Below, piece by piece: positions 1 through 64,000 of a DNA stretch of 64,000 bases. The first letter of the stretch is position 1. Each line of letters opens with the position of its first letter. The notes beneath the pieces are model-generated. The model saw only the letters and a list, made by a program, of their open reading frames with translations. It did no database searches and had not been told where the DNA came from. Made by a program: the position numbers and the translations under genes. Source of the stretch: Eunapius fragilis (lineage: Eukaryota > Porifera > Demospongiae > Spongillida > Spongillidae); the NCBI GenBank assembly GCA_963681505.1, contig OY811979.1, positions 1,970,714 through 2,034,713 on the forward strand, given 5' to 3'.

Positions 1-70
1 CCCACTACCAATCCCACTACCAATCCCACTACCAATCCCACTACCAATCCCACTACCAATCCCACTACCA
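1..70 (-). repeat. 12-bp satellite, inverted orientation
   Basis: About six units of CCCACTACCAAT, the reverse complement of the GGGATTGGTAGT satellite that starts near position 361. The array is cut by the window start. Its orientation is opposite to the main array, so positions 71-360 lie at the centre of an inverted arrangement of the same satellite. Confidence 0.95.
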
Positions 71-360
71 GCGCGCCGAATTGTGCTATTGTTGCAGATT
101 GATCCCGCGATAATGCAGCAATCCGTCGCAGCGCGCCGAATTGCGCCGAATTGATACAGATTGATCCCGTGAAAGTGCAACAATCTGTCGCATCGCGCCG
201 AATTGCGCTGAGTTGTTACAGATTGATCCCGTGAATGTGCAGCAATCGGTCGTACCACGCCGAATTGCGCCGAATTGTTTCAGATTGGTCCAGCCGAAGG
301 GCACCAAACCTACCATGCGCGCCGAAATGCGCCGAATTGATGGGGAGTGATCCCGCCATA
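71..360. repeat. 61-bp tandem repeat, about five units
   Basis: Five diverged units of 60-62 bp start at about 71, 131, 193, 255 and 317. Each begins with a variant of GCGCGCCGAATTG and contains a variant of CAGATTGATCCCG; the fourth and fifth are the most diverged. The repeat separates two oppositely oriented blocks of the 12-bp satellite. A 76-codon minus-strand frame (86-316) is open across it, but the unit length is not a constant multiple of three and no family is recognisable, so I do not call it coding. Confidence 0.85.
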
Positions 361-2489
361 AGGGATTGGTAGCGGGATTGGTAGTGGTAATTGACGTGGT
401 AGTGGGATTGGTAGTGGGATTGGTAGTGTAGTGGAAGTGGGATTGGTAGTGGTAGTGGGATTGGTAGTGGTAGTGGTAGTGGGATTGGTAGTGGGATTGG
501 TAGGCGTAGTGGTAGAGGTAGTGGGATTAGTAGTGGTAGTGGTATTGGTAGTGGGATTGGTAGTGGGATTGGTAGTGGGATTGGTAGTGGGTTTGGTAGT
601 TGGATTGGTAGTGGGATTGGTAGTGGGATTGGTAGTGGGATTGGTAGTGGGATTGGTAGTGGGATTGGTAGTGGGATTGGTAGTGGGATTGGTAATAGGA
701 TTGGTAGTGGGATTGGTAGTGGGATTGGTAGTTGGATTGGTAGTGGGATTGGTAGTGGGATTGGTAGTGGGACTGGTAGTTGTAGTGGTAGTGGGATTGG
801 TAGTGGTAGTGGTAGTGGTAGTGGGATTGGTAGTGGGATTGGTAGTGGGATTGGTAGTGGGATTGGTAGTGGGATTGGTAGTGGGATTGGTTGTGGGATT
901 GGTAGTGGGATTGGTAGTGGGATTGGTAGTGGGATGGTAGTGGGATAAGTAGTGGGATAGGTAGTGGTAGTGGTAGTGGGATTGGTAGTGGTAGTGGTAG
1001 TGGCTGTGATAGTGGGATTGGTAGTGGGATTGGTAGTGGGATTGGTAGTGGGATTGGTAGTGGGATTGGTAGTGGGATTGGTAGTGGGATTGGTAGTGGG
1101 ATTGGTAGTGGGATTGGTAGTGGGATTGGTAGTGGTAGTGGTAGTGGGATTGGTAGTGGTAGTGGTAGTGGTAGTGGTAGTGGGATTGGTAGTGGGATTG
1201 GTAGTTGGATTGGTAGTGGGATTAGTAGTGGGATTGGTAGTGGGATTGGTAGTGGGATTGGTAGTGGGATTGGTAGTGGGATTGGTAGTGGGTTTGGTAG
1301 TGGGATTGGTAGTGGGATTGGTAGTGGGATTGGTAGTGGGATTGGTAGTGGGATTGGTAGTGGGATTGGTAGTGGTAGTGGGATTGGTAGTGGGATTGGT
1401 AGTGGGATTGGTAGTGGGATTGGTAGTGGGATTGGTAGTGGGATTGGTTGTGGGATTGGTAGTGGTAGTGGTAGTGGTAGTGGGATTGGTAGAGGGATTG
1501 GTAGTGGGATTGGTAGTGGGATTGGTAGTGGGATTGGTAGTGGGATTGGGAGTGGGATTGGTAGTGGGATTGGTAGTGGGATTGGTAGTGGGATTGGTAG
1601 TGGGATTGGTAGTGGGATTGGTAGTGGGATTGGTAGTGGGATTGGTAGTGGGATTGGTAGTGGGATTGGTAGTGGGATTGGTAGTGGGATTGGTAGTGGG
1701 ATTGGTAGTGGGATTGGTAGTGGGATTGGTAGTGGGATTGGTAGTGGGATTGGTAGTGGGATTGGTAGAGGGATTGGTAGTGGGATTGTTAGTGGTAGTG
1801 GTAGTGGTTATGGGATTGGTAGTGGGATTGGTAGTGGGATTGGTAGTGGGATTGGTAGTGGGATTGGTAGTGGGATTGGTAGTGGGATTGGTAGTGGGAT
1901 TGGTAGTGGGATTGGTAGTGGGATTGGTAGTGGGATTGGTAGTGGGATTGGTAGTGGTAGTGGTAGTGGTAGTGGGATTGGTAGTGGGATTTGTAGTGGG
2001 ATTGGTAGTGGGATTGGTAGTGGGATTGGTAGTGGGGTTGTAGTGGGATTGGTAGTGGGATTGGTAGTGGGATTGGTAGTGGGATTGGTAGTGGTAGTGG
2101 TAGTGGGATTGGTAGTGGGATTGGTAGTGGGATTGGTAGTGGGATTGGTAGTGGGATTGGTAGTGGTAGTGGTAGTGGGATTTGTAGTGGGATTGGTAGT
2201 GGGATTGGTAGTGGGATTGGTAGTGGGATTGGTAGTGGGATTGGTAGTGGGATTGGTAGTGGGATTGGTAGTGGGATTGGTAGTGGGATTGGTAGTGGTA
2301 GTGGTAGTGGGATTGGTAGTGGTAGTGGTAGTGGTAGTGGTAGTGGGATTGGTAGTGGGATTAGTAGTTGGATTGGTAGTGGGATTAGTAGTGGGAATGG
2401 TAGTGGGATTGGTAGTGGGATTGGTAGTGGGATTGGTTGTGGGATTGGTAGTGGGATTGGTAGTGGGATTGGTAGTGGGATGGTAGTGG

Positions 2490-3737
2490 GATAAGTAGTG
2501 GGATTGGTAGTGGTAGTGGTAGTGGGATTGGTAGTGGTAGTGGTAGTGGTAGTGGTAGTGGGATTGGTACTGGGATTGGTAGTGGGATTGGTAGTGGGAT
2601 TGGTAGTGGGATTGGTAGTGGGATTGGTAGTGGGATTGGTAGTGGGATTGGTAGTGGGATTGGTAGTGAGATTGGTAGTGGGATTGGTAGTAGGATTGGT
2701 AGTGGGATTGGTAGTGGGATTGGTTGTGGGATTGGTAGTGGGATTGGTAGTTGGATTTGTAGTGGGATTAGTAGTGGGATTGGTAGTGGGATTGGTAGTG
2801 GGATTGGTAGTGGGATTGGTAGTGGGATTGGTAGTGGGATTGGTAGTGGGATTAGTAGTGGGATTGGTAGTGGGATTGGTAGTGGGATTGGTAGTGGGAT
2901 TGGTAGTGGTAGTGGGATTGGTAGTGGGATTGGTAGTGGGATTGGTAGTGGGATTGGTAGTGGGATTGGTAGTGGGATTGGTTGTGGGATTGGTAGTGGT
3001 AGTGGTAGTGGTAGTGGGATTGGTAGAGGGATTGGTAGTGGGATTGGTAGTGGCATTGGTAGTGGGATTGGTAGTGGGATTGGGAGTGGGATTGGTAGTG
3101 GGATTGGTAGTGGGATAAGTAGTGGGATTGGTAGTGGTAGTGGTAGTGGGATTGGTAGTGGTAGTGGTAGTGGTAGTGGTAGTGGGATTGGTACTGGGAT
3201 TGGTAGTGGGATTGGTAGTGGGATTGGTAGTGGGATTGGTAGTGGGATTGGTAGTGGGATTGGTAGTGGGATTGGTAGTCGGATTGGTAGTGAGATTGGT
3301 AGTGGGATTGGTAGTAGGATTGGTAGTGGGATTGGTAGTGGGATTGGTTGTGGGATTGGTAGTGGGATTGGTAGTTGGATTTGTAGTGGGATTAGTAGTG
3401 GGATTGGTAGTGGGATTGGTAGTGGGATTGGTAGTGGGATTGGTAGTGGGATTGGTAGTGGGATTGGTAGTGGGATTAGTAGTGGGATTGGTAGTGGGAT
3501 TGGTAGTGGGATTGGTAGTGGGATTGGTAGTGGTAGTGGGATTGGTAGTGGAATTGGTAGTGGGATTGGTAGTGGGATTGGTAGTGGGATTGGTAGTGGG
3601 ATTGGTTGTGGGATTGGTAGTGGTAGTGGTAGTGGTAGTGGGATTGGTAGAGGGATTGGTAGTGGGATTGGTAGTGGGATTGGTAGTGGGATTGGTAGTG
3701 GGATTGGGAGTGGGATTGTTAGTGGGATTGGTAGTGG
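2490..3737 (+). repeat. Higher-order tandem duplication in the satellite, period 624 bp
   Basis: The variant pattern starting near 2,494 recurs 624 bp later near 3,118, in the same order: GATAAGTAGTGGG, runs of GGTAGT, a GGTACT variant, a TGAGATT variant and a TAGGATT variant. This shows a recent tandem copying of a whole block of units. A related but less exact block occupies about 940-1,560. Confidence 0.8.
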
Positions 3738-5869
3738 GATTGGTAGTGGGATTGGTAGTGGGATTGGTAGTGGGATTGGTAGTGGGATTGGTAGGGGGAT
3801 TGGTAGTGGGATTGGTAGTGGGATTGGTAGTGGGATTGCTAGTGGGATTGGTAGTGGGACTGGTAGTGGGACTGGTAGTGGGATTGGTAGTGGGATTGGT
3901 AGTGGTAGTGGTAGTGGGATTGGTAGTGGGATTGGTATTGGGATTGGTAGTGGGATTGGTAGTGGGATTGGTAGTGGGATTGGTAGTGGGATTGGTAGTG
4001 GGATTGGTAGTGGGATTGGTAGTGGGATTGGTAGTGGGATTGGTAGTGGGATTGGTAGTGGGATTGGTAGTGGGATTGGTAGTGGGATTGGTAGTGGGAT
4101 TGGTAGTGGGATTGGTAGAGGGATTGGTAGTGGGATTAGTAGTGGTAGTGGTAGTGGTTATGGGATTGGTAGTGGGATTGGTAGTGGGATTGGTAGTGGG
4201 ATTGGTAGTGGGATTGGTAGTGGGATAGGTATTGGGATTGGTAGTGGGATTGGAGTGGGATTGGTAGTGGGATTGGTAGTGGGATTGGTAGTGGTAGTGG
4301 TAGTGGTAGTGGGATTGGTAGTGGGATTGGTAGTGGGATTGGTAGTGGGATTGGTAGTGGGATTGGTAGTGGGATTGGTAGAGGGATTGGTAGTAGGATT
4401 AGTAGTGGTAGTGGTAGTGGTTATGGGATTGGTAGTGGGATTGGTAGTGGGATTGGTAGTGGGATTGGTAGTGGGATTGGTAGTGGGATTGGTAGTGGGA
4501 TTGGTAGTGGGATTGGTAGTGGTAGTGGTAGTGGGATTGGTAGTGGGATTGGTAGTGGGATTGGTAGTGGGATTGGTAGTGGGATTGGTAGTGGTAGTGG
4601 TAGTGGGATTTGTAGTGGGATTGGTAGTGGGATTGGTAGTGGGATTGGTAGTGGGATTGGTAGTGGGATTGGTAGTGGGATTGGTAGTGGGATTGGTAGT
4701 GGGATTGGTAGTGGGATTGGTAGTGGGATTGGTAGTGGGATTGGTAGTGGGATTGGTAGTGGGATTGGTAGTGGGATTGGTAGTGGGATTGGTAGTGGGA
4801 TTGGTAGTGGGATTGGTAGTGGGATTGGTAGTGGGATTGGTAGTGGGATTGGTAGTGGGATTGGTAGTGGTAGTGGTAGTGGTAGTGGGATTGGTAGTGG
4901 GATTGGTAGTGGGATTGGTAGTGGGATTGGTAGTGGGATTGGTAGAGGGATTGGTTGTGGGATTGGTAGTGGTAGTGGTAGTGGTAGTGGGATTGGTAGT
5001 GGGATTGGTAGTTGGATTGGTAGTGGGATTGGTAGTGGGATTGGTAGTGGGATTGGTAGTGGGATTGGTAGTGGGATTGGTAGTGGGATTGGTAGTGGGA
5101 TTGGTAGTGGGATTGGTAGTGGGATTGGTAGTGGGATTGGTAGTGGGGTTGGTAGTGGGATTGGTAGTGGGATTGGTAGTGGGATTGGTCGTGGGTTTGG
5201 TAGTGGGATTGGTAGTGGGATTGGTAGTGGGATTGGTAGTGGGATTGGTAGTGGGATTGGTAGTGGGATTGGTAGTGGGATTGGTAGTGGGATTGGTAGT
5301 AGGATTGGTAGTGGGATTGGTAGTGTGATTGGTAGTGGGATTGGTAGTGGGATTGGTAGTGGGATTGGTAGTGGGATTGGTAGTGGGATTGGTAGTGGTA
5401 GTGGTTGTGGGATTGGTAGTGGTAGTGGTAGTGGTAGTGGGATTGGTAGTGGGATTGATAGTGGTAGTGGTAGTGGTAGTGGTAGTGGGATTGGTAGTGG
5501 GATTGGTAGTGGTAGTGGTAGTGGTTATGGGATTGATAGTGGGATTGGTAGTGGGATTGGTAGTGGGATTGGTAGTGGGATTGGTAGTGGGATTGGTAGT
5601 GGGATTGGTAGTGGGATTGGTAGTGGGATTGGTAGTGGGATTGGTAGTGGGATTGGTAGTGGTAGTGGTAGTGGGATTGGTAGTGGGATTGGTATTGGGA
5701 TTGGTAGTGGGATTGGTAGTAGGATTGGTACTGGGATTGGTAGTGGGATTGGTAGTGGGATTGGTAGTGGGATTGGTAGTGGGATTGGTAGTGGGATTGG
5801 TAGTGGGATTGGTAGTGGGATTGGTAGTGGGATTGGTAGTGGGATTGGTAGTGGTAGTGGTAGTGGTAG

Positions 5870-8800
5870 TGGGATTGGTAGTGGATTGGTAGTGGGATTG
5901 GTAGTGGTAATTGTAGTGGTAGTCTGATTGGAAGGGGGATTAGTAGTGGTACTGGTAGTGGGATTGGTAGTAGTAGTGGTAGTGGTAGTGGGATTGGTAG
6001 AGGGAGTGGTAGTGGGATTGGTAGTGGGATTAACAGTGGTAATTGTAGTGGTTGCGTGAATGGTAGTGGGATTGGTAGTGGGATTGGTAGTGGTAGTGGA
6101 AGTGGGATTGGTAGTGGGATTGGTAGTGGGATTGGTAGTGGGATTGGTAGTGGTGGTGGTAGTGGGATTGGTAGTGGGATTGGTAGTGGGATTGTTAGTG
6201 GGATTGGTAGTGAGATTGGTAGTGGTAGCGGTAGTGGGATTGGTAGTGGGATTGGTAGTGGGATTGGTAGTGGTAGTGGTAGTGGGAATGTTCGTGGGAT
6301 TGGTAGTGGTAGTGGTAGTGGGATTGTAGTGGGATTGGTAGTGGGATTGGTAGTGGGATTGGTAGTGGGATTGGTAGTGGGATTGGTAGTGGGTTTGGTA
6401 GTGGTAGTGGTTGTGGGATTGGTAGTGGGATTGGTAGTGGGATTGGTAGTGGGATTGGTAGTGGGATTGGTAGTGGCATTGGTAGAAGTAGTGGTAGTGG
6501 TAGTGGGATTGGTAGTGGGATCTGTAATGGAAATTCTAGTGGTAGTGGGATTGGTAGGGGAATTGGTAGTGGGATTGGTAGTGGGATTGGTAGTGGGATT
6601 GGTAGTGGGATAAGTAGTGGGATTGGTAGAGGTAGTGGTAGTGGGATTGGTAGTGGGATTGGTAGTGGGATTGGTAGTGGGATTGGTAGTGGGATTGGTA
6701 GTGGGATTGGTAGTGGGATTGGTAGTGGGATTGGTAGTGGGATTGGTAGTGGGATTGGTAGTGGGATTGGTAGTGGGATTGGTAGTGGGATTGGTAGTGG
6801 GATTGGTAGTGGGATTGGTAGTGGGATTGGTAGTGGGATTGGAAGTGGGATTGGTAGTGGTAGTGGTAGTGGGATTGGTAGTGGTAGTGGTAGTGGTAGT
6901 GGTAGTGGGATTGGTAGTGGGATTGGTAGTTGGATTGGTAGTGGGATTAGTAGTGGGAGTGGTAGTGGGATTGGTAGTGGGATTGGCAGTGGGATTGATA
7001 GTGGGATTGGTAGTGGGATTGGTAGTGGAATTGGTAGTGGGATTGGTAATTGGATTGGTAGTGGGATTGGTAGTGGGATTGGTAGTGGGATTGGTAGTGG
7101 GATTGGTAGTGGGAATAGTAGTGGGATTGGTAGTGGTAGTGGTAGTGGTATTGGGATTGGTAGTGGGATTGGTAGTGGGATTGGTAGTGGGACTGGTAGT
7201 GGGATTGGTAGTGGGATTGGTAGTGGGATTGGTAGTGGTAGTGGTAGTGGGATTGGTAGTGGGATTGGTAGTGGGATTGGTAGTGGGATTGGTAGTAGGA
7301 TTGGTAGTGGGATTGGTAGTGGGATTGGTTGTGGGATTGGTAGTGGGATTGGTAGTGGGACTGTAGTGGGATTGGTAGTGGGATTGGTAGTGGGATTGGT
7401 AGTGGGATTGGTAGTGGGATTGGTAGTGGGATTGGTAGTGGGATTGGTAGTGGGATGTGTAGTGGGATTGGTAGAGGGATAGGTAGTGGGATTGGTAGTG
7501 GTAGTGGTAGTGGTTATGGGATTGGTAGTGGGATTGGTAGTGGGATTGGTAGTGGGATTGGTAGTTGGATTGGTAGTGGGATTGGTAGTGGGATTGGTAG
7601 TGGGATTGGTAGTGTGATTGGTAGTGGGATTGGTAGTGGGATTGGTAGTGGGATTGGTTGTGGGATTGGTAGTGGTTGTGGTAGTGGGATTTGAAGTGGG
7701 ATTGGTAGTGGGATTGGTAGTGGGATTGGTAGTGGGATTGGTAGTGGGATTGGTAGTGGGATTGGTAGTGGGATTGGTAGTGGGATTGGTAGTGGGATTG
7801 GTAGTGGGATTGGTAGTGGGATTGGTAGTGGGATTGGTAGTGGGTTTGGTAGTTGGATTGGTAGTGGGATTGGTAGTGGGATTGGTAGTGGGATTGGTAG
7901 TGGGATTGGTAGTGGGATTGGTAGTGGGATTGGTAGTGGGATTGGTAGTGTAGTGGAAGTGGGATTGGTAGTGGTAGTGGGATTGGTAGTGGGATTGGTA
8001 GGGGTAGTGGTAGAGGAAGTGGGATTAGTAGTGGTAGTGGTAGTGGTAGTGGGATTGGTAGTGGATTGGTAGTGGGATTGGTAGTGGTAATTGTAGTGGT
8101 AGTCTGATTGGAAGGGGGATTAGTAGTGGTACTGGTAGTGGGATTGGTAGTAGTAGTGGTAGTGGTAGTGGGATTGGTAGAGGGAGTGGTAGTGGGATTG
8201 GTAGTGGGATTAACAGTGGTAATTGTAGTGGTTGCATGAATGGTAGTGGGATTGGTAGTGGGATTGGTAGTGGTAGTGGAAGTGGGATTGGTAGTGGGAT
8301 TGGTAGTGGGATTGGTAGTGGGATTGGTAGTGGTGGTGGTAGTGGGATTGGTAGTGGGATTGGTAGTGGGATTGTTAGTGGGATTGGTAGTGAGATTGGT
8401 AGTGGTAGTGGTAGTGGGATTGGTAGTGGGATTGGTAGTGGGATTGGTAGTGGTAGTGGTAGTGGGAATGTTCGTGGGATTGGTAGTGGTAGTGGTAGTG
8501 GGATTGTAGTGGGATTGGTAGTGGGATTGGTAGTGGGATTGGTAGTGGGATTGGTAGTGGGATTGGTAGTGGGTTTGGTAGTGGTAGTGGTTGTGGGATT
8601 GGTAGTGGGATTGGTAGTGGGATTGGTAGTGGGATTGGTAGTGGGATTGGTAGTGGCATTGGTAGAAGTAGTGGTAGTGGTAGTGGGATTGGTAGTGGGA
8701 TCTGTAGTGGAAATTCTAGTGGTAGTGGGATTGGTAGGGGAATTGGTAGTGGGATTGGTAGTGGGATTGGTAGTGGGATTGGTAGTGGGATAAGTTGTGG

Positions 8801-9110
8801 GATTGGTAGAGGTAGTGGTAGTGGGATTGGTAGTGGGATTGGTAGTGGGATTGGTAGTGGGATTGGTAGTGGGATTGGTAGTGGGATTGGTAGTGGGATT
8901 GGTAGTGGGATTGGTAGTGGGATTGGTAGTGGGATTGGTAGTGGGATTGGTAGTGGGATTGGTAGTGGGATTGGTAGTGGGATTGGTAGTGGGATTGGTA
9001 GTGGGATTGGTAGTGGGATTGGAAGTGGGATTGGTAGTGGTAGTGGTAGTGGGATTGGTAGCGGTAGTGGTAGTGGTAGTGGTAGTGGGATTGGTAGTGG
9101 GATTGGTAGT
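5870..9110 (+). repeat. Higher-order duplication in the satellite, offset 2,180 bp
   Basis: About 1.06 kb from 5,870-6,930 recurs at 8,050-9,110. Shared rare variants include GGTAATTGTAGTGG, TCTGATTGGAAGGG, GGTGGTGG, GGGAATGTTCGTGGG and GGAAATTCTAGTGG. Single-base differences are few (for example TGCGTGAATGG against TGCATGAATGG at 6,053 and 8,233). Shorter related pieces recur at about 9,430 and 9,880-10,160. Confidence 0.85.
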
Positions 9111-11789
9111 GGGATTGGTAGTGGGATTGGTAGTGGTAGTCGTAGTGGTAGTGGGATTGGTAGTGGGATTGGTAGTGGGATTGGTAGTGGGATTGGTAGT
9201 GGGATTGATAGTGGGATTTGTAGTGGTAGTGGTAGTGGTAGTGGGATTGGTAGTGTGATTGGGATTGGTAGTGGGATTGGTAGTGGGATTGGTAGTGGGA
9301 TCGGTAGTGGTAGTGGTAGTGGGATTGGTAGTGGGATTGGTAGTGGGATTGGTAGTGGGATTGGTAGTGGGATTGGTAGTGGGATTGGTAGAAGTAGTGG
9401 TATTGGTAGTGGGATTGGTAGTGGGATTTATAGTGGAAATTCTAGTGGTAGTGGGATTGGTAGGGGAATTGGTAGTGGTAGTGGTAGTGGGATTGGTAGT
9501 GGGATTGGTAGTGGTAGTGGTAGTGGGAATGGTACTGGGATTGGTAGTGGTAGTGGTAGTGGGATTGGTAGTGGGATTGGTAGTGGGATTGGTAGTGGGA
9601 TTGGTAGTGGGATTGGTAGTGGGATTGGTTGTGGGATTGGTAGTGGTAGTGGTAGTGGGATTGGTAGTGGGATTGGTAGTGGTAGTGGTAGTGGTAGTGG
9701 CATTGGTATTGGTAGTGGTAGTGGTAGTGGGATTGGTAGTGGGATTGGTAGTGGTAGTGGTAGTGGGATTGGAAGTGGTAGTAGTAGTGGGATTGGCCAG
9801 GGTAGTGGTAGTGGGATTGGTAGTAGTAGTGGTAGTGGTAGTGGGATTGGTAGTGGGATTGGTAGTGGGATTGGTAGTGGGATTAACAGTGGTAATTGTA
9901 GTGGTAGCGTGAATGGTAGTGGGATTGGGTAGTGGGATTGGTAGTGGTAGTGGGATTGGTAGTGGTAGTGGTAGTGGGATTGGTAGTGGGATTGGTAGTG
10001 GTGGTGGTAGTGGGATTGGTAGTGGGATTGGTAGTGGTAGTGGTAGAGATAGTGGGATTGGTAGTGGTAGTGGTAGTGGTAGTGGGTTTGGTAGTGGGAT
10101 AGGTAGTGGGATTGGTAATGGCAATTGTAGTGGTAGTGGGATTGGTAGGGGAATTACAAGTGGTAGTGGGATTGGTAGTGGTTGTGCTAGTGGGATTGGT
10201 AGTGGGATTGGTAATGGTAGTGGTAGTGGTAGTGGGAATGGTGGTGATAGTGGTAGAGGTAGTGGGATTGGTAGTGGGATTTATAGTTGGATTGGTAGTG
10301 GTAGTGGTAGAGGTAGTGGGATTGGTAGTTGTATTGGTAGTGGCATTGGTAGTGGGGTTGGTAGTGGTAGTGGTAGTCGTAGTGGGATTGGTAGTGGTAG
10401 CGGTAGTGGGAGTGGGATTGGAAGTGGGATTGGTCGTGGTAGTGGTAGTGGGATTGGAAGTGGTAATGGTAGTGGGATTGGTAGTGGGATTGGTAGTGGG
10501 ATTGATAGTGGTATTGGGATTGGTAGTGGGATTGGTAGTGGTAGTGGTATGGGATTGGTAGTGGTAGTGGGATTGGTAGTGGGATTGGTAGTGGTAGTGG
10601 TAGTGGTAGTGGAATTGGTAGTGGGATTGGTAATGGAAGTGGTAGTGGTAGTGGAATTGGTAGTGATAGTGATAGAGGTAGTGGGATTGATAGTGGTGGT
10701 GGTAGTGGGATTGGTAGTGGGATTGGTAGTGGTAGTGGGATTGGTAGTGGTAGTGGTAGTAGTAGTGGGATTGGTAGTGGTAGTGGGATTGGTAGTGGGG
10801 CAGCCCTGGTGAAAACCGTACTTTGTACTCGTCTATTAAACGCTCGTCGAGGATGTTGGTAAGTGCTACCCACAGCATCACTTTCTACCGCGTGCTATTT
10901 ACAACCTTCGTTCACATCTGCCGTGCCCCATGTTAATAGTATACTTACATCATTAGCTTACATAGCCACGGGTACGCATACATTGCCACGGGGCAAGCTT
11001 ACGTTGTCACGGGAGCACTTGTATTCACTTACATCGCTTACATAGCCACGGGTACGCTTACACTAGCCTAAATACCCGCGGGGCAAGATTTCGTAGTCGC
11101 GTGCACACTTGCAAATGCCTTTCAAACATACTCTAGCCTTTAGAATAGACATGGGTACCCTCGTTCAAATCCATGCATACTACGCCGTCAGCGTTCTAGG
11201 TCACGGGCACACATAAACAAGCTATCATTACAATGGGAAAAGCTTAGAGTCACGACACCACTTATGCCTTGAGTTTGTTTGGCTGCCAATTGAAAATCAA
11301 TTGATTTAATACATTGTATGGTCCGGGCACGACTAAAATTATTTGTTTATCATCTTGCCCAGTGTTGCACTGTGCTACGAATCCTTGTGGTTAGCACCAG
11401 GTATATTTGTATGGTTGCTCTGAACAGAGCAGTAATTGTTTAGCACGAATGTCATTTACGGGTGTCTATTTTACTAACATCAAGGCTTGACGTAGTGTAC
11501 AATAGGTTCAAAGCGCGACTGCATTATGATGTGTTGTTGGAAGATTGCGTTGTGCTCTGGCGTATCGTAAGCACCATATAGGACCAATTGCTGCATCAAG
11601 TAGACCTCTAGTTACAAGGCAGACCATCCAGCGCAAACAAACTGCACACACACTCCTCACAGATATAAGCTTTGCCCCTCACTCACCTTTTAAAAATCCT
11701 TGCGTCACTACAATAAGCAACCTGTACGCTATGTACCAATCTAATCCTTAAAATTTGAATTTGAAATAGTTACTTATTAATTATTCCTT

Positions 11790-12044
11790 TTAATGCTCTT
11801 TGTAGCGATTGGCCTCAATAGCAGAGCTGAGCTGTTTAAACAGGTACGAAGGGTGGGATATACGTGCCGCACATTTCTGAAGGTGCAACAGGGGTACGCG
11901 GGAGAGTGTACGACCTATTCCGGAATACAATGCGTGAGTCCCTTTATGTACAACCACTGGATACTTTGAAATTTGCCATAGCCTTGCCTTACACCTTTCA
12001 TCCTTTAGAAATGTGTGGCACAGGAGCGAGGACAGACTGCCCAC
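11790..12044 (-). CDS. Unrecognised 84-residue open frame (copy A)
   Basis: This is a methionine-started open frame of 84 residues with a mixed, non-repetitive composition and several Cys, His and Lys/Arg residues. It is open in all three copies of the block (also 39,437-39,691 and 44,974-45,228), and the copies differ at only about one codon near the C-terminus. The three blocks are recent duplicates, so shared openness is weak evidence for coding. No domain, signal peptide or membrane segment is evident. It could equally be a chance frame or part of a decayed gene. Confidence 0.15.
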   Translation of the reverse strand: MGSLSSLLCHTFLKDERCKARLWQISKYPVVVHKGTHALYSGIGRTLSRVPLLHLQKCAARISHPSYLFKQLSSAIEANRYKEH

Positions 12045-12233
12045 GCAAGACCGAACTTTGTTCTCGTCTATTGAACTTCCATCGATGTACGTTCCTAATT
12101 ACTTTTTTGTATAGCGTCCGCACATTTGGCCGTTGATACAAGTTTTTTCTATTCACTAAGCTTCCCACACGACTGGCGTGCCACCTACGAGCTTAATTCA
12201 CATCTGCTAGGCCACGTTCAATATTATATCTCT

Positions 12234-12311
12234 AAGCCGTGCGATTCAAACGCACTACCGTACCTACCTTGTCACCTAAATTAAGTCGTTGTCCATGAAT
12301 TAACCAGGCTT
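12234..12311 (-). other. tRNA-like fold, possible tRNA relic or tRNA-derived promoter (copy A)
   Basis: On the minus strand there is a five-pair outer stem (AAGCC with GGCTT) spaced 78 nt end to end. It ends in a perfect T-arm-like hairpin: GTGCG, loop TTTGAAT, CGCAC. A TGGTTAATTCATGG sequence near the 5' side resembles an A box. A seven-pair acceptor stem and a clear anticodon arm are not evident, so this is at most a degenerate tRNA or the head of a SINE. Identical copies lie at 39,170-39,247 and 44,707-44,784. Confidence 0.25.
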
Positions 12312-12650
12312 CACTTACACGTGTGGCGTGTCTTTTACCAACTAGCTTGACACCTGCAGTGCCATGTATAATTTGAACACACGTATGCAGCGGTAGTAAA
12401 AAGCACTACAGTACCTGCATATGGCCTTGTCACTTAGGTAAGGTTACATGTGCCACGATGGGCTTGTTAGAACATCTTGATGCACTATGGGAAGGACCAA
12501 CCACCCGCCAACCCACCCAACAGACTTACAAATTTTCCTTGCATAAATTGTATAGAAGTGCACATACTGGAACTACATCATTTTAAGTGTACACTGTATT
12601 ACATGTCCTTAGTATGTGAAGAAACATCGCACTGCAAATTAAAACTATTA

Positions 12651-13450
12651 GTCATACATACTGACATACTTGACTCCTGCAGGAGTCATACATTGAAATA
12701 CTTGACTCCTGCAGGAGTCATGCAAGTATAGAGTTGACTCCTGCAAGAGTCATACATAATGATATATTTGACTCCTGCAGGAGTCATACATTGAAATACT
12801 TGAGTCATACATTGAAATACTTGACTCCTGCAGGAGTCATTGATACTGACATACTTGACTCCTGCAGGTGTCATGCATGGAGATCCTTGACTCCTGCAAG
12901 AGTCATACATATTGACATTCTTGACTCCTGTAGGAGTCATTCATTGAAATACTTCACTCCTGCAGGAGTCATACATTGAAATACTTGACTCCTGCAGGAG
13001 TCATTCATAGTGACATATTTGACTCAGGCTGGTGTCATACATACTGACATACTTGACTCCTGCAGGAGTCATACATGGAGATTTTTCACTCCTGTAGGAG
13101 TCATGCATGGAGATACTTGACTCCTGCAGAAGTCATACATATTGACATCCTTGACTCCTGCAGGAGTCATACATTGAAATACTTGACTCCTGCAGGAGTC
13201 TTGCATAGTGACATACTTGACTCCTGCAGGAGTCATACAATGAGATACTTGACTCCTGCAGGAGTCATACAAATTGACATATTTTACTCCTGCAGGAGTC
13301 ATTCATTGAAATATTTGACTCCTGCAGTACTCATGCATACTGACAAACATGACTCTTGTAGGAGTCATACATTGAAATACTTGACTCCTGTAGGAGTCAT
13401 TGATAGTGACATATTTGACTCCTGAAGCAGTCATCCCATCTGACATACTT
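12651..13450 (-). repeat. Palindromic TGACTCC satellite, minus orientation
   Basis: About 24 units of 32-34 bp, each with the palindromic core TGACTCCTGCAGGAGTCA. Linkers such as TACATTGAAATACT run opposite to the main array at 15,181-36,566. This stretch is the reverse complement of 37,901-38,829 and 43,568-44,368. Confidence 0.95.
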
Positions 13451-13578
13451 TGTGATGTCTGATACACAACTAAATCCAAAACCGGGATTATGGAATGTCA
13501 ATTACAACGTGCACTCAATTTAAATAGTCCAATTAATGCAATCACTGCGCATGCTCCTACTAAGTCCAGTTCTTCACA
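13451..13578 (-). repeat. 128-bp Ty3/gypsy LTR (copy A, sense end)
   Basis: The LTR runs from TGTGAAGAACTGG to CAGACATCACA on the minus strand, with TG...CA ends and a TATTTAAG TATA-like box. It is preceded by the polypurine tract AGGGGAAAAGATA directly after the integrase stop codon, the expected arrangement at a 3' LTR. Confidence 0.75.
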
Positions 13579-13589
13579 TATCTTTTCCC

Positions 13590-13898
13590 CTAAGAAAAAC
13601 CCGCTTGATATTTTTCAACTTGCTTCTTGTTTCTCCTAGGTCTTCCTTCGGGTTCCCGTACATCCGGTACCTGCCTATTCGGTCCCCCTCCTTGCTCTGC
13701 CTCCTCTAGTACTGCATCATAGTCATCCAGTCTTTTCTCTACTCCAACTTGTCTGGGTACTTCGTCGTGTTGTCTTGTTTCCTGTTCATTCTCGTTTGCT
13801 GTTCCAGTGACTTCCTCTGTCGGAATCCACTCCTCCAAGCACCCAGTACTGCGTTTCCGTATCTGATCCTGATGTCTCCAAAGCCACCTAATATCTCG
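13590..13898 (-). pseudogene. Integrase C-terminal fragment (Ty3/gypsy pol), copy A
   Basis: The frame reads through the WLWRHQDQIRKR motif, typical of the C-terminal end of metazoan Ty3/gypsy integrases. An acidic linker and a basic tail follow, with the natural stop near 13,590. Only about 100 residues of a normally 400-500-residue integrase remain. The zinc-binding HHCC region and the DDE catalytic core are absent, and the upstream junction is 28S rRNA sequence. Confidence 0.75.
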
Positions 13899-14079
13899 GC
13901 AGCCAATCGGCCGCGTACGGGGTTCTCACCCTCTATGACGCGCCATTCCAGGTCAACTTTGGCCGACCGACTACCGAGCGCAGCTGCCTCTCTCGGCTAC
14001 AATTCGCCGGCTGTTCGCCGGAGATTTAAGGCTCGAGCTATTCCCGCTTCACTCGCCGTTACTGGGGGAATCCCTGTTG

Positions 14080-14112
<33 letters not shown>

Positions 14113-14143
14113 TTCAGCGGGTAGTCACGCCTGAGCTGAGGTC
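13893..14143 (-). pseudogene. 28S rRNA 5'-end fragment, about 250 bp (copy A)
   Basis: On the minus strand this begins GACCTCAGCTCAGGCG and contains CCCGCTGAATTTAAGC, AAGCGGAGGAAAAGAAAC, AGTAACGGCGAGTGAAGCGGG and GAGGGTGAGAACCCCGTA, the conserved landmarks of the 5' end of eukaryotic large-subunit rRNA in order. About 250 of more than 3,300 nt are present, embedded in retroelement sequence, so it is a captured fragment and not a functional rRNA gene. Confidence 0.9.
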
Positions 14144-14551
14144 CAGTTTTGAAAACATCTTCCCTCCTGGCAAGGTGGCTAACAAATCCTCTATTTTTGG
14201 AATAGGATATCTATCTACTTCCAAAGCTGGGTTTATTGTTAACCGGAAATCACCACAAATCCTAAACTTTTTATCTGTCTTCACCACTGGCACTATTGGG
14301 GCTGCCCATTCTGCTATTTCCACTGGCTCTAAAATACCCTCCCTGGTCAGTCTATCCAACTCTTCTTCCACCTGTACCTTCAAAGCATATGGCACGGGGC
14401 GAGCCTTACAAAACTTAGGCACTATCCCATCTTTTATCACCAGTTTTGCTTTCAACAGCAACCTTTTTTGGATTCTTTCATCATTTACTCCACACACGAG
14501 CCTGTCTCTTAACATTTCTGACAGCGCTTGCCCAAAATTACACCTTCTCGC
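14144..14551 (-). pseudogene. gag piece fused to reverse transcriptase N-terminus, copy A
   Basis: The frame first shows a gag C-terminal motif (LRDRLVCGVNDERIQKRLL), then moves straight into RT finger/palm sequence: RPVPYALK, EWAAPIVPV, RICGDFRLTINP, YPIPKIEDLLATLPGGKMFSKLDLSSG. The gag zinc knuckle and the protease that should lie between them are missing. RT stops at the LDLSSG motif, before the catalytic YxDD box, where 28S sequence takes over. Copy A keeps this frame open to the junction; copies B and C are broken just before it. Confidence 0.8.
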
Positions 14552-14655
14552 CCGAATAGGCAGGTACCGAATGTACGGGAACCCGAAGGAAGACCTAGGA
14601 GAAACAAGAAGCAAGTTGAAAAATATCAAGCGGGTTTTTCTTAGGGGAAAAGATA

Positions 14656-14783
14656 TGTGAAGAACTGGACTTAGTAGGAGCATGCGCAGTGATTGCATTA
14701 ATTGGACTATTTAAGTTGAGTGCACGTTGTAATTGACATTCCATAATCCCGGTTTTGGATTTACTTGTGTATCAGACATCACA
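14656..14783 (+). repeat. Inverted LTR forming the other terminus (copy A)
   Basis: The 128-bp LTR in the opposite orientation to the rest of the element. With 14,552-14,655 (inverted polypurine tract and integrase tail) it forms the 232-bp inverted terminal arm. Both outer ends of the composite are therefore the same LTR end (CATCACA). Confidence 0.8.
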
Positions 14784-14946
14784 TATTTGACTTCTGCAGG
14801 AGTCATGCAAATATATAGTTGACTCCAGCAGGAGTCATACATTCTGACATATTAGACTCCAGCAGCAGTCATCCAATCTGACATACTTGACTCCTGCAGG
14901 AGTCATGCAAATATATAGTTGACTCCTGCAGGAGTCATACATATTG
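14784..14946 (-). repeat. Short palindromic satellite tract, minus orientation
   Basis: About five 32-34-bp units with TGACTCC cores, the reverse complement of 36,404-36,566 next to copy B. Homology to copy B stops at about 14,947, where the hairpin insert begins. Confidence 0.9.
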
Positions 14947-15180
14947 ACACAAGTAAATAAAAAACATTCTCTATGAGAAAGTTGGTGGCATATAGGATTT
15001 GAAGACATGGTGGTGTAAAAAGGAAGGAAACAAGGGTCTAATAATAAGGGAAAATGGAATAGTCCTATATTTAGCACACGAACAACATACTATATCCTAC
15101 ATATAGAAATGTGCTAAATATAGGACTATTCCATTTTCCCTTATTATTAGACACTTGTTTCCTTCCTTTTTACACCACGA
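14947..15180. mobile_element. Hairpin insert of 234 bp, possible MITE or foldback element
   Basis: Non-satellite DNA with an almost perfect inverted repeat: arms 15,010-15,077 and 15,111-15,178 (68 bp each, one mismatch seen) around a 33-bp AT-rich loop. The arms contain GGAAGGAAACAAG and GGGAAAATGGAATAGTCC. About 63 bp of unpaired AT-rich sequence precedes the left arm. It lies exactly where the palindromic satellite changes orientation, and no other copy is in the window. No coding capacity is seen. Confidence 0.6.
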
Positions 15181-15228
15181 ATGACTCCTGTAGGAGTCAA
15201 CTATTTATTTGCATGACTCCTGTAGGAG

Positions 15229-18200
15229 TCAAGTACGTCCGTTTGTATGACTGCTGTAGGAGTCAAATATGTTACAAAGAATGACTCCTGCTGGAGTCAA
15301 GTATTTCAATGTATTACTCCTACCAGAGTCAAATTCGTCAGTACGCATGACTCCAGCAGGAGTCAAATAATTCAATGAATGACTCCTGCAGGAGTAAAGT
15401 ATGTCAATATGTATGACTCCTCCACGAGTCATTTATCTCCATGCATGACTCCTGCAGGAGTCAAGTATGTCAGTATGCAAGACTCCTGCAGGAGTCAAGT
15501 ATCTCAATGTATGACTCCTGCAAGAGTCAAGTATCTCCATGCATGACTCCTGCAGGAGTCAAGTATGTCAGTATGTATGACTCCTGCAGGAGTCAAGTAT
15601 GTCTCTCAAGAATTTCAATGTATGACTCCTGCAGGAGTCAAGTATTTCAATTATGACTCTGCAGGAGTCAAGTATGTCAATATGTCTGACTCCTGCAGGA
15701 GTCAAGCATTTCAATGTATGACTCCTGCAGGAGTCAAGTATTTCAATATGTATGACTCCTGCAGGAGTCAAGTATGTCAGTATGCATGATTCCTGCAGGA
15801 GTCAACTATATATTTGCATGTCTCCTGCAGCAGGAGTCAAGTATGTCAGTATGCAAGACTCCTGCAGGAGTCAAGTATCTCAATGTATGACTCCTGCAGG
15901 AGTCAAGTATCTCCGAGCAAGACTCCTGCAGGAGTCAAGTATGTCAATATGTCTGACTCCTGCAGGAGTCAAGTATTTCAATGTATGACTCCTGCAGGAG
16001 TCAAGTATATCAATATGTATGACTCCTGCAGGAGTCAAGTATCTCCATGTATGACTCCTGAAGGAGTCAAGTATGTCAGTATCAATGACTACTACAGGAG
16101 CCATATGTCAATATGTATGACTCCTGCAGGAGTGAGCAATCTCCATGTATGACTCCTGCAGGAGTAATATATGTCACTATCAATGACTCCTGCAGGAGTC
16201 ACGTATTTCAATATATGACTCCTGCAGGAGTGAAGTATTTCATTGAATGACTCCTGCAGGAGTCAAGAATGTCAATATGTATGACTCTTGCAGGAGTCAA
16301 GGATCTCCATACATGAAACCTGCAGGAGTCAAGTATGTCAGTATCAATGACTCCTGCAGGAGTCAAGTATCTCAATGTATGACTCCTGCAGGATTGAAGT
16401 ATTTCAATGTATGACTCCCGCTGGAGTCAATTATGTCAATACGTATGACTCCTGCAAGAGTCAAGTATCTCCATGCATGACTCCTGCAGGAGTCATGTAT
16501 TTCAATGTATGACTCAAGTATTTCAATGTATGACTCCTGCAGGAGTCAAATATATCATTATGTATGACTATTGCAGGAGTCAACTCTATACTTAGATGTC
16601 AATATGTATGACTTCTGCAGGAGTCAAGTATCTCAATGTATGACTCCTGCAGGATTGAAGTATTTCAATGTATGACTCCCGCTGGAGTCAAGTATTTCAA
16701 TGAATGACTTCTGCAGTAGTCAAGAATGTCAATATGAATGACTCTTGCAGGAGTCAAGGGTCTCCGTGCATGACACCTGCAGGAGTCAAGTATGTCAGTA
16801 TAAATGACTCCTGCAGGAGTCAAGTATTTCAATGTATGACTCAAGTATTTCAATGTATGACTCCTGAAGGAGTCAAATATATCATTATGTATGACTATTG
16901 CAGGAGTCAAGTCTATACTTGCATGACTCCTGCAGGAGTCAAGTATTTCAATGTATGACTCCTGCAGGAGTCAAGTATGTCAGTATGTATGACTCCTGCA
17001 GGAGTCAACTATTTATTTGCATGACTCCTGCAGGAGTCAATGTATGACTACTGCAGGAGTCAAATATGTCATTATGAATGACTCCTGCAAGAGTCAAGTA
17101 TCTCCATGCATGACTCCTGCAGGAGTCATAAATGTCAGTATGAATGACTCCTGCAGGAGTCATATGTCAATTTGTATGACTCCCGCAGGAGTGAGCAATC
17201 TCCATGTATGACTCCTGCAAGAGTATGAGTCCTGCAGGAGTCAAGTATGTCAATATGAATGACTCCTGTAGGAGTGAACTATTTATTTGCATGACTCCTG
17301 TAGGAGTCAAGTACGTCCGTTTGTATGACTGCTGTAGGAGTCAAATATGTTACAAAGAATGACTCCTGCTGGAGTCAAGTATTTCAATGTATGACTCCTA
17401 CCAGAGTCAAATTCGTCAGTACGCATGACTCCAGCAGGAGTCAAATTATTCAATGAATGACTCCTGCAGGAGTAAAGTATGTCAATATGTATGACTCTTC
17501 CACGAGTCATTTATCTCCATGCATGACTCCTGCAGGAGTCAAGTATGTCAGTATGCAAGACTCCTGCAGGAGTCAAGTATCTCAATGTATGACTCCTGCA
17601 AGAGTCAAGTATCTCCATGCATGACTCCTGCAGGAGTCAAGTATGTCAGTATGTATGACTCCTGCAGGAGTCAAGTATGTCTCTCAAGAATTTCAATGTA
17701 TGACTCCTGCAGGAGTCAAGTATTTCAATTATGACTCTGCAGGAGTCAAGTATGTCAATATGTCTGACTCCTGCAGGAGTCAAGCATTTCAATGTATGAC
17801 TCCTGCAGGAGTCAAGTATTTCAATATGTATGACTCCTGCAGGAGTCAAGTATGTCAGTATGCATGATTCCTGCAGGAGTCAACTATATATTTGCATGTC
17901 TCCTGCAGCAGGAGTCAAGTATGTCAGTATGCAAGACTCCTGCAGGAGTCAAGTATCTCAATGTATGACTCCTGCAGGAGTCAAGTATCTCCGAGCAAGA
18001 CTCCTGCAGGAGTCAAGTATGTCAATATGTCTGACTCCTGCAGGAGTCAAGTATTTCAATGTATGACTCCTGCAGGAGTCAAGTATATCAATATGTATGA
18101 CTCCTGCAGGAGTCAAGTATCTCCATGTATGACTCCTGAAGGAGTCAAGTATGTCAGTATCAATGACTACTACAGGAGCCATATGTCAATATGTATGACT

Positions 18201-18573
18201 CCTGCAGGAGTGAGCAATCTCCATGTATGACTCCTGCAGGAGTAATATATGTCACTATCAATGACTCCTGCAGGAGTCACGTATTTCAATATATGACTCC
18301 TGCAGGAGTGAAGTATTTCATTGAATGACTCCTGAAGGAGTCAAGAATGTCAATATGTATGACTCTTGCAGGAGTCAAGGATCTCCATACATGAAACCTG
18401 CAGGAGTCAAGTATGTCAGTATCAATGACTCCTGCAGGAGTCAAGTATCTCAATGTATGACTCCTGCAGGATTGAAGTATTTCAATGTATGACTCCCGCT
18501 GGAGTCAATTATGTCAATACGTATGACTCCTGCAAGAGTCAAGTATCTCCATGCATGACTCCTGCAGGAGTCA
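15229..18573 (+). repeat. 2,078-bp higher-order repeat, first occurrence
   Basis: 15,229-16,495 recurs almost exactly at 17,307-18,573, offset 2,078 bp. It includes rare landmarks such as GTCTCTCAAGAATTTC, CTCTGCAGGAGTC and CTCCTGCAGCAGGAGTC. The whole block of about 3.5 kb (15,181-18,750) recurs in the same orientation at about 32,875-36,440, offset 17,691. Confidence 0.9.
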
Positions 18574-21500
18574 AGTATGTCAGTATCAATGACTCCTGCA
18601 GAAGTCATATGTCAATTTGTATGACTCCTGAAGGTGTGAGCAATCTCCATGTATGACTCCTGCAGGAGTCAAGTATGTTAGAATGTATGAGTCCTGCAGG
18701 AGTCAAGTATGTCAATATGTATGACTCCTGCAGGAGTCAACTATATATTTGCATGACTCCTGCAGGAGTCAATTATCTCCATGCATGACTCCTGCAGGAG
18801 TCAAGTATGTCAGTATGTAACACTCCTGCAGGAGTCAAGTATCTCAATGTATGACTCCTGCAGGAGTCAAGTGTCTCCATGCATGACTCCTGAAGGAGTC
18901 AAGTATGTCAGTATGTATGACTCCTGCAGGAGTCAAGTATCTCCATGCATGACTCCTGCAGGAGTCAAGTAGGTCAGTATGAATGACTCCTGCTGGAGTC
19001 ATATGTCAATTTGTATGACTCCTGCAGGAGTCAGCAATTTCCATGTATGACTCCTGCTGGAGTCAAGTATGTCAAAATGTATGAGTCCTGCAGGAGTCAA
19101 GTATGTCAATATGTATGACTCCTGTAGGTGTCAACTATATATTTGCATGACTCCTGCAGTAGTCAAGTAAGTCAGTTTTATGACTGCTGCAAGAGTCAAA
19201 TATGTTACAATGAATGACTCCTGCAGGAGTCAAGTATGTCAGTATGCAAGACTCCTGCAGGAGTCAAGTATCTCAATGTATGACTCCTGCTGGAGTCAAG
19301 TATCTCCAAGCATGACTCCTGGGGGAGTCAAGTATGTCAATATGTCTAATTCCTGCAGGAGTCAAGTATTTCAATGTATGACTACTGCAGAAGTCAAGTA
19401 TATCAATATGTATGACTCCTACAGGAGTCAAGTATCTCCATGTATGACTCCTGAAGGAGTCAAGTTTGTCAGTATCAATGACTACTACAGGAGCCATATG
19501 TCAATATGTATGACTCCTGCAGGAGTGAGCAATCTCCATGTATGACTCCTGCAGGAGTAAAATATGTCACTATGAATGACTCCTGCAGGAGTCACGTATT
19601 TCAATATATGACTCCTGCAGGAGTGAAGTATTTCATTGAATGACGCCTGCAGGAGTCAAGAATGTCAATATATATGACTCTTGCAGGAGTCAAGGATCTC
19701 CATACATGAAACCTGCAGGAGTCTAGTATGTCAATATGAATGACTCCTGCAGGAGTCAAGTATTTCAATGTATGACTCAAGTATTTCAATGTAAGACTCC
19801 TGCAGGAGTCAAATATATCATTATGTATGACTATTGCAGGAGTCAACTCTATACTTAGATGTCAATACGTATGACTTCTGCAGGAGTCAAGTATCTCCAT
19901 GCATGACTCCTACAGGAGTGAAAAATCTCCATGTATGACTCCTGCAGGAGTCAAATATGTCACTATGAATGACTCCTGCAGGAGTGAAGTATTTCTATGA
20001 ATGACTCCTGCAGGAGTGAAGTATTTCAATGAATGACTCCTGCCGGAGTGAAGTATTTCAATGAATGACTCCTGCAGTAGTCAAGAACGTCAATATGCAG
20101 GAGTCAAGGGTCTCCGTGCATGACACCTGCAGGAGTCAAGTATGTCAGTATCAATGACTCCTGCAGGAGTCAAGTATTTCAATGTATGACTCAAGTGTTT
20201 CAATGTATGACTCCTGAAGGAGTCAAATATATCATTATGTATGACTATTGCAGGAGTCAAGTCTATACTTGCATGACTCCTGCAGGAGTCAAGTATGTCA
20301 GTATGTATGACTCCTGCAGGAGTCAACTATTTATTTGCATGACTCCTGCAGGAGTCAATGTATGACTACTGCAGGAGTCAAATATGTCATTATGAATGAC
20401 TCCTGCAAGAGTGAAGTATTTCAATGAATGACTCCTGCAGGAGTGAAGTATTTCAATGAATGACTCCTGCCGGAGTGAAGTATTACAATGAATGACTCCT
20501 GCAGTAGTCAAGAATGTCAATATGTATGACTCTTGCAGGAGTCAAGGGTCTCCGTGCATGACGCCTGCAGGAGTTAAGTATGTCAGTATGTTTGACTCCA
20601 GAAGGAGTCAAGTATGTCAGTATGCACGACTCCTGCAGGAGTCAAGTATCTCAATGTATAACTCCTGCAGGAGTCAAGTATGTCAGTATGTATGACTCCT
20701 GCAGGAGTCAAGTATGTCACTATGAATGACTCCTGCAGGAGTCAAGTATTTCAATGTATGACTCCTGCTGGAGTGAAGTGTTTCAATGTATGACTCCTGA
20801 AGGAGTCAAGTATGTCAGTATCATTGACTACTACAGGAGCCATATGTCAATATTTATGACTCCTGCAGGAGTGAGCAATCTCCATGCATGACTCCTGCAG
20901 GAGTATGAGTCCTGCAAGAGTCAAGCATGTCAATATGTATGACTCCTGTAAGAGTCAACTTTTTATTTGCATGACTCCTGCAGGAGTCAAGTATGTCAGT
21001 TTGAATGACTGCTGCAGGAGTCAAATATGTTACAATGAATGACTCCAGCAGGAGTCAAGTATTTCAATGTATGACTCCTACAAGAGTCAAGTTTGTCAGA
21101 ATGCATGACTCCGGCAGGAGTCAAATATATATTTGAATGACTCCTGCAGGAGTTAAGTATGTCAATATGTATGACTCCTCCAGGAGTCATTTATCTCCAT
21201 GCATGACTCCTGCAGGAGTCAAGTATGTCAGTATGCAAGACTCCTGCAGGAGTCAAGAATCTCAATGTATGACTCCGGCTGGAGTCAAGTATCTCCATGC
21301 ATGACTCCAGCAGGAGTCAAGTATGTCAGTATCTATGACTCCTGCAGGAGTCAAGTATGTCCCTCAAGAATTTCAATGTATGACTCCTGCAGGAGTCAAG
21401 CATTTCATTTATGACTCTTGCAGGAGTCAAGTATGTCAATATGTCTGACTCCTGCAGGAGTCAAGTATTTCAATGTATGACTCCTGCAGGAGTCAAGTAT

Positions 21501-23380
21501 TGCAATATGTATGCTGCAGGAGTAAAGTATGTCAGTATGCATGACTCCTGCAGGAGTGAACTATATATTTGCATGATTCCTGCAGGAGTCAAGTATGTCA
21601 GTATGCAAGACTCCTGCAGGAGTCAAGTATCTCAATGTATGACTCATGCAGGAGTCAAGTATCACCAAGCATGACACCTGCAGGAGTCAAGTATGTCATT
21701 ATGTCTGACTCCTGCAAGAGTCAAGTATTTCAATGTATGACTCTTGCAGGAGTCAAGTATTTCAATATGTATGACTCCTGCAGGAGTCAAGTATCTCCAT
21801 GTATGACTCCTGAAGGAGTCAAGTATGTCAGTATCAATGACTACTACAGGAGCCAGATGTCAATATGTATGATTCCTGCAGGAGTGAGCAATCTCCATGT
21901 ATGACTCCTGCAGGAGTAAAATATGTCACTATGAATGACTACTGCAGAAGTCAAGTATGTCAGATTTGATGACTTGTGCAGGAGTCTAATATGTCAAAAT
22001 GAATGACTCCTGCAGGAGTCAAGTATTTCAATCTATGACTCCTACAAGAGTCAAGTTTGTCAGTATGCATGACTCCAGCAGGAGTCAAATATTTCAATGA
22101 ATGACTCCTGCAGGAGTAAAGTATGTCAATATGTATGACTCCTCCAGTAGTCAATTATCTCCATGCATGACTCCTGCAGGAGTCAAGTATGTCAGTATGC
22201 AAGACTCCTGCAGGAGTCAAGTAGCTCAATGTATGACTCCTGCAGGAGTCAAGTATCTCCATGAATGACTCCTGCAGGAGTCAAGTATGTCAGAATGTAT
22301 GTGTCCTGCAGGAGTCAAGTATGTCAATACATATGACTCCTGTAGGTGTCAACTATATATTTGCATGACTCCTGCAGGAGTCAAGTAAGTCAGTTTGTAT
22401 GACTGCTGCAGGAGTCAAATATGTTACCATGACTCCTGCAGGAGTCAAGAATGTCAGTATGCAAGACTCCTGCAGGAGTCAAGTAGCTCAATGTAAGACT
22501 CCTGCAGGAGTCAAGTATCTCCATGAATGACTCCTGCAGGAGTCAAGTATGTCAGTACGTATGACTCCTGCAGGAGTCAAGTATGTCTCTCAAGAATTTC
22601 AATGTATGACTCCTGCAGGAGTCAAGTATTTCAATTATGACTCTTGCAGGAGTCAAGTATGTCAATATGTCTGACTCCTGCAGGAGTCAAGTATTTCAAT
22701 GTATGACTCCTGCAGGAGTCAAGTATTTCAATATGTATGCTGCAGGAGTAAAGTATGTCAGTATGCATGACTCCTGCAGGAGTCAACTATATATTTGCAT
22801 GATTCCTGCAGGAGTCAAGTATGTCAGTATGGAATACTCCTGCAGGAGTCAAGTATCTCAATGTATGACTCCTGCAGGAGTCAAGTATCTCCAAGCATGA
22901 CTCCTGCAGGAGTCAAGTATGTCATTATGTCTGACTCCTGCAGGAGTCAAGTATTTCAATGTATGACTCCTGCAGGAGTCAAGTGTATCAATATGTATGA
23001 CTCCTGCAGGAGTCAAGTATCTCCATGTATGACTCATGAAGGAGTCAAGTATGTCAGTATCAATGACTACTACAGGAGCCATATGTCAATATGTATGACT
23101 CCTGCAGGAGTGAGCAATCTCCATGTATGACTACTGCAGGAGTAAAATATGTCACTATGAATGACTCCTGCAGGAGTCAAGTATGTCAGTTTGGATGACT
23201 TGTGCAGGAGTCTAATATGAATGACTCCTGCAGGAGTCAAGTATTTCAATGTATGACTCCTACAAGAGTCAAGTTTGTCAGTATGCATGACTCCAGCAGG
23301 AGTCAAATATTTCAATGAATGACTCCTGCAGTAGTAAAGTATGTCAATATGTATGACTCCTCCAGTAGTCAGTTATCTCC

Positions 23381-26300
23381 ATGCATGACTCCTGCAGGAG
23401 TCAAGTATGTCAGTATGGAACACTCCTGCAGGAGTCAAGTATCTCAATGTATGACTCCTGCAGGAGTCAAGTGTCTCCATGCATGACTCCTGAAGGAGTC
23501 AAGTATGTCAGTATGTATGACTCCTGCAGGAGTCAAGTATCTCCATGCATGACTCCTGCAGGAGTCAAGTAGGTCAGTATGAATGACTCCTGCTGGAGTC
23601 ATTTGTCAATTTGTATGACTCCTGCAGGAGTCAGCAATTTCCATGTATGACTCCTGCAGGAGTCAAGTATGTCATAATGTATGAGTCCTGCCGGAGTCAA
23701 GTATGTAAATATGTATGACTCCTGTAGGTGTCAACTATGTATTTGCATGACTCCTGCAGGAGTCAAGTAAGTCAGTTTGTATGACTGCTGCAAGAGTCAA
23801 ATATGTTACAATGAATGACTCCTGCAGGAGTCAAGTATGTCAGTATGCAAGACTCCTGCAGGAGTCAAGTATCTCAATGTATGACTCCTGCAGGAGTCAA
23901 GTATCTCCAAGCATGACTCCTGGGGGAGTCAAGTATGTCAATATGTCTAATTCCTGCAGGAGTCAAGTATTTCAATGTATGACTACTGCAGAAGTCAAGT
24001 ATATCAATATGTATGACTCCTGCAGGAGTCAAGTATCTCCATGTATGACTCCTGAAGGAGTCAAGTTTGTCAGTATCAATGACTACTACAGGAGCCATAT
24101 GTCAATATGTATGACTCCTGCAGGAGTGAGCAATCTCCATGTATGACTCCTGCAGGAGTAAAATATGTCACTATGAATGACTCCTGCAGGAGTCACGTAT
24201 TTCAATATATGACTCCTGCAGGAGTGAAGTATTTCATTGAATGACGCCTGCAGGAGTCAAGAATGTCAATATATATGACTCTTGCAGGAGTCAAGGATCA
24301 CCATACATGAAACCTGCAGGAGTCTAGTATGTCAGTATCTATGACTCCTGCAGGAGTCAAGTATTTCAATGTATGACTCAAGTATTTCAATGTATGACTC
24401 CTGCAGGAGTCAAATATATCATTATGTATGACTATTGCAGGAGTCAACTGTATACTTAGATGTCAATATGTATGACTTCTGCAGGAGTCAAGTATCTCAA
24501 TGCATGACTCCTACAGGAGTGAAAAATCTCCATGTATGACTCCTGCAGGAGTCAAATATGTCACTATGAATGACTCCTGCAGGAGTGAAGTATTTCAATG
24601 AAAGACTCCTGCAGGAGTGATGTATTTCAATGAATGACTCCTACCGGAGTGAAGTATTTCAATGAATGACTCCTGCAGTAGTCAAGAATGTCAATATGTA
24701 TGACTCTTGCAGGAGTCAAGGGTCTCCGTGCATGACACCTGCAGGAGTCAAGTATGTCAGTATCAATGACTCCTGCAGGAGTCAAGTATTTCAATGTATG
24801 ACTCAAGTATTTCAATGTATGACTCCTGAAGGAGTCAAATATATCATTATGTATGACTATTGCAGGAGTCAAGTCTATACTTGCATGACTCCTGCAGGAG
24901 TCAAGTATGTCAGTATGTATGACTCCTGCAGGAGTCAACTATTTATTTGCATGACTCCTGCAGGAGTCAATGTATGACTACTGCAGGAGTCAAATATGTC
25001 ATTATGAATGACTCCTGCAAGAGTGAAGTTTTTCAATGAATGACTCCTGCAGTAGTCAAGAATGTCAATATGAATGACTCTTGCAGGAGTCAAGGGTCTC
25101 CGTGCATGACACCTGCAGGAGTCAAGTATGTCAGTATAAATGACTCCTGCAGGAGTCAAGTATTTCAATGTATGACTCAAGTATTTCAATGTATGACTCC
25201 TGAAGGAGTCAAATATATCATTATGTATGACTATTGCAGGAGTCAAGTCTATACTTGCATGACTCCTGCAGGAGTCAAGTATTTCAATGTATGACTCCTG
25301 CAGGAGTCAAGTATGTCAGTATGTATGACTCCTGCAGGAGTCAACTATTTATTTGCATGACTCCTGCAGGAGTCAATGTATGACTACTGCAGGAGTCATA
25401 TATGTCATTATGAATGACTCCTGCAAGAGTCAAGTATCTCCATGCATGACTCCTGCAGGAGTCATAAATGTCAGTATGAATGACTCCTGCAGGAGTCATA
25501 TGTCAATTTGTATGACTCCCGCAGGAGTGAGCAATCTCCATGTATGACTCCTGCAAGAGTATGAGTCCTGCAGGAGTCAAGTATGTCAATATGAATGACT
25601 CCTGTAGGAGTCAACTATTTATTTGCATGACTCCTGTAGGAGTCAAGTACGTCCGTTTGTATGACTGCTGTAGGAGTCAAATATGTTACAAAGAATTACT
25701 CCTGCTGGAGTCAAGTATTTCAATGTATGACTCCTACCAGAGTCAATTTCGTCAGTACGCATGACTCCAGCAGGAGTCAAATAATTCAATAAATGACTCC
25801 AGCAGGAGTGAAGAATTTCAATGAATGACTCCTGCCGGAGTGAAGTATTTCAATGAATGACTCCTGCAGTAGTCAAGAATGTCAATATGTATGACTCTTG
25901 CAGGAGTCAAGGGTCTCCGTGCATGACACCTGCAGGAGTCAAGTATGTCAGTATCAATGACTCCTGCAGGAGTCAAGTATTTCAATGTATGACTCAAGTA
26001 TTTCAATGTATGACTCCTGAAGGAGTCAAATATATCATTATGTATGACTATTGCAGGAGTCAAGTCTATACTTGCATGACTCCTGCAGGAGTCAAGTGTG
26101 TCAGTATGTATGACTCATGCAGGAGTCAACTATTTATTTGCATGACTCTTGCAGGAGTCAATGTATGACTACTGCAGGAGTCAAATATGTCATTATGAAT
26201 GACTCCTGCAAGAGTGAAGTATTTCAATGAATGACTCCTGCAGTAGTCAAGAATGTCAATATGTATGACTCTTGCAGGAGTCAAGGGTCTCCGTGCATGA

Positions 26301-29300
26301 CACCTGCAGGAGTCAAGTATGTCAGTATAAATGACTCCTGCAGGAGTCAAGTATTTCAATGTATGACTCAAGTATTTCAATGTATGACTCCTGAAGGAGT
26401 CAAATATATCATTATGTATGACTATTGCAGGAGTCAAGTCTATACTTGCATGACTCCTGCAGGAGTCAAGTATTTCAATGTATGACTCCTGCAGGAGTCA
26501 AGTATGTCAGTATGTATGACTCCTGCAGGAGTCAACTATTTATTTGCATGACTCCTGCAGGAGTCAATGTATGACTACTGCAGGAGTCAAATATGTCATT
26601 ATGAATGACTCCTGCAAGAGTCAAGTATCTCCATGCATGACTCCTGCAAGAGTCATAAATGTCAGTATGAATGACTCCTGCAGGAGTCATATGTCAATTT
26701 GTATGACTCCCGCAGGAGTGAGCAATCTCCATGTATGACTCCTGCAAGAGTATGAGTCCTGCAGGAGTCAAGTATGTCAATATGAATGACTCCTGTAGGA
26801 GTCAACTATTTATTTGCATGACTCCTGTAGGAGTCAAGTACGTCCGTTTGTATGACTGCTGTAGGAGTCAAATATGTTACAAAGAATGACTCCTGCTGGA
26901 GTCAAGTATTTCAATGTATGACTCCTACCAGAGTCAAATTCGTCAGTACGCATGACTCCAGCAGGAGTCAAATAATTCAATGAATGACTCCTGCAGGAGT
27001 AAAGTATGTCAATATGTATGACTCCTCCAGTAGTCAATTATCTCCATGCATGACTCCTGCAGGAGTCAAGTATGTCAGTATGGAACACTCCTGCAGGAGT
27101 CAAGTATCTCAATGTATGACTCCTGCAGGAGTCAAGTGTCTCCATGCATGACTCCTGAAGGAGTCAAGTATGTCAGTATGTATGACTCCTGCAGGAGTCA
27201 AGTATCTCCATGCATGACTCCTGCAGGAGTCAAGTAGGTCAGTATGAATGACTCCTGCTGGAGTCATTTGTCAATTTGTATGACTCCTGCAGGAGTCAGC
27301 AATTTCCATGTATGACTCCTGCAGGAGTCAAGTATGTCATAATGTATGAGTCCTGCCGGAGTCAAGTATGTAAATATGTATGACTCCTGTAGGTGTCAAC
27401 TATGTATTTGCATGACTCCTGCAGGAGTCAAGTAAGTCAGTTTGTATGACTGCTGCAAGAGTCAAATATGTTACAATGAATGACTCCTGCAGGAGTCAAG
27501 TATGTCAGTATGCAAGACTCCTGCAGGAGTCAAGTATCTCAATGTATGACTCCTGCAGGAGTCAAGTATCTCCAAGCATGACTCTTGGGGGAGTCAAGTA
27601 TGTCAATATGTCTAATTCCTGAAGGAGTCAAGTATTTCAATGTATGACTACTGCAGAAGTCAAGTATATCAATATGTATGACTCCTGCAGGAGTCAAGTA
27701 TCTCCATGTATGACTCCTGAAGGAGTCAAGTTTGTCAGTATCAATGACTACTACAGGAGCCATATGTCAATATGTATGACTCCTGCAGGAGTGAGCAATC
27801 TCCATGTATGACTCCTGCAGGAGTAAAATATGTCACTATGAATGACTCCTGCAGGAGTCACGTATTTCAATATATGACTCCTGCAGGAGTGAAGTACTTC
27901 ATTGAATGACGCCTGCAGGAGTCAAGAATGTCAATATATATGACTCTTGCAGGAGTCAAGGATCACCATACATGAAACCTGCAGGAGTCTAGTATGTCAG
28001 TATCAATGACTCCTGCAGGAGTCAAGTATTTCAATGTATGACTCAAGTATTTCAATGTATGACTCCTGCAGGAGTCAAATATATCATTATGTATGACTAT
28101 TGCAGGAGTCAACTCTATACTTAGATGTCAATATGTATGACTTCTGCAGGAGTCAAGTATATCAATGCATGACTCCTACAGGAGTGAAAAATCTCCATGT
28201 ATGACTCCTGCAGGAGTCAAATATGTCACTATGAATGACTCCTGCAGGAGTGAAGTATTTCAATGAATGACTCCTGCAGGAGTGAAGTATTTCAATGAAT
28301 GACTCCTACCGGAGTGAAGTATTTCAATGAATGACTCCTGCAGTAGTCAAGAATGTCAATATGAATGACTCTTGCAGGAGTCAAGGGTCTCCGTGCATGA
28401 CACCTGCAGGAGTCAAGTATGTCAGTATAAATGACTCCTGCAGGAGTCAAGTCTATACTTGCATGACTCCTGCAGGAGTCAAGTATGTCAGTATGTATGA
28501 CTCCTGCAGGAGTCAACTATTTATTTGCATGACTCCTGCAGGAGTCAATGTATGACTACTGCAGGAGTCAAATATGTCATTATGAATGACTCCTGCAAGA
28601 GTGAAGTATTTCAATGAATGACTCCTGCAGTAGTCAAGAATGTCAATATGAATGACTCTTGCAGGAGTCAAGGGTCTCCGTGCATGACACCTGCAGGAGT
28701 CAAGTATGTCAGTATAAATGACTCCTGCAGGAGTCAAGTATTTCAATGTATGACTCAAGTATTTCAATGTATGACTCCTGAAGGAGTCAAATATATCATT
28801 ATGTATGACTATTGCAGGAGTCAAGTCTATACTTGCATGACTCCTGCAGGAGTCAAGTATTTCAATGTATGACTCCTGCAGGAGTCAAGTATGTCAGTAT
28901 GTATGACTCCTGCAGGAGTCATGTATGTCAGTATGTATGACTCCTGCAGGAGTCAACTATTTATTTGCATGACTCCTGCAGGAGTCAATGTATGACTACT
29001 GCAGGAGTCAAATATGTCATTATGAATGACTCCTGCAAGAGTCAAGTATCTCCATGCATGACTCCTGCAGGAGTCATAAATGTCAGTATGAATGACTCCT
29101 GCAGGAGTCATATGTCAATTTGTATGACTCCCGCAGGAGTGAGCAATCTCCATGTATGACTCCTGCAAGAGTATGAGTCCTGCAGGAGTCAAGTATGTCA
29201 ATATGAATGACTCCTGTAGGAGTCAACTATTTATTTGCATGACTCCTGTAGGAGTCAAGTACGTCCGTTTGTATGACTGCTGTAGGAGTCAAATATGTTT

Positions 29301-32300
29301 ACAAAGAATTACTCCTGCTGGAGTCAAGTATTTCAATGTATGACTCCTACCAGAGTCAAATTCGTCAGTACGCATGACTCCAGCAGGAGTCAAATAATTC
29401 AATAAATGACTCCTGCAGGAGTGATGTATTTCAATGAATGACTCCTGCCGGAGTGAAGTTTTTCAATGAATGACTCCTGCAGTAGTCAAGAATGTCAATA
29501 TGTATGACTCTTGCAGGAGTCAAGGGTCTCCGTGCATGACACCTGCAGGAGTCAAGTATGTCAGTATCAATGACTCCTGCAGGAGTCAAGTATTTCAATG
29601 TATGACTCAAGTATTTCAATGTATGACTCCTGAAGGAGTCAAATATATCATTATGTATGACTATTGCAGGAGTCAAGTCTATACTTGCATGACTCCTGCA
29701 GGAGTCAAGTGTGTCAGTATGTATGACTCCTGCAGGAGTCAACTATTTATTTGCATGACTCTTGCAGGAGTCAATGTATGACTACTGCAGGAGTCAAATA
29801 TGTCATTATGAATGACTCCTGCAAGAGTGAAGTATTTCAATGAATGACTCCTGCAGTAGTCAAGAATGTCAATATGTATGACTCTTGCAGGAGTCAAGGG
29901 TCTCCGTGCATGACACCTGCAGGAGTCAAGTATGTCAGTATAAATGACTCCTGCAGGAGTCAAGTATTTCAATGTATGACTCAAGTATTTCAATGTATGA
30001 CTCCTGAAGGAGTCAAATATATCATTATGTATGACTATTGCAGGAGTCAAGTCTATACTTGCATGACTCCTGCAGGAGTCAAGTATTTCAATGTATGACT
30101 CCTGCAGGAGTCAAGTATGTCAGTATGTATGACTCCTGCAGGAGTCAACTATTTATTTGCATGACTCCTGCAGGAGTCAATGTATGACTACTGCAGGAGT
30201 CAAATATGTCATTATGAATGACTCCTGCAAGAGTCAAGTATCTCCATGCATGACTCCTGCAGGAGTCATAAATGTCAGTATGAATGACTCCTGCAGGAGT
30301 CATATGTCAATTTGTATGACTCCCGCAGGAGTGAGCAATCTCCATGTATGACTCCTGCAAGAGTATGAGTCCTGCAGGAGTCAAGTATGTCAATATGAAT
30401 GACTCCTGTAGGAGTCAACTATTTATTTGCATGACTCCTGTAGGAGTCAAGTACGTCCGTTTGTATGACTGCTGTAGGAGTCAAATATGTTACAAAGAAT
30501 GACTCCTGCTGGAATCAAGTATTTCAATGTATGACTCCTACCAGAGTCAAATTCGTCAGTACGCATGACTCCAGCAGGAGTCAAATAATTCAATGAATGA
30601 CTCCTGCAGGAGTAAAGTATGTCAATATGTATGACTCCTCCACGAGTCATTATCTCCATGCATGACTCCTGCAGGAGTCAAGTATGTCAGTATGGAACAC
30701 TCCTGCAGGAGTCAAGTATCTCAATGTATGACTCCTGCAGGAGTCAAGTGTCTCCATGCATGACTCCTGAAGGAGTCAAGTATGTCAGTATGTATGACTC
30801 CTGCAGGAGTCAAGTATCTCCATGCATGACTCCTGCAGGAGTCAAGTAGGTCAGTATGAATGACTCCTGCTGGAGTCATATGTCAATTTGTATGACTCCT
30901 GCAGGAGTCAGCAATTTCCATGTATGACTCCTGCAGGAGTCAAGTATGTCAAAATGTATGAGTCCTGCAGGAGTCAAGTATGTCAATATGTATGACTCCT
31001 GTAGGTGTCAACTATGTATTTGCATGACTCCTGCAGGAGTCAAGTAAGTCAGTTTGAATGACTGCTGCAAGAGTCAAATATGTTACAATGAATGACTCCT
31101 GCAGGAGTCAAGTATGTCAGTATGCAAGACTCCTGCAGGAGTCAAGTATCTCAATGTATGACTCCTGCATGAGTCAAGTACCTCCAAGCATGACTCCTGG
31201 GGGAGTCAAGTATGTCAATATGTCTAATTCCTGCAGGAGTCAAGTATTTCAATGTATGATTACTGCAGAAGTCAAGTATATCAATATGTATGACTCCTGC
31301 AGGAGTCAAGTATCTCCATGTATGACTCCTGAAGGAGTCAAGTTTGTCAGTATCAATGACTACTACAGGAGCCATATGTCAATATGTATGACTCCTGCAG
31401 GAGTGAGCAATCTCCATGTATGACTCCTGCAGGAGTAAAATATGTCACTATGAATGACTCCTGCAGGAGTCACGTATTTCAATATATGACTCCTGCAGGA
31501 GTGAAGTATTTCATTGAATGACGCCTGCAGGAGTCAAGAATGTCAATATATATGACTCTTGCAGGAGTCAAGGATCACCATACATGAAACCTGCAGGAGT
31601 CTAGTATGTCAGTATCAATGACTCCTGCAGGAGTCAAGTATTTCAATGTATGACTCAAGTATTTCAATGTATGACTCCTGCAGGAGTCAAATATATCATT
31701 ATGTATGACTATTGCAGGAGTCAACTCTATACTTAGATGTCAATATGTATGACTTCTGCAGGAGTCAAGTATCTCAATGCATGACTCCTACAGGAGTGAA
31801 AAATCTCCATGTATGACTCCTGCAGGAGTCAAATATGTCACTATGAATGACTCCTGCAGGAGTGAAGTATTTCAATGAATGACTCCTGCAGGAGTGAAGT
31901 ATTTCAATGAATGACTCCTGCCGGAGTGAAGTATTTCAATGAATGACTCCTGCAGTAGTCAAGAATGTCAATATGTATGACTCTTGCAGGAGTCAAGGGT
32001 CTCCGTGCATGACACCTGCAGGAGTCAAGTATGTCAGTATCAATGACTCCTGCAGGAGTCAAGTATTTCAATGTATGACTCAAGTATTTCAATGTATGAC
32101 TCCTGAAGGAGTCAAATATATCATTATGTATGACTATTGCAGGAGTCAAGTCTATACTTGCATGACTCCTGCAGGAGTCAAGTATGTCAGTATGTATGAC
32201 TCCTGCAGGAGTCAACTATTTATTTGCATGACTCCTGCAGGAGTCAATGTATGACTACTGCGGGAGTCAAATATGTCATTATGAATGACTCCTGCAAGAG

Positions 32301-33130
32301 TGAAGTATTTCAATGAATGACTCCTGCAGTAGTCAAGAATGTCAATATGTATGACTCTTGCAGGAGTCAAGGGTCTCCGTGCATGACACCTGCAGGAGTC
32401 AAGTATGTCAGTATAAATGACTCCTGCAGGAGTCAAGTATTTCAATGTATGACTCAAGTATTTCAATGTATGACTCCTGAAGGAGTCAAATATATCATTA
32501 TGTATGACTATTGCAGGAGTCAAGTCTATACTTGCATGACTCCTGCAGGAGTCAAGTATTTCAATGTATGACTCCTGCAGGAGTCAAGTATGTCAGTATG
32601 TATGACTCCTGCAGGAGTCAACTATTTATTTGCATGACTCCTGCAGGAGTCAATGTATGACTTCTGCAGGAGTCAAATATGTCATTATGAATGACTCCTG
32701 CAAGAGTCAAGTATCTCCATGCATGACTCCTGCAGGAGTCATAAATGTCAGTATGAATGACTCCTGCAGGAGTCATATGTCAATTTGTATGACTCCCGCA
32801 GGAGTGAGCAATCTCCATGTATGACTCCTGCAAGAGTATGAGTCCTGCAGGAGTCAAGTATGTCAATATGAATGACTCCTGTAGGAGTCAACTATTTATT
32901 TGCATGACTCCTGTAGGAGTCAAGTACGTCCGTTTGTATGACTGCTGTAGGAGTCAAATATGTTACAAAGAATGACTCCTGCTGGAGTCAAGTATTTCAA
33001 TGTATGACTCCTACCAGAGTCAAATTCGTCAGTACGCATGACTCCAGCAGGAGTCAAATAATTCAATGAATGACTCCTGCAGGAGTAAAGTATGTCAATA
33101 TGTATGACTCCTCCACGAGTCATTTATCTC
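23381..33130 (+). repeat. About 3.6-kb higher-order repeats
   Basis: Matching landmark series start at 23,381, 27,046 and about 30,660 (spacings 3,665 and 3,614 bp), with an earlier diverged start at 18,781. Within each, sub-blocks with the paired TGACTCAAGTATTTCAATG half-unit recur, for example 24,666 and 25,040, then 25,857 and 26,231, then 29,470 and 29,844, about 374 bp apart. This is nested, hierarchical satellite amplification. Confidence 0.85.
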
Positions 33131-36100
33131 CATGCATGACTCCTGCAGGAGTCAAGTATGTCAGTATGCAAGACTCCTGCAGGAGTCAAGTATCTCAATG
33201 TATGACTCCTGCAAGAGTCAAGTATCTCCATGCATGACTCCTGCAGGAGTCAAGTATGTCAGTATGTATGACTCCTGCAGGAGTCAAGTATGTCTCTCAA
33301 GAATTTCAATGTATGACTCCTGCAGGAGTCAAGTATTTCAATTATGACTCTGCAGGAGTCAAGTATGTCAATATGTCTGACTCCTGCAGGAGTCAAGCAT
33401 TTCAATGTATGACTCCTGCAGGAGTCAAGTATTTCAATATGTATGACTCCTGCAGGAGTCAAGTATGTCAGTATGCATGATTCCTGCAGGAGTCAACTAT
33501 ATATTTGCATGTCTCCTGCAGCAGGAGTCAAGTATGTCAGTATGCAAGACTCCTGCAGGAGTCAAGTATCTCAATGTATGACTCCTGCAGGAGTCAAGTA
33601 TCTCCGAGCAAGACTCCTACAGGAGTCAAGTATGTCAATATGTCTGACTCCTGCAGGAGTCAAGTATTTCAATGTATGACTCCTGCAGGAGTCAAGTATA
33701 TCAATATGTATGACTCCTGCAGGAGTCAAGTATCTCCATGTATGACTCCTGAAGGAGTCAAGTATGTCAGTATCAATGACTACTACAGGAGCCATATGTC
33801 AATATGTATGACTCCTGCAGGAGTGAGCAATCTCCATGTATGACTCCTGCAGGAGTAATATATGTCACTATCAATGACTCCTGCAGGAGTCACGTATTTC
33901 AATATATGACTCCTGCAGGAGTGAAGTATTTCATTGAATGACTCCTGCAGGAGTCAAGAATGTCAATATGTATGACTCTTGCAGGAGTCAAGGATCTCCA
34001 TACATGAAACCTGCAGGAGTCAAGTATGTCAGTATCAATGACTCCTGCAGGAGTCAAGTATCTCAATGTATGACTCCTGCAGGATTGAAGTATTTCAATG
34101 TATGACTCCCGCTGGAGTCAATTATGTCAATACGTATGACTCCTGCAAGAGTCAAGTATCTCCATGCATGACTCCTGCAGGAGTCATGTATTTCAATGTA
34201 TGACTCAAGTATTTCAATGTATGACTCCTGCAGGAGTCAAATATATCATTATGTATGACTATTGCAGGAGTCAACTCTATACTTAGATGTCAATATGTAT
34301 GACTTCTGCAGGAGTCAAGTATCTCAATGTATGACTCCTGCAGGATTGAAGTATTTCAATGTATGACTCCCGCTGGAGTCAAGTATTTCAATGAATGACT
34401 TCTGCAGTAGTCAAGAATGTCAATATGAATGACTCTTGCAGGAGTCAAGGGTCTCCGTGCATGACACCTGCAGGAGTCAAGTATGTCAGTATAAATGACT
34501 CCTGCAGGAGTCAAGTATTTCAATGTATGACTCAAGTATTTCAATGTATGACTCCTGAAGGAGTCAAATATATCATTATGTATGACTATTGCAGGAGTCA
34601 AGTCTATACTTGCATGACTCCTGCAGGAGTCAAGTATTTCAATGTATGACTCCTGCAGGAGTCAAGTATGTCAGTATGTATGACTCCTGCAGGAGTCAAC
34701 TATTTATTTGCATGACTCCTGCAGGAGTCAATGTATGACTACTGCAGGAGTCAAATATGTCATTATGAATGACTCCTGCAAGAGTCAAGTATCTCCATGC
34801 ATGACTCCTGCAGGAGTCATAAATGTCAGTATGAATGACTCCTGCAGGAGTCATATGTCAATTTGTATGACTCCCGCAGGAGTGAGCAATCTCCATGTAT
34901 GACTCCTGCAAGAGTATGAGTCCTGCAGGAGTCAAGTATGTCAATATGAATGACTCCTGTAGGAGTGAACTATTTATTTGCATGACTCCTGTAGGAGTCA
35001 AGTACGTCCGTTTGTATGACTGCTGTAGGAGTCAAATATGTTACAAAGAATGACTCCTGCTGGAGTCAAGTATTTCAATGTATGACTCCTACCAGAGTCA
35101 AATTCGTCAGTACGCATGACTCCAGCAGGAGTCAAATTATTCAATGAATGACTCCTGCAGGAGTAAAGTATGTCAATATGTATGACTCCTCCACGAGTCA
35201 TTTATCTCCATGCATGACTCCTGCAGGAGTCAAGTATGTCAGTATGCAAGACTCCTGCAGGAGTCAAGTATCTCAATGTATGACTCCTGCAAGAGTCAAG
35301 TATCTCCATGCATGACTCCTGCAGGAGTCAAGTATGTCAGTATGTATGACTCCTGCAGGAGTCAAGTATGTCTCTCAAGAATTTCAATGTATGACTCCTG
35401 CAGGAGTCAAGTATTTCAATTATGACTCTGGAGGAGTCAAGTATGTCAATATGTCTGACTCCTGCAGGAGTCAAGCATTTCAATGTATGACTCCTGCAGG
35501 AGTCAAGTATTTCAATATGTATGACTCCTGCAGGAGTCAAGTATGTCAGTATGCATGATTCCTGCAGGAGTCAACTATATATTTGCATGTCTCCTGCAGC
35601 AGGAGTCAAGTATGTCAGTATGCAAGACTCCTGCAGGAGTCAAGTATCTCAATGTATGACTCCTGCAGGAGTCAAGTATCTCCGAGCAAGACTCCTGCAG
35701 GAGTCAAGTATGTCAATATGTCTGACTCCTGCAGGAGTCAAGTATTTCAATGTATGACTCCTGCAGGAGTCAAGTATATCAATATGTATGACTCCTGCAG
35801 GAGTCAAGTATCTCCATGTATGACTCCTGAAGGAGTCAAGTATGTCAGTATCAATGACTACTACAGGAGCCATATGTCAATATGTATGACTCCTGCAGGA
35901 GTGAGCAATCTCCATGTATGACTCCTGCAGGAGTAATATATGTCACTATCAATGACTCCTGCAGGAGTCACGTATTTCAATATATGACTCCTGCAGGAGT
36001 GAAGTATTTCATTGAATGACTCCTGCAGGAGTCAAGAATGTCAATATGTATGACTCTTGCAGGAGTCAAGGATCTCCATACATGAAACCTGCAGGAGTCA

Positions 36101-36440
36101 AGTATGTCAGTATCAATGACTCCTGCAGGAGTCAAGTATCTCAATGTATGACTCCTGCAGGATTGAAGTATTTCAATGTATGACTCCCGCTGGAGTCAAT
36201 TATGTCAATACGTATGACTCCTGCAAGAGTCAAGTATCTCCATGCATGACTCCTGCAGGAGTCAAGTATGTCAGTATCAATGACTCCTGCAGAAGTCATA
36301 TGTCAATTTGTATGACTCCTGAAGGTGTGAGCAATCTCCATGTATGACTCCTGCAGGAGTCAAGTATGTTAGAATGTATGAGTCCTGCAGGAGTCAAGTA
36401 TGTCAATATGTATGACTCCTGCAGGAGTCAACTATATATT
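32875..36440 (+). repeat. 2,078-bp higher-order repeat, second occurrence
   Basis: This is a direct copy of 15,181-18,750 at an offset of 17,691 bp, with the internal 2,078-bp period kept (33,132 and 35,210). Here it runs straight into composite element B. In the first occurrence the corresponding neighbour, element A, is inverted and separated by the hairpin insert. Confidence 0.9.
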
Positions 36441-36566
36441 TGCATGACTCCTGCAGGAGTCAAGTATGTCGGATTGGATGACTGCTGCTGGAGTCTAATA
36501 TGTCAGAATGTATGACTCCTGCTGGAGTCAACTATATATTTGCATGACTCCTGCAGAAGTCAAATA

Positions 36567-36694
36567 TGTGATGTCTGATACACAACTAAATCCAAAACCG
36601 GGATTATGGAATGTCAATTACAACGTGCACTCAACTTAAATAGTCCAATTTATGCAATCACTGCGCATGCTCCTACTAAGTCCAGTTCTTCACA
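36567..36694 (-). repeat. Inverted LTR (copy B left terminus)
   Basis: 128-bp LTR in inverted orientation, beginning TGTGATGTC and ending CTTCACA next to the inverted polypurine tract. Confidence 0.8.
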
Positions 36695-36798
36695 TATCTT
36701 TTCCCCTAAGAAAAACCCGCTTGATATTTTTCAACTTGCTTCTTGTTTCTCCTAGGTCTTCCTTCGGGTTCCCGTACATCCGGTACCTGCCTATTCGG

Positions 36799-37207
36799 GC
36801 GAGAAGGTATAATTTTGGGCAAGCGCTGTCAGAAATGTTAAGAGACAGGCTCGTGTGTGGAGTAAATGATGAAAGAATCCAAAAAAGGTTGCTGTTGAAA
36901 GCAAAACTGGTGATAAAAGATGGGATAGTGCCTAAGTTTTGTAAGGCTCGCCCGGTGCCATATGCTTTGAAGGGACAGGTGGAAGAAGAGTTGGATAGAC
37001 TGACCAGGGAGGGTATTTTAGAGCCAGTGGAAATAGCAGAATGGGCAGCCCCAATAGTGCCAGTGGTGAAGACAGATAAAAAGATTAGGATTTGTGGTGA
37101 TTTCCGGTTAACAATAAACCCAGCTTTGGAAGTAGATAGATATCCTATTCCAAAAATAGAGGGATTTGTTAGCCACCTTACCAGGAGGGAAGATGTTTTC
37201 AAAACTG
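36799..37207 (+). pseudogene. gag-RT fusion fragment, copy B
   Basis: The same gag motif and RT N-terminal motifs as copy A. One extra G in the segment after YPIPKIE (near 37,160) shifts the frame, so the conserved LPGGKMFSKLDLSSG end is out of frame. Non-functional. Confidence 0.8.
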
Positions 37208-37238
37208 GACCTCAGCTCAGGCGTGACTACCCGCTGAA

Positions 37239-37271
<33 letters not shown>

Positions 37272-37458
37272 CAACAGGGATTCCCCCATATACGGCGAGT
37301 GAAGCGGGAATAGCTCGAGCCTTAAATCTCCGGCGAACAGCCGGCGAATTGTAGCCGAGAGAGGCAGCAGCGCTCGGTAGTCGGTCGGCCAAAGTTGACC
37401 TGGAATGGCGCGTCATAGAGGGTGAGAACCCCGTACGCGGCCGATTGGCTGCCGAGAT
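37208..37458 (+). pseudogene. 28S rRNA 5'-end fragment, copy B
   Basis: Same fragment as copy A. The near-universal AGTAACGGCGAG is altered to ATATACGGCGAG (37,286-37,298), a change not tolerated in a working rRNA. This agrees with a decaying captured copy. Confidence 0.9.
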
Positions 37459-37761
37459 ATTAGGTGGCTTTGGAGACATCAGGATCAGATACGGAAACGC
37501 AGTACTGGGTGCTTGGAGGAGTGGATTCCGACAGAGGAAGTCACTGGAACAGCAAACGAGAATGAACAGGAAACAAGACAACACGACGAAGTACCCAGAC
37601 AAGTTGGAGTAGAGGAAAGACTGGATGACTATGATGCAGTACTAGAGGAGGCAGAGCAAGGAGGGGGACCGAATAGGCAGGTACCGGATGTACGGGAACC
37701 CGAAGGAAGACCTAGGAGAAACAAGAAGCAAGTTGAAAAATATCAAGCGGGTTTTTCTTAG
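37453..37761 (+). pseudogene. Integrase C-terminal fragment, copy B
   Basis: The frame carries WLWRHQDQIRKR (about 37,462-37,500), an acidic linker rich in Glu and Asp, and a basic RPRRNKKQ segment before the stop at 37,759. It differs from copies A and C at one codon (Glu against Lys or Val). The catalytic core is absent. Confidence 0.75.
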
Positions 37762-37772
37762 GGGAAAAGATA

Positions 37773-37900
37773 TGTGAAGAACTGGACTTAGTAGGAGCAT
37801 GCGCAGTGATTGCATTAATTGGACTATTTAAGTTGAGTGCACGTTGTAATTGACATTCCATAATCCCGGTTTTGGATTTAGTTGTGTATCAGACATCACA
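37773..37900 (+). repeat. LTR (copy B right terminus)
   Basis: 128-bp LTR with TG...CA ends and a TATTTAAG box near 37,827. It is immediately preceded by the polypurine tract AGGGGAAAAGATA. Confidence 0.8.
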
Positions 37901-38829
37901 AAGTATGTCAGATGGGATGATTGCTTCAGGAGTCAAATATGTCACTATCAATGACTCCTACAGGAGTCAAGTATTTCAATGTATGACTCCTACAAGAGTC
38001 AAGTTTGTCAGTATGCATGAGTACTGCAGGAGTCAAATATTTCAATGAATGACTCCTGCAGGAGTAAAATATGTCAATTTGTATGACTCCTGCAGGAGTC
38101 AAGTATCTCATTGTATGACTCCTGCAGGAGTCAAGTATGTCACTATGCAAGACTCCTGCAGGAGTCAAGTATTTCAATGTATGACTCCTGCAGGAGTCAA
38201 GGATGTCAATATGTATGACTTCTGCAGGAGTCAAGTATCTCCATGCATGACTCCTACAGGAGTGAAAAATCTCCATGTATGACTCCTGCAGGAGTCAAGT
38301 ATGTCAGTATGTATGACACCAGCCTGAGTCAAATATGTCACTATGAATGACTCCTGCAGGAGTCAAGTATTTCAATGTATGACTCCTGCAGGAGTGAAGT
38401 ATTTCAATGAATGACTCCTACTGGAGTCAAGAATGTCAATATGTATGACTCTTGCAGGAGTCAAGGATCTCCATGCATGACACCTGCAGGAGTCAAGTAT
38501 TTCAATGTATGACTCCTGCAGGAGTGAAGTATTTCAATGAATGACTCCTACAGGAGTCAAGAATGTCAATATGTATGACTCTTGCAGGAGTCAAGGATCT
38601 CCATGCATGACACCTGCAGGAGTCAAGTATGTCAGTATCAATGACTCCTGCAGGAGTCAAGTATTTCAATGTATGACTCAAGTATTTCAATGTATGACTC
38701 CTGCAGGAGTCAAATATATCATTATGTATGACTCTTGCAGGAGTCAACTCTATACTTGCATGACTCCTGCAGGAGTCATGTATTTCAATGTATGACTCCT
38801 GCAGGAGTCAAGTATGTCAGTATGTATGA
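37901..38829 (+). repeat. Palindromic TGACTCC satellite
   Basis: About 28 units of 32-34 bp, plus orientation, between element B and the low-copy block. It contains one extra run of about four units (around 38,380-38,510) that is absent from copy C. Confidence 0.95.
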
Positions 38830-39169
38830 CTAATAGTTTTAATTTGCAGTGCGATGTTTCTTCACATACTAAGGACATGTAATACAGTGTACACTTAAAA
38901 TGATGTAGTTCCAGTATGTGCACTTCTATACAATTTATGCAAGGAAAATTTGTAAGTCTGTTGGGTGGGTTGGCGGGTGGTTGGTCCTTCCCATAGTGCA
39001 TCAAGATGTTCTAACAAGCCCATCGTGGCACATGTAACCTTACCTAAGTGACAAGGCCATATGCAGGTACTGTAGTGCTTTTTACTACCGCTGCATACGT
39101 GTGTTCAAATTATACATGGCACTGCAGGTGTCAAGCTAGCTGGTAAAAGACACGCCACACGTGTAAGTG

Positions 39170-39247
39170 AAGCCTGGTTAATTCATGGACAACGACTTAA
39201 TTTAGGTGACAAGGTAGGTACGGTAGTGCGTTTGAATCGCACGGCTT
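39170..39247 (+). other. tRNA-like fold (copy B)
   Basis: Same 78-nt candidate as in copy A: T-arm-like hairpin GTGCG-TTTGAAT-CGCAC and a five-pair outer stem. Weak evidence. Confidence 0.25.
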
Positions 39248-39436
39248 AGAGATATAATATTGAACGTGGCCTAGCAGATGTGAATTAAGCTCGTAGGTGG
39301 CACGCCAGTCGTGTGGGAAGCTTAGTTAATAGAAAAAACTTGTATCAACGGCCAAATGTGCGGACGCTATACAAAAAAGTAATTAGGAACGTACATTGAT
39401 GGAAGTTCAATAGACGAGAACAAAGTTCGGTCTTGC

Positions 39437-39691
39437 GTGGGCAGTCTGTCCTCGCTCCTGTGCCACACATTTCTAAAGGATGAAAGGTGTAAGGCAAGGC
39501 TATGGCAAATTTCAAAGTATCCAGTGGTTGTACATAAAGGGACTCACGCATTGTATTCCGGAATAGGTCGTACACTCTCCCGCGTACCCCTGTTGCACCT
39601 TCAGAAATGTGCGGCACGTATATCCCACCCTTCGTACCTGTTTAAACAGCTCAGCTCTGCTATTGAGGCCAATCGCTACAAAGTGCATTAA
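39437..39691 (+). CDS. Unrecognised 84-residue open frame (copy B)
   Basis: Copy of the 84-residue frame described at 11,790-12,044, differing near the C-terminus. The function is unknown and coding status is doubtful. Confidence 0.15.
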   Translation: MGSLSSLLCHTFLKDERCKARLWQISKYPVVVHKGTHALYSGIGRTLSRVPLLHLQKCAARISHPSYLFKQLSSAIEANRYKVH

Positions 39692-40682
39692 AAGGAATAA
39701 TTAATAAGTAACTATTTCAAATTCAAATTTTAAGGATTAGATTGGTACATAGCGTACAGGTTGCTTATTGTAGTGACGCAAGGATTTTTAAAAGGTGAGT
39801 GAGGGGCAAAGCTTATATCTGTGAGGAGTGTGTGTGCAGTGTGTTTGCGCTGGATGGTCTGCCTCGTAACTAGAGGTCTACTTGATGCAGCAATTGGTCC
39901 TATATGGTGCTTACGATACGACAGAGCACAACGCAATCTTCCAACAACACATCATAATGCAGTCGCGCTTTGAACCTATTGTACAACTACGTCAAGCCTT
40001 GATGTTAGTAAAATAGACACCCGTAAATGACATTCGTGCTAAACAATTACTGCTCTGTTCAGAGCAACCATACAAATATACCTGGTGCTAACCACAAGGA
40101 TTCGTAGCACAGTGCAACACTGGGCAAGATGATAAACAAATAATTTTAGTCGTGCCCGGACCATACAATGTATTAAATCAATTGATTTTCAATTGGCAGC
40201 CAAACAAACTCAAGGCATAAGTGGTGTCGTGACTCTAAGCTTTTCCCATTGTAATGATAGCTTGTTTATGTGTGCCCGTGACCTAGAACGCTGACGGCGT
40301 AGTATGCATGGATTTGAACGAGGGTACCCATGTCTATTCTAATAGCTAGAGTATGTTTGAAAGGCATTTGCAAGTGTGCACGCGACTACGAAAGCTTGCC
40401 CCGCGGGTATTTAGGCTAGTGTAAGCGTACCCGTGGCTATGTAAGCGATGTAAGTGAATACAAGTGCTCCCGTGACAACGTAAGCTTGCCCCGTGGCAAT
40501 GTATGCGTACCCGTGGCTATGTAAGCTAATGATGTAAGTATACTATTAACATGGGGCACGGCAGATGTGAACGAAGGTTGTAAATAGCACGCGGTAGAAA
40601 GTGATGCTGTGGGTAGCACTTACCAACATCCTCGACGAGCGTTTAATAGACGAGTACAAAGTACGGTTTTCACCTGGGCTGC

Positions 40683-41552
40683 CCCACTACCAATCCCACT
40701 ACCACTACCAATCCCACTACTACTACCACTACCACTACCAATCCCACTACCACTACCAATCCCACTACCAATCCCACTACCACCACCACTATCAATCCCA
40801 CTACCTCTATCACTATCACTACCAATTCCACTACCACTACCACTTCCATTACCAATCCCACTACCAATTCCACTACCACTACCACTACCACTACCAATCC
40901 CACTACCAATCCCACTACCACTACCAATCCCATTACCACTACCACTACCAATCCCACTACCAATCCCAATACCACTATCAATCCCACTACCAATCCCACT
41001 ACCAATCCCACTACCATTACCACTTCCAATCCCACTACCACTACCACTACCAATCCCACTGCCAATCCCACTCCCACTACCGCTACCACTACCAATCCCA
41101 CTACGACTACCACTACCACTACCAACCCCACTACCAATGCCACTACCAATACAACTACCAATCCCACTACCTCTACCACTACCACTACCAATCCAACTAC
41201 AAATCCCACTACCAATCCCACTACCTCTACCACTATCACCACCATTCCCACTACCACTACCACTACCATTACCAATCCCACTACCAATCCCACAAGCACA
41301 ACCACTACCAATCCCACTACCACTACCACTTGTAATTCCCCTACCAATCCCACTACCACTACAATTGCCATTACCAATCCCACTACCTATCCCACTACCA
41401 AACCCACTACCACTACCACTACCACTACCAATCCCACTATCTCTACCACTACCACTACCAATCCCACTACCAATCCCACTACCACCACCACTACCAATCC
41501 CACTACCAATCCCACTACCACTACCACTACCAATCCCACTACCACTACCAAT
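40683..41552 (-). repeat. 12-bp satellite, inverted (copy B)
   Basis: About 870 bp of CCCACTACCAAT and CCACTA units, the reverse complement of roughly 9,920-10,800. It carries the same rare variants (for example CACTATCAATCCC, CACTACCTCTATC and CCAATACAACTACC). It passes directly into palindromic satellite near 41,552. Confidence 0.95.
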
Positions 41553-42234
41553 TATGACTCCTGCAGGAGTGAGCAATCTCCATGTATGACTCCTGCAGGA
41601 GTAATATATGTCACTATCAATGACTCCTGCAGGAGTCACGTATTTCAATATATGACTCCTGCAGGAGTGAAGTATTTCATTGAATGACTCCTGCAGGAGT
41701 CAAGAATGTCAATATGTATGACTCTTGCAGGAGTCAAGGATCTCCATACATGAAACCTGCAGGAGTCAAGTATGTCAGTATCAATGACTCCTGCAGGAGT
41801 CAAGTATCTCAATGTATGACTCCTGCAGGATTGAAGTATTTCAATGTATGACTCCTGCTGGAGTCAATTATGTCAATACGTATGACTCCTGCAAGAGTCA
41901 AGTATCTCCATGCATGACTCCTGCAGGAGTCAAATATGTCAGTATCAATGACTCCTGCAGGAGTCATATGTCAATTTGTATGACTCCTGAAGGTGTGAGC
42001 AATCTCCATGTATGACTCCTGCAGGAGTCAAGTATGTTAGAAAGTATGAGTCCTGCAGGAGTCAAGTATGTCAATATGTATGACTCCTGCAGGAGTCAAC
42101 TATATATTTGCATGACTCCTGCAGGAGTCAAGTATGTCAGATTGGATGACTGCTGCTGGAGTCTAATATGTCAGAATGTATGACTCCTGCTGGAGTCAAC
42201 TATATATTTGCATGACTCCTGCAGAAGTCAAATA
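41553..42234 (+). repeat. Palindromic TGACTCC satellite
   Basis: About 20 units, matching 35,890-36,566, leading into element C. Confidence 0.95.
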
Positions 42235-42466
42235 TGTGATGTCTGATACACAACTAAATCCAAAACCGGGATTATGGAATGTCAATTACAACGTGCACTC
42301 AACTTAAATAGTCCAATTAATGCAATCACTGCGCATGCTCCTACTAAGTCCAGTTCTTCACATATCTTTTCCCCTAAGAAAAACCCGCTTGATATTTTTC
42401 AACTTGCTTCTTGTTTCTCCTAGGTCTTCCATCGGGTTCCCGTACATCCGGTACCTGCCTATTCGG

Positions 42467-42874
42467 GCGAGAAGATGTAATTTTGGGCAAGCGCTGTCAG
42501 AAATGTTAAGAGACAGGCTCGTGTGTGGAGTAAATGATGAAAGAATCCAAAAAAGGTTGCTGTTGAAAGCAAAACTGGTGATAAAAGATGGGATAGTGCC
42601 TAAGTTTTGTAAGGCTCGCCCGGTGCCATATGCTTTGAAGGGACAGGTGGAAGAAGAGTTGGATAGACTGACCAGGGAGGGTATTTTAGAGCCAGTGGAA
42701 ATAGCAGAATGGGCAGCCCCAATAGTGCCAGTGGTGAAGACAGATAAAAAGATTAGGATTTGTGGTGATTTCCAGTTAACAATAAACCCAGCTTTGGAAG
42801 TAGATAGATATCCTATTCCAAAAATATTGGATTTTTTAGCCACCTAGGCAGGAGGGAAGATGTTTTCAAAACTG
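42467..42874 (+). pseudogene. gag-RT fusion fragment, copy C
   Basis: Same motifs as copy A. An in-frame stop (TAG at about 42,845) replaces the Leu of the ATLPGGK motif, just upstream of the 28S junction. Non-functional. Confidence 0.8.
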
Positions 42875-42905
42875 GACCTCAGCTCAGGCGTGACTACCCG
42901 CTGAA

Positions 42906-42938
<33 letters not shown>

Positions 42939-43125
42939 CAACAGGGATTCCCCCAGTAACGGCGAGTGAAGCGGGAATAGCTCGAGCCTTAAATCTCCGG
43001 CGAACAGCCGGCGAATTGTAGCCGAGAGAGGCACCTGCGCTCGGTAGTCGGTCGGCCAAAGTTGACCTGGAATGGCGCGTCATAGAGGGTGAGAACCCCG
43101 TACGCGGCCGATTGGCTGCCGAGAT
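42875..43125 (+). pseudogene. 28S rRNA 5'-end fragment, copy C
   Basis: Same captured fragment. It keeps AGTAACGGCGAG but has local changes in the variable stem (GGCACCTGCGCTCGG against GGCAGCAGCGCTCGG in copy B). Confidence 0.9.
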
Positions 43126-43428
43126 ATTAGGTGGCTTTGGAGACATCAGGATCAGATACGGAAACGCAGTACTGGGTGCTTGGAGGAGTGGATTCCGACA
43201 GAGGAAGTCACTGGAACAGCAAACGAGAATGAACAGGAAACAAGACAACACGACGAAGTACCCAGACAAGTTGGAGTAGAGGTAAGACTGGATGACTATG
43301 ATGCAGTACTAGAGGAGGCAGAGCAAGGAGGGGGACCAAATAGGCAGGTACCGGATGTACGAGAACCCGAAGGAAGACCTAGGAGAAACAAGAAGCAAGT
43401 TGAAAAATATCAAGCGGGTTTTTCTTAG
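43120..43428 (+). pseudogene. Integrase C-terminal fragment, copy C
   Basis: Same WLWRHQDQIRKR motif and natural stop as copies A and B. The zinc-binding and catalytic domains are absent. Confidence 0.75.
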
Positions 43429-43439
43429 GGGAAAAGATA

Positions 43440-43567
43440 TGTGAAGAACTGGACTTAGTAGGAGCATGCGCAGTGATTGCATTAATTGGACTATTTAAGT
43501 TGAGTGCACGTTGTAATTGACATTCCATAATCCCGGTTTTGGATTTAGTTGTGTATCAGACATCACA
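43440..43567 (+). repeat. LTR (copy C right terminus)
   Basis: 128-bp LTR, near-identical to those of copies A and B, with the polypurine tract just upstream. Confidence 0.8.
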
Positions 43568-44368
43568 AAGTATGTCAGATGGGATGACTGCTTCAGGAGT
43601 CAAATATGTCACTATCAATGACTCCTACAGGAGTCAAGTATTTCAATGTATGACTCCTACAAGAGTCAAGTTTGTCAGTATGCATGAGTACTGCAGGAGT
43701 CAAATATTTCAATGAATGACTCCTGCAGGAGTAAAATATGTCAATTTGTATGACTCCCGCAGGAGTCAAGTATCTCATTGTATGACTCCTGCAGGAGTCA
43801 AGTATGTCACTATGCAAGACTCCTGCAGGAGTCAAGTATTTCAATGTATGACTCCTGCAGGAGTCAAGGATGTCAATATGTATGACTTCTACAGGAGTCA
43901 AGTATCTCCATGCATGACTCCTACAGGAGTGAAAAATCTCCATGTATGACTCCTGCAGGAGTCAAGTATGTCAGTATGTATGACACCAGCCTGAGTCAAA
44001 TATGTCACTATGAATGACTCCTGCAGGAGTCAAGTATTTCAATGTATGACTCCTGCAGGAGTGAAGTATATCAATGAATGACTCCTACAGGAGTCAAGAA
44101 TGTCAATATGTATGACTCTTGCAGGAGTCAAGGATCTCCATGCATGACACCTGCAGGAGTCAAGTATGTCAGTATCAATGACTCCTGCAGGAGTCAAGTA
44201 TTTCAATGTATGACTCAAGTATTTCAATGTATGACTCCTGCAGGAGTCAAATATATCATTATGTATGACTCTTGCAGGAGTCAACTCTATACTTGCATGA
44301 CTCCTGCAGGAGTCAAGTATTTCAATGTATGACTCCTGCAGGAGTCAAGTATGTCAGTATGTATGACT
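43568..44368 (+). repeat. Palindromic TGACTCC satellite
   Basis: About 24 units between element C and the low-copy block. It matches 37,901-38,829 minus about 131 bp. Confidence 0.95.
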
Positions 44369-46217
44369 AATAGTTTTAATTTGCAGTGCGATGTTTCTTC
44401 ACATACTAAGGACATGTAATACAGTGTACACTTAAAATGATGTAGTTCCAGTATGTGCACTTCTATACAATTTATGCAAGGAAAATTTGTAAGTCTGTTG
44501 GGTGGGTTGGCGGGTGGTTGGTCCTTCCCATAGTGCATCAAGATGTTCTAACAAGCCCATCGTGGCACATGTAACCTTACCTAAGTGACAAGGCCATATG
44601 CAGGTACTGTAGTGCTTTTTACTACCGCTGCATACGTGTGTTCAAATTATACATGGCACTGCAGGTGTCAAGCTAGTTGGTAAAAGACACGCCACACGTG
44701 TAAGTGAAGCCTGGTTAATTCATGGACAACGACTTAATTTAGGTGACAAGGTAGGTACGGTAGTGCGTTTGAATCGCACGGCTTAGAGATATAATATTGA
44801 ACGTGGCCTAGCAGATGTGAATTAAGCTCGTAGGTGGCACGCCAGTCGTGTGGGAAGCTTAGTTAATAGAAAAAACTTGTATCAACGGCCAAATGTGCGG
44901 ACGCTATACAAAAAAGTAATTAGGAACGTACATCGATGGAAGTTCAATAGACGAGAACAAAGTTCGGTCTTGCGTGGGCAGTCTGTCCTCGCTCCTGTGC
45001 CACACATTTCTAAAGGATGAAAGGTGTAAGGCAAGGCTATGGCAAATTTCAAAGTATCCAGTGGTTGTACATAAAGGGACTCACGCATTGTATTCCGGAA
45101 TAGGTCGTACACTCTCCCGCGTACCCCTGTTGCACCTTCAGAAATGTGCGGCACGTATATCCCACCCTTCGTACCTGTTTAAACAGCTCAGCTCTGCTAT
45201 TGAGGCCAATCGCTACAAAGTGCATTAAAAGGAATAATTAATAAGTAACTATTTCAAATTCAAATTTTAAGGATTAGATTGGTACATATCGTACAGGTTG
45301 CTTATTGTAGTGACGCAAGGATTTTTATAAGGTGAGTGAGGGGCAAAGCTTATATCTGTGAGGAGTGTGTGTGCAGTGTGTTTGCGCTGGATGGTCTGCC
45401 TCGTAACTAGAGGTCTACTTGATGCAGCAATTGGTCCTATATGGTGCTTACGATACGCCAGAGCACAACGCAATCTTCCAACAACACATCATAATGCAGT
45501 CGCGCTTTGAACCTATTGTACACTACGTCAAGCCTTGATGTTAGTAAAATAGACACCCGTAAATGACATTCGTGCTAAACAATTACTGCTCTGTTCAGAG
45601 CAACCATACAAATATACCTGGTGCTAACCACAAGGATTCGTAGCACAGTGCAACACTGGGCAAGATGATAAACAAATAATTTTAGTCGTGCCCGGACCAT
45701 ACAATGTATTAAATCAATTGATTTTCAATTGGCAGCCAAACAAACTCAAGGCATAAGTGGTGTCGTGACTCTAAGCTTTTCCCATTGTAATGATAGCTTG
45801 TTTATGTGTGCCCGTGACCTAGAACGCTGACGGCGTAGTATGCATGGATTTGAACGAGGGTACCCATGTCTATTCTAAAGGCTAGAGTATGTTTGAAAGG
45901 CATTTGTAAGTGTGCACGCGACTACGAAACCTTGCCCCGCGGGTATTTAGGCTAGTGTAAGCGTACCCGTGGCTATGTAAGCGATGTAAGTGAATACAAG
46001 TGCTCCCGTGACAACGTAAGCTTGCCCCGTGGCAATGTATGCGTACCCGTGGCTATGTAAGCGAATGATGTAAGTATACTATTAACATGGGGCACGGCAG
46101 ATGTGAACGAAGGTTGTAAATAGCACGCGGTAGAAAGTGATGCTGTGGGTAGCACTTACCAACATCCTCGATGAGCGTTTAATAGACGAGTACAAAGTAC
46201 GGTTTTCACCTGGGCTG
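44369..46217. repeat. Low-copy block, copy C
   Basis: Third copy of the 1.85-kb block. It includes the 84-residue frame (44,974-45,228) and the tRNA-like fold (44,707-44,784). No recognised gene. Confidence 0.85.
44974..45228 (+). CDS. Unrecognised 84-residue open frame (copy C)
   Basis: Identical in translation to the copy B frame. The function is unknown and coding status is doubtful. Confidence 0.15.
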   Translation: MGSLSSLLCHTFLKDERCKARLWQISKYPVVVHKGTHALYSGIGRTLSRVPLLHLQKCAARISHPSYLFKQLSSAIEANRYKVH

Positions 46218-47072
46218 CCCCACTACCAATCCCACTACCACTACCAATCCCACTACTACTACCACTACCACTACCAATCCCACTACCACTACCAATCCCA
46301 CTACCAATCCCACTACCACCACCACTATCAATCCCACTACCTCTATCACTATCACTACCAATTCCACTACCACTACCACTTCCATTACCAATCCCACTAC
46401 CAATTCCACTACCACTACCACTACCACTACCAATCCCACTACCAATCCCACTACCACTACCAATCCCATTACCACTACCACTACCAATCCCACTACCAAT
46501 CCCAATACCACTATCAATCCCACTACCAATCCCACTACCAATCCCACTACCATTACCACTTCCAATCCCACTACCACTACCACTACCAATCCCACTGCCA
46601 ATCCCACTCCCACTACCGCTACCACTACCAATCCCACTACGACTACCACTACCACTACCAACCCCACTACCAATGCCACTACCAATACAACTACCAATCC
46701 CACTACCTCTACCACTACCACTACCAATCCAACTACAAATCCCACTACCAATCCCACTACCTCTACCACTATCACCACCATTCCCACTACCACTACCACT
46801 ACCATTACCAATCCCACTACCAATCCCACTAGCACAACCACTACCAATCCCACTACCACTACCACTTGTAATTCCCCTACCAATCCCACTACCACTACAA
46901 TTGCCATTACCAATCCCACTACCTATCCCACTACCAAACCCACTACTACTACCACTACCACTACCACTACCAATCCCACTATCTCTACCACTACCACTAC
47001 CAATCCCACTACCAATCCCACTACCACCACCACTACCAATCCCACTACCAATCCCACTACCACTACCACTAC
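46218..47072 (-). repeat. 12-bp satellite, inverted (copy C)
   Basis: About 855 bp of CCCACTACCAAT-type units, near-identical to 40,683-41,540. It is interrupted at 47,073 by TTAGGG repeats. Confidence 0.95.
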
Positions 47073-47090
47073 TTAGGGTTAGGGTTAGGG
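47073..47090 (+). repeat. Interstitial telomeric tract (TTAGGG)3
   Basis: Three perfect TTAGGG units lie exactly at the junction between the C-rich satellite and the first copy of the subtelomeric-type repeat. TTAGGG is the ancestral metazoan telomere hexamer. Confidence 0.9.
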
Positions 47091-48420
47091 TGGATTTATG
47101 GCCCTGGCATAGTTTCTATTTACCATGTTATGGAGCTTCTTGTAGGTTACAAGTGGGGGCGGATACGCCCGTCACGTTTAATCACGTGATATGAGGGAGG
47201 CGAAATTTGTGTGCAACCCCCAGTGTGTTTTCCAAACTAGTACATCTCTTTACAAGTAGCTAGAGCATGTGATAGCTAGTGATAATTCAGTTATTCAGTT
47301 CTATCAGACTCTCCAAGCTGGACAACCACATATACTAAGGACGGCTGATGGCCACTGATATTTTCAACCTGAAGACTTTGGCTTGGAGCAGGTGAAGGGA
47401 GCATGGGTGACATCTCAGCAGAATGGCCCTAGCATATTCTGCGTCAGTAACGTGATACCCCCAGATTTTTAATATTCTGAGATAGGGGCTGGAGAAGAGA
47501 AAAGGGATGGAATGTGTTATTAAGTGGTACATAAAAAAGGACAAGTTATAAGACAAATAAAATATTGAATTTGTGTGTTTGTTCAACAGTTACATGATGA
47601 AATCATATCACATGAAGGGAGGGGGGTGGGGTGAAAGAGGGACAGACATAGGTGTGGCAATGTTGCTAGTCACCTCACTCCTAATTCTCTGTCTCCCTCC
47701 CCCACCCTCACCATATCTCCTGAACACCCTCATTCTCCACACACACACACACACACAAATACACACACATGCAAACATACGTACACATTGCCCCACACAC
47801 ATGCACAAACACAGTGACACACATGCACACAACCTTTGCTGGTCCTTCGATCAGTTTAGTAAGCTCGGTCGGCATCCAGCCAAAATAGCCAACCCTTCTC
47901 TTACAGCCAAACGTTTCTCAGCTAGAGAAGTACTGATAGAGTGTTGAGGTAGTAATGGTTGTGTGTTGAAGTGAGAGTGTATCTCAGGGAAGCCTTTGAG
48001 GAATGGTCTGGACACTCCTGTAAATGAACCACTAGCTCAACAAGCGAGTTCTCAACTTTATTCACAAGCACCCACGGACTGTGAACAAGAACAAGAAAAA
48101 GGGTTAACAGCTGAAGAGTCGGACATAGACATTCACAAGTATATACATTCATTAATACATTTGAAATTATGAATCTTAACGGTTTTGTTAATGCGTAGGT
48201 TTATTGTTGATCGGTTGATCTGGGTAGATCGCAATTAGGCTGCTCACGTGAGTACCATTTATATTCAATGGCGACGTACAACAGGCAAGAACATATGACA
48301 GGCGGATGGTAGGACCTACCAGGGTGATCACAGCGTAGTTGGATAATCATTTATCAACAGGCTCAATTCATATTAGCTGTAATTGTGAGAAAATGGTCAA
48401 TTCTTATTAGTGCACACAAC
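47073..48420 (+). mobile_element. TTAGGG-headed dispersed repeat, copy 1 (about 1.35 kb)
   Basis: Begins with TTAGGG units followed by TGGATTTATGGCCCTGGC. It is near-identical to 62,902-64,000 over the whole visible length and to 50,009-50,910 over the first 900 bp. Its last 90 bp (48,331-48,420) match the end of copy 2 (51,068-51,160). It holds a CA microsatellite (about 47,738-47,757) and a GGGAGGGGGGTGGGG stretch. No convincing protein is encoded. It could be a telomere-associated repeat or a mobile element with telomere-like ends. Confidence 0.75.
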
Positions 48421-49950
48421 CCCCTCAACACCCCCAGTGCACACCCATAGGTATGTACACATCCCCTCAACACCCCCAGTGCACACCCATAGGTATGCAC
48501 ACATCCCCCTCAACACCCCCTACGCACACCCATAGGTATGTACACATCCCTTTAACACCCCCAGTGCACAATCATAGGTATGCACACATCCCCCTCAACA
48601 CCCCCTACGCACACCCATAGCTATGCACACATCCGCCTCAACACCCCCAGCGCACACCTATAGGTATGTACACATCCCCCTCAAGACCCCCAGTGCACAC
48701 ACATAGCTATGCACACATCCCCCTCAACACCCCCAGTGCACACCCATAGGTATGTACACATCCCCTCAACACCCCCCAGCGCACACCCATAGCTATGCAC
48801 ACATCCCCCTCAACACCCCCAGTGCACACCCATAGGTATGTACACATCCCCTTCCCCCCCCCCCCCAGCGCACACCCATAGGTATGCACACATCCCCCTC
48901 AACACCCCCAGTGCACACACATAGCTATGTACACATCCCCCTCAATACTCCCAGTGCACACCCTTAGGTATGTACACATCCCCTCAACACCCCCAGTGCA
49001 CACCCATAGGTATGCACACATCCCCTTCAACACCCCCAGTGCACACCCATAGCTATGTACACATCCCCCTCAACACTCCCAGTGCACAGCCATAGGTATG
49101 TACACATCCCCTCAACACCCCCCAGTGCACACCCATAGCTATGCACACATCCCCCTCAACACCCCCAGTGCACACCCATACGTATGTACACATCCCCTCA
49201 ACACCAGCAGTGCACACTCATAGGTATGCACACATCCCCCTCAACACCCCCTACGCACACCCATAGCTATGCACACATCACCCTCAACACCCCCAGTGCA
49301 CACCCATAGGTATGTACACATCCCCTCAACACCCCCAGTGCACACTCATAGGTATGCACACATCCCCCTCAACACCCCCTACGCACACCCATAGCTATGC
49401 ACACATCCGCCTCAACACCCCCAGTGCACACCCATAGGTATGCACACATCACCCTCAACACCCCCAGCGCACACCCATAGGTATGTACACATCCCCCTCA
49501 ACACCCCCAGTGCACACCCATAGGTATGTACACATCCCCTTCCCCCCCCCCCCCCCCCCAGCGCACACCCATAGGTATGCACACATCCCCTTCAACACCC
49601 CCAGTGCACACCCATAGCTATGTACACATCCCCCTCAACACTCCCAGTGCACAGCCATAGGTATGTACACATCCCCTCAACACCCCCCTGCGCACACCCA
49701 CATCCCCTCAACACCCCCCAGCGCACACACATAGCTATGTACACATCCCCCTCAACACCAGCAGTGCACACCCATAGGTATGTACACATCCCCCTCAACA
49801 CCAGCAGTGCACACCCATAGGTATGTACACATCCCCCTCAACACCAGCAGTGCACACACATAGCTATGTACACATCCCCCTCAACACCAGCAGTGCACAC
49901 CCATAGGTATGTACACATCCCCCTCAACACCCCCAGTGCGCACACATCCC
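48421..49950 (+). repeat. 43-bp minisatellite, about 35 units
   Basis: Units of about 43 bp with the pattern CCCTCAACACCCCCAGTG, then CACACCCATAGGTATG, then TACACATCC. Common variants are TAGCTATG for TAGGTATG and CCTACGCACAC for CCAGTGCACAC. It includes C-runs near 48,852-48,866 and 49,541-49,559. It starts directly at the end of the first TTAGGG-headed repeat. Short frames in it only mirror the repeat. Confidence 0.95.
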
Positions 49951-50008
49951 ACCTCTAAACCTTTCCAATTGGAAATAAGGTGTTATTACCTATTCTACCA
50001 GCCCGAGG

Positions 50009-50978
50009 TTAGGGTTAGGGTGGATTTATGGCCCTGGCATAGTTTCTATTTACCATGTTATGGAGCTTCTTGTAGGTTACAAGTGGGGGCGGATACGCCC
50101 GTCACGTTTAAGCACGTGATATGAGGGAGGCGAAATTTGTGTGCAACCCCCAGTGTGTTTTCCAAACTAGTACATCTCTTTACAAGTAGCTAGAGCATGT
50201 GATAGCTAGTGATAATTCAGTTATTCAGTTCTATCAGACTCTCCAAGCTGGAGAGTGATCTGGAAGCACAGCCAGACCTTGACGAAGTGTTATACTCACC
50301 ACGAGTGCTTTCTCCTGGGTCCTCTTTTACATCCCAGCTCAGCCTAAGCTCATCCATCTGTGAGATAAACAGCCAGACTCTCCAAGCTGGACAACCACAT
50401 ATACTAAGGACGGCTGATGGCCACTGATATTTTCAACCTGAAGACTTTGGCTTGGAGCAGGTGAAGGGAGCATGGGTGACATCTCAGCAGAAAGGCCCTA
50501 GCTTATTCTGCGTCAGTAACGTGATACCCCCAGATTTTTAATATTCTGAGATAGGGGCTGGAGAATAGAAAAGGGATGGAATGTGTTATTAAGTGGTACA
50601 TAAAAAAGGACAAGTTATAAGACAAATAAAATATTGAATTTGTGTGTTTGTTCAACAGTTACATGATGAAATCATATCACATGAAGGGAGGGGGGTGGGG
50701 TGAAAGAGGGACAGACATAGGTGTGGCAATGTTGCTAGTCACCTCACTCCTAATTCTCTGTCTCCCTCCCCCACCCTCACCATATCTCCTGAACACCCTC
50801 ATTCTCCACACACACACACACAAATACACACACATGCAAACATACGTACACATTGCCCCACACACATGCACAAACACAGTGACACACATGCACACAACCT
50901 TTGCTGGTCCATGCGAACAGGGGAAGCATAGCTCCCATGTGGACAGAGGAAGCATAGCTCCCACACACACACATCCAA

Positions 50979-51050
<72 letters not shown>

Positions 51051-51160
51051 AGCAGTACGTACCTATCAGGGTTCACAGCGTAGTTGGATAATCATTTCTC
51101 AACAGGCTCAATTCATATCAGCTGTAATTGTGAGAAAATGGTCAATTCTTATTAGTGCAC

Positions 51161-51165
<5 letters not shown>
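50009..51165 (+). mobile_element. TTAGGG-headed dispersed repeat, copy 2 (internally rearranged)
   Basis: Starts with two TTAGGG units. It carries 139 bp (50,253-50,391) that copies 1 and 3 lack, lying between 18-bp direct repeats. At 50,911 it departs from the other copies and is replaced by a 27-bp minisatellite (GGAAGCATAGCTCCCATG) and a long CA tract. The shared 3' end resumes at about 51,068-51,160. Confidence 0.75.
50982..51048 (+). repeat. (CA)n microsatellite
   Basis: Uninterrupted CA dinucleotides over about 67 bp; a second tract lies at 51,159-51,219. Confidence 0.97.

Positions 51166-51219
<54 letters not shown>
51159..51219 (+). repeat. (CA)n microsatellite
   Basis: CA dinucleotides at the 3' edge of TTAGGG-headed copy 2, followed by a GATGGCTGGATGGCTAGC short repeat. 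Confidence 0.95.
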
Positions 51220-51221
<2 letters not shown>

Positions 51222-51764
51222 TGGATGGCTAGCTGCAGATGGCTGGATGGCTAGCTATGACATACTCTGACGTAGATAGTAAATAAACATAAACACGCAC
51301 ACACACAAGCATAGCTCCCAGGTGAACAGGGGAAGCATAGCTCCCATGTGGAGAGGAAAAGCATAGCTCCCATGAGGACAGGTCCGGGGGGAAGCACAGC
51401 TACCACGTGGAGAGAGAGGGGATTAATTAATTACCTGCACCTTGTAACACCATAGCAATCATACGCATGTGCGCGCTAGCGCGCGCACACACACGCACAC
51501 ACGCACACACACACACACACACACTCACGTGCAGGTACTTCGGTGTCCACCGGTTTTCCGAAATTCCGAAACACCTCTTTGTCAGCTGTCACGATGGCAA
51601 CAAGAATGTGGCACACTACACATGCGCTCCCCCAAAAGTAACTCACGTACGGGAATGTTTAAAGCAACATGATGCCTAAAAAAATGGTCATGGGTGCGCA
51701 CTAAATCCAGCTGTTGTATAATATATTACTGTTAATAATAGCAATTATCATGGCTCACGTGATT
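51220..51764. other. Gene-free spacer with 27-bp minisatellite and CA tract
   Basis: Contains a GGATGGCTAGCT short repeat (51,220-51,260), about four diverged units of the GGAAGCATAGCTCCCATG minisatellite (51,307-51,415) and a CA-rich tract with CG interruptions (51,478-51,526). A segment near 51,590-51,716 resembles 51,885-52,035 (shared GCACACTAAAT and CAGCT), which suggests an old tandem duplication. No gene seen. Confidence 0.7.
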
Positions 51765-51790
51765 GAGAGAGAGAGAGAGAGAGAGAGAGA

Positions 51791-51839
<49 letters not shown>
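51765..51839 (+). repeat. (GA)n(GT)n(GA)n compound microsatellite
   Basis: GA repeats, then GT repeats, then GA repeats over 75 bp. Short frames here are Glu-Arg or Val-Cys shadows. Confidence 0.97.
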
Positions 51840-51841
<2 letters not shown>

Positions 51842-51965
51842 CACGCATATTTAGAAGCGTAATAGATGACAGTGGCTTGTTTGCGCCTGACGATGTGCAG
51901 AACGATATGCACTACGCCCACGCTCCCCTAAAACTCACTATGCCGAAATAGTCACGGCTTTTCGG

Positions 51966-52165
51966 TTAGGGGTTAGGGTGAAGTTCTTCCTAATTTCCTA
52001 ATTCCTGGTCACGGGCGCACACTAAATTCAGCTATCACACAAAAATAATTGGTATATACGGAGGCTTCTTGTTAAGGGCTTAATCACGTGATACTAGGAG
52101 AGCCAAATGTGTGGATTTGATTTGTGCAACCCCCAGCGTGTTTTCCAAACAAGTATAAGAGGCTA
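51966..52165 (+). mobile_element. TTAGGG-headed repeat, diverged fragment (copy 4)
   Basis: Begins TTAGGGGTTAGGGTG. After diverged sequence it shows the family landmarks GTTAAGGGCTTAATCACGTGAT, GTGCAACCCCCAGCGTG and TTTTCCAAACAAGTA in the order seen in copies 1-3. It is an older, decayed member cut off after about 200 bp. Confidence 0.6.
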
Positions 52166-52417
52166 GAACAGCACTGCACGTGCATTCCTATTCGTATCCG
52201 TAATCATTTGGGCTCAAAAGTGTACGTTTGTGTAGGTTTCATTCGGTGTCTATGGCAACCCCATCCTCTATCCATACTTGTGTTGGGTTGTACCAATGGG
52301 GTAGCGAGTGGCCCACGGGCACGGCTTTACCATTTCCTGGTAGCACTACCATCGCCCCACAGCTGAGATTTAAGCAGGTGGGTACAGCAATTATCCCCTG
52401 AGGACCCGCACTTGCCC
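52166..52417. other. Non-repetitive spacer, no gene recognised
   Basis: Mixed-composition DNA between the decayed repeat and the long palindrome. Short open frames exist on both strands, but none has a recognisable motif or splice structure. Confidence 0.4.
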
Positions 52418-52546
52418 AAGTCGGGCATCCAAGCTCTTTTGGCCTATACCGATGTATGGAGTGGGCGGTAACAGTTCCATTCAGTGGAACTGTTACCGCC
52501 CACTCCATACATCGGTATAGGCCAAAAGAGCTTGGATGCCCGACTT
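52418..52546. repeat. Near-perfect 129-bp palindrome
   Basis: The arms 52,418-52,481 and 52,483-52,546 are complementary, apart from a G-T opposition next to the centre, with essentially no loop. Imperfect pairing continues outward to CTGAGGACC (52,398) and GGTCCTCAG (52,567). It could extrude as a cruciform or encode a long hairpin RNA. An assembly foldback is also possible. Confidence 0.85.
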
Positions 52547-52901
52547 TGTAGAGCCCCGGTCCTCAGATGTTACGCGACACGACGACGCAGGTAAATCACA
52601 GCCGCGGGGCGGGGGTCGGAAAAGCTGGGAAGCGTATACCCAGGCTCGGTGCGCTCGGCGTTGTGAGATGGCAAAGCCCAAGGCGACTACGGTGGGTAGC
52701 CGACAAATCCACAAAAGTAGACATTTGAAGGCTAGTGGAGTGGATAAAAAACGAAATAAAAGCTTCTCCCGTCAACCCTGCCACCTCTGGAGGGGCCCAC
52801 GATGTTGAGAACACCGTGCGCGCTTCCCCTCCGCAAAACTGACTTGTGCCCTTTCTCTGATCAAGTGCCCAGACCCGTCATTGTTTGATGACGTGATGCG
52901 T

Positions 52902-52935
<34 letters not shown>

Positions 52936-53060
52936 CCAGGCAATCATAAGATACTATAAGAGCACTGTATATGAACCCGCTGTCGTCACTCCACTCGGCT
53001 CCAGGACATGTACACGCGTGCATGCACGCAGCAGCGCGCATGTATAATTAAAAGCTATAT
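52547..53060. other. Gene-free spacer with a 31-C homopolymer
   Basis: GC-rich DNA with a run of 31 C residues (52,904-52,934). A 90-codon plus-strand frame (52,536-52,808) overlaps the palindrome arm and has no recognisable domain; I do not support it as a gene. Confidence 0.5.
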
Positions 53061-53687
53061 GAATATTGGTTATATATCGCAAATCCCCGCGCTTGTCTAC
53101 CGTAACCACCGCAAGAGACTGACTGTGGTGCCCATTTGGCAGGTCCACGACCGTTCGCCTAGCATGCGCCAAATCGCATACCGTCGGCTTCTGGCTCCGC
53201 AATACGGATTCGTCGGTTCTCCGCAACTGTATACGTTTGTAGCTCAAAAAGTGCAATGTGGGAGAAGTACACGAGACTGCGTGGCCGATTTGGCAGCTCG
53301 ACGACGGTTCGCCTAGCTGCAAAAGTATATATAAATTTTTTAGTCCCATGAATAATATCACGTGATCATTGCAGCCAGAGGAAGGGGGGCGTGTGACATA
53401 ACCGTAGCTACTAGGCCTCGGAGGGTGCTGCAGTGAAGATGAACCATCGCAATCCACCCGGGAGCATAAAGTATACGCTGCCGGCCCCAAATAGAGATTC
53501 TGTCGAGCGCTCGCGGGCTATACTTCTCATCCAGCTACCTCGTTAATCGACCGCTCACACCTGGCCAACCAGACGGGTGCATAGACCGAGTTGTCTGCAA
53601 CCGCGCAGTTCCGCCATTTCACTCTTGATGTCATGTGGTGACGACTACACAACTCGTACCTTCTGATGACCGTTTAATCACAGAGCG

Positions 53688-53810
53688 ACCATATATCACC
53701 GCATGAAATGTATGGGTGACGTACATGCTGATCGCGTGAGCTAATCCTTCCCGAGTTAGGCGATGGACTGGGCACCTATGTCACCCATACATTTCATGCA
53801 GTGATATGGT
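53688..53810. repeat. Inverted repeat with 33-bp arms (unit 1)
   Basis: Arm 53,688-53,720 pairs with 53,780-53,810 (about 31-33 bp, few mismatches; CATGAAATGTATGGGTGAC with GTCACCCATACATTTCATG) around a loop of about 59 bp. The copy in unit 2 is at 55,020-55,142 with the same arms and loop. Confidence 0.8.
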
Positions 53811-54322
53811 CACTCTCTCGAGGTCTGGTCCTCCGGGGCTTGGCATCATGGAGACCAGAGCAACACTTTGCGATAGAAATATGGTTTACCTAGCCGGCTG
53901 CATTCAAGTGCGGTCGTTGAAGTCTAAAGTTTGTGAGGTGTGCACTGCTGTTTGGTATGGGAGTTTGTATGGAGCGTCCATAAAAGGAGTTGAAAGAACT
54001 TATTGGGATGACGATTTCAACATGCAGACACTTAATATGTGATTCAGAGCTATCGAAAGCGTGGAATAATGACTCGGGTAAGGTATTGGCTATACCCTCC
54101 GTCTTCCTCGGGATCACGTGATGAGCATGGGTGGGTTGACGTAATAAAGAAACTACGTACTACAGCAGGCAGCCAGATCTTAATCCTATAGTAAGCTTAC
54201 TCTTGATATCATACTGACCGAGACCGTGACGAGACACATCCCACCGGTCTGTCTTTAGAAGCTCCGCCCTACCGGAGTGGACGAGGCACCTTACATATAT
54301 ATAAATACGTTTAAGTATAATC

Positions 54323-54324
<2 letters not shown>

Positions 54325-54371
<47 letters not shown>
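54325..54371 (+). repeat. (CT)n microsatellite
   Basis: About 47 bp of CT dinucleotides, present in unit 1 only. Confidence 0.97.
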
Positions 54372-54375
<4 letters not shown>

Positions 54376-55019
54376 ACAAGGGCACTAACCCCCTCCTTTT
54401 CTTGGCACCACGACATTGCCCGCCCAACACTGTGAATATTGGTTATACCACACAGGCCATCGCTATAGGTGTATTGCTCGAGAAAGTCCCATTGCGTTGC
54501 GTGGAACCACCACAAGGGACTGTGGTGCCCATTTGGCACGTTCGCCTTGCATGCGCCAAATCGCAACACGTCCGCTTCTGGCTCCGCAATACGGATTCGT
54601 CGGTTCTTTCCGCAACTGTGTACGTCTGTAGCTCAAAATAAAAGCATTGTGTAACGTGGGAGAAGTACACGAGACTGCGTGGCCGATTTGGCAGCTCGAC
54701 GACGGATCGCCATATAACAAAAAAAAATTTTAGTCCCATGAATAATATCACGTGATCATTGCAGTCAGGGGAAGGGGGGCGTGTGACGTAACCGTAGGTA
54801 CTAGCTAGGCCTCGGAGGGTGCTTTAGTGAAGATGAACCATCGCAATCCACCCGGGAGCATAAAGTATACGCTGCCGGCCCCAAATAGAGATTCTGTCGA
54901 GCGCTCGCGGGCGGGCTATAGTATACCCATGCATCCAGCAACCACGTTAATCGACCGCTCACACATGTGGTGACGACTACACAACTCGTACCTTCTGATG
55001 ACCGTTTAATCACAGAGCG

Positions 55020-55142
55020 ACCATATATCACCGCATGAAATGTATGGGTGACGTACATGCTGATCGCGTGAGCTAATCCTTCCCGAGTTAGGCGATGGAC
55101 TGGGCACCTATGTCACCCATACATTTCATGCAGTGATATGGT
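55020..55142. repeat. Inverted repeat with 33-bp arms (unit 2)
   Basis: The duplicate of the 53,688-53,810 hairpin, kept intact with its loop. Confidence 0.8.
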
Positions 55143-55771
55143 CACTCTCTCGAGGTCTGGTCCTCCGGGGCTTGGCATCATGGAGACCAGAGCAACATTT
55201 TGCGATAGAAATATGGTTTACCTAGCCGGCTGCATTCAAGTGCGGTCGTTGAAGTCTAAAGTTTGTGAGGTGTGCACTGCTGTTTGGTATGGGAGTTTGT
55301 ATGGAGCGTCCATAAAAGGAGTTGAAAGAACTTATTGGGATGACGATTTCAACATGCAGACACTTAATATGTGATTCAGAGCTCTTGAAAGCGTGAAATA
55401 ATGACTTGGGGAAGGTATTGGCTATACCCTCCGTCTTCCTCGGGATCACGTGATGAGTATGGGTGGGTTGAAATACTTACGTTATAAAGAAACTACGTAC
55501 TACTGCAGGTAGCCAGAACTTAATCCTTACTCTTGATATAATACTCACCGAGACCGTGACGGGACACATCCCACCGGTCTGTCTTAGTAGCGCCCTATAC
55601 CGCCCGTATCGGAGTGAGGGAACGAGGCGACCTTACACTCTACAAGACACTCTGTATTTTTCATGCCTGCATAGAATTCTTTCCGCAGCTTACTCTTGAT
55701 ATCAATAAAGCCCGCTTACGTCCATGCACCGGTCTGTCTTTAGAACACTACTTTAGCCCGCCCAACACTAT

Positions 55772-56315
55772 GAATATTGGCTATACCACACATATATGCG
55801 ACCTTTCGAAATCTCACAGTCCCAGGGGGAAAAAAATAACCTCCCACATCCATATATACAGAGCTACTATTAGCTATACCCTCTGTCTTCCTCGGGATCA
55901 CGTGACGTGATTGGTACGTCATTCGTAATAATTACGTCATTATTTCATCAGCCAGGATCACGTACTCCAGTCCTGCTGCATGCATGCATGCATGCATGCA
56001 GCCAGGCGGGGCTATTCTCGGCACCTTTTACATACTCTTGATGATCGCGGGACACTTCCAACCGGTCTGTCTTTAGAACCGCCCGACCGACCGTATCGGA
56101 GTTAGGGGACGAGGCGACCCTTATATATATTTATTATTATAATACATGCATGCGTTTTGACCGTACGCAGTGCTTGTATAATCCACTCTTTACATTAACA
56201 CTAGCACGCCGACAAACCCCCTTCTCTCTTTTTAAGCAACTTTATACATGCGCAATGGAGCCCTGTCAATTTAACCTCGAGTTACGTAATCGACGGACTT
56301 TGAAAATTCGCCAGC

Positions 56316-56347
<32 letters not shown>

Positions 56348-57720
56348 CCCCCAACACCACCCCTCTCAACAGATCATGGCCTAAAGGCTAACACCTCGAC
56401 CACGCCGAAAAACCCCCCTCTCTCTTCATATTACTATTTAGCTATACCTCCGGATCACGTGACGTGCATTCGTAATAATTACGTCACAAGCCAGGGATCG
56501 GTTAGAAACTACGTACTCCAGCCAGTCAGGCCCGGCTATTCGCGGGACCCATAACTTACTCTTTATATATGACTGACCGTGGGACACTCACAACCGGTCT
56601 GTCTTTAGAAGCGCCCTAACGACCGTATCGGAGTTAGGGGACGAGGCGACCCTTATATATTTATTATTATAATACATGCATGCGTTTTGACCGTACGCAG
56701 TGCTAGTATAATCCACTCTGTGCATAAACACTAGCACGCCGACAAACCCCCCTCTCTCTTTTAAAGCAACTTTATACACGCGCAATGGAACTGGGAAGGA
56801 CCCTGTTAATTTAACCTCGAGTTACGTAATCGACGGACTTTGAAAATTCGCCAGCGAAAGTTTTTTTTTTTTTTTTTCTCTTTCCCCCCACCACACCCCT
56901 CTCTACAGGTCATGGCATAAAGTTTAACACCTCGACCACGCCGACAAACCACCCTCTCTCTTTTAAAGCAACTTTATACACGCGCAATGGAACTGGGAAG
57001 GACCCTGTTAATTTAACCTCGAGTTACGTAATCGACGGACTTTGATCATTTCATCCGGTAACCCTCTCAACAGATCATTAAGATATAGTCCAGCACACCG
57101 GACTTCATGACAACATGGATGGCAGTACGATACGAAACTGTCCGGCCACCTCCGTAAACTGAGTAATGAGTAATTATATGACTGACTTTTTGTTTCTTTG
57201 TTTCGTTCTCCGTGTATTCTTGTATGACCTCCTGGAGTTCATATAAGCACCCATCCGTACGATCGCTAAGTATTCATATTACTATTTAGCTATACCCTGT
57301 CTTCCTCCGGATCACGTGACGTGCATTCGTAATAATTACGTCATCAGCCAGGGATCGGTTAGAAACTACGTACTCCAGCCATTCGCGGGACCCATAACTT
57401 ACTCTTGATATAAGACTGACCGTGGGACACTCACAACCGGTCTGTCTTTAGAAGCGCCCTAACGACCGTATCGGAGTGAGGGGACGAGGCGACCCATATG
57501 CGTTTTGACCTTACGCAGTGCTAGTATGATCCGATCTGTACATATAGACTAGCACGCCGACAACCCCTCTCTCTTTAAAAGCTACTTTTACGACGGCAAA
57601 CGGAGACGGGAGCGACCCCACTTATTAAAACTGTTTAGTTACGTAATCGTCTGACTTTGTAAATTTTCCTTTTTTTTTTTTTTTTTTTTCTTTTCTCCTT
57701 TCCCCCGTCCCAACAGATCA
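55772..57720 (+). promoter_or_regulatory. Tandem promoter-like repeats upstream of the SET-like gene
   Basis: At least three diverged units share, in order: GGATCACGTGACG (E-box CACGTG), GTAATAATTACGTCA, CTACGTACTCCAGCC, ACCGGTCTGTCTTTAGAA, GACCGTATCGGAGT, GGGGACGAGGCGACCC, then (where kept) TTATATATTTATTATTATAATACATGCATGCG, CGCAGTGCT, TAGCACGCCGACAA and a long T-run. ACCGGTCTGTCTTTAGAA-type motifs occur near 56,059, 56,592 and 57,436. T-runs lie at 56,321-56,347, 56,861-56,877 and 57,670-57,689. A (GCAT)n stretch is at 55,978-56,000. Reading these as promoter or spacer-promoter units is an inference from the TATA-like and E-box sequences and from the position before a gene. Confidence 0.5.
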
Positions 57721-58011
57721 TGACTTCTTGTTGTTGTACATTACACCTCTCTCTTTGCTGGCGAAACTGTTCGGCCATGCACCTATACGTAAACTGATTA
57801 GTCGGGTTTTTTAGTAATCAGCTTGATAAGTGTTCTTGTACACTAAGCTGACCTCCTTTTTAGCATATAGACCACCCTTTCGTGCTTGTTATTTACAAGC
57901 CAGCTACCTTTTTTTCTATCAGAAGGGATCTAACCCCCGCCGTCGCCCGAACACATGCATGTATAACGTCACGTTTCATTTGTAGATCTGTATCAGTTGT
58001 CATCATATGAC

Positions 58012-60889
58012 ATGATGGCCCTATCGACGGTGGAGCGCACCATAGCGGACTTGGCAAAGAACCTCAACGCGTCGATCGCCGGAGCCAGACCATACCTGGC
58101 TCAGCAGCTTGACCCTTCAGTGGCCCGACTCCTCTCTGATTTGGCAGAGTTGATTCATGCCATTTTGCCCGCGAGGGTCTGGCCACGTGCTCCTGCGACG
58201 ACGCGTTATGTGGGCTCTTTTTCCAGCTCAGGTTTTTTTATATATAATAAGTCGCGCGACGCATATCCACGGTTACTCATTTTTATGTACAGATCTAGGA
58301 AGTCCATCTGGCCTGTCTTCCCAGGCATCATCACCACCATCACCACCAACGCGGTCTCCACCACCACCACCACCACCACCACCACCACCACCACCACCAC
58401 GACCAGCACCACCACCACTACCACGACACGTCTCCGGTTTGCGCGGTATATCCTCCCTCCCTCAGTTACGAAATTTAATCCATGCAGGGACGACGAGGAC
58501 ACCTCAGGAGGCGGCGGCCAGGAAAAGAAAACGGACCTGCGACACCTCGGGCTCCGTTGTGAGGGACTCTTCCACTGGTTGGCAGGTCCAAAGAGCCACG
58601 GAAGAGGTTACCCTCCCAATAGAGCCTGAGGTGTCCAGGTCATCTGTGGACCTCACAATTAAAGCAGCATCGCCCGAGGTGATAGGGAGGTTCATCGCCA
58701 CTAACATCGAGTGGACCTCCCTTCACCTCGGGCTGGGTAGCACGGCGGAGAAGGTGGAAGCACTGCTGGAGTCTACTCTCCACGACAGAGGTGAAAGAGG
58801 CCTTCCTGCACTGTGCAATAAGGTTATATACCTATGCATGCGCATGCATGTATATTTTTTTATAACACTTTTTTTTGCGCGCACGCGCACACACACAGGT
58901 TCGCGCATTGCACCACCTTTCCTCTGTCGTGGAGAACATGGCTAATCACCGCGTTGGCACACTCCTCAAGGACTCGCGCGGTGAAAGCCATGGTGTAGAC
59001 GTCTACATAACCAACGCTATCGAATCGGAGAGGACCAAGACATACCAATGTCTTGTCCGGCAGTGTGCGGAACAGTACAAATGTCAACAGTGCTGTTCCC
59101 ACCTCGCTGTTCTCCCCGGGGACCCGCTGGTCTACCCGTGCAGGGGAGTGCAGCAGGTGTTCCGCCTTCTCCAGTACCATTATGAAGGTTTCTCACCTTC
59201 ACATCTTGGGGCCTGCAGGTTAGTACAAAAATTACATCAAAACTCTATGCATGACTTGTTTTGATGTGTGTAAAATTTTTTTTTTTACAGAACTTTGGCT
59301 ACCAGGGTGACATCAGGACTGGGACTCACTGGTGTGCCGTCCTCCATGATGAGGGCGCTGATGCCAAGGATGGGGGAGGTGGCAACATCAATCACCAACA
59401 CCCTCCTCCCTTCCTACGCCTCAGGGGAGCAAGAGGTGTTTTGGCAAGTTGGGGGATTGGCAGCGGAGGCTGTTCACTATTTCGATGGCGATGGTGGCTC
59501 CATATTTGTTGACCGCTTCCCGGGCCTGATCCGTTACCTCAGAGTGAAGGGGATACCTATTCACTCGGTGAACACTCCCAGGTGCAACCTGGTGTACTTC
59601 AGGGAGGTCTTCCACGATGCGATAGAACTAGGCCATCAATATACCATCGCACCTGTGGAAGACGCAGACGCACTCCCAGAGGGGAGCAATGCACGTCCAC
59701 AGGTCGAAGCGTTTGGTCACCTCTCCCTGGTGCATGCCAGGAACCAGGTTGGCAGGCCGACGTGTGGACGTGTGTTGCTTGTCCCTCACGGGGTTCACCA
59801 TGGGCGTAACGGTGATCGCCTCCTTGTTGAGCTCTACACCTGCAACAAGGCGTCTGACCAGTTTGTGTCGACTGGTGTAAGGCGGGTAGAAGACGGCCTC
59901 TCGTTCCCCACGCGGGGTGCCCCCCAACGATACCTCCAGGCTCTGGAGACTGCCCGGGCCCAGGCTCGTGGCGTCTTTCAGTTTGGTCAGGAGATGGGGC
60001 ACGAGGATCTTATGCCATGGGTACTGAAGGAGAGATTTGCGGCTGGGGAGCCTTCCGTAACTCTTCGTTGTGGTACCTCCATGACATGTAGCGTGACCAA
60101 CAGTGACAAGATCCTCAACGAGAGTCACCTAATGGTGCTTCCCAGCCTGGTAAGAGGTGCTGGTTCGGGCCTCATGGTCCGTCCAACACCGCCAGGCCGA
60201 CAGGATGTCACAATCCCTTCGCAAAAGTACCTGTGCTTCTTTGCCACCAGGCAGGAGCAATCACATGGTCCAGATTCAGACTATGTGCTGGAGTCGGCAC
60301 GTGGCCCAAGGGGTGATTCCCATAACCTCGTGTACGATCCCCAGGTGTATGATGGTAAAAATATAGGCAGATTTGTGAATCAAGCAGGTCTTTGCGATGG
60401 GATCAAGGCTCTGGTGGCATCCTGTGACAGGGAATCTGGTTGTGAAACGTATGCGCCTGGTGTAGCTGAAAAAGTTTTTGACGCCAAGTCCAATTGTGGT
60501 TATAAAACAAGAAATGGTGGACGGGAGATGGTCATTACTGCTAAGGTGGACATCACCACCAGTTCGAATGAGGCCATAGAGCTCTATGCCAACTATGGCC
60601 TGTCGTACTGGATGACCTTAGCAGTAAGGGACCATCTCCGCCTGGGACATGATTGCGACTTGGTCAAGGGCGTCTTCTGGCTACTGCTTAGCAGCAATTC
60701 GTGCGTGCCAGAAGACGTCCGGGCTGCATACATCACGCCAGATAGACCCATCGCCCCCGAGATAGTGCAGCTGTATGCTCATGCCACATGCCCCTTCCCA
60801 CCTGCTGCTGGTAAGTACTACTAATAAGTAATGTATATGCTTGAATTTTATATACATACTTCTTTCATATAGGATCAAGGAGGAGATGA
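58012..60889 (+). CDS. Five-exon gene for an 868-residue SET-like protein
   Basis: I assembled this from splice signals: exons 58,012-58,231, 58,293-58,822, 58,899-59,218, 59,291-60,810 and 60,873-60,889 (stop TGA). All four introns (61, 76, 72 and 62 bp) are GT-AG, the phases agree, and 2,607 nt result. ATG 58,012 is followed by a second ATG at 58,015; either could start. The N-terminus is helical. Residues about 87-116 are Pro-rich, encoded by a CCA microsatellite. RKRKR at about 150-154 is a candidate nuclear signal. Cys 301, 306, 312, 315, 316 and 331 may bind zinc. Residues about 644-797 resemble a SET methyltransferase domain: VRGAGSGLMV (N-SET-like), GKNIGRFVNQAG (like NxxRFxNH) and NEAIELYANYGLSYW (like the GEEL-YG-YW end). 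The usual NHSC is NQAG, so catalysis is uncertain. Substrate unknown; lysine methylation is the family activity. Confidence 0.72.
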
Positions 60890-61711
60890 CCACACCACTA
60901 CCACTCGACACTATTAACACCCCTGCAATAACTTTCAACGTTCTAATATGTAATTGTATTGTGTCATATATGTGTGTTCGTACTATTCGTGCATGTGCTT
61001 ATCCAATGTCACTATATGTTATAACCACTATACTAAAGGCACGGATATAAATAGCATTATACGCTAGCTAGGGTGCATGGAAGCGTATTATAAACTACCG
61101 GTCCGCTTAGTGAAGTTATCTTTTCTCTTAATAATTTCACAACTGCCTAGAACCCCATGAATAATGGTTATACACACACATGCATAAATGAATAATTACT
61201 ACGACTAATCTTGTAAGTCTGCTTAGGCAAACACATCCTGTCTTAAAACTGCACCGTCAGATACCAATCGTTTGAGCCAGTGCTTCCCATAGATGTCACC
61301 TACTCTATTGCTAAACTGGATTGTCATGACCTCGAAGTGCAGTGATTATATTAGACTATACTTTATTAACAACAATTGGCCCTCTTAGAATAAGTGGATG
61401 ACTCATAATTACACGCAAACAACACGACTTCAGAATACAATACAACAGGGTCAACAGGTCACATTCCATCTCTCTAAACTTGAACACCACGCGCAAAGCT
61501 CCTGAGGAGGGAAAACAAACAATAACAAGTTATAACTAGTAGCAATTAAAACACAGTGTATTCATGATCAATTACAATTATTGACAACATATTATTAATG
61601 CTGCTATAAATAAGCAAATGCAAGACAATAAATTAGAAACGAAATCATTATTCAGCTGTCATGCACACACCAAATGCAACTACCAGACCCACCTCCATGT
61701 TGTAATTATTA

Positions 61712-61857
61712 ACGCAACCGCCCACTGGAATTAGTGACCGTTTCAAATGCATCAATCACCTGCAAATTAATTTACAATCAATTAATAAAGGTAGCCAACC
61801 TGCATTATTAAAGCACTGGTATAGTTATTAACTTAATTAAAAACATGACCTTAAATT
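61712..61857 (+). repeat. 146-bp direct repeat, first copy
   Basis: 61,712-61,857 recurs at 62,419-62,564 with almost no differences (start CGCAACCGCCCACTGG against CGCACCTGCCCACTGG). The two are 707 bp apart, with AT-rich DNA between. Confidence 0.85.
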
Positions 61858-62418
61858 TATTAAAAGTATAATTCATTCACCAGCACTCAAATTATTAAAA
61901 CAAGTACCAATGAATGCTGCAATTATTAAAAAGTAATTACCTCTAAATTAATAATCACTATTAATGCAATACCATTTACAACCAATTTGTTATAAACTTA
62001 ACTAATAACATGACCTCAATTTAAGAGCTAATTAAGGCTGCCATTTCTTATTAAACGCATGACCTTAATTATTAAGCAGTCATGCACACAGACTACGCAT
62101 GTGTGCAGACACATGTACCCATACATGTGTACCTACGTACGTACATACACATATGCTCAAACACACGTCTGTACTACCATCTATGAAGCAATAACTAACT
62201 CGTTAACTTGACTTCAAGAGGACCTTCATTTTCATGTCAATCCGCTGAAATTCAATTTTAAAAATAATTACCAGCTTGACATACCGCTACATACATACAC
62301 AAGTACATACATGCATACATACGTATACACATACATGCATGTGTACGTACATACCCCCTAGCCACACCCCTGTGCAACAACCATCCACATCATGCCGTAA
62401 TTATTTTAAAAATTTTAA

Positions 62419-62564
62419 CGCACCTGCCCACTGGAATTAGTGACCGTTTCAAATGCATCAATCACCTGCAAATTAATTTACAATCAATTAATAAAGGTAG
62501 CCAACCTGCATTATTAAAGCACTGGTATAGTTATTAACTTAATTAAAAACATGACCTTAAATTA
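62419..62564 (+). repeat. 146-bp direct repeat, second copy
   Basis: Second copy of 61,712-61,857. It ends at AAATT, after which the sequence becomes CA-rich. Confidence 0.85.
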
Positions 62565-62752
62565 CACACACATACACACACACGTGCACATACACACACA
62601 TACATACACACACCACACACATAGTTACGACATAGCCTTACCAACAGTGTAGTCAGAGCAGGAGACCTGGATGCGCTCTGTTAGCTGTCATATTCATTCC
62701 AAAGTGAATCCCTTAAGCTCTCCAACAGCCTTGAATTGAGAAAAATGTATAC

Positions 62753-62857
<105 letters not shown>

Positions 62858-62901
62858 TCACCGGTACTTTATCTCCCAAAGTACTACACTACTTACCAGG
62901 G

Positions 62902-64000
62902 TTAGGGTTAGGGTTAGGGTGGATTTATGGCCCTGGCATAGTTTCTATTTACCATGTTATGGAGCTTCTTGTAGGTTACAAGTGGGGGCGGATACGCCCG
63001 TCACGTTTAATCACGTGATATGAGGGAGGCGAAATTTGTGTGCAACCCCCAGTGTGTTTTCCAAACTAGTACATCTCTTTACAAGTAGCTAGAGCATGTG
63101 ATAGCTAGTGATAATTCAGTTATTCAGTTCTATCAGACTCTCCAAGCTGGACAACCACATATACTAAGGACGGCTGATGGCCACTGATATTTTCAACCTG
63201 AAGACTTTGGCTTGGAGCAGGTGAAGGGAGCATGGGTGACATCTCAGCAGAATGGCCCTAGCATATTCTGCGTCAGTAACGTGATACCCCCAGATTTTTA
63301 ATATTCTGAGATAGGGGCTGGAGAAGAGAAAAGGGATGGAATGTGTTATTAAGTGGTACATAAAAAAGGACAAGTTATAAGACAAATAAAATATTGAATT
63401 TGTGTGTTTGTTCAACAGTTACATGATGAAATCATATCACATGAAGGGAGGGGGGTGGGGTGAAAGAGGGACAGACATAGGTGTGGCAATGTTGCTAGTC
63501 ACCTCACTCCTAATTCTCTGTCTCCCTCCCCCACCCTCACCATATCTCCTGAACACCCTCATTCTCCACACACACACACACACACACAAATACACACACA
63601 TGCAAACATACGTACACATTGCCCCACACACATGCACAAACACAGTGACACACATGCACACAACCTTTGCTGGTCCTTCGATCAGTTTAGTAAGCTCGGT
63701 CGGCATCCAGCCAAAATAGCCAACCCTTCTCTTACAGCCAAACGTTTCTCAGCTAGAGAAGTACTGATAGAGTGTTGAGGTAGTAATGGTTGTGTGTTGA
63801 AGTGAGAGTGTATCTCAGGGAAGCCTTTGAGGAATGGTCTGGACACTCCTGTAAATGAACCACTAGCTCAACAAGCGAGTTCTCAACTTTATTCACAAGC
63901 ACCCACGGACTGTGAACAAGAACAAGAAAAAGGGTTAACAGCTGAAGAGTCGGACATAGACATTCACAAGTATATACATTCATTAATACATTTGAAATTA
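62902..64000 (+). mobile_element. TTAGGG-headed dispersed repeat, copy 3 (cut by window end)
   Basis: Three TTAGGG units (62,902-62,919), then the same sequence as 47,091-48,169 at an offset of about 15,829 bp with very few differences, including the absence of the 139-bp segment found in copy 2. It continues past the window. Confidence 0.8.

Follow-up and report, generated by a model that had tools for sequence, protein, structure and literature searches.

How did a piece of 28S rRNA come to lie between two inverted copies of a long terminal repeat (LTR) in the genome of the sponge Eunapius fragilis? The question is raised by a locus in a 64,000-nt stretch of contig OY811979.1 (positions 1,970,714 to 2,034,713, assembly GCA_963681505.1), hereafter the window. 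At positions 36567-37900 of the window two 232-nt inverted arms enclose a gag-region piece, a reverse transcriptase (RT) piece, 28S rRNA and an integrase-side (IN) piece. A first-pass annotation, made from the letters alone, read this arrangement as cDNA of a Ty3/gypsy-type element that had undergone several template switches and a foldback before being integrated through two identical ends. The genome searches reported here cover the assembly from which the window is taken (24 contigs, 219 Mb in all), and all repeat counts are lower bounds.

Anatomy of the chimera

The chimeric structure at this locus is confirmed. Direct comparison of the arms (36567-36798 and 37669-37900) showed complementarity at 231 of 232 positions, the sole mismatch being at arm position 85. 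In each arm, as had been annotated, an LTR (128 bp) is combined with a polypurine tract and the tail of the integrase side. The bounds of the LTR were defined through the direct LTR pair of an element on contig C2, described below. A Ty3/Gypsy element is recognized by direct LTRs and a complete gag-pol region; the chimera has inverted LTRs and fragments only. The features are collected in Table 1.

Table 1. Features of the chimera and its copies in the window (element positions refer to the C2 element).
Feature	Position	Strand	Evidence
Left copy of putative target duplication, AAATA	36562..36566	.	Within satellite unit; 11/11 full copies; empty-site test best at 5 bp
Inverted LTR, 128 bp, U5 end outward	36567..36694	-	Match to C2/C5 element LTRs
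Inverted polypurine tract and integrase-side tail (remainder of left arm)	36695..36798	-	Element 4276-4045, 97.4% across whole arm
Gag-region segment including switch zone, named by position only	36799..36909	+	Element 499-609, 98.2%
Gag/RT switch zone	36896..36909	+	13/14 nt common; 11 exact at 36899-36909
Reverse transcriptase segment	36896..37210	+	Element 1391-1704, 98.4%; Ty3-type RT sequences, E 2.6e-4, 8.6e-4
RT/28S switch zone GGAC at 28S 5' end	37207..37210	+	1-4 nt common
~270 nt of 28S rRNA, from its 5' end	37207..37476	+	Rfam LSU matches
28S/IN switch zone GGAGA	37472..37476	+	Common to both sides; last base C in 5/11 copies
Integrase-side segment of element 3' end, named by position	37472..37668	+	Element 3848-4044, inside 98.6% match over 3848-4276
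Internal 11-nt purine tract, immediately before right arm	37658..37668	+	1 of 9 runs >=11 in element
Right arm: tail, polypurine tract 37760-37770, LTR 37773-37900	37669..37900	+	Arm comparison and element match
Right copy of putative target duplication, AAGTA	37901..37905	.	Flank comparison
Second full copy	13451..14783	-	Flanks as at 36567; 98.95%
Third full copy	42235..43567	+	Flanks as at 36567; 98.6%

Parent elements in the same genome

All four element-derived segments map to a full-length Ty3-like relative, the 4276-bp element on C2, at 97.4-98.6% identity. This element has direct 128-bp LTRs and a 5-bp target duplication, ATAGC. A longer, interrupted element on C5 likewise has direct 128-bp LTRs and is bordered by AGGAT. 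In both copies looked at, the LTRs have TG...CA ends and the target duplication has the same length, in line with the earlier statement that Ty3/gypsy LTRs are normally direct. The RT piece of the C2 parent matches RVT_1 at 2e-30 and a downstream piece matches Integrase_H2C2 (8.6e-15) and rve (2.5e-11); the parent therefore carries a DDE integrase, with RT upstream of integrase as in Ty3.

Domain searches of the chimera itself gave less. Its RT piece is weakly similar to two RTs of solved structure, 4ol8 (E 2.6e-4), which we take to be a Ty3 RT, and 7q5b (E 8.6e-4), an entry named Ty3-G. A Pfam search of three chimera pieces, the RT piece included, returned no match, and an NCBIfam search of two gave a single meaningless one. 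The first-pass annotation had described a gag motif fused to RT. The RT piece and its joint were recovered, and the name 'gag' holds by position only: the 34-aa piece had no Pfam match, and the wider gag-region piece of the parent gave a single below-cut-off match, to an unrelated family.

An internally deleted element of the C2 family, about 1 kb long, is present on C16 (C16:4981300-4983200, 428-1459 of that locus). Its deletion joins element positions 613 and 3838, both within ~15 nt of the gag and IN breakpoints of the chimera, and the junction pattern occurs once in the genome. Descent of the chimera from this element was rejected, as the C16 copy is only 91-93% like C2, compared with 97-99% for the chimera. 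RNA pairing between the breakpoints gave no support to a hotspot: of 139 windows, 61 paired equally well or better with the gag window and 124 with the IN window. The proximity of the C16 breakpoints to two of those in the chimera is left unexplained by a template-switch model.

Origin of the ribosomal segment

The annotated 28S 5'-end piece was borne out at ~270 nt, passing the Rfam gathering score in all three window copies. For the copy at 36567 the highest score, 72.9 bits, came from the archaeal LSU model, and for the other two it came from the eukaryotic model (132.9 and 134.7 bits). When the copy at 42235 was searched alone, the alignment began, at GGAC, from position 1 of LSU_rRNA_eukarya, which we take to lie near the mature 28S 5' end.

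A genome search with the 28S piece returned at least 21 matches, comprising 11 chimera copies, an isolated piece on C10 and nine short pieces. The C10 piece (C10:3165000-3174000, 4802-5122 of that locus) is the longest outside the chimera and is ~92% identical. Two of the short pieces, on C5 and at C1:17638253, are 100% identical to the query and the other seven 87-95%; among the six that were read, the two exact ones span 70 and 66 bp. The 66-bp piece is a 28S 5' piece on the minus strand (C1:17636300-17640300, ~1954-2019 of that locus). A spacer precedes it, with no 5.8S visible between the 28S sequence and a motif that is presumably an 18S 3' end, and it is followed by a frame that by eye resembles a non-LTR RT.

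Neither the 28S-piece search nor the loci around one C2 and the C3 copy of 5.8S revealed an rDNA array in the assembly that could supply the host's own 28S for comparison with the chimera piece. With 39 of 4468 candidates scored, the 5.8S search found at least three copies, including two full-length matches 9.4 kb apart (C2:1056391-1056547 and C2:1065813-1065969). The two 5.8S loci that were read, one on C2 and one on C3, held no 28S, and in the 9.9 kb around C2:1056391-1056547 neither 28S nor 18S reached the Rfam gathering score. It is likely that the 28S piece comes from the same species.

Joints between the segments

Each joint carries parental sequence on either side (positions in C2 element coordinates). 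At the gag/RT joint, gag 596-609 passes to RT 1391-1404 with 13 of 14 nt in common, and 795 nt are skipped, taken as the difference between the two alignments. RT sequence continues to 1701-1704 and is followed by 28S starting at GGAC. Here the 28S 5' fragment on C1 reads GGGCCTCAG where the chimera has GGACCTCAG, G instead of A, so that the overlap may be only 1 nt within a range of 1-4. At the 28S/IN joint, 28S near nt 270 passes to IN 3848 with 5 nt (GGAGA) in common; the last base is C (GGAGC) in five of the 11 full copies, which we take as a later change because A stands at this position in each parent and in the C10 28S piece. Among simulated random joints, a match of >=4 nt arose at a frequency of ~0.017, >=5 nt at ~0.005 and >=11 nt at ~0.00025. 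The 28S piece thus lies inside LTR-element sequence with similarities of 5 and 1-4 nt at its edges, the pattern by which LTR-mediated chimeric retroposition is recognized. The three template switches proposed in the first-pass annotation are supported by same-genome parents, by homology at two joints and by the position of the RT/28S joint at the 28S 5' end.

The remaining joint, between arm and gag, differs. The left arm runs inverted from 4276 to 4045 and is followed by 499, with no homology. The right arm starts at element position 4045, immediately after a purine run at 4034-4044. The element has nine runs of >=11 purines, that is nine sites among 4020 internal positions, which puts the chance of an exact match at ~0.2%; corresponding values are ~0.7% within one base and 0.5% exact for runs of >=9, all computed post hoc. 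Of the LTR-inverting step that had been proposed, the inverted arm stands; a plain foldback is not indicated, because the arm/gag joint lacks homology and follows the purine tract.

Two other sources of the joints were rejected. That the gag-RT junction was donated by an older deletion element does not fit the genome search, in which the gag/RT joint pattern (<=3 mismatches) had 11 matches, every one in a chimera copy, and a reversed control pattern had none. Autointegration would link an LTR end to an internal site, an arrangement seen at none of the joints.

Outer ends and target site

Both outer ends of the chimera are exact U5 LTR ends. In all 11 full copies the inverted similarity stops at the LTR termini, the flanks matching at only 5-6 of 30 positions, and the same flanks, AAATA and AAGTA, are present. 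These are identical at four of five positions and lie in a satellite containing both variants. For one copy, the flanks were joined after removal of 0-11 bp and compared with satellite units; removal of 5 bp was best (73/80), followed by 7 bp (68/80). The unit that gives this best score lies next to the insertion, within the left flank of the copies themselves; the best elsewhere in the array, at 22348, scored 72. The flanks fit a 5-bp duplication that integrase would have made, with one later change. The near-match duplication in a satellite unit noted earlier therefore holds in every full copy, and the exact termini, the parent-like duplication and the empty-site optimum favour the proposed integration via two identical LTR ends.

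Copies and their spread

The copies annotated at 13,451, 36,567 and 42,235 all exist, the first on the minus strand. With 40 of 68 candidates scored, the genome search gave at least 90 places that match, at least 11 of them full length, on eight contigs, with alignments at 98-100%. A truncated copy on C19 retains 220 nt of the right arm (100%) and the right flank of the full copies. In each of the 55 pairs of copies the left flanks agree for 157 bp or more, the limit being set at the first 20-bp window with <11 matches, and three groups share more. Beyond ~160 bp the left flanks of different copy groups diverge to 53-74% in 800-bp global alignments, which we take as probable satellite rearrangement. 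The right flank is 96.4-99.9% identical, gaps uncounted, in 10 of 10 comparisons against one copy.

Because all copies sit in the same flanks, we interpret them as one integration that later spread with its satellite block; the common flanks of the 11 full copies rule out several independent integrations. The block at 38832-40420 was found beside 12 of 12 chimera places, split in two at four of them and partly missing at one of these four (L009; the others are L010, L013 and L014). A tandem-repeat search listed no array within 38832-40420. The flanks indicate that the block was duplicated, rather than the chimera itself being copied. For eight of 10 computed places, the C19 copy included, the nearer contig end is 5-427 kb away, and for two places on C9 it is about 1.9-2.0 Mb away. 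Two of the 11 copies have identical arms, which leaves no arm difference that every copy shares; in the remaining nine the arms differ at 1-6 positions. The first duplication thus seems to have followed soon after the insertion.

Two further observations concern the surroundings. A long 12-bp satellite (GGGATTGGTAGT) adjoins a TGACTCCTGCAGGAGTCA satellite at 362-10780 and 40684-41550 of the window. TTAGGG repeats occur in the portion read at the tip of C4 and at none of three other contig ends looked at.

A model and its alternatives

We consider it probable that a multiply template-switched cDNA of a local Ty3-like element, bearing two U5 ends, was integrated once and then duplicated, a reading that supports the first-pass interpretation. 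First-strand synthesis would have copied the 3' LTR, the polypurine tract and integrase-side sequence, then switched onto 28S rRNA at the GGAGA match and continued to the rRNA 5' end. There it would have jumped to element RNA within RT, and subsequently from RT to gag at the 13/14-nt match. Synthesis would then have stopped in gag, with homology-free joining to an LTR segment whose inner edge follows the 11-nt purine tract, as if begun there as second-strand DNA. Integrase may have used the two U5 ends of the product in an otherwise normal integration into a satellite unit, and the block with the chimera would subsequently have been duplicated. The anatomy, the parents, the joints and the common flanks are observed directly; from them we infer the order of these switches, an RNA template for the 28S piece, the use of integrase and the origin of the inverted arm. 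Secondary polypurine tracts at which the second strand starts inside the integrase region are known as the central PPT of HIV-1 and PPT2 of Ty1; in the chimera, such a start is something we infer from the position of the arm edge.

For the inverted arm only, a variant of this model holds that host end joining fused two separate cDNAs head to head before integration: one was the gag-RT-28S-IN-LTR chimera, the other an LTR segment of 232 bp whose synthesis began at the internal purine tract. We give this variant somewhat under an even chance. The absence of homology at the arm/gag joint and the arm edge directly after the purine tract speak for it; it requires two molecules and a blunt joint, and RT jumping to the end of a strand as its new template would leave an identical trace.

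An origin at the DNA level, in which break repair, palindrome formation or replication switching reshaped a normal insertion already in the chromosome, is unlikely. In its favour, a simple deletion between short repeats could by itself have made the gag/RT joint, C16 holds a deletion element of the same family, and satellite rearrangement is visible in the left flanks. Such events do not readily account for inverted similarity that ends exactly at both LTR ends, for the 5-bp near-duplication bordering them or for a 28S piece that begins at the 28S 5' end.

A new mobile family with inverted LTRs, DIRS-like or transposon-like, is very improbable and is already refuted for the copies found: 11 full copies on eight contigs and inverted termini resembling those of DIRS-1 (PMC5633606) might suggest one, but these copies and the C19 copy share one satellite context, which does not indicate autonomous movement, the longest stop-to-stop frame over the chimera is 220 aa, and the LTRs of the C2 parent are direct and its integrase is of the DDE type. 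An assembly or library artefact, conceivable in a region rich in satellite, is scarcely credible given 11 full-length alignments at 98-100%, a gag/RT joint pattern confirmed in 11 copies and substitutions private to single copies.

Relation to known systems and significance

In LTR-mediated retroposition in metazoans, chimeric cDNA of an LTR element and a cellular RNA integrates (Tan et al. 2016, as cited in PMC5408686). On our reading the chimera resembles these cases in template switching to cellular RNA at short similarities followed by integration, and differs from those described there in the use of 28S rRNA, the several switches and the same LTR end inverted at both sides. The Ty1-Y' chimeras of yeast, in which RNA of the subtelomeric Y' repeats is mobilized at subtelomeres (Maxwell et al. 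2004, as cited in PMC4700185), are likewise chimeric LTR-element cDNAs associated with repeats; unlike them as portrayed in that source, the chimera apparently entered a satellite and spread by duplication. DIRS-1 shares the inverted LTRs and, according to PMC5633606, is a replicating family with a tyrosine recombinase, in contrast to the direct LTRs and DDE integrase of the C2 parent. The marks of the DIRS group are this recombinase and an internal complementary region. Among the papers that searches of an open-access library listed, we recognized none on inverted LTRs that flank a piece of rRNA.

The chimera preserves a legible series of reverse-transcription errors within a single molecule, among them the copying of 28S rRNA as far as the 5' end. 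It also suggests that integrase is able to act on a pair of identical LTR ends in vivo. Its fixed joints make the copies useful markers for the spread of the satellite block. A bolder proposal, to which we attach little probability, is that a living genome took up a retroelement cDNA with two U5 ends, the second arm of which had been primed at a secondary polypurine tract. Satellite blocks would then have carried its putative outward-facing LTR promoters, together with a 232-bp hairpin of the parent LTR, into many regions, where they could promote transcription of the satellite or give rise to small RNAs directed at the parent.
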